Assembly (NCBI RefSeq): GCF_000221045.1
Contig: NC_015856.1
Span: 496,001 to 560,000 of the forward strand
Length of the DNA stretch: 64,000 nt
Direction of reading: 5' to 3'
Source of the DNA: Collimonas fungivorans Ter331
GTDB lineage: Bacteria > Pseudomonadota > Gammaproteobacteria > Burkholderiales > Burkholderiaceae_D
The notes under the pieces: generated by a model
Databases searched by the model: none
Told to the model about the DNA's origin: nothing
Seen by the model: the letters and a program-made list of their open reading frames with translations, nothing else
Position numbers and translations under genes: made by a program
In this document: one piece after another, positions 1-64,000 of the stretch
How the letters are laid out: each line of letters opens with the position of its first letter
How positions within the stretch are numbered: position 1 is the stretch's first letter

Positions 1-3905
<3,905 letters not shown>

Positions 3906-3928
3906 TCCTTTCATTGGATTAGCAAGCA

Positions 3929-3967
3929 AAACGGCAGTGGATGAGAAATCATCCACTGCCGTTTTTA
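3929..3967 (+). terminator. Intrinsic terminator after rpoC
   Basis: A perfect 14-bp stem (3931-3944 with 3949-3962) around a GAAA tetraloop is followed by a T-rich run. It lies 25 bases after the rpoC stop and separates rpoBC from the minus-strand genes downstream. Confidence 0.95.
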
Positions 3968-4057
3968 TTTATAGATCGAGAAAGTCTTCTTGCCTGGGGT
4001 AATTCAAAGACTGTTCTTAAATTGATTTCTTATTTCCCAAAAAGCTAGCCAGGTGCA

Positions 4058-4288
4058 TTAAATATCTAGTTGCTTGAACAGGTCAGATGCGCTGGACGCC
4101 TGGAATACGTCTTCATCATGGCGTCCTTTGCGTATTGTCTCTGCTGTAAGCACGTTGGGCGTCTCGTTGCTGGCTTTGTGAAGACGCATCAGATCGCGAA
4201 TGATCTGCGCAGGTGGGTAATGACGGCAGGCTGCTACGGCCATTAATGGACGGCGTAGTTCCTGCCCCGTTTTGATCGACATTTGCAC
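4058..4288 (-). CDS. RelB/DinJ-like ribbon-helix-helix antitoxin, no toxin partner
   Basis: A 76-residue protein. The N-terminus (short strand SIKTG, then helices around ELRRPLMAVAACR and PPAQIIRDLMR) fits a ribbon-helix-helix DNA-binding fold. The C-terminus, with the order ETIRKGRHDEDVF then DLFKQLDI, resembles the tail of RelB-type antitoxins. In type II toxin-antitoxin systems this protein represses its own promoter and neutralises a RelE/YafQ-like ribosome-dependent RNase. No toxin gene fits: only about 90 bases separate its stop from the rpoC terminator, and the 178 bases upstream hold no ORF. It may be a solitary regulator or a remnant. The family call rests on pattern memory. Confidence 0.6.
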   Translation of the reverse strand: MQMSIKTGQELRRPLMAVAACRHYPPAQIIRDLMRLHKASNETPNVLTAETIRKGRHDEDVFQASSASDLFKQLDI

Positions 4289-4466
4289 GTCCTTGCCTAT
4301 ATAAAGCTCTTAAGGAGTACTCAAAAGATGCTTTTTGAATGGCTTGTTTATTCCACGCATACTAGAACCATTCTGCTGAAGCCCTATCCAAATGGCGTAA
4401 ATTTAGCTCAAAACTTATGTAATTAAAGAGCGATCGATTGAGCTGCTCAGTCGAGTAAATACTTGC
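4289..4466. other. AT-rich gap between two minus-strand genes
   Basis: This 178-base, AT-rich stretch separates the antitoxin-like gene from the phosphoethanolamine-transferase-like gene. It presumably holds the antitoxin promoter. I see no clear -35/-10 pair, terminator or coding frame in it. Confidence 0.5.
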
Positions 4467-6308
4467 CTAATCGCGCTGCTGCCGCAGCGGCTTGCCGTTG
4501 TCGATCACTTCCCTGCAGTCGCCCTTGAAGGTGGCGTTGTCGTAATCGCTCCAGCCGTAACTGTCGACATAGCGCTTGTGGGGGCGCAGCTTGCTGCTCA
4601 GGAAACTCCACTCCAGATGCTCATCCGGATAGCGTATGTCGGCCAGGTCGAGCAGCGAATGGAATACGTTTTCAGTGGTCATCCGGGTGCGCTTATGGCG
4701 CAGCAGCTGCTCCACCTTGTCCGGGTAGGTTTGCTGGTACAGATCGGAATACCACATCATGGCCGGTATATGGAATTCGAACTGGGTATTGTGGCCGTGG
4801 AAGGCGATCTTGCAACTGCCGTCGTACAGCGTCTGGCCGTGGTCGGAGAAATACATCATGGCGCTCAGCTGTTTCGAATCCTTGAGGTTATCGATCACCT
4901 GCGACAGGAACCAGTCCACATACAGCACCGAATTGTCGTAGCTGTTGCTCAGAGCCGGCTTGTTCGCCAGGTTGGTGTAGGCCGGATGTTCGACCCCGAA
5001 CAGCGAGGGCTGCCATTTGTCGAACGGCTGGGGGTAGCGGTGGCTGTAGTTCCAGTGGTTGCCCAAGGTGTGCAGCACGATCAGCTTCTTGGGCGCCGGG
5101 TCGCGCATGGCCTTTTGCAGCTGCGGCAGCAGGATGGCGTCCAGGTTCGAGGTATCGGTGAAACCGCCGAGGTTGAGGAATTGGACTACGTCCGCCTCGT
5201 TGGCGAATACGGATATCGGCGTATCGAATTTGCCGTACGACATCTGGTTCGAAATCCAGTAAGTCTTGAAGCCGGCTTCCTTGTAGCCGGTAATGAAGGA
5301 TTTTTCGGCAAAACCGGCTTTCAGGCTTTCCGTCGCCGGCTTGCGCGACACCATGACCGGCACCGACAGCCGGGTTGCCGAGACTGACGTGATGACATCG
5401 GTAAAGCTGACCAGGTTGCTCTCCTTGCTGAGCAAAGGATTGGTGTCTCGTTGATAGCCATTCAGGCTCCAGCGGTCATAGCGCGACGATTCACCGATCA
5501 CCATCACCACGATTTGCGGCGTGTTTTGGTGGCTGGCCTGGTGTGCGCCGAAGTGGAACTGGCTGTTCTTGTGTTCCAGGTCGTCCAGGTATTCCCGTTC
5601 TTTCCAGAAGTCGTAGCCGCGGACCGCCAGCCCGAAGGGCCAGGTGCGGCTGACCGGTTCGGCTTCCAGCGGCGTGGCCGCCCATTTGGGCAGCTTGCCG
5701 AGGTGCATGCCTTGGCTCTCCGGCGCCGCCAGGGAAGCGGCCTTGCTGCTGGCGGCAACTACTGGCGCAGCCTGGATACCGATTTCTCGGCCATACAGCC
5801 AAACACACAGGCCGGTAGCGAGCACTAACCAACCAAACCAGCGGGAAGGGCCTTCCAGGTCCAGGTCGCGGGTGCGGCTGGCCGCCAGCCAACTGAGCGC
5901 CCACCACAGCACCACCAGGGCCAGGATCAGCGCCAGCCACCAGATCTTGTTGCCCAGGAACTCCATTGCCTCGCCGGGGCTGGTTTCGGCGATGATGCCG
6001 AGGTGGTGGGTGGAAATGCCTTGGCCGTAAAATTTGCGCAGGTAGATCTCGGTCGGCAGGGCAAGGAAGGCGGGGATCAGCAGCCAGTGAAACCAGGCGG
6101 GGCGCTTGAAAATCGACCAGATCACCAGCCACAGCCCCGTTTCGGTGAGGATGATGCGCAGCGAATGATCTATCGTCTGGCCGAACAGCAGGGGCACGAA
6201 GGGGACCAGGGACAGCGCCAGGTAGGTAACCAGTACGAACAGATTGTTGCGGCGAAGCAAGGCGAGCATCATGGTGGAGGAAAATAGTCGAATCCCATTA
6301 TCCCGCAA
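4467..6308 (-). CDS. Phosphoethanolamine transferase-like inner-membrane sulfatase-fold enzyme
   Basis: A 613-residue EptA/CptA-type enzyme of the alkaline phosphatase/sulfatase superfamily; such enzymes transfer phosphoethanolamine from phosphatidylethanolamine to lipid A or core sugars in the periplasm. About five hydrophobic segments lie in residues 22-173, then a linker, then the catalytic domain from about 265: VIGESSRYDRWSLNGY (metal ligand E273), SATRLSVPVM (T312 as candidate nucleophile), SDHGQ (D489, H490) and HGHNTQFEFHIP (H504, H506). The PCMFS cysteine of EptA is a valine here, so this is a divergent subfamily and the acceptor is unknown. It stands alone between the rpoC and rpsL blocks, on the opposite strand to both. 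Confidence 0.8.
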   Translation of the reverse strand: MRDNGIRLFSSTMMLALLRRNNLFVLVTYLALSLVPFVPLLFGQTIDHSLRIILTETGLWLVIWSIFKRPAWFHWLLIPAFLALPTEIYLRKFYGQGISTHHLGIIAETSPGEAMEFLGNKIWWLALILALVVLWWALSWLAASRTRDLDLEGPSRWFGWLVLATGLCVWLYGREIGIQAAPVVAASSKAASLAAPESQGMHLGKLPKWAATPLEAEPVSRTWPFGLAVRGYDFWKEREYLDDLEHKNSQFHFGAHQASHQNTPQIVVMVIGESSRYDRWSLNGYQRDTNPLLSKESNLVSFTDVITSVSATRLSVPVMVSRKPATESLKAGFAEKSFITGYKEAGFKTYWISNQMSYGKFDTPISVFANEADVVQFLNLGGFTDTSNLDAILLPQLQKAMRDPAPKKLIVLHTLGNHWNYSHRYPQPFDKWQPSLFGVEHPAYTNLANKPALSNSYDNSVLYVDWFLSQVIDNLKDSKQLSAMMYFSDHGQTLYDGSCKIAFHGHNTQFEFHIPAMMWYSDLYQQTYPDKVEQLLRHKRTRMTTENVFHSLLDLADIRYPDEHLEWSFLSSKLRPHKRYVDSYGWSDYDNATFKGDCREVIDNGKPLRQQRD

Positions 6309-6449
6309 AGCCGCTGCGGGTAACCGCGCCGCATGAGATAAACACGGCTTTGCCGCCAGCGCCGCTTTGCAAAAAAGACAACGATACCGGCGCCGTTGCG
6401 GAAACGCGGCGATCTGTTGTGTTTACGGGGCAGACATCCGAGACTGCGG

Positions 6450-6478
6450 TTGACTGCAAGGCATCATGGGGCTATACT
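6450..6478 (+). promoter_or_regulatory. Sigma-70 promoter of the str operon
   Basis: TTGACT (6450-6455), a 17-base spacer and TATACT (6473-6478) make a near-consensus promoter about 210 bases before the rpsL start. It is the first good promoter after the minus-strand insert and should drive rpsL-rpsG-fusA-tuf. The rest of the 379-base gap (6309-6687) holds the long untranslated leader and no convincing gene. Confidence 0.85.
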
Positions 6479-6618
6479 CGCGGGTTCTCGATTGTAGGCT
6501 CTATGGGCCGAACGTTCTTTGGTCTGCTTCCGCTTCCTATAGCGCGTTTCTCCTCTACTGCCGAATCGAATTGTGCGCAGGGTTTTGTATGATTCTTATG
6601 ATTCCTGGCGCAAGTATC

Positions 6619-6650
6619 TGTCCAATCCCGGACAACCGATTTCGGGATTG
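6619..6650 (+). promoter_or_regulatory. Alternative hairpins in the rpsL leader
   Basis: An 8-bp stem CAATCCCG/CGGGATTG (6623-6630 with 6643-6650) competes with a 5-bp stem TGTCC/GGACA (6619-6623 with 6630-6634). It lies in the leader 38-69 bases before the rpsL ATG. Its function is unknown; transcript folding could affect rpsL translation, since the Shine-Dalgarno there is weak. Confidence 0.4.
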
Positions 6651-6687
6651 TTGTTATTAACGTCGTAATTTTGTTGGATATATAACG

Positions 6688-7071
6688 ATGCCAACCATCA
6701 ATCAATTGATTCGCCAGCCGCGCGTTTCTGCGGTCGTAAAGAGCAAATCACCAGCGCTGGAAAACAGCCCGCAAAAACGCGGCGTTTGCACCCGCGTTTA
6801 TACGACAACTCCAAAGAAGCCTAACTCGGCTCTGCGTAAAGTTGCCAAAGTTCGCCTGACCAACGGTTTCGAAGTCATTTCGTACATCGGCGGTGAAGGC
6901 CATAACCTGCAAGAACATAGTGTCGTGCTGTTGCGCGGCGGCCGTGTAAAAGACTTGCCGGGTGTGCGTTACCACATGGTTCGCGGTGCACTGGATACCC
7001 AGGGCGTCAAGGATCGTAAGCAAGCTCGCTCGAAGTACGGTGCAAAGCGTGCTAAGGCTGCAAAGAAATAA
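6688..7071 (+). CDS. rpsL: 30S ribosomal protein S12
   Basis: 127-residue S12, a decoding-centre protein that monitors codon-anticodon fit. The conserved loop [10 protein letters not shown] (from residue 42) and [14 protein letters not shown] carry the lysine and proline positions whose mutation gives streptomycin resistance or dependence in other bacteria; both look wild type. First gene of the str operon, downstream of the promoter at 6450. The Shine-Dalgarno is weak (GGA about 10 bases upstream). Confidence 0.98.
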
Positions 7072-7107
7072 TAGTTTTCGTTAGGCGCAAGCCAAGCGAA
7101 TAAGTGT

Positions 7108-7124
7108 CGGTCCCCAATGGGCCG
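7108..7124 (+). promoter_or_regulatory. Small hairpin in the rpsL-rpsG intercistronic region
   Basis: CGG/CCG and CCC/GGG pair around a CAAT loop with one bulged T. The rpsL-rpsG gap is 138 bases. In E. coli this gap contains the S7 translational-repression site, so an S7 site is plausible here, but I cannot align the structures by eye. Confidence 0.3.
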
Positions 7125-7209
7125 AGTAAGTGGGTGGCTATGATGGCTGTCCGCGAGTGTGCAGGAACAAAAGATCTGCGCGCTCAACTGAAGATTGAAA
7201 GGAATCGAA

Positions 7210-7680
7210 ATGCCACGTCGTCGTGAAGTTCCCAAGCGGGAGATTCTGCCGGATCCGAAATTCGGTAATGTTGATGTTGCGAAGTTCGTCAACGTCCTGA
7301 TGTTGTCCGGTAAAAAATCGGTCGCAGAAAACATCATTTACGGTGCCTTCGAGCACATCCAGGCCAAATCCGGCAAAGATCCGCTGGAAGTGTTTGCCCT
7401 TGCTATCAGCAACGCCAAACCATTGGTCGAAGTGAAGTCGCGTCGCGTTGGTGGTGCAAACTACCAGGTGCCGGTTGAAGTCCGTCCTGTCCGTCGTATG
7501 GCGTTGTCGATGCGCTGGTTGCGTGAAGCAGCCAACAAGCGCAGCGAAAAATCGATGCCGCAACGCCTGGGCGGCGAATTGCTGGAAGCCGCAGAAGGCC
7601 GCGGCGGCGCAATGAAAAAGCGTGACGAAGTTCACCGTATGGCAGAAGCGAACAAGGCGTTCTCGCACTTCCGCTTCTAA
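7210..7680 (+). CDS. rpsG: 30S ribosomal protein S7
   Basis: 156-residue S7, which nucleates assembly of the 30S head and contacts the E-site tRNA; in E. coli it also represses its own operon. The N-terminus [11 protein letters not shown] and the conserved [14 protein letters not shown] and [10 protein letters not shown] segments are present. The start at 7210 is chosen over an in-frame upstream ATG at 7195 because GAAAGGA (7197-7203) is well placed before it and homologues begin with MPRRR. Confidence 0.98.
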
Positions 7681-7740
7681 TAGACTGGACAGCCGCCTCC
7701 CTGAATCGAGACGTCTGTCCGCATCTGAAATTTGTTCGAG

Positions 7741-7774
7741 CCGAGCGCATATTTTTATCAAAAATGGCGCTCGG
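7741..7774 (+). promoter_or_regulatory. Long hairpin between rpsG and fusA
   Basis: CCGAGCGC (7741-7748) pairs with GCGCTCGG (7767-7774), and inside it ATTTTT (7751-7756) pairs with AAAAAT (7760-7765) around an ATC loop. This gives about 14 bp with a small internal loop, ending 31 bases before the fusA ATG. No T-run follows. It may be an mRNA-processing, stability or translational-control element. Confidence 0.6.
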
Positions 7775-7805
7775 TTTCGTGCATTAAAAGACTTAGGAAT
7801 AAATC

Positions 7806-9911
7806 ATGGCTCGCAAGACCCCCATTGAGCGCTATCGCAATATCGGTATCTCCGCTCACATCGATGCAGGTAAAACCACGACTACAGAACGCGTTCTGTT
7901 TTATACCGGTGTGAATCACAAAATCGGTGAAGTGCATGATGGCGCCGCCACCATGGACTGGATGGAACAAGAGCAAGAGCGCGGCATCACCATTACTTCC
8001 GCTGCTACGACCTGCTTCTGGAAGGGTATGGCGGGTAATTTCGCTGAGCACCACATCAACATCATCGACACGCCGGGCCACGTTGACTTCACGATTGAAG
8101 TCGAGCGCTCGATGCGTGTTCTGGATGGCGCCTGCATGGTTTACTGTGCAGTCGGCGGCGTGCAGCCACAGTCGGAAACGGTTTGGCGTCAAGCTAACAA
8201 GTACAAGGTTCCACGTCTGGCGTTCGTCAACAAGATGGACCGCACCGGCGCGAACTTCTTCAAGGTTTTCGAGCAGATGCGTGCTCGCCTGAAGGCCAAC
8301 CCTGTGCCAATGCAAGTGCCTATCGGCGCTGAAGACAAGTTTGAAGGCGTGATCGACCTGGTCAAGATGAAGGCTATCTACTGGGACGACGCTACCCAAG
8401 GCATGAAGTTCGACTACCGTGACATTCCTACCGATCTGGCTGCTGAAGCTGCCAAATGGCGTGAAAACATGGTCGAAGCCGCTGCTGAAGCATCGGAAGA
8501 ACTGATGAACAAGTACCTGGAAGAAGGCGACCTGACCGAAGCCGAAATCAAGGCTGCGATCCGTCAACGTACTCTGGCCAGCGAAATCGTGCCGATGATG
8601 TGCGGTACCGCGTTCAAGAACAAGGGCGTGCAAGCCATGCTGGACGGCGTGGTCGAGTACCTGCCGTCGCCGCTGGATATTCCGCCGGTACCGGGCCTGG
8701 ACGAAGATGATGCGCCGATCTCGCGTAAGCCGGAAGACGGCGAAAAGTTCTCCGGCCTGGCGTTCAAGATCGCGACCGATCCGTTCGTCGGTCAGATCTG
8801 CTTCATGCGCTGCTACTCGGGCACCCTGAATTCGGGCGACACCGTGTTGAACTCGATCAAGGGCAAGAAAGAGCGTATCGGCCGTATCGTGCAGATGCAC
8901 GCTAACCAGCGCGAAGAAATCAAGGAAATTCTGGCAGGCGACATCGCTGCGCTGATCGGGATGAAGGATACGACTACCGGCGACACACTGTGCGACTCCA
9001 ATGCATTCATCATCCTGGAACGCATGATTTTCCCTGAGCCGGTGATTTCGCAGGCAGTCGAGCCTAAGACCAAGCAAGACCAGGAAAAAATGGGTCTGGC
9101 CTTGAATCGCCTGGCTGCTGAAGATCCATCGTTCCGCGTGCGTACCGACGAAGAATCGGGTCAAACCATCATCGCCGGTATGGGCGAGCTGCATCTGGAC
9201 ATTATCGTCGACCGCATGAAGCGCGAATTCGGCGTTGAAGCGACCGTCGGTAAGCCGCAGGTTGCTTACCGCGAAACCATCCGCAAGACTTGCGAAGAAA
9301 TCGAAGGCAAATTCGTCAAGCAATCGGGTGGTCGTGGTCAGTACGGTCACGTGGTTCTGAAGATCGAACCGCAAGAACCAGGCAAGGGCTTTGAGTTCGT
9401 TGACGCGATCAAGGGCGGCACCGTTCCACGCGAATACATCCCTGCAGTTGAAAAGGGTGTGCGCGAAACACTGAACACCGGCGTGTTGGCCGGCTATCCA
9501 GTGGTTGACGTCAAGGTAACCCTGTTCTTCGGTTCTTACCATGATGTCGACTCGAACGAAAATGCGTTCCGCATGGCCGCTTCGATGGCGTTCAAGGACG
9601 GCTGCCGCAAGGCCAGCCCGGTTATTCTGGAGCCAATGATGGCAGTTGAAGTCGAAACTCCAGAAGACTACGCCGGTACCGTGATGGGCGATCTGTCGTC
9701 GCGTCGCGGCATGGTGCAAGGCATGGATGAAATCGCCGGCGGTGGCGGCAAGATCATCAAGGCCGAAGTGCCTCTGTCGGAAATGTTCGGTTACTCGACT
9801 TCGCTGCGTTCGGCTACTCAAGGCCGCGCAACTTACTCGATGGAATTCAAGCATTACTCCGAAGCGCCTAAGAACGTTATCGATGCAATCGTAACTTCCA
9901 AAGCCAAGTAA
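7806..9911 (+). CDS. fusA: Elongation factor G
   Basis: 701-residue translational GTPase that drives tRNA-mRNA translocation and, with RRF, ribosome recycling. G motifs are visible: AHIDAGKT (17-24), [10 protein letters not shown] (59-68), DTPGHVDF (88-95) and NKMD (142-145). The later domains show the expected [14 protein letters not shown] and the domain IV segment [13 protein letters not shown]. Length and motifs match the bacterial EF-G family. It is the third gene of the str operon and is preceded by a stable hairpin. Confidence 0.98.
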
Positions 9912-9922
9912 TCAGGCAAGTT

Positions 9923-9951
9923 ACCCTTGCCCGCCACGAGCGGGCAAGGGT
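9923..9951 (+). promoter_or_regulatory. Perfect 11-bp hairpin between fusA and tuf
   Basis: ACCCTTGCCCG (9923-9933) and CGGGCAAGGGT (9941-9951) pair perfectly around a 7-base loop, directly after the fusA stop. The downstream tract TGAAATGTTT is not a clean T-run, so partial termination or transcript processing fits better than a full stop. It could help set EF-Tu output above EF-G. Confidence 0.65.
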
Positions 9952-10005
9952 TGAAATGTTTCACTCATTGTTTAACGACATCGTTCTTTTTGAAGGAAGA
10001 ATAAA

Positions 10006-11202
<1,197 letters not shown>

Positions 11203-11257
11203 TAGGTAGTGCAATAGGCAGGCCGCTTCGGCGGTTTGCTGTCAATGTAACAATATG

Positions 11258-11290
11258 CCGTGGGTGATAGTCATCCACGGTTCGTTCTTT
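11258..11290 (+). promoter_or_regulatory. Terminator-like hairpin in the rpsJ leader
   Basis: A 10-bp stem (11258-11267 with 11271-11280, one G-T pair) with a TAG loop is followed by TTCGTTCTTT and then the rpsJ Shine-Dalgarno. A smaller CCGC-TTCG-GCGG tetraloop hairpin lies just upstream near 11223-11234. The arrangement resembles an attenuator between tuf and rpsJ. Confidence 0.6.
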
Positions 11291-11301
11291 AAAGGAAAAT
11301 C

Positions 11302-11619
11302 ATGTCCGCTGCTAACCAAAAAATCCGCATCCGCCTGAAGGCGTTCGATTACAAGCTGATCGACCAGTCCGCACAGGAAATCGTTGATACAGCCAAGCGT
11401 ACCGGCGCGGTTGTCAAGGGCCCGGTGCCTCTGCCGACACGTATCCAGCGTTTTGACGTATTGCGTTCGCCGCACGTCAACAAGACATCGCGCGATCAGT
11501 TCGAAATCCGTACGCACCAACGCCTGATGGACATCGTTGACCCAACCGACAAGACTGTCGATGCGTTGATGAAGCTGGACCTGCCAGCTGGCGTAGACGT
11601 AGAAATCAAGCTGCAATAA
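11302..11619 (+). CDS. rpsJ: 30S ribosomal protein S10 / NusE
   Basis: 105-residue S10, a 30S head protein that also serves as NusE in transcription antitermination. The family segments [27 protein letters not shown] and [14 protein letters not shown] are intact. Start is set by AAAGGA 7-12 bases upstream. It is followed by a 249-base non-coding gap before rplC, which is long for an S10 operon. Confidence 0.98.
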
Positions 11620-11634
11620 TTCGTCATTCCCCAG

Positions 11635-11655
11635 GGTGGGCACGCAGTGCCCGCC
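11635..11655 (+). promoter_or_regulatory. Hairpin after rpsJ
   Basis: GGTGGGCAC (11635-11643) pairs with GTGCCCGCC (11647-11655), with one G-T pair and a GCA loop. No T-run follows. A second short GC stem (CCGG/CCGG) lies just downstream. It may protect the 3' end of the tuf-rpsJ transcript. Confidence 0.5.
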
Positions 11656-11734
11656 TCCGGGACCCGGATTATTCGGTTGTGTTGTAAATAAGGTGTAGCC
11701 GGCGAATGTTTGACATACCACGACAAAGATGGTC

Positions 11735-11763
11735 TTGCAAATAAAAATTTACCCGGTTATACT
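11735..11763 (+). promoter_or_regulatory. Internal promoter before rplC
   Basis: TTGCAA (11735-11740), 17-base spacer, TATACT (11758-11763). Predicted initiation near 11770 gives a leader of about 100 bases before the rplC ATG at 11869. An independent promoter here means that rplC and downstream genes need not depend on rpsJ transcription. Confidence 0.7.
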
Positions 11764-11774
11764 GATCGGCTTCG

Positions 11775-11854
11775 GTGCAATTGCGGCGGTTTTCGTCTAG
11801 CAATTGCACTCATTTTAGTTGTACAAACATCAGCCCCGCCCAATCGTAGGCGGG
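11775..11854 (+). promoter_or_regulatory. Two-hairpin leader of rplC
   Basis: Hairpin one: GTGCAATTGC (11775-11784) with GCAATTGCAC (11800-11809), a perfect 10 bp with a 15-base loop. Hairpin two: CCCGCC (11835-11840) with GGCGGG (11849-11854), just before the GGAG ribosome binding site at 11858-11861. It is a candidate ribosomal-protein feedback leader; the protein ligand is not evident from sequence. Confidence 0.55.
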
Positions 11855-11868
11855 AATGGAGAAAAACA

Positions 11869-12525
11869 ATGAGCTTAGGCCTTGTTGGTCGCAAGGTTGG
11901 TATGATGCGCATCTTCACGGAAGATGGGGATTCAATCCCAGTAACCGTGTTGGACGTGTCGAACAACCGCGTGACCCAAATCAAAACGCCTGAAACAGAC
12001 GGTTATACCGCTGTTCAAGTTGCATTCGGTTCGCGTCGCGCTTCACGCGTGACTAAAGCCGCCGCTGGTCACTACGCCAAAGCTGGCGTCGAGGCTGGTA
12101 CCATCCTCAGAGAATTCCGCATTGATTCAACCAAGGCTTCCGAGCTGAAGGCCGGCGAAGTTATCGCTGCCAGCCTGTTCGAAGTCGGTCAAAAGGTTGA
12201 CGTTCAAGGTGTCTCGATCGGTAAGGGTTACGCTGGTACCATCAAGCGTCACAACTTTGCATCCGGTCGTGCCAGCCACGGTAACTCCCGTTCGCATAAT
12301 GTTCCAGGTTCCATCGGTATGGCGCAGGATCCAGGTCGCGTTTTCCCTGGTAAGCGCATGACCGGTCACATGGGTGACGTTACTGTAACCACGCAAAACC
12401 TCGAAATCGCACGTGTTGACGCTGAGCGCCAACTGCTGCTGGTCAAGGGCGCGGTTCCAGGTGCGAAGAACGGCCAAGTCGTGGTCAGCCCTGCGATCAA
12501 AATCAAAGCTAAGAAGGGAGCCTAA
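11869..12525 (+). CDS. rplC: 50S ribosomal protein L3
   Basis: 218-residue L3, an early-assembly protein near the peptidyl-transferase centre. Recognised by [20 protein letters not shown], the conserved [12 protein letters not shown] segment and [11 protein letters not shown]. The start at 11869 follows GGAG; an in-frame upstream TTG/ATG extension of 53 codons would run through the promoter and leader and is rejected. First gene of the long run rplC to rpsQ, with rplD beginning 3 bases after its stop. Confidence 0.97.
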
Positions 12526-12528
12526 TTC

Positions 12529-13149
12529 ATGGAACTCAAGCTCCTGAATGACCAAGGTCAAGCTGCTTCGAACGTTGCTGCTCCGGATACCATTTTCGGC
12601 CGCGACTACAACGAAGCCCTGATTCACCAGGTCGTAGTTGCTTACCAGGCTAACGCTCGCAGCGGTAACCGTAAGCAAAAAGACCGTGAAGAAGTTCATC
12701 ACACGACTAAAAAGCCATGGCGCCAAAAGGGTACTGGCCGCGCTCGTGCCGGTATGTCGTCTTCGCCACTGTGGCGCGGCGGTGGTCGGATTTTCCCGAA
12801 CTCGCCTGATGAAAACTTCACGCACAAAGTAAACAAGAAGATGTATCGCGCAGGTCTCTGCTCGATTCTGTCGCAGTTGGCACGCGAAGGTCGTCTGTCG
12901 GTCGTCGAGAATTTCTCGGTCGAAGCGCCAAAGACCAAATTGCTGTCACAAAAGCTGAAGACCATGGGTCTGGATTCCGTGTTGGTGATTACCGACAACC
13001 TGGAAGAAAACCTGTTGTTGGCGTCGCGCAACCTGCCAGGTTTCCTGGTATGCGAGCCGCGTCACGCTGATCCAGTATCGCTTGTGTTCTACAAGAAGAT
13101 CCTGATCACCAAGCTGGCTTTGGCGAAGATTGAGGAGATGCTGGCATGA
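12529..13149 (+). CDS. rplD: 50S ribosomal protein L4
   Basis: 206-residue L4, lining the nascent-peptide exit tunnel with its extended loop ([14 protein letters not shown] and SSPLWRGGG). In E. coli L4 is also the autogenous repressor of the S10 operon through the leader before rpsJ. Here it could act at the unusual leaders before rpsJ or rplC, which is inference. Overlaps rplW by 4 bases (ATGA), indicating translational coupling. Confidence 0.97.
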
Positions 13150-13460
13150 ACGCAATTAAACATAGCGAAGAACGCTTGATGAAAGTGTTGCTGGCGCCGG
13201 TGATTTCCGAAAAGGCAACGATGGTTGCGGAGAAAAACGAGCAAGTCGTTTTCCGTATCGCACCAGACGCTACCAAGCTGGAAGTCAAGGCTGCTGTCGA
13301 ACTGCTCTTCAAAGTTCAAGTTGAGTCGGTACAAGTTGCCAATCGTCTGGGTAAGCAAAAGCGTAGCGGCAAGTCCATGGGCCGCCGCAACCATACCCGT
13401 CGCGCATTCGTATGCTTGAAGCCGGGTCAAGAGATCAACTTCACCGAGGAGGCTAAATAA
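13146..13460 (+). CDS. rplW: 50S ribosomal protein L23
   Basis: 104-residue L23, at the tunnel exit where signal recognition particle and trigger factor dock. Family features include [13 protein letters not shown] and the basic loop [14 protein letters not shown]. The ATG overlaps the end of rplD, and its own stop shares one base with the rplB start. An in-frame ATG at 13179 is an alternative but less likely start. Confidence 0.95.
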
Positions 13461-14287
13461 TGGCACTCGTTAAAGTTAAACCAACCTCGCCGGGCCGCCG
13501 TGGCATGGTCAAGGTCGTTAATCCCGACCTGTACAAAGGCCGTCCATTTGCTGCCCTGATCGAGAAGAAGTCGAAAACAGCTGGTCGTAACAACAACGGT
13601 CATATCACTACTCGCCACATCGGCGGTGGTCATAAGCAACATTACCGCTTGATCGACTTCAAGCGCACCAAGGATGGCATTCCTGCGAAAGTGGAACGTA
13701 TCGAATACGATCCAAACCGCACTGCGAATATCGCCCTGTTGTGCTACGCCGACGGCGAACGTCACTACATCATCGCCACTAAGGGCATGGCTGTAGGCGA
13801 CCAGGTAATGAGCGGCTCGGAAGCGCCGATCAAATCCGGCAACTGCCTGCCAATCCGCAACATTCCGGTTGGCACGATTCTGCATTGCGTCGAAATGCTG
13901 CCAGGTAAGGGTGCCCAGATGGCCCGTACCGCCGGCGCCGGCGTTGTGCTGATGGCTCGTGAAGGTACTTACGCTCAGATTCGTTTGCGTTCCGGTGAAG
14001 TTCGCCGCGTGCACATCGAATGCCGCGCTACCGTAGGTGAAGTCGGCAATGCCGAACACAGCCTGCGCAAGATCGGTAAAGCGGGTGCGATGCGTTGGCG
14101 TGGTGTTCGTCCTACCGTTCGCGGTGTGGTCATGAACCCGGTCGACCATCCTCACGGTGGTGGTGAAGGCAAGACCGCAGCTGGTCGTCATCCAGTTTCG
14201 CCATGGGGTCAACAGACTAAGGGTAAGAAGACACGCAGCAACAAGCGTACTACTTCCATGATCGTCTCGCGCCGTGGCAAGAAATAA
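13460..14287 (+). CDS. rplB: 50S ribosomal protein L2
   Basis: 275-residue L2, required for subunit association and peptidyl-transferase centre assembly. Conserved [16 protein letters not shown], the [14 protein letters not shown] core and the [15 protein letters not shown] motif with its essential histidine are present. TAATG overlap with rplW. Full length with no anomalies. Confidence 0.98.
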
Positions 14288-14297
14288 GGGGTAACAC

Positions 14298-14573
14298 ATG
14301 ACACGTTCATTGAAAAAAGGGCCGTTCTGCGACGCCCACCTGGTGAAAAAAGTTGAAACTGCGCAAGCGGTCAAAGACAAAAAGCCAATCAAGACTTGGT
14401 CCCGTCGCTCGACCATCATGCCGGATTTTATCGGTCTGACGATTGCTGTGCATAACGGCAAACAACACGTCCCGGTATATGTGTCCGAGAACATGGTTGG
14501 TCACAAGCTCGGCGAATTCGCGCTGACCCGTACGTTCAAGGGTCATGCTGCTGATAAGAAGGCTAAGAAATAA
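14298..14573 (+). CDS. rpsS: 30S ribosomal protein S19
   Basis: 91-residue S19, a 30S head protein that partners S13 at the A-site finger bridge. Recognised from [34 protein letters not shown] and [14 protein letters not shown]. It sits 10 bases after rplB and 6 bases before rplV. Confidence 0.98.
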
Positions 14574-14579
14574 GGTCCG

Positions 14580-14912
14580 ATGATGGAAACTAAAGCTACC
14601 CTCCGCGGCGTGCGCCTGTCGGCCCAAAAGGGCCGTCTGGTCGCCGACCTGATTCGCGGCAAAAAAATTGATCAAGCACTTAACATCCTGGCCTTCAGCC
14701 CGAAAAAAGGTGCAGCTATCATCAAGCGTGTTCTGGAATCCGCAATTGCGAATGCCGAACACAATGACGGTGCTGATATCGACGAGCTGAAAGTCACGAC
14801 GATATATGTGGAAAAAGGTTCGGTCCTCAAGCGCTTCACAGCGCGTGCTAAAGGCCGTGGCGATCGTATCTCGAAGCAATCCTGTCACATTTACGTGACT
14901 GTCGGAAACTAA
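14580..14912 (+). CDS. rplV: 50S ribosomal protein L22
   Basis: 110-residue L22, whose beta-hairpin lines the exit tunnel constriction. [22 protein letters not shown] and the C-terminal [16 protein letters not shown] are the family landmarks. Two ATG codons in tandem (14580 and 14583) make the start uncertain by one residue; AAGG precedes both. Confidence 0.97.
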
Positions 14913-14921
14913 GGAGTCACG

Positions 14922-15764
14922 ATGGGACAGAAGATTCATCCAACCGGTTTTCGCCTTGCGGTTACACGTAACTGGGGATCCCGCTGGTATGCAGGCAATA
15001 GCAATTTTGCCCAAATGCTTGGCGAAGATCTGAAAGTACGTGCTTTCCTCAAGAAAAAACTGAAGAACGCATCGGTCGGCCGCGTTGTTATCGAGCGTCC
15101 TGCAAAGAACGCACGCATCACGATTTACAGCTCGCGCCCTGGTGTTGTTATCGGTAAAAAAGGCGAGGACATCGAAGTACTGAAGTCCGCGCTGACCAAG
15201 CTGATGGGTGTGCCGGTTCACGTTAATATCGAAGAAATTCGTAAACCTGAAATCGACGCACAACTGATCGCTGATTCGATCGCGCAACAGCTCGAAAAAC
15301 GCATCATGTTCCGCCGCGCGATGAAACGTGCGATGCAGAACGCAATGCGTCTGGGCGCGCAAGGGATCAAGATCATGTCGTCCGGTCGTTTGAACGGTAT
15401 CGAAATCGCACGTACCGAATGGTACCGCGAAGGTCGCGTACCGCTTCACACACTGCGCGCTGACATCGACTACGGTTTCGGCGAAGCTGAAACCACATAC
15501 GGCATTATCGGCATCAAAGTCTGGGTTTACAAGGGCGATCGTCTGGCTAACGGCGATGCGCCGGTAATCGACGTACCTAACGACGATGACAAGAAACGCC
15601 GTGGTCCACGTCGTGATGATGGCAAACCAGCTGGTCGTCCACGTGCTAAAACTACAACGGCAGGTCCAGGAGCGCCAGCTGCGCGTCCAGCCCGTGCCAA
15701 GAAGCCGGATGGCGCTGCTGAAGGTGTTGCTGTTGCTGCGCCGGCTGAGAAAGCAGGAGAATAA
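14922..15764 (+). CDS. rpsC: 30S ribosomal protein S3 with low-complexity C-terminal tail
   Basis: 280-residue S3, part of the mRNA entry channel helicase with S4 and S5. The KH domain carries [15 protein letters not shown]; the C-terminal domain has [18 protein letters not shown] and [14 protein letters not shown]. About 60 residues beyond the E. coli length form a Lys/Arg/Pro/Ala-rich tail (from about residue 218). Such tails are seen in related betaproteobacteria and probably stay disordered. Confidence 0.97.
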
Positions 15765-15766
15765 TC

Positions 15767-16186
15767 ATGCTGCAACCAGCACGCAGAAAATATCGTAAAG
15801 AGCAAAAGGGCCGCAACAAAGGCATTTCGCATTCGCGCGGCACTGCCGTGTCGTTCGGCGAATTTGGCTTGAAGGCGATTGGCCGCGGTCGTATCACCGC
15901 GCGCCAGATTGAAGCAGCTCGTCGCGCAATGACCCGTCATATCAAACGGGGTGGTCGTATCTGGATTCGCATTTTCCCGGATAAGCCAATTTCGCAAAAG
16001 CCTGCCGAAGTCCGTATGGGTAACGGTAAAGGTAATCCCGAGTACTACGTGGCTGAAATTCAGCCAGGTAAAATGCTGTACGAGATGGATGGCGTCGATG
16101 AAACTCTGGCGCGTGAGGCATTCCGTTTGGCTGCAGCTAAATTGCCATTGTTGACCACGTTCGTCGTGCGTCAAATTGGCCAATAA
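15767..16186 (+). CDS. rplP: 50S ribosomal protein L16
   Basis: 139-residue L16, which helps position A-site tRNA and organises the peptidyl-transferase region. [40 protein letters not shown] and [20 protein letters not shown] are typical. It starts 2 bases after the rpsC stop. Confidence 0.98.
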
Positions 16187-16198
16187 TTGGAGTTAAAC

Positions 16199-16390
16199 AT
16201 GAAAGCATCTGAACTCCGCGACAAAGATCAAGCGGCCTTGACGAAAGAGCTGAACGAATTGCTGAAGGCGCAGTTTAGCCTTCGCATGCAAATCGCAACT
16301 CAGCAATTGAGCAATACGTCGCAATTGAAGAAAGTTCGTCGCGATATAGCACGGGTCAAGACCGTCATCAATTCGAAGGGCGCCCTGTAA
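16199..16390 (+). CDS. rpmC: 50S ribosomal protein L29
   Basis: 63-residue L29, a small helical protein at the tunnel exit beside L23. [20 protein letters not shown] is characteristic. The start at 16199 follows TTGGAGTT; an in-frame ATG at 16187 is directly abutting the rplP stop and is rejected. TAATG overlap with rpsQ. Confidence 0.96.
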
Positions 16391-16662
16391 TGAACGATCA
16401 AGTGAAACAAGCGCTCAAGCGCACGCTGGTTGGTAAAGTTGTGTCCGATAAAATGGACAAGACTGTTACCGTCCTGATCGAACGCCACGTCAAGCATCCT
16501 CTGTATGGCAAAATCATTGTGCGTACCAACAAGTACCATGCACATGACGAAACCAACCAGGCCAAGGAAGGCGACGTAGTCGAGATCCAAGAAGGACGTC
16601 CAATCTCCAAGACTAAAGCTTGGAGCGTGACACGTGTGGTACAAGTGGCACAAGTCCTGTAA
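16390..16662 (+). CDS. rpsQ: 30S ribosomal protein S17
   Basis: 90-residue S17, an OB-fold primary binder of 16S rRNA. The core [19 protein letters not shown] and the RHPLYGK-like segment ([18 protein letters not shown]) are clear. Last gene before a 226-base gap that appears to hold the start of the spc transcription unit. Confidence 0.97.
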
Positions 16663-16669
16663 GTAATTG

Positions 16670-16697
16670 TTGCGAGCCAAGCATTTTGATGTAATAA
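16670..16697 (+). promoter_or_regulatory. Probable spc-operon promoter
   Basis: TTGCGA (16670-16675), 16-base spacer, TAATAA (16692-16697), inside the 226-base rpsQ-rplN gap where E. coli also has its spc promoter. The -10 lies inside the hairpin at 16672-16710. The match is moderate, so this is a candidate. Confidence 0.5.
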
Positions 16698-16735
16698 TGC
16701 TTGGCTTCGCTCCTGTTGGCTTCCGACAAGAGCGA
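16672..16735 (+). promoter_or_regulatory. Two overlapping hairpins upstream of rplN
   Basis: Hairpin A: GCCAAGCATT (16676-16685) with AATGCTTGGC (16696-16705), extended by GCGA/TCGC (16672-16675 with 16707-16710) past one bulged T. Hairpin B: 16707-16719 with 16723-16735, 13 bp with one mismatch and one G-T pair and a CTT loop. They share 16707-16710, so fully extended forms exclude each other. No T-run follows B. Confidence 0.6.
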
Positions 16736-16888
16736 AAAGGGTAGCAAACAGCGCCCTGCAGCATCTAGCAAGAAGTTTTGGAAGTCGTCCACCTAAGCAG
16801 TGCGCTCAGCAGAGTTGCCCTGACAGGACCAAGACTGACCGTAAATCCGCATCGTGCGGCAGCGAGTTAAGTTGGGAAAGAAAATATT

Positions 16889-17257
16889 ATGATTCAAACG
16901 GAAAGCCGGCTCGAAGTAGCCGACAACACTGGTGCACGCGAAGTTATGTGCATCAAAGTTCTGGGTGGTTCCAAGCGTCGCTATGCCAGCATTGGTGATG
17001 TGATCAAGGTTACCGTCAAAGTGGCAGCGCCACGTGGTCGCGTCAAAAAAGGCGAGATCTATAACGCCGTTGTCGTGCGGACCGCTAAAGGCGTTCGCCG
17101 TCAAGATGGTTCGCTGGTCAAGTTCGATGGCAATGCAGCAGTGCTGCTGAACGCGAAGCTTGAGCCAATTGGTACGCGTATTTTTGGACCAGTCACTCGT
17201 GAACTGCGCACTGAGCGCTTCATGAAGATTGTGTCGCTCGCGCCTGAAGTGCTGTAA
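16889..17257 (+). CDS. rplN: 50S ribosomal protein L14
   Basis: 122-residue L14, at the intersubunit interface contacting 16S helix 44. [18 protein letters not shown], the basic [13 protein letters not shown] loop and [10 protein letters not shown] are diagnostic. First gene of the spc-type cluster, after the 226-base regulatory gap. Confidence 0.98.
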
Positions 17258-17266
17258 GGAGTCGAG

Positions 17267-17581
17267 ATGGATAAGATTCGGAAAAGCGACGAAGTAATCG
17301 TCCTGACTGGTAAAGACAAGGGCAAGCGCGGTGTTGTAAAGCAACGCGTTGATGCTAACCATGTTGTCGTAGAAGGCGTCAACGTTGCTAAAAAAGCAAC
17401 CAAGCCAAACCCGATGACTGGTGTAACTGGTGGCATCATTGACAAGTTGATGCCAATTCACGTGTCAAATGTTGCGTTGTTCAACGCTGCAACTGGCAAG
17501 GCAGATCGCGTTGGTTTTAAAGATGTGGACGGCAAGAAAGTCCGCGTTTTCAAGTCCAGCGGCGAAGTTGTTAAGGTTTAA
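17267..17581 (+). CDS. rplX: 50S ribosomal protein L24
   Basis: 104-residue L24, an assembly initiator that binds the 5' end of 23S rRNA. The KOW motif [15 protein letters not shown] and the following [13 protein letters not shown] loop are visible. GGAG 5 bases before the ATG; rplE follows after 6 bases. Confidence 0.97.
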
Positions 17582-17587
17582 GAGATC

Positions 17588-18127
17588 ATGGCCCGTCTCC
17601 AAGAATTCTATAAAGATAAAGTCGTTACCGACCTGACAGCGAAATACGCTTACAAGTCCGTAATGGAAGTGCCGCGCATCCTGAAGATCACCCTGAACAT
17701 GGGTCTGTCGGAAGCGATCGCGGATAAGAAGATCATTGAACACGCTGTTGGCGATTTGACCAAGATTGCAGGTCAGAAGCCAGTCGTGACCAAGGCACGG
17801 AAGGCTATCGCGGGTTTCAAGATCCGTGAAGGCTATCCAATCGGTTGCATGGTTACACTGCGTGGCGCTCAGATGTACGAGTTCCTGGATCGCCTGATCA
17901 CTGTCGCGCTGCCGCGCGTTCGTGATTTCCGTGGCGTTTCCGGTCGCGCATTTGACGGTCGTGGTAACTACAATATCGGTGTGAAAGAGCAGATCATTTT
18001 CCCCGAAATTGAGTACGACAAGATTGATGTGTTGCGTGGTATGAATATCAGTATCACGACGACTGCAAAGACCGACGACGAAGCAAAATCGCTTCTCGCC
18101 GCATTTAAATTTCCGTTCAGAAACTGA
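17588..18127 (+). CDS. rplE: 50S ribosomal protein L5
   Basis: 179-residue L5, a 5S rRNA-binding protein of the central protuberance. [38 protein letters not shown] and [18 protein letters not shown] are typical. Tight spacing on both sides in the spc cluster. Confidence 0.98.
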
Positions 18128-18134
18128 GGTTGCC

Positions 18135-18440
18135 ATGGCAAAACTGGCACTGATTAACCGTGAACAAAAGCGCGCTGACCTGGTAAAGAAATACGCCGGC
18201 AAGCGTGCCGAGTTAAAGGCAATCATTGATGACCAATCGAAGTCGGAAGAAGAGCGCTACGAAGCTCGCTTGAAATTGCAAGCGCTGCCACGTAACTCGG
18301 CTCCGACCCGTCAACGTAATCGTTGCTCCCTGACTGGTCGTCCACGTGGCACTTTCCGCAAGTTCGGTCTGGGCCGTATTAAGCTCCGTGAAATCGCCAT
18401 GCGTGGCGAAATTCCGGGTATGACTAAAGCAAGCTGGTAA
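18135..18440 (+). CDS. rpsN: 30S ribosomal protein S14, zinc-free form
   Basis: 101-residue S14 of the 30S head. It has a single cysteine ([13 protein letters not shown]) and lacks the CxxC pairs of the short zinc-binding paralogue, so it is the zinc-independent C- form. The C-terminus [21 protein letters not shown] is standard. Confidence 0.97.
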
Positions 18441-18454
18441 TAGGAGAATATGCA

Positions 18455-18850
18455 ATGAGTATGAGCGATCCTATCGCCGATATGCTGACCCGTATCCGCA
18501 ATGCGCAAGTAGTTCACAAGACAACCGTGGCAATGCCATCGTCGAAGGTCAAGATTGCGATTGCCAACGTCCTCAAGGACGAGGGTTACATTGAAGATTT
18601 CGCTGTCGCTGAAGAAGGCGGCAAAGCGGAACTCAAAATCGGTTTGAAGTATTACGCCGGCCGTCCTGTTATCGAACGTCTTGATCGCGTATCCCGTCCA
18701 GGGCTGCGGATCTACAAGGGCAAAGATGACATCCCTAACGTGATGAACGGCTTAGGTGTGGCAATTATTTCGACACCTGCGGGTGTCATGACGGACCGCA
18801 AAGCGCGCGCAACCGGTGTCGGTGGCGAAGTTATTTGCTACGTCGCCTAA
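18455..18850 (+). CDS. rpsH: 30S ribosomal protein S8
   Basis: 131-residue S8, a central 16S rRNA binder; in E. coli it represses the spc operon at the L5 region. [15 protein letters not shown] and the C-terminal [21 protein letters not shown] are characteristic. ATG codons at 18455 and 18461 are both in frame; AGGAG (18442-18446) is 8 bases from the first, which is chosen. Confidence 0.97.
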
Positions 18851-18860
18851 GGAGTGCAAC

Positions 18861-19394
18861 ATGTCTCGTGTAGGTAAAATGCCGATTGCACTGCCAACTG
18901 GCGCGGAAGCGACCATTACAGCAGCGCAGATCACAGTTAAGGGCCCATTGGGCTCGCTTTCCCAGGCTTTGAATGGCCTGGTAAAAATCGAAAACAACAA
19001 CGGCACGCTGAATTTCGCTGCCGCTGACGACAGCCGCGAAGCCAATGCGATGTCAGGCACCTTGCGTGCTCTGGTCAACAACATGGTCAATGGCGTAACC
19101 AAGGGTTTCGAAAAGAAGCTGAACCTGGTTGGCGTGGGTTTTCGTGCGCAAGCACAAGGTGACAAGTTGAATCTGTCGCTCGGTTTCTCGCATCCGGTGG
19201 TTCACCAAATGCCGCAAGGCGTGACAGTGGCAACCCCGACGCAAACCGAGATCCTGATCAAGGGTATCGACAAGCAACGTGTTGGTCAGGTTGCTGCAGA
19301 AGTTCGTGCTTACCGCGAACCTGAGCCGTATAAGGGCAAGGGCGTTCGTTACTCGGACGAAGTGGTAATCCTTAAAGAAACCAAGAAGAAGTAA
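18861..19394 (+). CDS. rplF: 50S ribosomal protein L6
   Basis: 177-residue L6, near the factor-binding site. Two repeated domains: [16 protein letters not shown] in the first, and [18 protein letters not shown] with [13 protein letters not shown] in the second. The start at 18861 follows AAGGAG; an in-frame upstream ATG at 18816 lies inside rpsH and is rejected. Confidence 0.97.
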
Positions 19395-19406
19395 TAGGGG
19401 TTGACG

Positions 19407-19769
19407 ATGGATAAGAAACAATCACGTCTGCGCCGCTCACGCCAAACGCGTGCCAAGATCGCAGAGTTAAAGGTGAACCGCCTGGCAGTGCATCGTACCA
19501 ATTTGCACATTTACGCCAGCATCATCGGCCCTGACGCTAAAGTGCTGGCTTCGGCCTCCACACTGGAAGCTGAAGTACGTGCAGAACTGGCCGGCAAGTC
19601 CGGTGCAGGCGGCAATACAGCAGCTGCATCGCTGGTTGGCAAGCGCGTTGCTGAGAAGGCACTGAAAGCAGGAGTTACCGAAGTTGCGTTTGATCGCTCC
19701 GGTTTCCGTTACCACGGCCGCGTCAAGGTGCTGGCAGATGCCGCCCGTGAAGCCGGTCTGAAGTTCTAA
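19407..19769 (+). CDS. rplR: 50S ribosomal protein L18
   Basis: 120-residue L18, which carries 5S rRNA into the large subunit with L5. [18 protein letters not shown] and the C-terminal [20 protein letters not shown] are diagnostic. The ATG at 19407 sits 6 bases after AGGGG; a TTG two codons earlier is less likely. Confidence 0.97.
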
Positions 19770-19781
19770 GGAAGAATCGTC

Positions 19782-20300
19782 ATGGCAAAAATGCAATCGA
19801 AAATGCAAAGCGATAAGCCGGATGATGGCATGCGCGAAAAAATGATCGCGGTCAACCGTGTGACCAAAGTGGTCAAGGGTGGTCGTATCATGGGTTTCGC
19901 AGCATTGGCTGTTGTTGGTGATGGCGATGGCCGTATCGGCATGGGCAAGGGCAAATCGAAAGAAGTGCCAGTTGCAGTGCAGAAGGCTATGGAAGAAGCC
20001 CGTCGCAAGATGATCAAGGTAACGCTGAAGAACGGTACATTGCAACACGCAATCTCCGGCAAGCATGGCGCCTCATCGGTGCTGATGTTGCCAGCAAAAG
20101 ACGGTACTGGCGTCATCGCCGGCGGTCCAATGCGCGCGATCTTTGAAGTACTGGGCGTGACGAACGTTGTGGCCAAGTCCACAGGTTCCACCAATCCGTA
20201 CAACATGGTTCGTGCTACTTTGAACGGCTTGTCAAAGATGAACACGCCATCGGAAATTGCTGCCAAGCGCGGCAAGTCCGTTGAAGAAATTCTGGGCTAA
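19782..20300 (+). CDS. rpsE: 30S ribosomal protein S5
   Basis: 172-residue S5, a decoding-fidelity protein at the mRNA entry site. The double-stranded RNA-binding part contains [19 protein letters not shown] and [17 protein letters not shown]; the C-terminal domain has [16 protein letters not shown]. Spectinomycin-associated loop residues look standard. Confidence 0.97.
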
Positions 20301-20310
20301 GGTGATCAAA

Positions 20311-20490
20311 ATGACAAAGACTGTAAAAGTACAATTGATCAAGGGTTTGATCGGCACGCGCGAAACTCATCGCGCGACAGTACGCGGCCTGGGCCTGCGT
20401 CGTGTGAATTCGGTTTCCGAATTGCAAGACACCCCATCTGTGCGCGGCATGATCAATAAAGTGTCCTATCTTGTGAAAGTGGTGTCGTAA
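20311..20490 (+). CDS. rpmD: 50S ribosomal protein L30
   Basis: 59-residue L30. [20 protein letters not shown] and [20 protein letters not shown] match the family. The start is at 20311, 10 bases after the rpsE stop, preceded by AAGGTGA; an in-frame start at 20257 lies inside rpsE and is rejected. Confidence 0.96.
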
Positions 20491-20516
20491 GCTTAGGCTT
20501 GCGAACGGAGCAAATT

Positions 20517-20948
20517 ATGGAATTGAATACTATTCAACCTGCAGATGGCGCCAAGCATTACAAGCGTCGCGTTGGTCGTGGTATCGGCTCAGGTATCGGT
20601 AAGACAGCCGGCCGCGGTCACAAGGGTCAAAAATCGCGTTCGGGCGGTTTCCACAAAGTCGGCTTTGAAGGCGGTCAGATGCCTTTGCAACGTCGTTTGC
20701 CAAAACGCGGCTTCAAGTCGATGGCAACCCCGTTCAAGGCTGAAGTTCGCTTGTCGGACCTGGAAAACCTGCCGGTAACTGAAATTGATATCCTGGTGTT
20801 GAAGCAAGCTGGCGTGATCGGCGAGCTGGCACGCGTGGTACGCGTCATCCTGTCGGGCGAAGTCACCAAAAAGGTAACGCTCAAGGGTCTGATCGCTACC
20901 AAAGGTGCAAAAGCTGCGATTGAAGCAGCCGGCGGATCCGTAGCTTAA
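20517..20948 (+). CDS. rplO: 50S ribosomal protein L15
   Basis: 143-residue L15, a late-assembly protein. The N-terminal glycine/arginine-rich stretch [20 protein letters not shown] and the segment [18 protein letters not shown] are clear. The ATG at 20517 follows CGGAG; a start 6 codons upstream is rejected. Confidence 0.97.
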
Positions 20949-20982
20949 TTTGTCGTTCTAACTCGTAGCAATGGAGCAATAA

Positions 20983-22314
20983 TTGGCGACATCTCCCCAA
21001 CTTGCAAAGAGTGCTGCGAGCGGCTTCCCTTGGGGCCGTCTGTGGTTCTTGCTTGCTGCATTGGTTGTATATCGTATTGGTGCTCACATTCCCGTACCGG
21101 GAATTGATCCATCGCAGTTGGCGCAATTGTTTAAGCAGCACCAGGGCGGCATTTTGGGCATGTTCAACATGTTCTCTGGTGGTGCGTTGTCGCGGTTCAC
21201 CGTATTTGCGCTGGGAATCATGCCGTATATTTCGGCATCGATCGTGATGCAATTGATGTCGATTGTGTCGCCTCAGCTGGAAGCGTTGAAGAAAGAAGGC
21301 GAGTCCGGTCGTCGCAAGATTACCCAGTACACCCGTTACGGTACGCTGTTGCTGGCGACGTTCCAGGCCCTGGGGATTGCTGTAGCACTGGAATCGCAAC
21401 CTGGCCTGGTGCTGGATGCAGGCTTGGCTTTCCGCTTCACGACAGTTGTGACGCTGGTAACAGGAACAATGTTTTTGATGTGGTTGGGTGAACAGATTAC
21501 CGAGCGTGGTCTTGGTAATGGTATCTCGATCATCATTTTTGCAGGTATCGCAGCTGGTTTGCCAAATGCGATCGGTGGTTTGTTCGGACAGGTAAGTACC
21601 GGTTCCATGAGTGCCCTGTCGGCGATCCTGATTTGTCTGATCGCGGCTGGCGTGACATACCTGGTGGTATTTATTGAACGTGGTCAACGCAAGATTCTGG
21701 TGAATTATGCCAAGCGTCAAGTGGGCAACAAGATTTATGGCGGTCAAAGCAGTCATTTGCCGCTGAAGCTGAACATGGCTGGTGTAATTCCTCCAATCTT
21801 CGCTTCCTCGATCATCTTGTTTCCTGCGACAATCACGAGTTGGTTTACTTCCGGTGATTCAACCAATCCGGTAGTCAACTTCCTCAAGGATATGGCGGCT
21901 TCACTGGCGCCAGGCGAACCGATTCATGCCTTGCTGTATGCGATTGCGATTGTGTTCTTCTGCTTCTTCTATACTGCGCTGGTATTCAACAGCAAGGAAA
22001 CGGCAGACAACCTGAAGAAAAGCGGCGCGTTTGTGCCGGGGATTCGTCCAGGTGAGCAGACTGCGCGTTATATCGACAAGATCTTGATGCGCCTGACCCT
22101 GGTTGGCGCGGTCTATATCACGGTAGTGTGCCTGGTTCCGGAATTCTTGATCGCTCGCTGGAAGGTACCGTTCTATTTTGGTGGTACATCGCTGTTGATT
22201 ATCGTAGTGGTCACCATGGACTTCATGGCACAGGTACAGAATTACGTGATGTCGCAGCAATATGATTCGCTGCTGCGTAAGGCAAATTTCAAGGGCGGCG
22301 TTTCGACGCGGTAA
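20983..22314 (+). CDS. secY: Preprotein translocase subunit SecY (TTG start)
   Basis: 443-residue channel subunit of the SecYEG translocon in the inner membrane. Ten transmembrane segments are expected; recognisable parts include [16 protein letters not shown], the plug region [25 protein letters not shown], and the cytosolic loop [15 protein letters not shown]. The reading frame begins with TTG at 20983, 6 bases after GGAG (20973-20976). No ATG or GTG lies near, so TTG is probably the true start and may lower SecY output relative to the ribosomal genes around it. Confidence 0.96.
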
Positions 22315-22349
22315 GTTGAGATGAACGACCAGAGGAACCAGTAGACCGA

Positions 22350-22568
22350 ATGGCAAAAGACGACGTTATCCAGATGCAAGGCGAGATTCTTGAGAATCTC
22401 CCCAATGCAACATTTAGAGTCAAGTTGGAAAACGGACATATCGTCCTCGGTCATATTTCTGGCAAGATGCGCATGAACTATATTCGCATCCTGCCAGGAG
22501 ATAAGGTGACAGTGGAATTGACACCTTATGATTTAAGCCGGGCACGGATTGTGTTCCGTACCAAGTAA
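22350..22568 (+). CDS. infA: Translation initiation factor IF-1
   Basis: 72-residue OB-fold factor that occupies the 30S A site during initiation. [40 protein letters not shown] and [13 protein letters not shown] match the family. Its place between secY and rpmJ is the usual betaproteobacterial order; E. coli has infA elsewhere. Confidence 0.97.
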
Positions 22569-22602
22569 CAGCAATTAGAACCTAGAACGAAAGAGGGCAA
22601 AA

Positions 22603-22716
22603 ATGAAAGTGCTCGCATCAGTCAAGCGGATCTGCCGCAACTGTAAGATCATTAAGCGCAAAGGCGTAGTTCGCGTCATTTGTACGGAACCGCGCCATAA
22701 ACAGCGCCAAGGTTAA
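22603..22716 (+). CDS. rpmJ: 50S ribosomal protein L36
   Basis: A 37-residue zinc-ribbon protein. Translation from the ATG at 22603 gives [20 protein letters not shown] with C11, C14, C27 and H32, so it is the zinc-binding form. Shine-Dalgarno AGAGGG lies upstream. It ends 27 bases before rpsM. Confidence 0.95.
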
Positions 22717-22743
22717 TTAACGTTATTGATCGAGGAATAACGA

Positions 22744-23109
22744 ATGGCACGTATTGCAGGGGTCAACATCCCCAATCATCAGCACACCGTCATCGGCTTG
22801 ACAGCCATCTACGGTGTTGGCCGCCCACGCGCACAAGAAATTTGCGACAGCACGGGTATTTTGACTACGAAGAAGATCAAAGATCTCGACGATAACGAGC
22901 TGGAAAAGCTGCGCGACGAAATTGCAAAATTCGTCGTCGAAGGTGACCTGCGTCGTGAACTGTCGATGAACATCAAGCGTTTGATGGATCTGGGTTGCTA
23001 TCGTGGTATGCGTCATCGCAAAGGCTTGCCTTGCCGTGGCCAACGTACTCGTACCAATGCACGTACCCGCAAGGGCCCGCGCAAAGCCGCTCAATCGCTG
23101 AAGAAATAA
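22744..23109 (+). CDS. rpsM: 30S ribosomal protein S13
   Basis: 121-residue S13, which contacts the P-site tRNA and bridges to L5. [20 protein letters not shown], the [11 protein letters not shown] helix-hairpin-helix and the basic tail [17 protein letters not shown] are clear. First gene of the alpha-type cluster, preceded by GAGGAA. Confidence 0.98.
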
Positions 23110-23175
23110 TCGGGCTGCCACCTCACCGTGGCAACTGATCGTTTCATTTAGGTAGTCGGATTCAAGGAAATTATT

Positions 23176-23580
23176 ATGGCAAAGTCCCCAAATAACGCCG
23201 CAGCAGCACGTGTGCGTAAAAAAGTTAAAAAGAACGTTGCTGAAGGCATCGCGCACATCCACGCGTCTTTCAACAACACCATCATCACGATTACCGATCG
23301 TCAAGGTAACGCGTTGTCGTGGGCGACATCTGGTGGCGCTGGCTTTAAAGGCTCCCGCAAGTCGACTCCATTTGCAGCGCAGGTTGCAGCCGAAGCCGCT
23401 GGTAAAGTGGCTGTGGAATGTGGCGTGAAGAACCTGGAAGTGCGTATCAAGGGCCCAGGTCCTGGTCGTGAGTCCGCAGTTCGTGCGTTGAACAACCTGG
23501 GTATCAAGATCACCCAGATTCAAGACGTCACTCCAGTGCCGCATAACGGTTGCCGCCCTCCAAAGCGTCGTCGTATCTAA
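23176..23580 (+). CDS. rpsK: 30S ribosomal protein S11
   Basis: 134-residue S11, on the 30S platform by the E-site m[39 protein letters not shown] and the C-terminal [16 protein letters not shown] are diagnostic. It is followed by a strong terminator, which is unusual for this operon. Confidence 0.98.
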
Positions 23581-23624
23581 ATCTGTACAGATTTCGTTAT
23601 TGCCCAGCAATAGCGTATGCAAGT

Positions 23625-23658
23625 AACCCGCCAATGACCTTGGCGGGTTTTGTTCTTA
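23625..23658 (+). terminator. Strong intrinsic terminator between rpsK and rpsD
   Basis: AACCCGCCAA (23625-23634) and TTGGCGGGTT (23640-23649) form a perfect 10-bp stem with a TGACC loop, followed by TTTGTTCTT. It sits 44 bases after rpsK and 103 bases before rpsD, splitting what is one transcription unit in E. coli. Confidence 0.85.
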
Positions 23659-23663
23659 AGCCC

Positions 23664-23733
23664 ACTGTCTGGTTGAAGGTAAATCAGACTAGCGCCAGGC
23701 CGGAGATTCCGGCCGCAAAAGACAGTAATGTCT
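23664..23733 (+). promoter_or_regulatory. Structured rpsD leader with alternative pairings
   Basis: ACTGTCT (23664-23670) can pair with AGACAGT (23720-23726), enclosing the perfect hairpin GGCCGGA/TCCGGCC (23698-23704 with 23708-23714). The same AGACA (23720-23724) can instead pair with TGTCT (23729-23733), 28 bases before the rpsD start. Mutually exclusive folding suits S4-type autoregulation, which is inference. Confidence 0.45.
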
Positions 23734-23761
23734 CGGCGTCATATTTTTAAAAGGAAGCATC

Positions 23762-24385
23762 GTGGCACGTTATATCGGACCTAAAGCAAAACTTTCCCGC
23801 CGTGAAGGCACGGACCTGTTCCTGAAGAGCGCACGCCGCTCGCTGGATTCCAAGTGCAAACTGGATTCCAAGCCAGGTCAGCATGGCCGTACCTCCGGTG
23901 CACGTACCTCCGACTACGGCAACCAATTGCGCGAAAAGCAAAAGGTCAAGCGTATGTACGGCATCCTGGAACGCCAGTTCCGCCGTTATTTCGCTGAAGC
24001 GGACCGTCGCAAGGGCAACACCGGCGAAACACTGCTGCGTTTGCTGGAAGCGCGTCTGGACAACGTCGTATACCGTATGGGCTTCGGTTCGACCCGTGCT
24101 GAAGGCCGTCAATTGGTCTCGCACAAGGCGTTCACCGTCAACGGCAACGTCGTCAACATTGCTTCTTACCAAGTCAAGACCGGCGACGTGATCGCTGTTC
24201 GCGAAAAGGCCAAGAAGCAAGTGCGTATCGTTGAAGCGCTGTCGCTGGCTGAACAAGGCGGCATGCCATCGTGGGTTTCGGTTGATGCGAAGAAAATGGA
24301 AGGTACTTTCAAGTCCTTGCCAGACCGCAACGAAATCGCTAACGATGTCAATGAATCGCTGATCGTCGAACTGTACTCGCGTTAA
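23762..24385 (+). CDS. rpsD: 30S ribosomal protein S4 (GTG start)
   Basis: 207-residue S4, which nucleates the 5' domain of 16S rRNA and, in E. coli, autoregulates the alpha operon. [21 protein letters not shown] and the S4 RNA-binding domain [20 protein letters not shown] are present. It has only one cysteine in the N-terminal part, so it is the zinc-free form. GTG start, 5 bases after AAGGAAG. The neighbouring leader may be its own feedback site. Confidence 0.97.
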
Positions 24386-24527
24386 TTTTAGTTTTTCGGT
24401 CGCGCCTGGTTCCAGGTACGGCCGTTTCATCAGGGTGCCTCCGACTCTCCTAGCGATTGTCGGCGGCGCCCTTAATGCCATCAGCCTTATCGGTGTAACG
24501 AGCCGAGGGTATTGAAAAGGACATTTC
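24386..24527 (+). other. rpsD-rpoA spacer
   Basis: A 142-base spacer. A short CCTGG/CCAGG inverted repeat (24405-24416) is visible but too small to call a terminator. No promoter of quality and no coding frame; rpsD and rpoA are probably cotranscribed. Confidence 0.5.
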
Positions 24528-25505
24528 ATGCAAAACAGCTTGTTGAAGCCACGTATTATCGAAGTAGAAGCACTGGGTGCCGGCCACGCTAAAGTCGTGA
24601 TGGAACCGTTTGAACGTGGTTACGGCCACACGCTGGGCAATGCGCTGCGTCGCGTGCTGCTGTCGTCGATGGTTGGCTATGCGCCGACTGAAGTGACGAT
24701 CGCCGGTGTGGTTCACGAATACTCGTCGCTCGACGGCGTGCAGGAAGACGTAGTCGACATCCTGCTGAACCTGAAGGGTGTCGTATTCAAGTTGCATAAC
24801 CGTGACGAAGTCACGCTGACCCTGAAAAAAGATGGCGAAGGCGCAGTGCTGGCTTCCGACATCGATCTGCCGCATGACGTTGAACTGGTCAATCCGGATC
24901 ACGTGATTGCCCACCTGACTGCCGGTGGCGCACTCGACATGCAGATCAAGGTTGAAAAAGGCCGCGGCTATGTGCCAGGCAACGTCCGTCGCCTGACGGA
25001 AGATGCCAACAAGACCATCGGCCGCATCATCCTGGACGCATCGTTCTCGCCGGTCCGCCGTGTTTCCTACGCTGTTGAATCGGCGCGCGTGGAACAGCGT
25101 ACCGACCTGGACAAGCTGGTCATCAACATTGAAACCAATGGCGTGATCACTCCGGAAGAAGCGATTCGCCAATCGGCACGCGTGCTGGTTGACCAGTTGA
25201 ACGTGTTCGCTGCGCTGGAAGGCACCGAAGCTGCTGCCGAAGCTCCATCGCGCGCACCGCAAGTCGATCCTATCCTGTTGCGTCCGGTCGACGACCTGGA
25301 ACTGACAGTACGTTCGGCCAATTGCCTGAAAGCAGAAAACATTTACTACATTGGCGATCTGATCCAGCGTAGCGAAAATGAACTGCTGAAGACGCCAAAC
25401 CTGGGCCGCAAGTCCTTGAACGAAATCAAGGAAGTCCTGGCATCCCGTGGTTTGACACTGGGCATGAAGCTGGAAAACTGGCCGCCTGCAGGCCTGGAAA
25501 AGTAA
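24528..25505 (+). CDS. rpoA: RNA polymerase alpha subunit
   Basis: 325-residue alpha subunit. The N-terminal dimerisation domain (about 1-230) carries [20 protein letters not shown]; a flexible linker follows. The C-terminal domain (about 245-325) binds UP elements and activators and contains [12 protein letters not shown], with the arginine that contacts DNA, and [21 protein letters not shown]. Length and motifs are standard. Confidence 0.98.
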
Positions 25506-25517
25506 TATTTGTTGTTC

Positions 25518-25563
25518 GCCCGGGGGTGAGATAGAATCACGCCCCTGGGCTTGTTTTAAGCCC
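25518..25563 (+). promoter_or_regulatory. Overlapping terminator/anti-terminator-like hairpins before rplQ
   Basis: Hairpin one: GCCCGGGGGTGA (25518-25529) with TCACGCCCCTGGGC (25537-25550), with a 2-base bulge and one G-T pair, followed by TTGTTTT. Hairpin two: GGGCTT (25547-25552) with AAGCCC (25558-25563). They share 25547-25550, so only one can form fully. The position between rpoA and rplQ suggests control of rplQ readthrough. Confidence 0.55.
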
Positions 25564-25664
25564 GTAGCATCTATCGTTGTATTAATTTCAACCGGCCCGC
25601 GACCTGGCAATGCCAAAGTCGATCGAAGAGCTGGATGTAAACTCAAAAACTGAAAGGAATTACC

Positions 25665-26060
25665 ATGCGTCACCGTCACGGCCTTCGTAAATTAAATCGT
25701 ACTTCTTCCCACCGCCTCGCCATGTTGCGCAACATGACTGTTTCGCTGCTGCGTCACGAAGCAATCAAGACCACATTGCCTAAGGCAAAAGAGCTGCGTC
25801 GCGTGATCGAACCGATCCTGACACTGGGCAAGACCGACACCCTGGCAAACAAGCGCCTGGCATTCGCCCGCCTGCGCGACCGCGAAATGGTCCTGAAGCT
25901 GTTTGCTGAACTGGGCCCACGTTACGCAAACCGTAACGGCGGCTACCTGCGCATCCTGAAAATGGGTTTCCGCGTTGGCGATAACGCGCCTATGGCTTAC
26001 ATCGAACTGATGGACCGTCCGGAAATCAGCGACGGCGCTGAAGTACCGACAGCTGACTAA
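25665..26060 (+). CDS. rplQ: 50S ribosomal protein L17
   Basis: 131-residue L17. [17 protein letters not shown], the [16 protein letters not shown]-like segment and the C-terminal [18 protein letters not shown] are typical. Shine-Dalgarno AAAGGAA precedes the ATG. Last gene of the alpha-type cluster; a terminator follows. Confidence 0.98.
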
Positions 26061-26090
26061 GCTTAAGTATCCAAGCTGCGTTAAAATCAA

Positions 26091-26115
26091 AAGCCAGGCT
26101 TAGCCTGGCTTTTTT
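26091..26115 (+). terminator. Intrinsic terminator after rplQ
   Basis: AAGCCAGGC (26091-26099) with GCCTGGCTT (26103-26111), a TTA loop and a T-run to 26115. It closes the ribosomal protein block. Confidence 0.92.
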
Positions 26116-26164
26116 GCGTTCTGCGCGCCTGATGTGCTGTAAGGATAGATCAAAGAGTTCGACT

Positions 26165-26497
26165 ATGTCAGATGCCTTGCTTATACTCACCAGCTTGCCC
26201 GATCTCGCCGGCGCGCAGGCATTGGCGCAGCAACTGGTGGAACGCAAGCTGGCGGCCTGTGTCAATCTCCTGCCGGCGGTGCAATCCGTCTATCGCTGGC
26301 AAGGCCAGGTGGAGCAAGCGCTTGAAACGACTTTGCTGATCAAGACCGCGGCACATCGTTATGCGGAGCTGGAAAGCGCGATCAAGGCCGCTCATCCGTA
26401 TGCCGTACCGGAAATAATTGCCCTACCGATTGTGGCTGGCTTGCCGGCCTACTTGAACTGGATTACTGCAGAAACCCAAAAGGACGTGAATGTTTAA
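26165..26497 (+). CDS. cutA: CutA1 family divalent-cation tolerance protein
   Basis: 110-residue protein of the trimeric CutA1 family, linked to copper tolerance in E. coli, with an uncertain biochemical role. Core segments LAACVNLLPAVQSVYRWQG, ETTLLIKT and YAVPEIIALPI match. The ATG at 26165 is chosen over one at 26114 that lies in the rplQ terminator. It overlaps dsbD by 8 bases; the cutA-dsbD pairing also occurs in E. coli. Confidence 0.92.
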   Translation: MSDALLILTSLPDLAGAQALAQQLVERKLAACVNLLPAVQSVYRWQGQVEQALETTLLIKTAAHRYAELESAIKAAHPYAVPEIIALPIVAGLPAYLNWITAETQKDVNV

Positions 26498-28331
26498 GTC
26501 TCTCAAGCAATTGTCTGTGCTGTTCGCCATGCTGTTCGCGTTTACCGTGGCGCATGCCGAGGAAGACGATTACCTGGCGCCGGAAGTGGCGTTCAAGTTT
26601 TCGGCACGCATGGCCGATGCCAAGACAGCCGAAGTGACCTACGCGATTGCCGACGGTTATTACATGTATCGCGAACGTTTCCACTTCAAGGCCGAAGGCG
26701 CAACGCTGGGCGAACCGCAGATCCCGGCCGGCACCGTCAAGTTCGACCAGACCTTCAACAAGAATGTCGAGACTTACCACCACAGCGTCACCATCCGCTT
26801 GCCGGTCGAAGCCAACGGCAGCTTCACGCTGATTTCCACCGGCCAGGGCTGCGCCGACAAGGGCTTGTGCTATCCGCCCATGGATTCCAGCGTCAGCCTG
26901 TCTACAACCGCCGCCAGCGTCAGCGGTGGGCTGCTGAGCGCGATGGGCATCGCCAAAGGCAGCGGCGGCGCCATCGATACGCCGCAGGCAACGTCCGCAA
27001 CCGGCAATGGCCCTGCGGCGGCGGCACAGGCCGCAGGAGGCGCGATCTCGTCGGCTCCTGCCGATACCGAGAGCGGGCGCATCGAATCTTCGCTGAATGG
27101 CGGCAAGCTGCTGGTGATCATGCCCTTGTTCCTGCTGCTCGGCCTGGGCCTGGCGTTTACTCCGTGTGTGCTGCCGATGGTGCCTATCCTGTCGTCGATC
27201 ATTGTCGGCGAGGGCACCAAGGTCAGCCGCCGCCGCGGGTTCCTGCTGTCGCTGACCTATGCGCTGGGGATGGCCCTGGTCTATACCGCGCTGGGCGTTG
27301 CCGCCGGCCTGGCTGGCGAAGGCCTGGCCGCCACCCTGCAGAATCCCTGGGTGCTGTCGGCGTTCGCCTTGCTGATGGTGCTGATGTCGCTATCCATGTT
27401 CGGTTTCTATGAGCTGCAGCTGCCGGCGGCATTCCAGACCAGGCTGACCCAAGCTTCCGGCCAGCAATCGGCCGGCAAGCTGATCGGCGTGTTTGTGATG
27501 GGCGCGATTTCGGCATTGATTGTCGGACCATGCGTGGCGGCGCCGCTGGCTGGCGCCCTGGTGTATATCAGCCAGACCCGCGATGTGGTGATCGGCGGCA
27601 GCGCCTTGTTTGCGATGGCGGTCGGCATGAGCGTGCCCTTGATCCTGGTCGGCATTTCTGCCGGCTCCCTGTTGCCGCGCGCCGGCGCCTGGATGGAGTC
27701 GGTGAAGCGGTTCTTCGGCGTGCTGATGCTGGCGGTGGCCTTGTGGATGGTGGCGCCGGTGATTCCGGTGCTGGCGCAGATGCTGGGCTGGGCGGCGCTA
27801 GGCATAGGCTACGGCGCATTCCTGTTGTGGGGCAGGTCGTCTGCCTGGTTCGCCAAGGCCTTCGGCGTGGTGTTCATGGTGTGCGGCGTGGTGCAGCTGG
27901 TCGGCGGCATCAGCGGCGGGCGCGATGTGCTGGCGCCGCTGGCGCACCTGGGCGGAGCGCAGCAAAGCGCGCATGCGCAATTTGTCCGAGTCAAATCGGT
28001 AGCCGAGCTGGACGCAGCCCTGGCCCAGACCAATGGCAAACCGGCATTGCTGGATTTCTATGCCGACTGGTGCGTATCGTGCAAGGAAATGGAAAAATTC
28101 ACTTTCACCGACCCGCGGGTGCAAGCGCGCTTCGGCGAAATGATATTGCTGCAAATCGACGTCACCGCCAACAACGCGGACGACAAGGCCATGCTCAAGC
28201 GTTTCAATCTGTTTGGCCCGCCCGGCATCATATTCTTTGACGGGCAAGGGCGGGAAGTGCCTCAGGGGCGGGTTATCGGCTACCAGGACGCTGATAAGTT
28301 CTTGCGATCGTTGTCAGTTCTGAATAGCTGA
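26490..28331 (+). CDS. dsbD: Thiol:disulfide interchange protein DsbD
   Basis: 613-residue inner-membrane reductant conduit carrying electrons from cytosolic thioredoxin to periplasmic DsbC and cytochrome c maturation partners. Signal peptide about 1-23; alpha domain with C121 and C127; Ala-rich linker; eight-helix membrane domain from about 205 with FTPCVLPM (C226) and GPCVAAP (C348); C-terminal thioredoxin-like domain with DWCVSC (C528, C531). All three redox pairs are intact. Probably supplies reductant to the ResB/CcsB apparatus about 9 kb downstream. Confidence 0.96.
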   Translation: MFKSLKQLSVLFAMLFAFTVAHAEEDDYLAPEVAFKFSARMADAKTAEVTYAIADGYYMYRERFHFKAEGATLGEPQIPAGTVKFDQTFNKNVETYHHSVTIRLPVEANGSFTLISTGQGCADKGLCYPPMDSSVSLSTTAASVSGGLLSAMGIAKGSGGAIDTPQATSATGNGPAAAAQAAGGAISSAPADTESGRIESSLNGGKLLVIMPLFLLLGLGLAFTPCVLPMVPILSSIIVGEGTKVSRRRGFLLSLTYALGMALVYTALGVAAGLAGEGLAATLQNPWVLSAFALLMVLMSLSMFGFYELQLPAAFQTRLTQASGQQSAGKLIGVFVMGAISALIVGPCVAAPLAGALVYISQTRDVVIGGSALFAMAVGMSVPLILVGISAGSLLPRAGAWMESVKRFFGVLMLAVALWMVAPVIPVLAQMLGWAALGIGYGAFLLWGRSSAWFAKAFGVVFMVCGVVQLVGGISGGRDVLAPLAHLGGAQQSAHAQFVRVKSVAELDAALAQTNGKPALLDFYADWCVSCKEMEKFTFTDPRVQARFGEMILLQIDVTANNADDKAMLKRFNLFGPPGIIFFDGQGREVPQGRVIGYQDADKFLRSLSVLNS

Positions 28332-28515
28332 TTGCTATATTGCACAACTTTAAGCGGCAACTTATAAATTATTGCGGCCGTTTTGTATCTAACCTGCGGT
28401 TATGTAGATAGTCGATAAAATTCTTTAGGCTGTAGCCGCCGTAGGGCTATAGTTTTAGTTCGATGCGTTTTTGCAATCCTCGCGCAATCCCCCATGCAAT
28501 CCAAAGGAGACTGAA
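28332..28515 (+). other. dsbD-peroxiredoxin intergenic region
   Basis: A 184-base AT-rich gap that should hold the peroxiredoxin promoter. I find no convincing -35/-10 pair and no OxyR-type repeat I would defend. AAAGGAGA (28502-28509) is the ribosome binding site. Confidence 0.5.
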
Positions 28516-29157
<642 letters not shown>

Positions 29158-29188
29158 TGTAACCGCCGGTTTGCCAGACCTGAAAATG

Positions 29189-29217
29189 AAAAAGCCCCGT
29201 CGAGAACGGGGCTTTTT
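29189..29217. terminator. Bidirectional terminator between peroxiredoxin and corA-like gene
   Basis: AAAAAGCCCCGT (29189-29200) and ACGGGGCTTTTT (29206-29217) pair around CGAGA. A-run and T-run flanks let it serve both converging genes. Confidence 0.9.
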
Positions 29218-29235
29218 ATTGTCCGAGGAGACTGC

Positions 29236-30390
29236 TCAGCGCCGTTCCAGCGCCTGGCTCTCCAGGTAACGGCGGCGCTGGAAGAACACCAGCATGCCAA
29301 TCACGATCACCACCATGCTGCCCATCGTGATCCAGAATCCGGCATTGTTTTTCAGCAGCGGCATTTCGTTGAAGTTCATGCCGAAAATCCCGGTGATCAA
29401 GGTCAGCGGCATGAACAGCGCGGTGATGACGGTAAGCGTGCGCATGATCTCGTTGGTGCGGTGGGCCACCGCGGAAAAATGGATCTGCACTGCCGATTCG
29501 ATCGACGATTCCAGTCGCCGCGCGTGATTCAGCACGCGCGTTATGTGTTCCATCACGTCGTTGATGCGCACCAGCAGGAGGTCCTTGGCGCGGCTGATTT
29601 CAACGCCGTCGTCGATATCGACGAAGTAGTCGCGCAGCTCCTGCATGGCGTCGTGCTGCTCTTCGCACAGGTTTTCCAGCTTGCGCAATTCAATCCGCGC
29701 ATCCAGCAGCGCCATCCAGTCCTTGAACGGCCGGCGCGGATCGAGCAGCGCGCGCTGCCAGCGGTCCAGCTGCGTCGTCAGCGGCTGGCGCAGGTCCAGG
29801 TACTGGTCGACCATGGCATTGATCAGGCGCAGCAGCAGATCTTCCGGTGAGGTCGGCGGACGTGTCGAGTGCGGCGTCTTTTCAGTCTTGTTGCAAAGGT
29901 CCAGCAGACGCGCGCGCGCCGCATCGATGGTGCGGCTGGCGCGTTCATGGACGGTGACCAGCGCATGGTCCATGATCAGGAAAGTCACCGGCTGCGTCGC
30001 CAGCTTGCTCAAGGCTGCGGGAATCCGGCGTTTGCTGGCTTCGCTTTCGGCCGCCGTGGCGGGTGGCGCAGCAATCTTGTCGGCGGCAATCGGCACGCCG
30101 TTTTCAGTCGTGCGAGGATGGCCGTTCAGCACGAGCTTGCGAAACACCACCATGCCGTAATCCTGGGTCGAATCGAAATACGAAGGATGGTTGGGGTTGA
30201 GCGTATCCGTCATGTGCGGATCGTAGATCTGCACGCCGGTGGCGAGCGTGATGGCGTTGCGCCAGGCTTCCGGATCGGCGCCTACTTCTTCGTGGGTGGC
30301 GTCGATCCAGAGGAAACCTTTGACCGGGACGGTATCTGGTATTTCCTTGCTTTGGCTGACCTGGTTGTCACTGATGAGAAAGATGTCCAT
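29236..30390 (-). CDS. CorA family Mg2+/divalent cation transporter
   Basis: 384-residue inner-membrane channel of the CorA superfamily. A long cytoplasmic N-terminal domain with helical segments (about 190-300) is followed by two C-terminal transmembrane helices; the signature GMNF (337-340) ends the first, then the short periplasmic loop NEMPLL. The C-terminus is basic, as usual. The N-terminus overlaps the end of the upstream sterol-desaturase gene by 23 bases, indicating cotranscription. The substrate could be Mg2+, Co2+ or Zn2+ (CorA versus ZntB); the sequence does not decide. Confidence 0.88.
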   Translation of the reverse strand: MDIFLISDNQVSQSKEIPDTVPVKGFLWIDATHEEVGADPEAWRNAITLATGVQIYDPHMTDTLNPNHPSYFDSTQDYGMVVFRKLVLNGHPRTTENGVPIAADKIAAPPATAAESEASKRRIPAALSKLATQPVTFLIMDHALVTVHERASRTIDAARARLLDLCNKTEKTPHSTRPPTSPEDLLLRLINAMVDQYLDLRQPLTTQLDRWQRALLDPRRPFKDWMALLDARIELRKLENLCEEQHDAMQELRDYFVDIDDGVEISRAKDLLLVRINDVMEHITRVLNHARRLESSIESAVQIHFSAVAHRTNEIMRTLTVITALFMPLTLITGIFGMNFNEMPLLKNNAGFWITMGSMVVIVIGMLVFFQRRRYLESQALERR

Positions 30391-31624
30391 GCGTTGTCGA
30401 GAAGCGTTTAAATATGAGCCAGAGAGCGATCATCGACACCAGCGATACGGTAATGACGGCGCCCTGCAGCAACGGTGACAAGGATACCCCACCAAACCAG
30501 ACCTTGCCGATTACCACCCCGGCGCCGGTCGCGGCCAGGCGCAATGCTTCCAGGGCAGCGTAACGCGGGCGCATCTCCATCAGGCCGCCGACTATCCATA
30601 GTCCTGCCGCCAGCCAGGCCGCGTAAGCCAGCCCAAGCGGCCATGACATGGCGACCTGCGCCGCCAGGAAATGCGTGGTGACCAGCAGCACGATGCTGAA
30701 TTGCACCAGGCAGTAGACCTGGGCGGCCAGGCTTAGCTGCGGATGATACAGCGGCCGGGCGATATCGAAAGATGTGCCCGGCCATTTTGCCGCGACGTCG
30801 GCCGGACGCCAGCCCGGCGCCTTCAGCCAGACCCGCAGCTTGTCGCCCGGGCGCTGCGCGCGCCAGGCATCCAGCCACAGGACTTTATAGACTTCAAAGT
30901 TGGCCCAGACCGGGTTCCAGCTGCGCAGGGGGCTGCGGGTGCCGTACACCACCGGGTCCTGGTCGCGCTCTTCGATGAAGGTGCCGAACAGGCGGTCCCA
31001 CAGGATCAGGATGCCGCCGTAATTCTTGTCCAGGTAAATATCGTTGACGCCGTGGTGCACGCGATGGTTCGACGGCGTCACCAGCACCCGGTCCAGCCAT
31101 CCCAGTTTGCCTATCTGCTGGGTGTGCACCCAGAACTGGTACAGCAGGTCGATCAGCGCGACGGCGGCAAACACTTCCACCGGGTAGCCGAGCACTGCCA
31201 TCGGCACATAAAAGATCCAGCTCAGGAACGGACCGCTGCTGGTCTGGCGCAGGGCGGTGGAAAGATTGTAGTCTTCGCTTTGGTGGTGCACCACGTGGGC
31301 TGCCCACAAGACGTTGACTTCATGGCCGCAGCGGTGCAGCCAGTAGTAGCACAGGTCGTAGAGCAGCAGGCCGGACAGCCATACCCAGAGACTGTCCGCC
31401 GGCAGCTTGAACAGCCCGATGTGGCTCGCCAGCCAGGCGTAGATGCCGATCCGCAACACTTGCATGAACACGCCGCTGACCTGGCTCAGGACGCCCAGGC
31501 TGATGCTGTTGATCGCATCGTTGAGGCGGTAGGTATTGCGCCGCCGCAGCAGGCCGACGGCCAGCTCGATGAATATCAATAAAAAGAATACCGGCGTCGC
31601 CAGGGTAATCACTTTCTCTTGCAT
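30368..31624 (-). CDS. Sterol desaturase / fatty acid hydroxylase family membrane protein
   Basis: 418-residue integral membrane di-iron enzyme. The histidine boxes are HRCGH (97-101), HVVHH (110-114) and HRVHH (187-191), the layout of the fatty acid hydroxylase superfamily. Several hydrophobic segments flank them, and about 150 extra C-terminal residues form additional membrane helices. The start at 31624 is set by AGGAG upstream on the minus strand; a longer frame beginning near 31744 would run through the terminator of the next gene and is rejected. The substrate (membrane lipid, hopanoid or ether lipid) is unknown. Confidence 0.87.
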   Translation of the reverse strand: MQEKVITLATPVFFLLIFIELAVGLLRRRNTYRLNDAINSISLGVLSQVSGVFMQVLRIGIYAWLASHIGLFKLPADSLWVWLSGLLLYDLCYYWLHRCGHEVNVLWAAHVVHHQSEDYNLSTALRQTSSGPFLSWIFYVPMAVLGYPVEVFAAVALIDLLYQFWVHTQQIGKLGWLDRVLVTPSNHRVHHGVNDIYLDKNYGGILILWDRLFGTFIEERDQDPVVYGTRSPLRSWNPVWANFEVYKVLWLDAWRAQRPGDKLRVWLKAPGWRPADVAAKWPGTSFDIARPLYHPQLSLAAQVYCLVQFSIVLLVTTHFLAAQVAMSWPLGLAYAAWLAAGLWIVGGLMEMRPRYAALEALRLAATGAGVVIGKVWFGGVSLSPLLQGAVITVSLVSMIALWLIFKRFSTTHGHLSHQ

Positions 31625-31713
31625 CTTTGTCTCCTGTCGCTTGCCGCGATCGATGTTGTTGTTTTGCATGGTAACCGAAAGCCCAGGCAATGCAGGAGGA
31701 GGGTTTCCTCGAC

Positions 31714-31748
31714 AAAAAAAATGGAAGCCGGGCCGGGCTTCCATTTTT
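31714..31748 (-). terminator. Terminator after the TonB-dependent receptor gene
   Basis: ATGGAAGCC (31721-31729) pairs with GGCTTCCAT (31736-31744); an A-run (31714-31720) on the plus strand gives the U-run on the minus transcript. It also has Ts on the other side and may be bidirectional. Confidence 0.85.
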
Positions 31749-31786
31749 GCGCTGCGTGCGGCAAGCGCCGCTATATCACGGTCCGT

Positions 31787-33901
31787 TTAAAACGCATAGC
31801 GGCCTTGCACGTACACCATGCGCGGTGCGCCGACCATGCGTCCGGCGTTGCTGTCGACGTTGCGCGTGTAATAACGCTTGTCGGTCAGGTTGTTGACGCC
31901 TGCCAGGATGTCGAAGCCCTTGGCGCCCGGGACTTTCCAGTCGAGCTGGGTATTCCAGGTGCGGAAGCCGGGAATCTCGCCATTGCTGCCGTCCGCGCTT
32001 TCGGCGATGGTGTTGGCGTTGTCGGCGAACTGTTTGCTTTGATGCGTGCTCGACAGGTTGAAGCCCCACGGGCCGCTCTGGTAGCGCAAGCCGACGGTAT
32101 CGGTATTGCGCGAATAGAACGGCACATCCAGGCCGCGCGTCGCTCCGGATTCCTGCAGCGCGCGGGTGTAGCTGTAGTTGGCGTACAGGTTCAGGCCGGC
32201 CAGTTTGCCGGCTTTGTCGAAGGAATAGTCGACTGCGGTTTCAATGCCCTGGTGCTTGGTTTTGCCAATGTTCATGAAGGTTGCCGGCACTGTCCCAGCA
32301 ACCTGCTGGATCTGGTTATCGAAGCGCATGTCGAATACCGTCACCTCGGCCGACAGTTGGCGGTTCTTCCAGCGGGCGCCGGCTTCCACCGTTTTCGCCA
32401 GTTCCGGGATCAGCGGATTGGTCGCCGACTGCGAGTTCAGCTGAAGGTTCTGCACCGGTCCGAACGAGGTGGTGTAGTTGGTGAACAAGGTCAGGTCCGG
32501 CGTCAGCAGGTAAGCGATATTGAGCGACGGCAGGGCCTTGTTGTTGGTGGTTTGGTAGGTGCTGCGCGCCTTCAGGTCGTCGCGGGTAGAGTTGATGTGT
32601 TCGAAACGCACGCCCGGCGTGATGCGCCATGCGCCGAACGAAATCTTGTCGTCGATATAGGCGGCATGGGCATCGGTGGCGTTGTTGAACCTGGTCTGCG
32701 GCATCAGCGATCCGCTGGCGATAGCCTCATTGAAGCTATTGTCGTTGCCGCGTTCGCGGACATAACGGTAACCGACCGAGACATCGTTGGTGGTCTGGCC
32801 CAGGTTGAAGCGCTGCGTGTAGCGCGGCTCGATGCCCAGCACCTGGTAATTGCGCGGCTGGTGCACCAGGTTGGCGCCGGAGATCAATACGCTTTGGCGG
32901 AAACTTTCGTTGTAGTAGGTGCGGACTTCGAATTCCTGAGTGGCCGACAGCGTGTTGAGATAACCGGCGTCGATGCCTTTGCGCGTACCGCTCCAGTAAT
33001 CGGTAGGGCGCGTGTTCTGGAAAGGATCGGCATTGTATTGCGCCACGGTCAGGCCGCCGGGCGTGCGCGAGTTGACGTCGTAGTAGGACACTTTGCCGTA
33101 GAACTCAGAGGCCGGTGTCAGCTGGTAGCGCAATTTCAGCGCAAAATCGTTGACCGTTTCGCGGCTGCCGGTACGCCAGCTGGAGCCGTCGGAACCGGAA
33201 TACAGCAGCGCCAGGCCAAGACCGTTGTCCAGCTGGCTACCGACGAATGCGCTGTATTGCTTGTTCGACTCTTGCGATTCGCCGCCGCTATAGCTGTTGT
33301 AGCGTACGCTGGCATCGCCGTTGAAACCGGGTTCGGTTGGAATCGAACGTGTCTTGAAATTGATGATGCCGCCGACGTTTTGCGGACCATAGCGCACCGC
33401 GCCGCCGCCGCGCACGACGTCGATCGCTTCGATGTTGTTCAGGCTGACCGGCGCAAACGACAGTTGCGGCTGGCCATAGGGCGCGACCGCCATCGGGATG
33501 CCGTCCAGCAGCACGGTAGAGCGCGGCGAATAGCGCCCGGTCAGTCCGCGTACGCCGATATTGAGCGAGATCGCGCTGCCGGCGGTGCCGGAGTTATCGG
33601 TCGACTGCACGCCGGGGATGCGGCGCATCACGTCGCCGATATTGGAAGCGCCGCTGTTTTCGATTTCTTCTTTCCTGACCACGGTGCGTGCGCCCGGAAA
33701 GCGTTTCACGCTGTTTTGCAGGCCGCTGCCGAGCCAGTCGGCGCTGACCTGGATCGATTCCAGCGTCGAAGTGCTGGCATCGTCGGCGGCGACCGGAGCG
33801 GCTGCGGTTTGGGCCAATCCAGGCAGGCTCAGGAAAGCGAGCGCGACCGCTGCCGAACAGCGGCTGACAATAAGGTGGTGAGGACGCTTGAACGAGGTCA
33901 T
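31787..33901 (-). CDS. TonB-dependent siderophore receptor (FecA-like)
   Basis: 704-residue outer-membrane gated barrel for ferric-siderophore uptake. Signal peptide about 1-30; plug domain with DVMRRIPGVQ, NIGVRGL and RSTVLLDGIPMAVAPYGQPQ; barrel of about 550 residues ending in the terminal aromatic YVQGRYAF. The segment order resembles FecA-type ferric dicitrate receptors, but there is no FecIR regulator pair nearby and no N-terminal signalling extension. A Fur box lies about 105 bases upstream, so iron repression is likely. The natural ligand is not decidable. Confidence 0.92.
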   Translation of the reverse strand: MTSFKRPHHLIVSRCSAAVALAFLSLPGLAQTAAAPVAADDASTSTLESIQVSADWLGSGLQNSVKRFPGARTVVRKEEIENSGASNIGDVMRRIPGVQSTDNSGTAGSAISLNIGVRGLTGRYSPRSTVLLDGIPMAVAPYGQPQLSFAPVSLNNIEAIDVVRGGGAVRYGPQNVGGIINFKTRSIPTEPGFNGDASVRYNSYSGGESQESNKQYSAFVGSQLDNGLGLALLYSGSDGSSWRTGSRETVNDFALKLRYQLTPASEFYGKVSYYDVNSRTPGGLTVAQYNADPFQNTRPTDYWSGTRKGIDAGYLNTLSATQEFEVRTYYNESFRQSVLISGANLVHQPRNYQVLGIEPRYTQRFNLGQTTNDVSVGYRYVRERGNDNSFNEAIASGSLMPQTRFNNATDAHAAYIDDKISFGAWRITPGVRFEHINSTRDDLKARSTYQTTNNKALPSLNIAYLLTPDLTLFTNYTTSFGPVQNLQLNSQSATNPLIPELAKTVEAGARWKNRQLSAEVTVFDMRFDNQIQQVAGTVPATFMNIGKTKHQGIETAVDYSFDKAGKLAGLNLYANYSYTRALQESGATRGLDVPFYSRNTDTVGLRYQSGPWGFNLSSTHQSKQFADNANTIAESADGSNGEIPGFRTWNTQLDWKVPGAKGFDILAGVNNLTDKRYYTRNVDSNAGRMVGAPRMVYVQGRYAF

Positions 33902-34003
33902 TGTTATATTTCTTTGCGGGTAGGGGAAATGCTGGCGCTGGCTGGTCTTGCTCGCAGCGCGACGTAATCGGGTTTGAGAAGATGGCTGACCGGGGATAAA
34001 GAC

Positions 34004-34022
34004 GTGAATGATAATTATTATC
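34004..34022 (-). promoter_or_regulatory. Fur box upstream of the TonB-dependent receptor
   Basis: By my count 16 of 19 positions match the consensus GATAATGATAATCATTATC, and the core AATGATAATTATTATC is near-palindromic. It lies about 105 bases upstream of the receptor start, in an otherwise gene-free AT-rich stretch (33902-34163). Confidence 0.85.
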
Positions 34023-34163
34023 GTCTATGCAGTCAAACCTAAATGCATGAACTTGTAATTATTGTGGCCTGGATGCAAAAAGGAGGGATTTGGAGCAGGT
34101 AAGGAGATTTTGCAGGCATATTCGACGACGTTGCTGAGTAGTAATGTCGTCGATGCACTCGAT

Positions 34164-34201
34164 GGAAAACAGGGCCGTGCTTTTGCAATCCGGCACGGCC
34201 C
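34164..34201 (-). terminator. Terminator after hemB
   Basis: GGGCCGTGC (34172-34180) pairs perfectly with GCACGGCCC (34193-34201); on the minus strand the stem is followed by TGTTTTCC. It lies 19 bases past the hemB stop. Confidence 0.8.
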
Positions 34202-34219
34202 TTTTCAAATAGCCGGCGT

Positions 34220-36191
<1,972 letters not shown>

Positions 36192-36389
36192 GGATTGAGC
36201 AGAAAATGCGGTAAGGGGAGGCAAAAATGCCGGAAAGCTATTGTACAATAAGGGGTTATGTACTGCTGTTCCGCTTAGCATTACCTTTACGTAGCTGATG
36301 GCCTTTGGGAGCCAGGCGATCAGCTGATGTAGCTTAGCCGGCCAGCTTCGTCGCCACCGAATTCTAAAATCAAGTCTCAGGGTGTTTGA

Positions 36390-37064
36390 ATGAACCGTGC
36401 GTTTTTTCCAGTAGTGACATCTTTCTTCGTTGCAGTGCTTGCGTTTTCCTCGGTTGCCCATGCGGCGGATGCGCCGAAGACTCAACCCGCCGGGCCTGCC
36501 AAAGCGGATCCAGCCAAGGGCGAAGCACTGTATACCAATGGCGACGCAGCGCGCAACATCACCGCTTGCGTCTCCTGCCACGGAGCGGCAGGCGCCTCGA
36601 CCATCAGCGCCAACCCGAAATTGGGCGGCCAGCATGCGGCATACATCCACAAGCAATTGACCAATTTCCAGGGCGCCGACCGCAGCAACCCGATCATGTC
36701 GCCGCTGGCCAAACTGCTGACCGACGATGAAATGAAAAACATCGCCGCCTACCTGGATGCGCAGCCGGCCAAGCCGGGCGCCGCCAAGGACAAGGATAGT
36801 CTGGCGCTGGGCAAGAAAATCTATCGCGGCGGGATTGCCGAAAAGAGCGTTCCGGCCTGCGCCGGCTGCCACAGCCCGAACGGCGCCGGCATTCCGGCCC
36901 AGTTCCCGCGCATCGGCGGCCAGCATCAGGACTACACGGTGACCGAGCTGACCAACTTCCGCAGCGGCGCCCGCAAGAACGGCCCGATGATGGCGACGAT
37001 CGCCAAGCGCATGTCGGATGATGAAATCAAGGCAGTTGCCGATTACATCGCCGGACTGAGATAA
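36390..37064 (+). CDS. Cytochrome c4 (di-heme periplasmic cytochrome)
   Basis: 224-residue electron carrier with two class I c-type domains. Signal peptide about 1-25 (VAHAAD junction). Heme sites CVSCH (60-64) and CAGCH (157-161); candidate axial methionines lie in NPIMSPLA (near 103) and NGPMMATIA. In related bacteria it feeds terminal oxidases. It lies just upstream of the resB-ccsB cytochrome c assembly genes, which fits its need for heme attachment. A terminator follows. Confidence 0.95.
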
Positions 37065-37090
37065 GAAAATAATAATAGTTCGCGAATTCA

Positions 37091-37120
37091 GGGGTGGCCT
37101 AGGCCGCCCCTTTTTCTTTT
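37091..37120 (+). terminator. Terminator after cytochrome c4
   Basis: GGGGTGG (37091-37097) and CCGCCCC (37104-37110) pair with one T-G wobble, followed by TTTTTCTTTTC. It separates the cytochrome gene from resB. Confidence 0.85.
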
Positions 37121-37138
37121 CAAAAAGACAAATTGGCT

Positions 37139-39298
37139 ATGAGCACTAGTAACAACGAAATCAAGGTCGACGAGATAACTACCGCGGGAATCCAGTTGAA
37201 AACCAGCCGGCGCTGGCTGGCCGACGCGGTGGAATTATTGTCGTCGATGCGGTTCGCCATCAGCCTGCTGACGATCATCGCGATCGCCTCGGTGATCGGC
37301 ACGGTTCTCAAGCAGAATGAACCGATGCCGAACTACGTCAACCAGTTCGGTCCGTTCTGGTTCGAGGTGTTCGGCAAGCTGGGTTTGTATGCGGTGTATT
37401 CATCCTGGTGGTTCCTGCTGATCATGACCTTCCTGGTGATTTCGACTTCCCTCTGCATCGCGCGCAATGCGCCGAAGATGATCAAAGACGTGCGCAGCTG
37501 GCGTGAAAACGTGCGCGAACAGTCGCTGCGCAACTTCCACCACAAGGCGGAATGGACTTCGGCCACGGCGCCGGCCGAACTGGCGCGGCAGCTGGCGGAA
37601 CGGATTGCCGCCAAAGGCTACAAGACCAAGCTGATGGCGAAAGACAACGCCACCCTGATCAGCGCCAAGCAGGGCGCCGCCAATAAATGGGGCTACATCT
37701 TTGCCCACAGCGCGATCGTGATCATCTGCATCGGCGGCCTGCTGGATTCGGACCTGCCGATACGCGCCCAGCAATGGCTGTATGGCAAAACGCCGTTCAA
37801 CGGCAACGGCATCATCGCCCAGATCCCGGAAGAGCACAGGCTCGGGCTGGGCAATCCCACCTTCCGCGGCAATACCCTGATCCCGGAAGGCTCGGCCAGC
37901 AGCACCGCCATCATCCCGCAAAAAGACGGCGTGATGATCCAGGATTTGCCGTTCACCATCCAGCTCAAGAAATTCATCATCGATTTCTACAGCACCGGCA
38001 TGCCCAAGCTGTTCGCCAGCGAAGTCGTGATCCGGGACAACGCCGACGGCCATACTTTCGCGGCCACCATCAAGGTCAACCAGCCCTTGATCTACAAGGG
38101 CATCGCGGTCTACCAGTCGAGCTTCGAAGACGGCGGCAGCAAACTCAAGCTGACCGCCTATCCGATGGCCGGCGCCGGCACAGCCAGCTTCCCGGTGAGC
38201 GGCGAAGTCAACGGCACCACGCCGTTAGTCAATAACGGCAATACCGACTATACGATTGAATGGTCTGGTTTCCGTCCGTTTAACGTGGAAAATATGGCGC
38301 AGTCGGGTGACGATCTGCGCGCCGTGACCAAGGCCAAGAGCCTCAACCAGCGCCTGGGCGAGGATCTGAGCAGCCACCTTGGCAATGCGGCGAAAAGCGC
38401 CAACAAGAAGGATTTGAGGAATGTCGGCCCTAGCGTGCAGTACAAACTGCGCGACAAGACCGGCCAGGCGCGCGAATTCAGCAATTACATGCAGTCGATC
38501 AAGGTCGACGATGCCTATGTGTTTCTGGCCGGGGTGCGCGACACGCCGGACGAGCCGTTCCGCTATCTGCGCATCCCCGCCGATGACGAGGACACCGTGC
38601 AAGAGTGGATGCGCATGCGGGCAGCGCTGCTGAATCCGGAGCTGCGCCAGGCGGCGGCGCATCGTTATGCCCAGCGCGCGATTCCCGAAAGCCGCGAGGG
38701 CATCGCCACCCTGCGCGTCCAGCTGGAGCAATCGGCCACGCGCGGCTTGTCCCTGTTTGCGGGCAACGACAAACAGGCGGGCGGACAGGCAGGATATTTG
38801 GCGATTTCCAAGTTCCTGGAGCAGGTGCCGCCGCAGGAGCAAGAGAAAGCCGCGGACATCTTCATGAAGATCCTCAACGGCAGCATGTGGGATTTGTGGC
38901 AGGTTGCGCGGGAGAAAGATGGCCTGAAAGAACTACCGGCCGATGAAAAGCACGCCCGCTTCCTGCAGCTGGCTACCAATGCACTGTCGGATGCAAGCTT
39001 CTATAATGCGCCTGTATATCTGCAAATGACCGGTTTTGACGAGATCAAGGCCTCGGTGTTCCAGATCACCCGTTCGCCGGGCAAGAAGGTGGTGTACCTG
39101 GGCTGCCTGCTGCTGGTGCTGGGCGTGTTCTCGATGCTGTATGTGCGGGAGCGCAGGCTGTGGGTGTGGATCCGTCCGGATAAGGATGCGACGGGGCAGT
39201 CGCATGCATTGATGGCGATGAGTTCGCAGCGCAAGACGCTGGATTTCGAAAAAGAATTTGAAGTGTTAAGAACACAATTAAAGCAGTCTGAAGCATAG
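37139..39298 (+). CDS. resB: Cytochrome c biogenesis protein ResB (Ccs1)
   Basis: 719-residue membrane protein of the system II cytochrome c synthase. Hydrophobic segments lie near residues 35-60, 80-105, 170-190 and 650-670, with a large periplasmic domain between the third and fourth. With CcsB it delivers reduced heme to apocytochromes. The start is taken as the ATG at 37139; a TTG two codons upstream is an alternative, and the Shine-Dalgarno is weak for both. ccsB follows 93 bases later. Confidence 0.94.
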   Translation: MSTSNNEIKVDEITTAGIQLKTSRRWLADAVELLSSMRFAISLLTIIAIASVIGTVLKQNEPMPNYVNQFGPFWFEVFGKLGLYAVYSSWWFLLIMTFLVISTSLCIARNAPKMIKDVRSWRENVREQSLRNFHHKAEWTSATAPAELARQLAERIAAKGYKTKLMAKDNATLISAKQGAANKWGYIFAHSAIVIICIGGLLDSDLPIRAQQWLYGKTPFNGNGIIAQIPEEHRLGLGNPTFRGNTLIPEGSASSTAIIPQKDGVMIQDLPFTIQLKKFIIDFYSTGMPKLFASEVVIRDNADGHTFAATIKVNQPLIYKGIAVYQSSFEDGGSKLKLTAYPMAGAGTASFPVSGEVNGTTPLVNNGNTDYTIEWSGFRPFNVENMAQSGDDLRAVTKAKSLNQRLGEDLSSHLGNAAKSANKKDLRNVGPSVQYKLRDKTGQAREFSNYMQSIKVDDAYVFLAGVRDTPDEPFRYLRIPADDEDTVQEWMRMRAALLNPELRQAAAHRYAQRAIPESREGIATLRVQLEQSATRGLSLFAGNDKQAGGQAGYLAISKFLEQVPPQEQEKAADIFMKILNGSMWDLWQVAREKDGLKELPADEKHARFLQLATNALSDASFYNAPVYLQMTGFDEIKASVFQITRSPGKKVVYLGCLLLVLGVFSMLYVRERRLWVWIRPDKDATGQSHALMAMSSQRKTLDFEKEFEVLRTQLKQSEA

Positions 39299-39344
39299 AT
39301 GGCTGGTTCAGCAGGATTGCAGGGCAAGGCAGGCAGAGACAAGA

Positions 39345-39376
39345 GTTCCGTTGCGCCTCCGGCGCAGTAGCGGAAC
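39345..39376 (+). promoter_or_regulatory. Compound hairpin just before ccsB
   Basis: GTTCCG (39345-39350) pairs with CGGAAC (39371-39376), and inside it TGCGCC (39352-39357) pairs with GGCGCA (39361-39366) around TCC. It ends 6 bases before the ccsB Shine-Dalgarno. No T-run. It could influence translation or transcript stability. Confidence 0.55.
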
Positions 39377-39391
39377 GATATGGAGAAAATG

Positions 39392-40537
39392 ATGGAACTG
39401 ACGCAAACGTATTCCCCACCCAGCAGCTTTATCAAGCGCCTGTCGGTGCTCGACTGGCTGTTCGCCGTGGCGCTGGTGGCGGCATCGCTGTTCGCCCTGA
39501 ACCGCTACGGCAGCCATATGGACTACTACGAAAAAGGCGTGCTGCTGCTGGCCGCGCCGACGTTCTCCTGGCTCGGCTGGCACTGGAAGTCGGTGCGCTG
39601 GCTGATGGCTTTGCTGGCGCTGCTGTCGTTGTCGGCGATCGCCATGTATGGCGGCGTGCTGGACATGGCCAACCAGAAATTCTTCCTGAAATACATGCTC
39701 TCCAGCCAGTCGGCGATCCTGTGGATGAGCACGCTGTTTTTTCTGTCGACCCTGTTCTTCTGGGGCGGCTTGGTCACGCGCTCTGACTTTGGCGCATCGA
39801 TCGGCTCCAAGCTGTGCTGGGCGGCGGTGGTGATGGGCTTCACCGGCATGCTGGTGCGCTGGTACGAGTCTTACCTGATCGGCGCCGATATCGGCCATAT
39901 CCCTATCTCCAACCTGTATGAAGTATTCGTGCTGTTCAGTCTGATCACCGCGCTGTTTTACCTGTACTACGAACAGCATTACCGCACCCGGCAGCTGGGC
40001 GCGTTCGTGCTGCTGGTGATTTCGGCCGCGGTCGGCTTCCTGCTGTGGTACATGGTGTCGCGCGACGCCGCCGAAATCCAGCCGCTGGTGCCGGCGCTGC
40101 AGAGCTGGTGGATGAAGATCCACGTACCGGCCAATTTCATCGGCTACGGCACGTTTGCGCTGTCGGCGATGGTGGCGGTGGCTTACCTGCTGAAATCGCA
40201 TGGCTACCTGGTTGACCGCCTGCCGGCGCTGGAAGTGCTGGACGACGTCATGTACAAGGCGATCGCGGTCGGCTTCACCTTCTTTACCATCGCCACCATT
40301 CTCGGTGCGCTGTGGGCGGCCGAAGCCTGGGGCGGCTACTGGTCTTGGGATCCGAAGGAAACCTGGGCGCTGATCGTCTGGCTCAACTACGCGGCCTGGC
40401 TGCACATGCGGCTGATGAAGGGCCTGCGCGGCCAGGTTGCAGCCTGGTGGGCGCTGATCGGCCTGCTGGTGACGACCTTTGCTTTCCTCGGCGTGAACAT
40501 GTTCCTGTCCGGCCTGCATTCGTACGGAGAACTTTGA
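39392..40537 (+). CDS. ccsB: Cytochrome c biogenesis protein CcsB (CcsA/ResC family)
   Basis: 381-residue polytopic membrane protein, the heme-handling partner of ResB. The tryptophan-rich WWD motif WGGYWSWDPKETWALIVW is near residues 315-332 and conserved histidines flank it (KIHVPANFIGYG; HMRLMKG). About eight hydrophobic segments. Three in-frame ATGs exist (39380, 39389, 39392); GGAG at 39382-39385 is 6 bases from the last, which is chosen. It ends 4 bases before the HAD phosphatase gene. Confidence 0.93.
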   Translation: MELTQTYSPPSSFIKRLSVLDWLFAVALVAASLFALNRYGSHMDYYEKGVLLLAAPTFSWLGWHWKSVRWLMALLALLSLSAIAMYGGVLDMANQKFFLKYMLSSQSAILWMSTLFFLSTLFFWGGLVTRSDFGASIGSKLCWAAVVMGFTGMLVRWYESYLIGADIGHIPISNLYEVFVLFSLITALFYLYYEQHYRTRQLGAFVLLVISAAVGFLLWYMVSRDAAEIQPLVPALQSWWMKIHVPANFIGYGTFALSAMVAVAYLLKSHGYLVDRLPALEVLDDVMYKAIAVGFTFFTIATILGALWAAEAWGGYWSWDPKETWALIVWLNYAAWLHMRLMKGLRGQVAAWWALIGLLVTTFAFLGVNMFLSGLHSYGEL

Positions 40538-40541
40538 TCAG

Positions 40542-41201
40542 ATGGCAAAGCAGGAAACCGCAGCTGTAGATTTAGTGATTTTCGATTGCGACGGTACGCT
40601 GGTTGACAGCGAGACGGTGGCAACCGAGGTGATGGTGGACTACCTGGCCGAGCTGGACATGCCGCTGTCGGCCGAGGTGGCGCTGGCGCGCTTCAAGGGC
40701 GGCCGCATGGCCGATTGCGTGGCCGAGCTGGAGCAGATGTTCGGCCGCTCGCTGCCGGCCGATTTCGCCAAGATCCTGCGCGACCGTATCGCACCGGCGC
40801 TGCACCAGCGCCTGCAGCCGATCGAAGGCGCGCTGGAACTGGTGCAATCGCTGAAAGTGCCGTTTTGCATGGCCTCCAACGGGCCGTTGCACCAGATCAA
40901 GGTGTCGCTCAGCGTCACCGGCCTCTGGCCTTATTTCGAAGGCCGCATTTTCAGCGCCTACGACGTAGGTTCCTGGAAGCCGGCGCCGGACCTGTTCCTG
41001 CATGCCGCCAGGACCATGGGCGTCGAACCTTCGCGCTGCGCCGTAGTGGAAGATAGCCTGCCCGGCGTGCAGGCCGGCGTGGCGGCCGGCATGCAGGTAT
41101 TCGCCTTGCAGCCGGAGGAGGTCGAAGCGAAGCTGCCGAAACAGGCTAAAGTGATTTGCCGGCTGGCGGAATTGCACGAGCATATCAATATCGCAGGGTA
41201 A
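40542..41201 (+). CDS. HAD superfamily (subfamily IA) phosphatase
   Basis: 219-residue haloacid-dehalogenase-like hydrolase. Motif I DCDGTLVDSE (15-24) has the nucleophilic and acid/base aspartates; motif II is SNGP; motif III lies in WKPAPDLF; motif IV is VEDSLPGV. A helical cap sits between motifs I and II. Such enzymes hydrolyse sugar phosphates or nucleotides; the substrate is unknown. Coupled to ccsB by a 4-base gap, but no functional link is obvious. Confidence 0.9.
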   Translation: MAKQETAAVDLVIFDCDGTLVDSETVATEVMVDYLAELDMPLSAEVALARFKGGRMADCVAELEQMFGRSLPADFAKILRDRIAPALHQRLQPIEGALELVQSLKVPFCMASNGPLHQIKVSLSVTGLWPYFEGRIFSAYDVGSWKPAPDLFLHAARTMGVEPSRCAVVEDSLPGVQAGVAAGMQVFALQPEEVEAKLPKQAKVICRLAELHEHINIAG

Positions 41202-41295
41202 ACCGGGCCGGCAGGTTTCTGGCTTGTCCTTGTAAGGAATCGTCGGCTGGCCCGACTAAGCATTATCAGCCTCAACAATTTTGCCGGAGATGCAC

Positions 41296-42276
41296 ATGCC
41301 GCTCTATCGTCGCCCCAACGGAATCGATCTTCCGTTTTCTTCTGAAATCACGCCGCGTGAAGTATTTGAATCGCGCCGCAGCTTCATGCGGCAACTTGCC
41401 GTGGGCGCGGCGGGCGCGGGCGGATTGCTGGAACTGGCGGCGGGCGAGGCCTGGGCCCAGGCCAGCGGCGCCCAGAAACTGGCGGCGAAGGCCAATCCTG
41501 CATATGTGGTGATGGACAAGGCGACGCCTTTCAAGGACGCCACTACCTACAACAATTTCTACGAATTCGGCACCGAAAAAACCGATCCTGCCGAAAATGC
41601 CGGGACATTAAAAACACGGCCATGGACCATTGCCATCGAAGGCGAAGTCAAGAAACCGCTGACCCTGGATATCGACAGCTTGCTGAAACTGGCGCCGCTG
41701 GAAGAGCGTATCTACCGGCTGCGCTGCGTCGAGGGCTGGTCGATGGTGATTCCCTGGATCGGCTATTCCCTGTCTGCATTGATCAAGAAAGTGGAGCCGA
41801 CCGGCAACGCCAAGTACGTTGAATTCACAACCCTCGCCGATAACCGCCAGATGCCGGGTTTGCGTGCGCCGGTGCTGGAATGGCCGTATATCGAAGGCTT
41901 GCGCATGGATGAAGCCATGCATCCGCTGGCCCTGCTGACCTTCGGCATGTACGGACAGGTATTGCCGAACCAGAACGGCGCGCCGGTGCGCATGGTGCTG
42001 CCCTGGAAGTATGGCTTCAAATCGGCCAAGTCGATCGTCAAGATCCGCTTCCTCAAGGAACAGCCGCGCACGGCCTGGAATATCGCCGCCGCGCGCGAGT
42101 ACGGTTTTTATTCCAACGTCAATCCGGATGTCGATCATCCGCGCTGGTCGCAAGCCACCGAGCGCCGCATCGGCGAAGACGGTTTCTTTACCAAGAAGCG
42201 CAAGACCCTGATGTTCAACGGCTACAATGAAGTTGCTCCGCTGTATGCCGGCATGGACTTGAAGAAGTTCTTCTAG
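41296..42276 (+). CDS. msrP: Periplasmic methionine sulfoxide reductase catalytic subunit MsrP
   Basis: 326-residue molybdopterin enzyme (YedY family) that repairs oxidised methionine in periplasmic proteins. The twin-arginine signal [10 protein letters not shown] (27-36) and following hydrophobic stretch direct Tat export after cofactor loading. C144 in [11 protein letters not shown] is the predicted molybdenum ligand. The start at 41296 is set by GGAG (41286-41289). Partner msrQ begins 28 bases after the stop. Confidence 0.95.
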
Positions 42277-42304
42277 AGCGGCACAGAGAGCGAGAGCGCG
42301 CAGC

Positions 42305-42961
42305 ATGTTCAATCCGACGCCCAGGCAATTCAAGTTCCTGAAAGCCTTCCTGTTCGCACTGGCCTTGCTGCCGGCGGCGCGGCTGCTGCTGTTCGGCTTT
42401 ACCGACCGCCTGGGCGCCAATCCTATCGAATTCATCACGCGCAGCAGCGGCGACTGGACGCTCTATTTCCTGTGCCTCACCTTGGCGGTGACGCCGCTGC
42501 GGCGTTTCACCAACTGGAACTGGCTCATCAAATTACGGCGTATGCTGGGTCTGTTCTCCTTCTTTTATGCCTGCCTGCATTTCACGACATTCCTCTGGTT
42601 CGATCATTTCTTCGACGTCGGCGAGATGCTCAAGGACGTCGTCAAGCGCCCGTTCATTACCGTCGGCTTCATTGCTTTCGTGCTGCTCATACCACTGGCG
42701 CTGACCAGCACCAACGGCATGATCCGCCGCCTCGGAGGCAAACGCTGGCAGTGGCTGCACCGCAGCCTGTATGCGATTTCCATGCTGGGCATCTTGCATT
42801 TCTGGTGGATGCGCGCCGGCAAGCATAATTTCGAAAAGCCGATTGTGTTCGGCACTATCGTCGCCTTGCTGCTGCTGGTGCGGGTGTACTTCGCATTACG
42901 TAGCCGCAGCAGCCAGCAGACCTCGGCTCAGAAGCGCCAGGTAACGCCTACCCCGACCTGA
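42305..42961 (+). CDS. msrQ: Heme-binding membrane subunit MsrQ
   Basis: 218-residue six-helix b-type cytochrome membrane protein (YedZ family) that passes electrons from the quinone pool or flavin reductase to MsrP. Candidate heme-ligand histidines occur in ACLHFTTFLWFDH, KRWQWLHRSLYA and GILHFWWMR. The 3' end overlaps by 34 bases with the convergent gene on the minus strand. Confidence 0.94.
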   Translation: MFNPTPRQFKFLKAFLFALALLPAARLLLFGFTDRLGANPIEFITRSSGDWTLYFLCLTLAVTPLRRFTNWNWLIKLRRMLGLFSFFYACLHFTTFLWFDHFFDVGEMLKDVVKRPFITVGFIAFVLLIPLALTSTNGMIRRLGGKRWQWLHRSLYAISMLGILHFWWMRAGKHNFEKPIVFGTIVALLLLVRVYFALRSRSSQQTSAQKRQVTPTPT

Positions 42962-43695
42962 CGCTGGATCTGCGCCGCGCAGGCGCCGCAGCCAAGGCCG
43001 AACTTGATGCCGGCATCGAGGTCAAGATTGGGATTCGGAGAATAGATCGCACCGGTCAGGACATAACCGGGATTGCTGCTGGCGTGGCGGTCGCCGCTGC
43101 TGTCGCTGGCGCGCTCGGTATTGCTGACGATGCCGCCGTCGAACACCAGGCTCCACTTCGGATCCAGCGCATACAGCGCAGAGGCGGAAGCGCGCCACAC
43201 CATGGTGCGGTTGGCCTGCTGATCGCTCAAGAGACGATAGCGATTGTAAAAGGCTTCCAGGTTGCCGCTGAAAGCCCAGGAATCGATCTGGTAGCTGGCG
43301 ATCAGCGTCAAGGACATGCTGCTGCGGCCATGGCCCAGCCCCCGCTCCGGATCGCCGCTGGGCAGCGTCAGCTCCGGTTTGAGGCCAAGGCTGAAATCCC
43401 CGTTTTCCAGGAAGCGCCATTTAACGCCCAGCGCAACGTCGTTGATACCCGACGGACTGGACAAGGTCGCCGGCGGATTGGCATACAGGTCGAGATTTTT
43501 CAGCAAGCCGTAGGTGTAGGTGAAATTCACTACGTGGCTATGGATGGCATCCTGGCGCAGCCAGTCGGTGTTCAGTTCGATCTGGTGGTTGCCGCTGTCC
43601 TGGGTGCTGGTATCGTCGGTCACCAGCGGATGGGCGGCGTGTGCGGCCTGGATCAGGAAACAGGAAGATATGGCGCTGAGCAAGAACTGTCGCAT
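42928..43695 (-). CDS. Outer-membrane beta-barrel protein (MetA-pathway/transporter-like family)
   Basis: 255-residue secreted protein; signal peptide about 1-20 (ending AHA). HPLVTDDTSTQDSGNHQIEL near the mature N-terminus and alternating beta-strand pattern with ELTLPSGDPERG and a terminal aromatic (VGVTWRF) resemble the phenol-degradation MetA-pathway/outer-membrane transporter family. Probably a porin-like barrel; the substrate is unknown. It lies 22 bases after lysA on the same strand and is probably cotranscribed with lptM and lysA. Confidence 0.7.
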   Translation of the reverse strand: MRQFLLSAISSCFLIQAAHAAHPLVTDDTSTQDSGNHQIELNTDWLRQDAIHSHVVNFTYTYGLLKNLDLYANPPATLSSPSGINDVALGVKWRFLENGDFSLGLKPELTLPSGDPERGLGHGRSSMSLTLIASYQIDSWAFSGNLEAFYNRYRLLSDQQANRTMVWRASASALYALDPKWSLVFDGGIVSNTERASDSSGDRHASSNPGYVLTGAIYSPNPNLDLDAGIKFGLGCGACAAQIQRQVGVGVTWRF

Positions 43696-43717
43696 GGTCT
43701 TCCTGTCTCCCTTCGGC

Positions 43718-45004
43718 TTAGGGCGATATGAGCGATTCCAGGGTAAACAGGTCGGCTGGATTCTCGCGCTGCCGGATCAGGTGCACCTGCGTGCCGTCCA
43801 CCATCACTTCAGCCGCGCGGCCGCGTGTGTTGTAGTTGGAAGACATGGTCATGCCGTAAGCACCGGCCGACATCAGCGCCAGCAGGTCGCCGGCTTCGAT
43901 CGCCAGCGAACGGCAGCGCGCCAGCCAGTCGCCCGATTCGCACACCGGCCCGACCACGTCGTACACCTGGGGCGCCGTGCTGCGCTGGCTGACAGTCTGC
44001 ACGCCATGCCAGGCTTCGTACAATGCCGGCCGCATCAAGTCGTTCATGGCAGCATCCACTACCGCAAAATTCTTGGCTTCCGAATGTTTCAGGTACTGCA
44101 CTTCAGTCAGCAGGATGCCGGCATTGCCGACGATCGAGCGGCCCGGTTCAAACATCACCTTGATCGGCGCGCCCTGGTATTTTTCCTCGCGCCAGGCGTT
44201 GATGCGGGCAAACAGGCGGCCCAGGTAGTCGCCGATCACCACCGGCTGTTCATCGTCATAGGTAATGCCGATGCCGCCGCCGATATCCAGGTGGTGCAAA
44301 TGGATGCCCTCACTGGCGAGCTGGTCGACCAGCTCGATCAGCTTGTCCAGCGCTTCCAGCATGGGTGCGTCATCCAGCAGCTGCGAACCGATGTGGCAAT
44401 CGATGCCGGCGACGTCGATGTACGGCAGCGCCGCGGCGGTGCGGTAGCAGGACAGCGCTTCGTCGTAGGCCACGCCGAATTTGTTTTCCTTGAGGCCGGT
44501 CGAGATGTAGGGATGGGTCTTGGCGTCGACATCGGGATTGACGCGCAGCGAGATGGCCGCGCGTTTACCCATGGCGCCGGCGACTTCGTTCAGGCGGTGC
44601 AGCTCCGGCACCGACTCCACGTTGAAACAGAGAATGTCATGCGACAAAGCCAGGCGCATTTCCTCGCGCGATTTGCCGACGCCGGAAAAAATTACCTTGG
44701 ACGGATCGCCGCCGGCGGCGATTACGCGCAATAATTCGCCTCCCGAGACGATATCGAAACCGGAGCCGAGCTGGTTCAGCAACTGCAGCACCGCCAGGTT
44801 GGAGTTGGATTTGACCGAATAGCAGATCAGCGCGCCATCCGCTTGGCGGCTGTGTTGCTTGCAGGCGTTCGCGTAGGCCAAGAAATTGGCGGTCAGCGCA
44901 GCTTTGGAGTAAACGTAGGTAGGGCTGCCAAATTGCTGCGAAATAGCGGTCAGCGCGACGTTTTCAGCGTGCAGGACGCCATTCTTGTATGAAAAATACG
45001 ACAT
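43718..45004 (-). CDS. lysA: Diaminopimelate decarboxylase
   Basis: 428-residue PLP enzyme (alanine racemase fold type III) making L-lysine from meso-diaminopimelate. The PLP lysine is K65 in CYSVKSNSNL; the glycine loop HLDIGGGIGITY binds cofactor phosphate; GPVCESGD carries the cysteine that reaches in from the other subunit. Upstream lptM is 9 bases away, matching the usual lptM-lysA pairing in proteobacteria. Confidence 0.96.
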   Translation of the reverse strand: MSYFSYKNGVLHAENVALTAISQQFGSPTYVYSKAALTANFLAYANACKQHSRQADGALICYSVKSNSNLAVLQLLNQLGSGFDIVSGGELLRVIAAGGDPSKVIFSGVGKSREEMRLALSHDILCFNVESVPELHRLNEVAGAMGKRAAISLRVNPDVDAKTHPYISTGLKENKFGVAYDEALSCYRTAAALPYIDVAGIDCHIGSQLLDDAPMLEALDKLIELVDQLASEGIHLHHLDIGGGIGITYDDEQPVVIGDYLGRLFARINAWREEKYQGAPIKVMFEPGRSIVGNAGILLTEVQYLKHSEAKNFAVVDAAMNDLMRPALYEAWHGVQTVSQRSTAPQVYDVVGPVCESGDWLARCRSLAIEAGDLLALMSAGAYGMTMSSNYNTRGRAAEVMVDGTQVHLIRQRENPADLFTLESLISP

Positions 45005-45013
45005 AGGGGCGGC

Positions 45014-45256
45014 TTATCTGGTAACGGGTATTGTTGGTATGTCTACGGCTTCCGGCTGCGCCGGGGTAATGGTGTCGTCAGATGTCGCCGGAGCAACATT
45101 TGGCTTGGCTGGCGCCGGCGTGGTCCTGACGATAGGCGGCGGCAGCTTGGCCGGCATGAACAGCGGGCCTTTCTGGCCGCAGGCGGCCAGGCCGAGCGTA
45201 GCGGCGACCGCGGCAACGATCATAGGAATACGCGGCAAATCAAAAATGGGCTTCAC
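45014..45256 (-). CDS. lptM: Small lipoprotein LptM (YifL-like)
   Basis: 80-residue lipoprotein: hydrophobic signal, then lipobox LAAC followed by GQKGPLF, the family signature, and a Pro-rich tail. In E. coli LptM stabilises the LptD-LptE lipopolysaccharide translocon. Gene order next to lysA supports the call. Divergent from cyaY across a 41-base gap. Confidence 0.88.
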   Translation of the reverse strand: MKPIFDLPRIPMIVAAVAATLGLAACGQKGPLFMPAKLPPPIVRTTPAPAKPNVAPATSDDTITPAQPEAVDIPTIPVTR

Positions 45257-45297
45257 GGATTAGAATCACAGTTTAACGAAATGGATTGGAGTGTAGC

Positions 45298-45624
45298 ATG
45301 ACAGAATCAGAATTCCTGGCTGCGGCAGAGGCTGCCCTGGGCAAGATCGAGACGGCGCTGGAGCAGGCTGCCGACCATACCGACCTGGATGTGGAATGCA
45401 GCCGCAGCGGCAATGTGCTGGAGATCGAATTTGTCGACAACGGCAGCAAGATCATCGTCAACAGCCAGGCGCCGATGCAGGAATTGTGGATTGCCGCCAA
45501 ATCCGGCGGTTTCCACTATCGGCAAAAGGACGGCAGCTGGCTCAATACCCGCGACGGTTCAGAGTTTTTTACCGCATTGTCGGGCATGATCAGCGCTCAG
45601 GGCGGCGTGCCGATAGTGCTGTAA
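45298..45624 (+). CDS. cyaY: Frataxin-like iron-donor protein CyaY
   Basis: 108-residue frataxin homologue that modulates iron delivery and cysteine desulfurase activity in Fe-S cluster assembly. The acidic first helix (ESEFLAAAEAALGKIETALE) and sheet segments EIEFVDNGSKIIVNSQ, QELWIAAKSGGFHY and DGSEFF match. GGAG lies 6 bases before the ATG at 45298; a TTG four codons earlier is rejected. Confidence 0.94.
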   Translation: MTESEFLAAAEAALGKIETALEQAADHTDLDVECSRSGNVLEIEFVDNGSKIIVNSQAPMQELWIAAKSGGFHYRQKDGSWLNTRDGSEFFTALSGMISAQGGVPIVL

Positions 45625-45904
45625 ATTTTTCTTGGCGGCGCAGCTGGACAAGCGATTTCTCCGGCCGCATTTGTCGTAAGATACGAACAATACAATGTTG
45701 TTTTGATACGCTCGCCGGCCGGCAGGGTTTCGGGCCTGGGGAAAAACGGTAGCAAGGAGTTGTTCAACGCTGTTCAACTATCGATAGCCACCAATGAACA
45801 CGACAATCAGCACGATGATAAGCAGGGATTCGGAAGAACCGGGTGATTGGAGTTCGGCCTGCGGCGCGGCAGGTTATCGATCTCGTCCGTTGGCGAGGAA
45901 GGGG
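45625..45904 (+). other. cyaY to MORN-gene intergenic region
   Basis: A 280-base gap. It contains a tandem repeat TGTTCAAC-GC-TGTTCAAC (about 45760-45778, 10-base period) that could be an operator for the accessory genes downstream. An in-frame ATG at 45794 would extend the next gene by 37 residues but has no ribosome binding site. No promoter stands out. Confidence 0.4.
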
Positions 45905-46927
45905 ATGCAAGCCATGCTGCTGGCTTGCGCATTGCTGGCTGCATCGGTGGTTGCGCCAGCCGCGGCAGGAGCCGCCAACGCTCCCGCCGCGGCCGGTGCG
46001 ACCACCCTGCAGGCGAACAGCGGTGCGGCCGAAACGCCCCGGCACTGGGCCGCGGATACCAGCAACGGCTGTAAAGTCTGGAGCCCCGGGGCGCTCAACC
46101 GCGACGTCACGGTGCGCTGGAGCGGGCGTTGCGAGAACGATCTGGCGCAAGGTCCCGGCACCGTGCGCTGGCTCAACAGCAACAAGCAAGTATCGGAGCT
46201 GACCGGCAACATGGAGCAGGGAAAAATGCGCGGCCACACCACGGGCGTGGAAGAACCCGGCAATCGTTTTGACGGCATGTTCATCGACTCGCTGCCGGAA
46301 GGCGAAGGCAGGGTGACTTTCGCCGACGGTTCGGTGTATAGCGGACAATGGCATCGCGGCCACCAGCTGGGCTACGGGATCATGACATTTCCGCCGGCGC
46401 ACCCGCAATACCAGGAGATGCTGAGCGATGGCAAGGGCAGGCGGGCCGAGAACGGCATCTATGTGCTGCGTGGCTGGTGGGAGGGAAAAGATTTCGTCCT
46501 GCCATGCGACAGCGAGGATGAGTGTGAAAAGGCCGTGGTAGCCATGATGAAGCGCGAACAGGCTGCGGCGGCTGCCAAGGCCGGCTTGGCCGCTCCGGCG
46601 CCGGCGGCTGTCCCGGCTGTAGAACCTGCCGTACCTGCAACGCCGGCGCCGGCAGTTCCTACGGTGGAGCCTGCGGCAACACCATCGACCCTGCCTGCCA
46701 TGGAGCCAGCCGCACCGCCGGCAACGCCCGCCACGGAACCTGCGCCAGCAACACCGCCACCCGGCGCGCCTGATATCCAGCCGTTGCCGGCGGCAACCGC
46801 GCCGATACCGGAACCCGCCATGGAGCCGGCGCCGGTCGAGGTACCTGTCCCTGTGCCGGAAACAACAACCCCCGCTACCTCGGATGCCGGATCCGGCGTC
46901 CCGCTCACCATAAACGGATTCAGCTGA
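45905..46927 (+). CDS. Secreted MORN-repeat protein with Pro/Ala-rich tail
   Basis: 340 residues. Signal peptide about 1-25 (MQAMLLACALLAASVVAPAA). MORN-like units follow: GPGTVRWLNS, FDGMFIDSLPEGEGRVTF and YSGQWHRGHQLGYGIMTF, between about residues 70 and 165. From about 215 the protein is a Pro/Ala/Glu-rich low-complexity tail ending in LTINGFS. MORN repeats often bind membranes or scaffold proteins; the function here is unknown. AGGA 5 bases upstream supports 45905 over an ATG at 45794. It ends 2 bases before the next gene, so they are coupled. Confidence 0.75.
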   Translation: MQAMLLACALLAASVVAPAAAGAANAPAAAGATTLQANSGAAETPRHWAADTSNGCKVWSPGALNRDVTVRWSGRCENDLAQGPGTVRWLNSNKQVSELTGNMEQGKMRGHTTGVEEPGNRFDGMFIDSLPEGEGRVTFADGSVYSGQWHRGHQLGYGIMTFPPAHPQYQEMLSDGKGRRAENGIYVLRGWWEGKDFVLPCDSEDECEKAVVAMMKREQAAAAAKAGLAAPAPAAVPAVEPAVPATPAPAVPTVEPAATPSTLPAMEPAAPPATPATEPAPATPPPGAPDIQPLPAATAPIPEPAMEPAPVEVPVPVPETTTPATSDAGSGVPLTINGFS

Positions 46928-46929
46928 TA

Positions 46930-47571
46930 ATGCATGCACCGCCTATTTCTGACACAAGCAAATCCACAGGTTTACCAAGCGCACGCCGGCAGCCATGGCT
47001 GACGCTGATCTGCACCGTTCTTTTAACATCGTCGATGCCAGCCGCACACGGACAAATGAAGTCCGACCTGCCCGGCGCCAAGGCGGCTGCCGCGGGACCG
47101 AAAAACCTGCTGGCGGAAGCGGCGCGCAGCGTCGGCGTCAAGCAGTGCCAGCCAGCCATCACGCGCCTGTCGGCGCTGGCCATCAATGGCACCAGCGCCC
47201 ACGATGTGCTGGTGGACTGGGACCGCGCCCATCCGGACCGCGGACCATTCTTTTCCTTGACCGGGATCGAATACGCCGGCGCATCGGCAGCGGTATCCAT
47301 CACTGCGGTGCCGCAGGAGGGCGGCGCCTGTTCGGTGTCGGCCGAGCGCATTTCGATCGCGCCGTATTCATGCAAGAGCATTGCCGATACCGAATTGAAA
47401 GGCTATAGCGCCACGCCTTTGCTGCCGACTTTCACGGTGTATGTGTCGCCGGCCGAGCCGGGCGGTTCGGTCTCCCTGGTGGATTCGCCGCCGGGCTGCC
47501 TGATCATCCGGCGTTATGTGCAGTACGGCTGGACCGAGCAGACCAAAATGGCGGCGCCGGCGCGCAAATGA
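46930..47571 (+). CDS. Hypothetical exported protein
   Basis: 213 residues, no family recognised. A basic N-terminus and hydrophobic stretch (WLTLICTVLLTSSMPAAHG) look like a signal peptide cleaved near residue 41. Four cysteines in the mature part (KQC, GAC, YSC, PGC) suggest disulfides in the periplasm or outside. It lies 2 bases after the MORN gene and 45 bases before the first DUF2827 gene, so it probably belongs to the same transcription unit. Confidence 0.6.
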   Translation: MHAPPISDTSKSTGLPSARRQPWLTLICTVLLTSSMPAAHGQMKSDLPGAKAAAAGPKNLLAEAARSVGVKQCQPAITRLSALAINGTSAHDVLVDWDRAHPDRGPFFSLTGIEYAGASAAVSITAVPQEGGACSVSAERISIAPYSCKSIADTELKGYSATPLLPTFTVYVSPAEPGGSVSLVDSPPGCLIIRRYVQYGWTEQTKMAAPARK

Positions 47572-47616
47572 CAGACACGAGACAGACACGATACATCCTT
47601 ACTTTGAATCCAAGAC

Positions 47617-48750
47617 ATGAGCACAGGCACTTTGCGTATCGGCATCACCATCGGTTTGCACCAGGAAAACGAATCGCTGTGGAACAACGGCATCAAGCAA
47701 AATGCCGTCTACCTGGCTGAAACGCTGAAACAATGCCCGAGCATAGCTTCGGTGCACCTGGTCAATACTACCGTGGTCGCCATCACCGCGGCGCTGCCAT
47801 GGGACCAGGCGCGCTGGCCGACCGTGACTTTCGAGCAGGCCAAGGACAACCTGGATGTGCTGATCGAACTGGGCGGCCAGATCAGTGCGGACCAGACTGC
47901 TTACCTGAAGACGCAAGGATGCCGCCTGATATCCTATTGTTGCGGATTCGAGTACGTGCACGTGATGCAATCGGTATTGTTCAACCGGCCGATGTGGGGC
48001 TACGACCTGTTCGTCAACCAGCGCTATGATGCGATCTGGATGGTGCCCCAGGTTGCGACCAACAGCCAGTCCTACTTCGAGACCCTGCGCCGGCGGCCGG
48101 CGCAAGTGGTGCCGTTTGTATGGGATCCGATCTTCGTCAACCAGCGCAGCCAAGGTTTTGAACATCACGGCGAATATCGCCCGCGCTCCGGTCCCAAGCG
48201 GCTCACCGTGATGGAGCCGAATAACGATATCGTGAAATTCTGCATGTATCCTGCGTTCATTGCCGAAGAAGCCTATCGGCAGCAGCCGCAAGACGTCGAA
48301 ATCCTGCATGTCACCAATGCCGAGCGCCTAGCGCGCGAGAGCAAGGAATTCATTGCCGTGATGAACCAGCTGGATATCGTGCGCGAACACAAGGCGGTGT
48401 TCCTGGGGCGCTTCGACACGCCGCAGTTCCTGAGCCAGATGACCGATGTAGTGATTTCCCACCAGATCGAGAATGCGCTGAATTATTTTTATTTCGACGT
48501 CTGCTGGCAAGGTTATCCGCTGGTGCATAACGCTTACATGTGCAGCGACCTCGGTTACTACTACGAGGGCAACAATGTGAAAGAAGGCAGCCGCAAGCTG
48601 CTTGAAGTACTGAATTCGCACGACGCCGGCTGGCAGGATTATCTGGCGCGCCAGCGGCAGGTGTTGAGTCATTATCTGCCTGGTTGTCCGCAAGTCACAG
48701 CGGAATATGAGCGCTTATTGGCCACATTATTGCAACAGCCGATTGCATGA
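47617..48750 (+). CDS. DUF2827 family protein, copy 1 (glycosyltransferase-like)
   Basis: 377 residues with no signal peptide, so cytoplasmic. N-terminal LRIGITIG and LWNNGIKQNAVYLAETLKQ, then PFVWDPIF, MEPNNDIVKF and the C-terminal block SHQIENALNYFYFDVCWQGY (281-300) followed by PLVHNA match two paralogues just downstream. The two-domain pattern and an acidic pair spaced E-x8-D (E285, D294) before the GYPLVHN turn recall GT-B glycosyltransferases. This copy is the most divergent of the three. The family has no assigned function that I know of; glycosyl transfer is inference. Confidence 0.75.
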   Translation: MSTGTLRIGITIGLHQENESLWNNGIKQNAVYLAETLKQCPSIASVHLVNTTVVAITAALPWDQARWPTVTFEQAKDNLDVLIELGGQISADQTAYLKTQGCRLISYCCGFEYVHVMQSVLFNRPMWGYDLFVNQRYDAIWMVPQVATNSQSYFETLRRRPAQVVPFVWDPIFVNQRSQGFEHHGEYRPRSGPKRLTVMEPNNDIVKFCMYPAFIAEEAYRQQPQDVEILHVTNAERLARESKEFIAVMNQLDIVREHKAVFLGRFDTPQFLSQMTDVVISHQIENALNYFYFDVCWQGYPLVHNAYMCSDLGYYYEGNNVKEGSRKLLEVLNSHDAGWQDYLARQRQVLSHYLPGCPQVTAEYERLLATLLQQPIA

Positions 48751-48778
48751 ACTAATGATTTTTAATCTCTCCTAATTC

Positions 48779-49924
48779 ATGAAAAAAATCAATGTAGGCA
48801 TCTCTATTTTTCCGGTTCAAGGCGCGCAGCTTTGGTCCAACGGTCTCAATCAGAATCTGGCCTTTCTGGTGTTGCTGCTGCAGCAAAGCCCGCAAGTCGG
48901 CCGCGTGTTTTTGTTGAACGGCGGGGCGCTTGACCATATGCCTGACGCGATGGGCCTGAACGGGTTAGATGTGCCTTTGGTAAAACCCCAGGATGTCACC
49001 TTCGAACTTGATGTTGTGATCGAAATGGGCGCGCAGTTGCCTCTGGAGTGGTTGCGTCATGTACGCGCGCTGGGTGTCAAGATCATCACTTTTTTTGTCG
49101 GTCATACCTTTGCTGACAATGCCGAAGCACCGATGTTCGATCGCCCCAGCGGCCAAATTTTCAATGGGACACCGTGGCATGAGATATGGACGCTGCCGCA
49201 ATTCATGAAAAGCAGCGGACCATTGTTGCGCACCGTATCGCGGGTGCCGGTGTTTGCCATACCGCACATCTGGTCGCCATTGTTTATCCAAGAACATGTT
49301 GAGGTAGTTGAAAGAGGCGGCCATCAATTCGGTTATCAGGCCAGGACTGGCATCGACCGGCCTGGTTGGCGCACGGCGATTTTCGAACCGAACATATCTG
49401 TCGGCAAAAACTGCTTTATCCCGATGCTGGTATGCGAGCAGGCTTATCGCCTGGATCAGCGGTCGGTGAGCATGATGATGGTTATGAACACGGTGCATAT
49501 GAAAGAGCATCCAACCTTTAACCGTTTCGCTATCAATCTCGATCTGACCAAACACCATAAGGCCAGCTATGAGCCGCGCGTGGCGTTTGTCGAATGCATG
49601 GCGCAGCAGAAGATGGATGCCGTGGTCTCGCATCATTGGGAATGGGGCTTGAATTATCTGTATTACGACACGCTCTACGGGGGCTATCCGCTGATACATA
49701 ATTCGGAATATCTGAAAGCTGGTGGTGTAGGCATTTATTATCCGGATTTCGAAGCCAGCGCAGGCGGACACGCCTTGCTAGACGCCTGGAACCAGGAACC
49801 GGAATTCTGGGACGACTATAAAAAAGCGGGGACCGCTTACCTGAGCAAGCTCGATCCGGTACGCCCCGAAAATGTGGAAGCATTTGTGAAAAGACTTCAG
49901 CACACCGTGGAAGGTCAGGTATGA
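48779..49924 (+). CDS. DUF2827 family protein, copy 2 (glycosyltransferase-like)
   Basis: 381 residues, cytoplasmic, same architecture as its neighbours: LWSNGLNQNLAFLVLLLQQS, IPHIWSPLF, FEPNISVGKN, HMKEHPTF and SHHWEWGLNYLYYDTLYGGY (284-303) with the E288-x8-D297 pair. Closer to copy 3 than to copy 1. The coding sequence is visibly richer in A/T than the genes on both sides, and the start has no good Shine-Dalgarno, which may mean a different history. The 3' end overlaps copy 3 by 4 bases (ATGA). Confidence 0.75.
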   Translation: MKKINVGISIFPVQGAQLWSNGLNQNLAFLVLLLQQSPQVGRVFLLNGGALDHMPDAMGLNGLDVPLVKPQDVTFELDVVIEMGAQLPLEWLRHVRALGVKIITFFVGHTFADNAEAPMFDRPSGQIFNGTPWHEIWTLPQFMKSSGPLLRTVSRVPVFAIPHIWSPLFIQEHVEVVERGGHQFGYQARTGIDRPGWRTAIFEPNISVGKNCFIPMLVCEQAYRLDQRSVSMMMVMNTVHMKEHPTFNRFAINLDLTKHHKASYEPRVAFVECMAQQKMDAVVSHHWEWGLNYLYYDTLYGGYPLIHNSEYLKAGGVGIYYPDFEASAGGHALLDAWNQEPEFWDDYKKAGTAYLSKLDPVRPENVEAFVKRLQHTVEGQV

Positions 49925-51057
49925 GCCATCCTCTGCCCCAACGCAAGCTGCGCGTCGGCGTCACCCTGTATGTGCGTCCCGGACCGCAATCGATATGGGA
50001 AAACGGCATCTTCCAGAACTGCGCATTCCTGGTGCAGTTGTTCAACCAGTCGCCTGCAGTCGAACGCGCGGTGCTGGTGCTGGACGGCCAGACCGACCAG
50101 GTGAACGACGCCATGATGATGGGCGACCTGGGGATAGACATGATCGGCCTGGAGCAGGCCATGGAAACTCTGGACGTGGTGATTGAAATGAGCGCCCAGC
50201 TGAATGAAGACTGGGTCAGGAGATTCCGCGAGCGCGGCGGGCGTTATGCCTGGATGCGGGTGGGCAACGACTATGTGATCGATGTTGAACGGGCGATATT
50301 CGACAAACCACATGGCGGGCTATGCAGCGACAAGCCTTACGATGCGGTGTGGACCTTGCCGGAGTACCTGCGCAGCTGCAAGGATTATTTCGGGCTGACG
50401 GCGCGGGCGCCGGTGCACATCGTGCCGCACCTGTGGACGCCGCTGTTCTTTGCCAAGGGCATCGCCACCTTGCCCAGCCATCTCAGCTACGGCTACCAGC
50501 CGGGCAAGCCGCGCTGGCGGGTGTGCAGCTTCGAACCCAACGTCTGCATGGTGAAAACCTCGCTGTTGCCGATGCTGGCATGCGAAGAGGCTTATCGGGC
50601 GCAGCCGGAGTTCCTGGAGCACCTCAGCGTCTGCAATACCTTGCACCTGAAAGAGCACCTGAAGTTTTCGCAGTTTGCGCGCTCGCTGGATGTGGTGAAC
50701 CATGGCCTGGCGTCTTTTGAAGGACGCTTCGCGGTGTATGAGTTCATGGCCAATTACGGCGACTGCATCATTTCGCATCACTGGGAAAACGGCCAGAATT
50801 ACCTGTACTACGAAGCTTTGTACGGCGCTTATCCGCTGATCCACAACTCGGAATTCATCAAGGACTACGGCTACTACTATCCGGAGTTCGATTCTTTCGC
50901 CGGCGGCCAGGCGGTATTGCAGGCGTTTGCCACGCATGATGCGCAACTGGAGGATTACCGGCGCCATGCCCAGACCTTGCTGCGCACGCTGGATGTGAGC
51001 CTGCCGGAGAATATCGAGATTTATACCCGGCGCCTGCTGGATCTGTATTCGAATTAA
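49921..51057 (+). CDS. DUF2827 family protein, copy 3 (glycosyltransferase-like)
   Basis: 378 residues. SIWENGIFQNCAFLVQLFNQS, VPHLWTPLF, FEPNVCMVKT, HLKEHLKF and SHHWENGQNYLYYEALYGAY (285-304) with E289-x8-E298 repeat the family pattern. GC-rich with normal codon use for the window. Last gene of the run; a bidirectional terminator follows and mrcA converges on it. Substrate and role are unknown; a surface glycan such as LPS or exopolysaccharide decoration is the best guess. Confidence 0.75.
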   Translation: MSHPLPQRKLRVGVTLYVRPGPQSIWENGIFQNCAFLVQLFNQSPAVERAVLVLDGQTDQVNDAMMMGDLGIDMIGLEQAMETLDVVIEMSAQLNEDWVRRFRERGGRYAWMRVGNDYVIDVERAIFDKPHGGLCSDKPYDAVWTLPEYLRSCKDYFGLTARAPVHIVPHLWTPLFFAKGIATLPSHLSYGYQPGKPRWRVCSFEPNVCMVKTSLLPMLACEEAYRAQPEFLEHLSVCNTLHLKEHLKFSQFARSLDVVNHGLASFEGRFAVYEFMANYGDCIISHHWENGQNYLYYEALYGAYPLIHNSEFIKDYGYYYPEFDSFAGGQAVLQAFATHDAQLEDYRRHAQTLLRTLDVSLPENIEIYTRRLLDLYSN

Positions 51058-51058
51058 A

Positions 51059-51093
51059 AAAGGCTTCCCTGATCGGTTCAGGGAAGCCTTTTT
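51059..51093. terminator. Bidirectional terminator between DUF2827 copy 3 and mrcA
   Basis: A 14-bp stem (51059-51072 with 51078-51091) around TCGGT, with A-run before and T-run after, serves both converging genes. Confidence 0.92.
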
Positions 51094-51116
51094 GCTGGAC
51101 TGGCAACCTGCCAGGA

Positions 51117-53489
51117 TCAGAACAATTCGTTCTTGACTTCTTCCCTGGCTTTTTCTTCCTCCGTCGGCGCCGTGGCGCCGCCGCCCAGGCTTTGGGTGGC
51201 GACACCCGGCGGGTATTCCGCATAATAATATTCACCGCCGGAATGGACCAGGCCTTCCGGCACCACGCGGTCTTCCATCGGTACGCCTTTCAACGCCTGC
51301 TGCATGAAGCTGATCCAGATCGGCAGCGCCAGGCCGCCGCCGGTCTCCTTGTCGCCCAGGCTGCGCGGCTGGTCGTAGCCCATCCAGCCGACCGCCACCA
51401 GCGACGGCTGGTAACCCGCAAACCAGGCGTCCAGAGAATCATTGGTGGTGCCGGTCTTGCCGGCCAGGTCGGTGCGGTTGAGCGACAGCGCCTTGACCGC
51501 GGTACCGTAGCGCACCACGTCGCGCATCATGCTATCCATCATGAAGGCGTTGCGCGGATCGATGATGCGGTTGGCTTCATCGCCGGCGGTTTCCGGATGC
51601 ACTTGCGACAACACGGTGCCGTTGGCGTCGGTAATCTTGCTGATGATGTAGGGACTGATTTTATAGCCGCCGTTGGCAAACACTGCGTAACCGCCCACCA
51701 TTTGCAGCGGCGTCACTGCACCCGCACCCAGGGCCAGCGTCAGGTATGGCGGATTTTTGTCAGCATCGAAACCAAAACGCGTCACATATTCCTGCCCGTA
51801 TTTGGCGCCGATCTTGTCCAGGATGCGCACCGAGACCACGTTCTTAGACTTGGTCAGGGCCTTGCGCATGCTCATCGGACCTTCATATTTATTGCCGTAG
51901 TTCTTCGGTTGCCAGATCTGGCCGCCGGTCTGACCGCCGCCGTAACTGAGCGGCGCGTCATTGATGATGGTGGCCGGCGACAAGCCTTTTTCCAGTGAAG
52001 CGGAGTAAATGAAGGGCTTGAACGATGAGCCCGGCTGGCGCCAGGCCTGGGTGACGTGGTTGAATTTGTTGCGGTTGAAATCAAAACCGCCGATCAGGGC
52101 GCGCACGGCGCCGTCCTTGGTGTCCGCCGCGACAAACGCTGATTCCACCGCCGGCATCTGCGTGATGGTCCAGTTTTTCCCCTCCAGCATGACGCGGATG
52201 ATGGCGCCGCGCTTGACCTTGCGTTGCGGCGGCGCTTTGTCGCTCAGCAGGTTGGTGGCGATGCCCAGCCCGGTTCCGCTGATGCTGATCTCCTGGCCCG
52301 AAGACAGCACCGCACGCACCAGTTTCGGATTTGCCTCCAGCACCACCGCGGCGACGATTTCATCGCTGTCGGGATGGTCGGCCAGTTCCACTTCGATCGC
52401 GTCTTCGGCTTCTTCCTTGGTGCCCTCGGGGATCTCCATGTAACCCTCGGGGCCGCGATAGCCGCGCCGCTTTTCGTAATCCATGACGCCGCGGCGCAGC
52501 GCTATATACGCTGCGTCCTGGTCCGCCTTGGTGATGGTGGTGAAGACGTTGAGGCCAAGCGTATAAGTATTTTCCTTAAATTGTTCGTACACCAGCTGCC
52601 GCGCCATTTCGGAGACGAATTCGGCATGGATGCCGAACTCGCTGGCGCCGGTCTTGATGTGCAAGGCTTCATTCTTGGCCTGTTCGTACTGCGCCGCGTT
52701 GATGTAACCCAGTTGCAGCATGCGCAACAGGATGTATTGCTGGCGCACCGTCGCCCGTTTTGGATTGACGACCGGGTTGTTGGCCGATGGCGCCTTCGGT
52801 AGACCGGCCAGCATCGCGGCTTCCGCCGTGGTGATGTCCTGCAGCCGCTTGCCGAAATAGATCTGCGCCGCAGAGGCAAAACCATAGGCGCGCTGGCCCA
52901 GGTAAATCTGGTTCATGTAGACCTCGAGGATCTGATCCTTGCTCAGGTTGCGTTCGATTTTCCATGCCAGCGGGATTTCATACAGGAACTTGCGCGATGC
53001 TTTCTGGAAGAATGTCGGCTCGTTGCTGGTCAGGAAAAAATTGCGGGCGACCTGCTGCGTGATCGTGCTGGCGCCGCCGCCGCCGCCGGTCAGGTTGGAA
53101 AAGCTGGCGCGCAAGATGCCTTGGTAGTCGACGCCGCCATGCTGGTAAAAACGATCGTCTTCAATCGCCAGCACGGCTTTTTTCATCACATCGGGAATCT
53201 CGTTGATATGCACCAGGCTGCGCCGCTCTTCGCCGAACTCGCCGATCAGTACGCCGTCAGCCGAAAAAATGCGCAGCGGGATCTTGGGTTTGTAGTCGGT
53301 GAGCGAATCGAGTTCCGGCAGATTCGGGTAAGCCATCGCCAGCATCAGGAAAAAAGTCAGGCAGCCGATAACTGCCAGGCCGACAACAATGCCAAAAAAG
53401 CCAAGCACTAGCCGTAGCAGCAGCGGCAGGCGACGGCGCGAAGGAGAGGGGTATTGCTGGGTGTCGCTGGCTGTGTCTGGAGGCGTCAT
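51117..53489 (-). CDS. mrcA: Penicillin-binding protein 1A
   Basis: 790-residue bifunctional peptidoglycan synthase anchored in the inner membrane. Cytoplasmic tail, one transmembrane helix (about 23-52), glycosyltransferase domain with EDDRFYQHGG (catalytic E110) and TITQQVARN, an inserted OB-like region, then the transpeptidase with SSFK (488-491), SKN (548-550) and KTGTTND near the C-terminus. The start is ATG 53489: a GTG ten codons upstream falls before the predicted transcription start. Divergent from pilM, the usual arrangement in this group. Confidence 0.95.
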   Translation of the reverse strand: MTPPDTASDTQQYPSPSRRRLPLLLRLVLGFFGIVVGLAVIGCLTFFLMLAMAYPNLPELDSLTDYKPKIPLRIFSADGVLIGEFGEERRSLVHINEIPDVMKKAVLAIEDDRFYQHGGVDYQGILRASFSNLTGGGGGASTITQQVARNFFLTSNEPTFFQKASRKFLYEIPLAWKIERNLSKDQILEVYMNQIYLGQRAYGFASAAQIYFGKRLQDITTAEAAMLAGLPKAPSANNPVVNPKRATVRQQYILLRMLQLGYINAAQYEQAKNEALHIKTGASEFGIHAEFVSEMARQLVYEQFKENTYTLGLNVFTTITKADQDAAYIALRRGVMDYEKRRGYRGPEGYMEIPEGTKEEAEDAIEVELADHPDSDEIVAAVVLEANPKLVRAVLSSGQEISISGTGLGIATNLLSDKAPPQRKVKRGAIIRVMLEGKNWTITQMPAVESAFVAADTKDGAVRALIGGFDFNRNKFNHVTQAWRQPGSSFKPFIYSASLEKGLSPATIINDAPLSYGGGQTGGQIWQPKNYGNKYEGPMSMRKALTKSKNVVSVRILDKIGAKYGQEYVTRFGFDADKNPPYLTLALGAGAVTPLQMVGGYAVFANGGYKISPYIISKITDANGTVLSQVHPETAGDEANRIIDPRNAFMMDSMMRDVVRYGTAVKALSLNRTDLAGKTGTTNDSLDAWFAGYQPSLVAVGWMGYDQPRSLGDKETGGGLALPIWISFMQQALKGVPMEDRVVPEGLVHSGGEYYYAEYPPGVATQSLGGGATAPTEEEKAREEVKNELF

Positions 53490-53521
53490 TCGATGCGTTT
53501 TATGAAAGTTGGATGCCACGC

Positions 53522-53550
53522 ATTATAACGGCACAGCCCTTGGCTCAAAA
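53522..53550 (-). promoter_or_regulatory. mrcA promoter
   Basis: On the minus strand TTTTGA (53550-53545), 17-base spacer, perfect TATAAT (53527-53522). Initiation is predicted near 53515, which rules out the GTG at 53519 as the mrcA start. Confidence 0.75.
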
Positions 53551-53857
53551 CTTGCTCTGCATCATGCGTTCTTGATGAACCGCAAACTACGTTGCGAAAT
53601 TCAGACAGAAATTGTCGATAAAAAACAAATTTGGATGGGCAGAGGCGCTATGGAGCCGTTTTTTGTACTACTTAAACAATTTCCGCGTGGAAAATTTCTT
53701 TACAGTAGCCCCCTCTTATTGCTACGATTTCACGTTACAAAATTTAACATTGCTGTAAGCCCTGTTTTACAGGTTTTTCCTAACTTCGAGACGGTATACC
53801 GCTAATGCGACCGCCTTGCAGGCAGAATGTTCCCCAAATAATACATACTCGGGAGAA
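53551..53857 (+). other. mrcA-pilM divergent intergenic region
   Basis: About 330 bases, clearly AT-richer than the flanking genes. It should carry the pilM promoter, but I could not find a good -35/-10 or a -24/-12 (RpoN) site. CTGTAA/TTACAG (about 53753-53772) forms a small hairpin. A 98-codon open frame across it looks non-coding. Confidence 0.5.
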
Positions 53858-54943
53858 ATGCTCTTGGCATTAGATCTTGGATCGCTGATCGGTAAAAAGA
53901 ACCCGCCTCTGGTGGGGATTGATATTAGTACGTCTGGCGTCAGGCTGGTTGAGCTGTCCGAGACGGGCAAGGATCAATTGCGTCTGGAGCGCTATGCCTC
54001 GGAACCGTTGCCGCGCGGCGCGGTGGTGGATGGCAATATTGAAAATATCGAGCAAGTCACGGAGGTAGTCCGGCGGCTGTGGAAAAAAAGCGGCTCCGGC
54101 ACCAGGCTGGTGGCGCTCGGCATGCCGCCGGCGTCGGTGATTACCAAAAAGATCATCCTGGCCAGCGGCATGCTGGAAGAAGAGCTTGAGATGCAGGTCG
54201 AATCCGAGGCCAGCCAATATATTCCGTTTGCGCTGGATGAGGTCAGCCTTGATTTTGACGTGATCGGCCCGGCGCAGCATTCGCCGGAGGACGTTGAAGT
54301 GCTGCTGGCCGCCACCCGCAAGGAAAAGGTGGAAGACCGGGTAGCGGTGGCGGAGGCTGCCGGCCTCAAGCCGACCGTGATGGACATCGAGTCCTACGCG
54401 GCGCGGGCGGCGATCAACCGCATCATCGGGCAGTTGCCGAAAGCAGGACAGGGGCAGATTGTCGGCCTGTTCCAGATCGGCACCCAGACCACGCATGTGT
54501 CGGCGTTGCTGGACGGCCAGCTGATTTACGAGCGCGAGCAGCCGTTTGGCGGCAACCAGCTGACCCAGGACATCGTGCGCGCCTATGGCCTCTCGTATGA
54601 GGAGGCGGAGACGAAAAAGCGCAACAATGACTTGCCAGAAGGTTATGAGCAGGAAATCCTGAACCCTTTCCTGGAAAGCGCTGCGCTGGAAGTCACGCGG
54701 GCGATCCAGTTCTTCTTTACCTCGACCCCGTACACGCGCCTCGACCAGCTGTTCCTGGCCGGCGGCTGCGCCACTATCCCGGGCCTGGTTGAAGTAGTGG
54801 CCGGGCGCGCCAAGATTTCCACTTCAGTGGTCAGTCCGTTCACCGGCATGCAGCTAGGGCCGAATGTGCGGGAAAAACAATTGCGCATGGATGCGCCGTC
54901 CTACCTGGTTGCCTGCGGCCTGGCCATGCGGAGGTTTGGCTGA
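53858..54943 (+). CDS. pilM: Type IV pilus inner-membrane platform protein PilM
   Basis: 361-residue actin-like ATPase-fold protein on the cytoplasmic face of the pilus alignment complex, binding the PilN N-terminus. GIDISTSGVRLVEL at the N-terminus is the phosphate-1 motif; IGTQTTHVSALLDGQLIYEREQPFGG and FLAGGCATIPGL follow. GGGAG lies only 2 bases before the ATG at 53858, so a TTG two codons later (53864, giving MALDLGSL) is a credible alternative start. Ends in a TGATG overlap with pilN. Confidence 0.95.
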   Translation: MLLALDLGSLIGKKNPPLVGIDISTSGVRLVELSETGKDQLRLERYASEPLPRGAVVDGNIENIEQVTEVVRRLWKKSGSGTRLVALGMPPASVITKKIILASGMLEEELEMQVESEASQYIPFALDEVSLDFDVIGPAQHSPEDVEVLLAATRKEKVEDRVAVAEAAGLKPTVMDIESYAARAAINRIIGQLPKAGQGQIVGLFQIGTQTTHVSALLDGQLIYEREQPFGGNQLTQDIVRAYGLSYEEAETKKRNNDLPEGYEQEILNPFLESAALEVTRAIQFFFTSTPYTRLDQLFLAGGCATIPGLVEVVAGRAKISTSVVSPFTGMQLGPNVREKQLRMDAPSYLVACGLAMRRFG

Positions 54944-55653
54944 TGATCAAGATTAATTTATTGCCGCACCGCGAAGCCAAGCGCAAGCAGCGCAAGAACG
55001 CCTATTTCGCCATGCTGCTGCTGTCGGCCATCATTGGCCTGATCGTGGTGCTGCTGGTCGGCGCGTTCTTCGCCAACGGTATTTCCAACCAGAATGAGCG
55101 TAACCGCTTCATTACGGCGGAAAACACGCGCCTGGATGGCGAAATCAAGGAAGTCGCCACTCTCAAGCAGGAAATCGAAGCGTTGAAAGCGCGCCAGCAA
55201 GCCGTCGAGGATCTGCAAAGCGATCGCAACCAGCCGGTGTACCTGATGGATGAGTTGGTCAAGCAGGTGCCGGAAGGCGTCTACCTGAACTCCCTCAAGC
55301 AGGAAGGGCAGCGGGTAGCGTTGAATGGTTATGCCCAGTCGAATGAGCGGGTGTCTGAGCTGCTGCGCAACCTGGGTAACAATTCGGCCTGGCTGGAACG
55401 CCCTGACCTGATTGAAATCCGTTCCGCCAATATCGGCGGCACTGGCCGCGATAGCAAGCGCGTCTTCGCTTTCACTGTCAATGTCGGCATCAAACGGCCG
55501 TCCGACAAGGATGCCAAAGATGCGGCAGGCGTCCCTGCGACAGGCGCTCCTGCCGCTGGAGCGCCAAAAACGGCTGCGGCTGCAGCGACAGCAACCGGCG
55601 TCGCGGCCCCGGCGACGGCCGCGCCCAAAGCAACCTTGAAAGACGCCAAGTGA
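54943..55653 (+). CDS. pilN: Type IV pilus assembly protein PilN
   Basis: 236-residue bitopic inner-membrane protein. The conserved INLLPHREAKRKQ (3-15) inserts into PilM; one transmembrane helix follows (about 22-47), then a coiled coil and a ferredoxin-like periplasmic domain. About 45 C-terminal residues are Ala/Pro-rich and longer than usual, probably disordered. Overlaps pilM and pilO by one base each. Confidence 0.95.
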   Translation: MIKINLLPHREAKRKQRKNAYFAMLLLSAIIGLIVVLLVGAFFANGISNQNERNRFITAENTRLDGEIKEVATLKQEIEALKARQQAVEDLQSDRNQPVYLMDELVKQVPEGVYLNSLKQEGQRVALNGYAQSNERVSELLRNLGNNSAWLERPDLIEIRSANIGGTGRDSKRVFAFTVNVGIKRPSDKDAKDAAGVPATGAPAAGAPKTAAAAATATGVAAPATAAPKATLKDAK

Positions 55654-56309
55654 TGGATATGAATAATTTGAGCGCCTCGCTGAGCGCGCAATTTCGCGGA
55701 CTGAATGGCCGCCATCCAGGCCAATGGCCGATAGTTCCTCGCGTGCTGTCGGGCGTGGGGGTGTTCCTGCTGGTGTTGCTGGTAGGCTGGTTCTTGTACT
55801 GGAGCGATCAGCAGGATGAGCTGAACGCCGGCGAGCAGAAGGAAGTGCAGCTGAAAGAACAGTACAAGTCGAAGATCCAGCAAGCCATCAACCTGGATGC
55901 GTTGCAGAAGCAAAAACTGCAGGTGGCGGATTACGTCGCCACTCTGGAGAAACAATTGCCTAGCAAGGCGGAAATGGATGCCTTGCTGTCCGATATCAAC
56001 CAGGCCGGCCTGGGGCGCGGCCTGCAATTTGAATTGTTCAAGCCAGGCCAGGTAGTCGTGAAGGATTACTACGCCGAGCTGCCGATCAATATCAAGGTAA
56101 CCGGCAATTATCACGACGTCGGCTCGTTTGCCAGCGACATCGCCAACCTGCCGCGCATCGTGACCTTGAACAATATGAATCTAACTACAGGCAAGGATGG
56201 CGCGCTGAGCCTGGACGCGATTGCCAAGACCTTCCGCTACCTGGACAAGGACGAAGTGGCGGCGCAGCGCAAAGTCACTGATTCAGCTAAGCAGAAAGGT
56301 CAAAAATGA
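55653..56309 (+). CDS. pilO: Type IV pilus assembly protein PilO
   Basis: 218-residue bitopic partner of PilN. Cytoplasmic N-terminus (about 1-28), transmembrane helix (about 29-50), coiled coil (LNAGEQKEVQLKEQYKSKI), then the periplasmic domain with LQFELFKPGQ, AELPINIKVTGNYH and FASDIANLPRIV. TGATG start shared with the pilN stop; overlaps pilP by 4 bases. Confidence 0.95.
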   Translation: MDMNNLSASLSAQFRGLNGRHPGQWPIVPRVLSGVGVFLLVLLVGWFLYWSDQQDELNAGEQKEVQLKEQYKSKIQQAINLDALQKQKLQVADYVATLEKQLPSKAEMDALLSDINQAGLGRGLQFELFKPGQVVVKDYYAELPINIKVTGNYHDVGSFASDIANLPRIVTLNNMNLTTGKDGALSLDAIAKTFRYLDKDEVAAQRKVTDSAKQKGQK

Positions 56310-56854
56310 CGTTTTTTCGCATTGGGCGTCTGACCCAGGTGACATTTTTTGTCGTATTCATCTCAACTTTGTCAGGTTGCGGCGACAGCGGCGTGCAGGA
56401 AGTGAAAGAGTGGATGGCTGACGTCAAGAGCCATACCAAGATAGGAATCCCGAAGCTGACCGAACCGAAGAAGTTCATTCCCTTTACCTATGCCGGCGCG
56501 ACCAGCATCGATCCATACAACCCCAGCAAGCTGCTGGTGGCGCTGGCCAAGCTGCAGGGCAAGTCGAACGGCCTGAAGCCGAACATGGACCGGCGTCGTG
56601 AAACGCTGGAAAACTATCCGCTGGATACCATCAAGATGGTGGGAACCTTGCAAAAAGTGGGGTTGAGCTATGTCCTGCTGCAAGTCGACAAGACCGTGTT
56701 CCAGGCCAAGGTGGGGAATTACATAGGACAGAATTTCGGCATGGTTACAGGCATCACGGAGTCCGAAGTAATGTTGAAAGAAATCGTACAAGATGCGTCC
56801 GGCGAATGGGTCGAGCGCGAAGCCAAGTTAGCGTTGCAGGAGAGCACAAAATGA
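56306..56854 (+). CDS. pilP: Type IV pilus lipoprotein PilP
   Basis: 182-residue inner-membrane lipoprotein linking PilNO to the secretin PilQ. Signal peptide with lipobox LSGC (C about 25); a flexible region; then the HR-type beta domain LDTIKMVGTLQKVGLSYVLL and KVGNYIGQNFGMVTGI. ATGA overlaps with both pilO and pilQ. Confidence 0.95.
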   Translation: MTFFRIGRLTQVTFFVVFISTLSGCGDSGVQEVKEWMADVKSHTKIGIPKLTEPKKFIPFTYAGATSIDPYNPSKLLVALAKLQGKSNGLKPNMDRRRETLENYPLDTIKMVGTLQKVGLSYVLLQVDKTVFQAKVGNYIGQNFGMVTGITESEVMLKEIVQDASGEWVEREAKLALQESTK

Positions 56855-59019
56855 TTGCAGCAGGAAAAAAATTCGTTAACCTGAGCGTGAGTCGGCTGAG
56901 CGCGGTGCGGCAGAAAGCCTTGATGTTGGGGGCGTTGCTGTGTTTGCTGGTGTCGGGAGCGCCGGCAATGGCGGCCGAAGATAATGCGATTACTTCGATC
57001 AACGCCAATCAGCAAGGCGCCAATGTGATCGTCAAGATCAGCTTCAAGCGCCCGCTGAGTTCACAACCGACGGCATTTGCCGTGATCAGTCCGGCGCGCA
57101 TCGCTTTCGATTTTATCGGCGTCGGCAACGCCACCGGCAAGACATCCCAGGATATCAGCCTGGGCGATGTGCGCAACGTGGTCGTGGCGCAAGCTGACGA
57201 CCGGTCACGCCTGGTGTTCAACCTGAAACGTACCTTGTCCTATGCCACTGCGATGGACGGCAACGCCTTGATCGTCACCATCGACGGTTCCGGCGGCCTG
57301 GCAACGCCGGTCAATGCAGCCGGCTTGCCGGCGCGTCCTGCCGCTGCTCCGGTGGCGCAGGCGGCAGCGCCTGCTCCTGCCTTGTTGAATGGCAAACCAG
57401 CTCTGCGCGATATCGATTTCCGTCGCGGCACTGCGGGCGAAGGCCGGGTAGTGATTGACTTGCCGAATACCCAGGTCGGTGTAGATGTGCGCCAGCAGGG
57501 CCAGACCATCGTGGTGGATTTCCTCAAAACCAGCTTGCCGGATGTCTTGCGCCGCAAGCTCGATGTAGGCGATTTCGGCACGCCGGTGAAGACCATCACC
57601 ACCGTCACCCAGGGCGAGAATGTACGCATGATCATCGAGCCTAAGGGTCTTTGGGAGCAAAGCGCTTACCAAAGCGACAGCCAGCTGGTGATTGAGGTCA
57701 AGCCGATCAAGGAAGACCCGAACAAGCTGGCGCAAGGTGCACAAGGGTATCGCGGCGACAAGCTGTCCCTGAATTTCCAGAACGTGGAAGTGCGCTCGGT
57801 GCTGCAGGTGATTGCCGACTTTACCGGCTTGAACATCATTACCAGCGATACCGTCGGCGGCAACCTGACCCTGCGTCTGAAAGACGTTCCTTGGGATCAG
57901 GCTCTGGATATCGTAATGCAGGCCAAGGGCCTGGACATGCGCAAGAACGGTTCAGTCATCTGGATCGCGCCTAAAGACGAATTGCTGACCAAAGAAAAGC
58001 TGGAACTTGAACAGCGTTCACAAATTGCCGAACTGGAGCCGTTGCGCACCGAATCCTTCCAGCTGAACTATCAGAAAGCCGAAGCCTTCAAGAAGGTGTT
58101 CGGGATTGACGACTCAGGTGGCGGCGGTAGCGGCAAGAAAAACACTATCCTGTCAAATCGCGGCAGCGCCGTGATCGATCCGCGCACCAACCAATTGTTC
58201 GTTACCGACACGCCGACCATCTTGCAAAATATCCGCAACCTGGTGCAGAAAATCGATATCGCTTCCAGGCAAGTCCTGATCGAAGCGCGGATGGTCGAAG
58301 CGAATGACGGCTTCAGCCGTAATCTTGGCGCCAAGCTTGGGTTCGGTTTCAACAGCAATAATGTCACCGCCGGCGGTAATCAAACTGCGTCGGCAACGAC
58401 TGGTGCGCTGCCTATAATTGGTGGAAATTCGGTCAATCTGCCAGCCAATCCTAGTACCGGCACGGCAGGTTCGGTGGCTTTGACCCTGTTCAATTCCGCT
58501 GCGTCGAAATTCATCAGCCTGGAGTTGTCGGCGTTGGAAGCGGACGGCCAAGGCAAGATCATCTCCAGCCCGCGTGTGGTGACAGCCGACCAGCAAAAAG
58601 CCCTGATTGAACAAGGTACTGAAATTCCGTACCAGAACGCAACCAGCAGCGGCGCTACATCGGTAGAGTTCAAGAAAGCCAATCTGAAGCTGGAAGTGAC
58701 TCCGCAAATCACCCCGGACGGCAATGTCATTTTGACAGTAGATGTCACCAATGACAGCGTCGGCGCCACGGTTCCAGGCGGTGTTGCGATCAATACCAAG
58801 CATGTCCAGACCCAGGTCCAGGTTGAAAATGGTGGGACGGTGGTGATTGGCGGTATTTACACTCAGACAATTTCAAATGATGTTAGCAAAGTGCCATTGC
58901 TTGGAGATATTCCGGTTCTGGGTTATCTTTTCAAACAAACGGCAGTTGTTAACAAACGAACTGAATTATTGATTTTCCTGACACCGAAGATCGTCCTTGA
59001 CCGGATCGCTGGGCACTAA
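56851..59019 (+). CDS. pilQ: Type IV pilus secretin PilQ
   Basis: 722-residue outer-membrane secretin through which the pilus passes. Signal peptide about 1-41 (ending AMAAED); two AMIN domains (about 45-140 and 175-275) for peptidoglycan binding; secretin/TonB short N-terminal domain [21 protein letters not shown]1 domain; secretin core with [33 protein letters not shown] and [10 protein letters not shown]; ends in [15 protein letters not shown] 7 bases before the ATG sets the start; an upstream in-frame extension is rejected. Confidence 0.95.
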
Positions 59020-59083
59020 TTGCACAGAAGACACCGGTTTTGACGCCGGTGTCTGCATTTTGAGCAAAAGGTTGAGTGGTGAA

Positions 59084-60820
59084 ATGGTGCGGTACACAGG
59101 CAATATCTTTCTGGTAGGCCTGATGGGCGCGGGCAAGACTACGGTTGGCCGCGCTCTGGCAAAAAAACTCAACAAGCTATTCATTGATTCGGATCACGAA
59201 ATCGAGGCGCGTACCGGCGTCTCGATTCCCCTGATTTTTGAAATAGAAGGCGAAGAGAGCTTTCGCCAGCGCGAGACGGAAGTCATACGCGACCTCAGCG
59301 GCAGGCGCGGCATCGTGCTGGCCACCGGCGGCGGCGCCGTCATGCGGCCGGAAAACCGAGAATATCTGAAAACCCGCGGCACCGTGATTTACCTGCGTGC
59401 CAGCATCCACAATATCCTGCAGCGCACCAGCCGCGACAAGAACCGGCCGTTATTGCAAACCGCCGATCCGCGCCGACGCCTGGAAGAACTGTCGCGGCAG
59501 CGCGAGCCGTATTATCGCGATGTAGCCGACATTGTCATCGACACCGGCCGACCTAACGTACAATTCCTGGTACACAGCATTTTGAGCCAGCTGGAATTGC
59601 TGCCCGACGAACCCGGACAAGGATCGGGTTTGGTCAGCCAGGCTGGCGCGATCGTTCCTACTTCACCGAATTCGTCCATGGATCAACAGTTAACCCAGCA
59701 GTCCACTCCTCCGGCCCCGGCGCCGACCATCACGCTCCAGGTAGAGCTGGGCGAGCGCAGCTACCCGATCGAAATCGGGCCGTCGCTGCTGAACGACCGC
59801 GAACGGATCGCCCGCCTGATCACCGGCAAGCAAGTCGCCGTGGTGACCAACACCACCGTCGCCCCGCTTTACCTGCAAGGGTTTAGCCAGGCCTTGAAAG
59901 ACGCCGGCAAGAGTGTGCTGGAAATCGTGCTGCCGGACGGCGAAGAAGAAAAGAACTGGGCCAGCCTGATGCAGATTTTCGACCGCCTGCTGAGCGCAAA
60001 GTGTGACCGCAAGACGACATTGATCGCCCTCGGCGGCGGCGTGATCGGCGACCTTACCGGTTTCGCGGCTTCAGCCTACATGCGCGGCGTGCCGTTCGTG
60101 CAGATTCCGACCACCTTGCTGGCGCAGGTCGATTCCTCGGTGGGCGGCAAAACCGGCATCAACCACCCGCTCGGCAAAAACATGATCGGCGCGTTCTACC
60201 AGCCGCAAGCCGTGATCGCCGATACCATGACCTTGCACAGCTTGCCGGAGCGCGAGCTGTCGGCCGGGCTGGCGGAAGTGATCAAATACGGCGCCGTGAT
60301 CGATGCCGAATTCTTCAAATGGATAGAAGCCAATATCGGCAAGCTGATGGCGCGCGACAACGCCGCCCTGGCATACGCCATCCGCCGCTCCTGCGAACTG
60401 AAAGCCGACGTGGTGAGGCAAGACGAGCGCGAAGGCGGCTTGCGCGCGATCCTGAATTTCGGCCACACCTTCGGCCACGCGATCGAATCCGGCCTGGGCT
60501 ACGGCAAATGGCTGCACGGTGAAGCAGTCGGCTGCGGCATGGTGATGGCGGCGGATCTGTCGCACCGGCTGGGGCACATCAGCGCGGTCGACAAGGAGCG
60601 CGTCAGCGCGCTGGTGCGCGCCGCCGGCTTGCCGACCGAGGCGCCCAACCTTGGCGCCGGGCGCTGGCTGGAGCTGATGCAGATCGACAAGAAAAATGAA
60701 GACGGCCAGATCAAGTTCATCCTGATGAAACCATTGGGCGGCCATCTGATCACCGGCGCGCCGCAGGACGCGTTGCTGGCGACGCTGCAGCAACTGGCTT
60801 CGGGAGACCTGCCGCGATGA
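59084..60820 (+). CDS. aroKB: Fused shikimate kinase / 3-dehydroquinate synthase
   Basis: 578-residue single reading frame with both enzymes. Residues 1-175 are AroK: Walker [10 protein letters not shown] (12-20), DSDHEIE (36-42), GGGAV (82-86) and the lid RDKNRPLL. Residues about 176-215 are a Gly/Ser/Pro/Gln linker. Residues 216-578 are AroB: GGGVIGD (317-323), the NAD-binding and [18 protein letters not shown] region, and predicted zinc ligands E398, H461 and H478. They catalyse the second and fifth committed shikimate-pathway steps. An internal ATG at 59678 has no Shine-Dalgarno, so fusion translation is more likely than a second start. Overlaps dgt by 4 bases. Confidence 0.92.
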
Positions 60821-61968
60821 ATCCGGAAGCATCCCTAGCCCCATACGCCGCACATTCTGCGCTGTCGCGAGGACGCTTGTTCGAGGAAGCGCCGCCCAGC
60901 GCGCGCAGCGACTTCCAGCGCGACCGCGACCGCATCATTCATTGCACCGCATTCCGCCGCCTGGAATACAAGACCCAGGTATTCGTCAACCACGAAGGCG
61001 ACCTGTTCCGCACGCGCCTGACGCACAGCATCGAAGTGGCGCAGATCGCCCGCTCGATTGCACGCAACCTGCAGTTGAACGAAGACCTGGTGGAAGCGAT
61101 TTCGCTGGCCCACGACCTGGGACATACGCCATTCGGCCATGCCGGCCAGGATGCCCTGAATGACTGCATGGAGGGGCATGGCGGCTTCGAACACAATCTG
61201 CAGAGCCTGCGTGTGGTCGACCAGCTGGAACAGCGCTACGGCGCGTTTGACGGCTTGAACCTGATGTTCGAGACCCGCGAAGGCATCCTGAAACACTGTT
61301 CGCTGGCCAACGCCAAGAAACTGGGCGATATCGGCGAGCGCTTCATCCAGCGCAGGCAGCCGAGCCTGGAGGCGCAAGTGGCCAACCTGGCCGACGAGAT
61401 CGCCTATAACAACCACGATGTCGACGACGGCCTGCGTTCAGGTTTGCTGACGCTGGAGCAGATGAACCAGATTGATTTTTACGCCAGACATAGCCGCGAG
61501 GTCGAGCGACTGTTTCCAGGCCTGAGCGGGCGCCGTGCGATCAACGAAACGGTGCGGCGCATGATCAACGCCCTGATCACCGACCTGATCCAGACCTCGC
61601 AGCAGCGGATCCTGGATGCCGGCCTGCAGAGCGTCGACGACGTGCGCAATGCGCCGCCCCTGATCGCTTTCTCCGATGGCATGGCGCAACAGGCCGCCTT
61701 GCTGAAACGCTTCCTGCGCGAAAACCTGTACCGGCATTACCTGGTCAACCGCATGACCGCCAAGGCAGGCCGCATCGTCGCCGAACTGTATGCCTGTTTC
61801 AGCGCCGAACCGACCCTGCTGCCGCCGGACTACCAGCTCGGCCAGGCCGGCGCCGCCGACGCCAACTCGCAGGCGCGCGCGATTGCCGACTACATCGCCG
61901 GCATGACCGACCGTTATGCGATCCGCGAGCACAGGCGCCTGTTCCTGGTGGACGAAGGCCATCTTTAA
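60817..61968 (+). CDS. dgt: dGTPase-like HD-domain triphosphohydrolase
   Basis: 383-residue member of the deoxyguanosinetriphosphate triphosphohydrolase-like family, which removes triphosphate from dNTPs. HD-domain metal ligands: H70 (RLTHSIEV), H99-D100 ([12 protein letters not shown]), with H103 and H108 near. The length fits the short, dGTPase-like class; substrate preference is not decidable. ATGA coupling to the fused aroKB gene. Confidence 0.92.
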
Positions 61969-62067
61969 CCGATATTCGCGCAGCAAGGCGATTTTCAGCT
62001 TCTTGATCTAATCGCAACAAACTGGGTTAGACTTTGTCGTTATCCATATAACTTCATGAGGATCGCT

Positions 62068-62757
62068 ATGCGACGCATATACCAAACGGCAGTGACTTTG
62101 ACCCTGGCGGCAGCGGCTTCTGCAGCGCTGGCTTTATCGCTCAGCGACCTGAGCAACCAGGACGCCAGCAGCGGCCTGAAAGCCGCCTTGCAAAAAGGCG
62201 CGGATGTTGCCGTGTCCAAGCTGGGCGTCGAGAACGGTTTCCTGAATAACGACAAGGTCAAGATCGGCTTGCCCAGCGTGCTCGATAAAGCCATGCCGCT
62301 GTTGCGGATGACCGGCCAGGGACAGAAGCTGGACGACCTGGTGGTGTCGATGAACCATGCCGCGGAACAGGCGGTGCCGCTGGCCAAGCCCTTGCTGTTG
62401 AATGCGGTCAAATCGATGTCGGTCACGGACGCAAAAAACATCCTGACCGGCGGCGATACCTCGGTGACCGATTTCTTCAAGCAAAAGACTTCGGCGCAGC
62501 TGGGCCAGAAATTCCTGCCTATCGTCAAAGGCGTGACCGACCGCAACGGCTTGTCGGCGCAATACAATTCGGTCATGGGACAAGTCGGCAAGACCGGCAT
62601 GGTGCCGGCCCAGCAGAGTACGGTGGAAGGTTATGTCACGCAACGCGCACTGGACGGCCTGTACACCGTCATCGGCGATGAAGAAAAAGCCATACGCCAG
62701 GATCCGGTCGGCGCCGGCAGCGCGATTATCGGCAAGGTGTTCGGCGCATTGAAGTAA
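62068..62757 (+). CDS. DUF4197 family exported protein
   Basis: 229 residues; signal peptide about 1-25 (TLAAAASAALA). The helical mature part LSDLSNQDASSGLKAALQKG, VKIGLPSVLD and ALDGLYTVIGDEEKAIRQDP matches DUF4197, a periplasmic family of unknown role. GAGGA 5 bases upstream supports the ATG at 62068; an ATG four codons earlier is an alternative. Confidence 0.85.
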   Translation: MRRIYQTAVTLTLAAAASAALALSLSDLSNQDASSGLKAALQKGADVAVSKLGVENGFLNNDKVKIGLPSVLDKAMPLLRMTGQGQKLDDLVVSMNHAAEQAVPLAKPLLLNAVKSMSVTDAKNILTGGDTSVTDFFKQKTSAQLGQKFLPIVKGVTDRNGLSAQYNSVMGQVGKTGMVPAQQSTVEGYVTQRALDGLYTVIGDEEKAIRQDPVGAGSAIIGKVFGALK

Positions 62758-62812
62758 AAGCGCCTTGCAACGATAAACAATAATTTTGTTTGAACTAAGT
62801 TTGACAATAACA

Positions 62813-62835
62813 AAGGGCGCATTGACTGCGCCCTT
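62813..62835. terminator. Hairpin between DUF4197 gene and hpf
   Basis: AAGGGCGCA (62813-62821) pairs with TGCGCCCTT (62827-62835) between two converging genes. T-richness is modest on both sides, so it is a probable rather than certain bidirectional terminator. Confidence 0.65.
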
Positions 62836-62877
62836 GTTCATTTATTGGCGCGAGCCACACAGCTCGCGCAGGCCGGA

Positions 62878-63231
62878 TCAGGTCGCGGCGGCAGGGAGTT
62901 CTTCCGGCAGGTGCTTGATGGCATCGTGCTGGTGGTCTTGCATCTTGTCCTTGTACTTGATCACCTGGCGATCGAGCTTGTCGATCAAGGCGTCGATGGC
63001 GGCATAAAGATCGTGGGCAATGCTTTCGGCATGCAAATCTTTTCCTTTTACGCGCAGATTGATTTCTGCTTTTTGGCGCTTTTCTTTTTCAGTAATCTTG
63101 TCGACCGTCAGGATCACGCTGATATCGATGACCTGGTCGAAATGGCGTTTGATACGCTCTAGTTTGCTTTGTACGTATTCGCGAATGGCAGGGGTTAACT
63201 CGAGGTGATGCCCACTGATGGTGAAGTTCAT
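62878..63231 (-). CDS. hpf: Ribosome hibernation promoting factor, short type
   Basis: 117-residue HPF/YfiA family protein that binds the 30S decoding site in stationary phase and favours 100S dimer formation. [20 protein letters not shown] and the basic helix [17 protein letters not shown] match. It lacks the C-terminal dimerisation domain of long HPF. It lies directly after rpoN, as in many proteobacteria. Confidence 0.95.
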
Positions 63232-63388
63232 ACAGCGCTCCTATCAAGAATATTGCTGGCGGTCCGGAACGGGATACGCAGGATCTTTAAGCGGACGGTT
63301 CACTACAAACTGTCCTGGCAAGAACCAATGAAACCCGCTTGGTCAGCACACAGCAAGGGTAAGCTTTACAATCAAACCAGAAAAAAAA
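63232..63388 (-). other. rpoN-hpf spacer
   Basis: 157 bases between the rpoN stop and the hpf start. It should contain a ribosome binding site and perhaps a promoter for hpf. I see no clear promoter and no terminator, so readthrough from rpoN is possible. Confidence 0.45.
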
Positions 63389-64000
63389 CTACAAGGCTTT
63401 GCGTAAATTAACTGACGGAATTTTCAGTGCTTCGCGATATTTTGCGACGGTGCGGCGGGCGACCACCATACCTTGTTCCGCAAGCATGTCGGCAATCTTG
63501 CTGTCAGAGAAAGGATTTTTTGTATCTTCCGCTCCTATCAATTGCTTAATGAGTGCCCTGATTGCCGTTGAGGAAGCCTCTCCACCTGCCTCAGTAGCAA
63601 CATGGCTGCCGAAGAAATACTTCAGTTCAAACATCCCGTGGGGAGTGAGCATGTATTTCTGAGTGGTTACACGAGAAATAGTACTCTCGTGTAGTCCCAG
63701 TGTATCAGCTATTTCACGCAACACAAGCGGCCGCATGGCGACCGCCCCGTGCGAAAAGAAATTCCTCTGGCGCTCGACGATCGCCTGCGCCACGCGCAGG
63801 ATGGTGTCGAATCGCTGCCGCATATTCTTGATCAGCCACTTGGCTTCCTGCAGCTGCGAAGTGAGGGCGCCGTCGCCCTTGCTTTGCTTGAGAATGTTGG
63901 CATACAGGACATTTACCCTGAGCCTTGGCATGACGTCGTTGTTCAGCATTACCTGCCAACCCTGCTTGCTGCGCCTGACGATCACGTCCGGCACCACATA
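63389..64000 (-). CDS. rpoN: RNA polymerase sigma-54 factor RpoN, C-terminal part
   Basis: The frame is open to the window edge, so the N-terminal activator-interaction and core-binding regions lie outside. The 204 visible residues include [15 protein letters not shown], the helix-turn-helix region [20 protein letters not shown] and the RpoN box [10 protein letters not shown] that reads the -24 element. Sigma-54 controls nitrogen and other functions with enhancer-binding activators. hpf follows downstream. Confidence 0.96.

Follow-up and report, generated by a model that had tools for sequence, protein, structure and literature searches.

The window analysed here, a stretch of 64,000 nucleotides from the genome of Collimonas fungivorans Ter331, contains a run of five open reading frames on the same (+) strand, whose coordinates and spacing agree with those of the initial annotation (gaps of 2, 45 and 28 bases, followed by a 4-base overlap). 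The run and the hairpin at its end comprise:

45794..46927, + strand: MORN-repeat protein with a Pro/Ala-rich tail, exported by inspection (single Pfam MORN match, 31.4 bits, cut-off 22.5)
46930..47571, + strand: second gene, P0002, without a Pfam family, exported by inspection of its N-terminus
47617..48750, + strand: DUF2827 subfamily A, putative glycosyltransferase (Pfam PF10933, 523 bits)
48779..49924, + strand: DUF2827 subfamily B, putative glycosyltransferase (PF10933, 519.1 bits)
49921..51057, + strand: DUF2827 subfamily C, putative glycosyltransferase with a GT-B model (PF10933, 552.1 bits)
51057..51093, no strand assigned: intrinsic-terminator hairpin (fold energy -27.1 kcal/mol, z -6.19)

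The frame of the first gene opens at 45794, upstream of the start at 45905, and because relatives conserve the N-terminus encoded from there (MNT..RDSEEP..), the gene probably begins at 45794. At the other end of the run, where a single terminator had been read, a hairpin of 16 pairs is present, its stability equalled in none of 200 shuffles, between the convergent genes of DUF2827-C and of a neighbour that we take to be a penicillin-binding protein 1A-like gene. This hairpin was not among the calls of a consensus terminator and promoter scan; being A-rich on one flank and T-rich on the other, it is probably a bidirectional terminator. The same scan gave four promoter-like sites against 2.6 expected, which has no bearing on the existence of a single transcript.

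Each of the last three proteins matches PF10933 (DUF2827) over its full length (362 of 362 positions, curated cut-off 25 bits), and the 5.19 Mb genome has no further match at E ≤ 0.001; no signal peptide was visible in them by inspection. Of these three, the last shares 40% and 31% identity with the other two. In a tree of 151 sequences, in which Burkholderia was thinned and some genomes were entered twice, they fall into separate clades A (38 sequences, support 1.0), B (51, 0.989) and C (53, 0.873), so that a recent tandem triplication is ruled out and the triplication of the initial annotation is misplaced in time: judged by this phylogeny, A, B and C are three old subfamilies, which is consistent with the three related transfer steps that it also proposed. 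The order B then C is kept in 79 of 80 loci, a lone class-D gene occurs in Collimonas locus L069, and all three subfamilies are under purifying selection (dN/dS of 0.076 for A, 0.042 for B and 0.015 for C).

The glycosyltransferase-like nature of the family gained support from a structural comparison of the third protein. Its AF2 model is confident (pLDDT 88.4, pTM 0.87), with two Rossmann-like domains, and, among 127 Foldseek matches at E ≤ 0.001, the best PDB entries are GT-B enzymes (BshA 5d01, E 3.2e-9; MshA, 4.6e-9). A sequence search of P0005, the fifth gene product, against PDB sequences gave no match at E ≤ 10. A GT-B fold, modelled for C alone, is thus supported. Since the TM-scores are modest (0.55-0.62 for most of the top matches) and GT-B folds are widespread, such a fold says nothing on the acceptor or the sugar. 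Retaining GT4 enzymes carry an E-x7-E motif; the acidic pair of DUF2827 is spaced x8, and its second acid (residue 298 in C) is present in all 146 sequences, of 151, in which the motif was found.

A more specific clue came from the surroundings of DUF2827 in other genomes. We surveyed the best 80 of 384 confirmed DUF2827 loci, of which 74 lie outside Collimonas and many belong to close Burkholderia relatives, and called a trimeric autotransporter adhesin (TAA) by a Pfam YadA_anchor match at E ≤ 0.01 at the gene end. The scan took in 59 loci; two with weak candidates (L189, L218) were left out, L174 and L213 were added by hand, and the stretches of L152, L191, L195 and L210 were replaced by hand. 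A giant TAA gene lies upstream, on the same strand and within 4 kb, in 58 of the 74 loci; its distance was measured for 55 loci and does not exceed 300 bases in 28 of them. The chance expectation, by arithmetic from the anchor density (81 YadA anchors in ~99.5 Mb of 19 DUF2827 genomes), is ~0.2% per 5-kb same-strand window. Moreover, the sole YadA anchor of each of three genomes (G304, G466 and Ramlibacter G955) adjoins DUF2827. As for the 16 loci without a confirmed upstream same-strand TAA, the sequence ends within 2.3 kb in five (L153, L156, L183, L187 and L199), a TAA shows on the opposite strand in three (L151 and L207 by a home-made profile, L190 by eye, all outside the Pfam test), three are Hydromonas-type glycosylation islands (L146, L147, L154) whose genomes carry 3-6 anchors outside the fetched stretch, three are from Verrucomicrobia (L148, L149 and L155, with L149 also cut off), and two are those with the weak candidates mentioned above. 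No YadA anchor was found in the two Verrucomicrobia genomes tested, so TAAs cannot be the sole acceptor.

The association also holds where the genes are apart. Among 195 genomes of the bacterial family to which Collimonas belongs, DUF2827 was detected in 13 and a query for the Ser/Thr-rich 'SLST' repeats of TAAs matched also in 13, with 12 shared (Fisher p 4e-17, uncorrected for kinship, ten of the 12 being of one genus); the two genomes with either one alone are both weak or fragmentary cases. The two repeat scans capped the preliminary candidates scored in each genome at 16 and 40. Three DUF2827 genomes were missed by the query: G304 and G911 have repeats of another kind, and G496 has a single anchor, distant from its sub-cut-off DUF2827 fragment. 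Eight further genomes have YadA anchors without DUF2827. When stalk composition was compared (leaving out the short locus L108), 19 stalks came from DUF2827 genomes; 13 of these reached a repeat density that was reached by none of ten stalks from the eight anchor genomes lacking DUF2827, and the other six are without the motif. In Collimonas G061, P0002 and the DUF2827 genes are gone, leaving a scar that fuses the beginning of P0002 with the very end of DUF2827-C; neither a YadA anchor nor an SLST match was detected in this genome. Ter331 itself has seven YadA anchors, and five of the six Ser/Thr-rich stretches read in its genome are 42-58% Ser plus Thr. The likely partner of DUF2827 is the TAA family, encoded in Ter331 elsewhere in the genome and hence out of sight of the initial annotation.

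DUF2827 is in this way linked to an autotransporter, or co-inherited with one, in most of the loci and genomes surveyed, and we regard it as probable that its members are GT-B glycosyltransferases working in the cytoplasm, where they place O-linked sugars on the SLST stalks of TAAs before Sec export and probably also lengthen these sugars. According to this proposal, the DUF2827 proteins would act on the Ser/Thr-rich repeat stalks of type Vc secretion while these are still in the cytoplasm, B and C forming a joint core that may be a complex, and A contributing an additional step; in Collimonas, where set and acceptors are encoded apart, it would serve several unlinked TAA genes. We infer catalysis, a donor sugar, a Ser/Thr linkage with its acceptor residue, the cytoplasmic site and the B-C complex.

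An alternative that we consider unlikely is that DUF2827 builds a general surface glycan, such as a capsule, an exopolysaccharide or a lipopolysaccharide decoration, and that TAAs are mere co-residents of variable regions. In the three Hydromonas-type islands DUF2827 does sit beside other glycosyltransferases and methyltransferases, the lone class-D gene of Collimonas L069 keeps similar company, and the Verrucomicrobia, with two anchorless genomes among them, have B-C pairs; however, co-residence would hardly account for the frequency and closeness of the upstream TAA, for the persistence of the joint pattern in genomes that, like those of Collimonas, have the two at separate sites, or for the lack of DUF2827 in genomes whose TAAs are without SLST repeats.

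Very unlikely, in our view, is a role of DUF2827 as non-enzymatic, glycosyltransferase-like chaperones or adaptors keeping the long repetitive TAA stalk export-competent. Serine-rich-repeat systems include pseudo-glycosyltransferase partners (GtfB). In DUF2827 the first acid of the putative motif is missing in 20 of 51 B sequences, and the pseudo-glycosyltransferase VldE is among the top folds for the C model (taken from the best 50 of the 127 matches). Yet subfamily C, with its dN/dS of 0.015, has lost the first acid in no more than two of its 53 sequences and the second in none, and the repeats abound in residues that could serve as acceptors (S+T up to 0.58). A chaperone or adaptor role may apply to B alone.

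The two upstream genes had both been described as exported partners; inspection of their N-termini by eye agrees with export. The MORN-repeat identity of the first gene is borne out by Pfam, and its partnership is rejected: it occupies the same site in G061, without DUF2827, and was looked for and not found beside the array of G028, so it is probably a passenger or neighbour outside the system. P0002 fared better, as it accompanies the array in all ten Collimonas genomes that have one, with dN/dS 0.18 and an uninformative AF2 model (pLDDT 34.4); searches did not find it in G061 or in Glaciimonas soli (G014), and G177 gave one weak match with two stops inside. P0002 is a Collimonas-specific companion, tied to the array solely within this genus. 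A pathway of all five genes, with the glycan accepted or tailored by the exported MORN protein and P0002, as the tight packing, the constancy of P0002 and its loss from G061 together with the array might suggest, is likewise very unlikely in view of that distribution of the MORN gene and of G. soli, where the same three DUF2827 genes stand downstream of a TAA and no relative of either protein was found.

Tentatively, and with slightly less than even confidence, the proposal can be widened: B-C would be an obligate two-subunit protein O-glycosyltransferase, and A and D would attach more sugars. Together they would be a third autotransporter glycosylation system, mostly of Burkholderiales and also of other Proteobacteria, coating hundreds of SLST sites on the stalks of trimeric adhesins and, in Verrucomicrobia, acting on other Ser/Thr-rich surface proteins. 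It would travel also on conjugative plasmids and correspond, in Gram-negative bacteria, to the glycosylation of serine-rich-repeat adhesins. For a DUF family found across many Burkholderiales, there would now be a function open to testing and an acceptor with a name. Excerpts of a study of Collimonas pratensis on biotite (PMC12542777) list among the most induced genes, up to log2 8.75 (~430-fold), adhesins annotated as autotransporter and not stated there as trimeric; because of this strong induction, sugar-coated adhesins may matter for the grip of soil bacteria on minerals.

In the PMC library, the sole mention of DUF2827 was a table pairing it with 'Uronic acid pathway', without a tested function, PF10933 was not mentioned, and no link between DUF2827 and autotransporters was found in titles and shown abstracts, subscription papers and preprints lying outside this search. 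O-glycosylation of the SLST-repeat adhesins of Burkholderia cenocepacia is suspected in excerpts of one paper (PMC7142374), in whose text the word glycosyltransferase is absent. As far as the parts consulted of a 2021 review go (PMC8151025), cytoplasmic glycosylation in type V secretion proceeds by two mechanisms, NGT and BAHT, beside which the one proposed here, if true, would be the third way in which bacteria sugar-coat autotransporters. The HMW1C-like NGT also glycosylates secreted adhesins in the cytoplasm, some trimeric autotransporters among them (PMC8151025), but modifies Asn in NX(S/T), whereas SLST repeats are Ser/Thr repeats. The BAHT enzymes (Aah and TibC, acting on AIDA-I, TibA and Ag43) are comparable, being cytoplasmic, encoded beside or away from the autotransporter, and modifying many Ser/Thr before export (PMC8151025); they differ in that their substrates are the beta-helix passengers of classical autotransporters, instead of the SLST stalks of trimeric ones, and in that DUF2827 occurs as a B-C pair with A in addition. 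BAHT enzymes are iron-dependent rings of several subunits that use ADP-heptose. Neither family was matched by the three proteins, which gave only DUF2827 in Pfam and nothing in NCBIfam (both at E ≤ 0.1). The GtfA-GtfB system of Gram-positive serine-rich repeat adhesins likewise combines a GT-B pair and further transferases beside a long adhesin. DUF2827 would resemble it in having such a pair next to such an adhesin, and GtfA (4pqg) ranks 13th among the Foldseek matches of the C model, with 9% identity over the structural alignment, a match of fold and not of kinship because GT-B folds match widely; the Gram-positive adhesins use accessory Sec export, whereas the acceptors of DUF2827 would leave the cell by trimeric autotransporter export.

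The most fitting interpretation of the three DUF2827 proteins encoded in tandem here is as cytoplasmic O-glycosyltransferases dedicated to trimeric autotransporter adhesins (TAAs), a predicted function argued for by the lack of a visible signal peptide, by a GT-B fold and by a link to Ser/Thr-repeat adhesins through position, presence and joint absence. Their genes close a run of five on the same strand, which proved as tightly packed as initially annotated (spacings of 2, 45 and 28 bases, then a 4-base overlap), and a strong hairpin was found where a terminator had been placed. In Pfam searches the five products were assigned as follows:

45794..46927 (+), MORN gene, MORN repeat
46930..47571 (+), P0002, exported by inspection, no Pfam family
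47617..48750 (+), DUF2827-A, full-length DUF2827
48779..49924 (+), DUF2827-B, full-length DUF2827
49921..51057 (+), DUF2827-C, full-length DUF2827

No further DUF2827 match was found beyond the array in the 5.19 Mb genome, and the family is rare, occurring in 7 of 399 genomes drawn from the order (6 of them above the cut-off) and in 5 of 398 from the phylum, two overlapping draws that both include this genome. A fourth DUF2827 gene stands elsewhere in three Collimonas genomes (L067:9918-11042, L068:9760-10884 and L069:9928-11052); that of L069 belongs to a further subfamily, class D, and adjoins a gene resembling family 2 glycosyltransferases by eye and a methyltransferase-domain gene.

The two exported proteins had been proposed as partners of the array, which is flanked on one side by what we take to be cyaY/lysA and on the other by a gene resembling that of penicillin-binding protein 1A. 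A counterpart of the run is absent from this site in G054 and Glaciimonas soli (G014), both of one genus, and in Noviherbaspirillum galbum (G058). Collimonas G061 retains the MORN gene at the site together with a scar (L235:7119-8541, contig C66) in which the apparent start of the P0002 gene is fused to the final bases of DUF2827-C (91% match over 35 bases with window positions 51025-51059), a junction that points to a probable deletion of P0002 together with all three DUF2827 genes in the G061 lineage; no YadA anchor, the Pfam family marking the C-terminal end of TAAs, was found in that genome. Since G061 thus keeps the MORN gene without DUF2827, and no MORN gene was found beside the array of G028, the MORN gene is, on gene content, a neighbour and not a necessary part of the system, and its partnership has to be abandoned. 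Every Collimonas genome with the array (10 of 10) also carries P0002, but G. soli has the three DUF2827 genes without it. The 1.7 Mb genome G083, assigned to the window's genus, has only a piece of a DUF2827 gene close to the end of a contig (C131:2886-3011) and a MORN remnant (C47:578-916), possibly because the genome is reduced or the contig is cut.

Outside Collimonas, the genera looked at initially mostly have their DUF2827 genes behind giant Ser/Thr-rich genes, several with Ser/Thr-rich 'SLST' stalk repeats or with a start that we take to be ESPR-like. Scanning genome contigs yielded 384 confirmed relatives, and the survey covers the 80 of these that are most similar to DUF2827-C (6 Collimonas loci, 74 others). 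For 59 of the 74 loci, the last 150 residues (fewer in short or cut ORFs) of one upstream same-strand ORF, picked by Ser/Thr richness or an earlier profile match, were searched against Pfam, and at E <= 0.01 YadA_anchor was found in 58 of the 59 and YadA_stalk in 57. Outside Collimonas, an upstream, same-strand TAA is therefore present in 58 of 74 loci among the best 80 of 384, and the remaining 16 weigh against the reading. The 81 anchors present in about 99.5 Mb (19 DUF2827-bearing genomes) would place one by chance in about 0.2% of 5-kb same-strand windows. DUF2827 genes also follow a YadA-like or giant hypothetical gene, as annotated, in the Burkholderia plasmids L246, L247 and L248; annotated plasmids of this genus carry them as pairs or triples, with OmpA, TPR or H-NS genes between these and the YadA-like gene, and in one case the giant upstream gene is annotated only as hypothetical. 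Two of these three plasmids are typed as conjugative and one as mobilizable.

Other settings were also observed. The Verrucomicrobia/Spartobacteria bins L148, L149 and L155 carry B-C pairs, that of L148 directly behind a Ser/Thr-rich RTX-repeat protein, and the two Verrucomicrobia genomes tested (L148 and L155) have no YadA anchor; this RTX-type protein and the genome-wide lack of an anchor suggest that L148 is the single anchor-less case of the 59. In the Hydromonas-type loci L146, L147 and L154, genes B, C and A belong to an island of genes for glycosyltransferases and methyltransferases (tested against Pfam in L147), and YadA anchors are present in these genomes outside the fetched stretch.

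The joint pattern extends to genomes where the genes are unlinked. In one draw of 195 genomes of the window's taxonomic family, DUF2827 occurs in 13, a match to a Glaciimonas SLST-repeat query in 13 and both in 12 (Fisher p 4e-17), the mismatches being G083, with a 40-position DUF2827 fragment, and G158, with a weak repeat match (E 8.6e-4); as Collimonas supplies 10 of the 12 shared genomes, these represent few independent events. YadA anchors are found in 20 of the 195 genomes, 8 of them without DUF2827, including G054, a congener of the DUF2827-bearing G. soli. At least 2 repeat motifs per 100 residues were found in 0 of 10 stalks from these 8 genomes versus 13 of 19 from DUF2827 genomes, a comparison of the best fetched loci and not of every TAA. 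A second sample, of 80 genomes, gave repeat-query matches in 4 of 7 with a DUF2827 match (G466 only weakly) versus 1 of 73 lacking one (G237, a weak match); among those missed by the query, G304 and G911 carry different repeats, and in G496 the sole DUF2827 match is a fragment scoring under the cut-off. The window's own genome has 7 YadA anchors, with Ser+Thr reaching 58% in stretches.

In a tree of 151 sequences A, B and C form separate clades and, on this phylogeny, are three old subfamilies. In 79 of 80 loci the DUF2827 gene that comes next after B is C, in some cases across intervening ORFs (C is present in all 80 through the ranking by similarity to it), and A occurs in 59 and class D in 26, which suggests a B-C core to which A and D would add further steps. 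Across the 151 sequences 30 columns are at least 97% identical; wherever the motif was found, in 146 of them, the acid at position 298 is conserved, being D in every B (51 of 51) and E in every C (53 of 53), and the first acid of the motif is missing in 20 of 51 B. Values of dN/dS against the genome G164 are 0.076 for A, 0.042 for B, 0.015 for C and 0.18 for P0002. The predicted model of DUF2827-C (pLDDT 88.4, built from 18 sequences) bore out the expected GT-B resemblance: GT-B enzymes ranked first in Foldseek (BshA, MshA and VldE, with GlgM later), and the pneumococcal O-GlcNAc transferase GtfA came at rank 13. Since TM-scores were modest and GT-B folds match widely, the model supports a glycosyltransferase but no particular acceptor.

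In the parts of the literature consulted, no link of DUF2827 to autotransporter glycosylation or SLST repeats was found. The SLST repeats themselves are described in Burkholderia (PMC2955633) and are suspected there to be O-glycosylated (PMC7142374). Glycosylation of autotransporters is known for the BAHT and NGT enzymes (PMC8151025).
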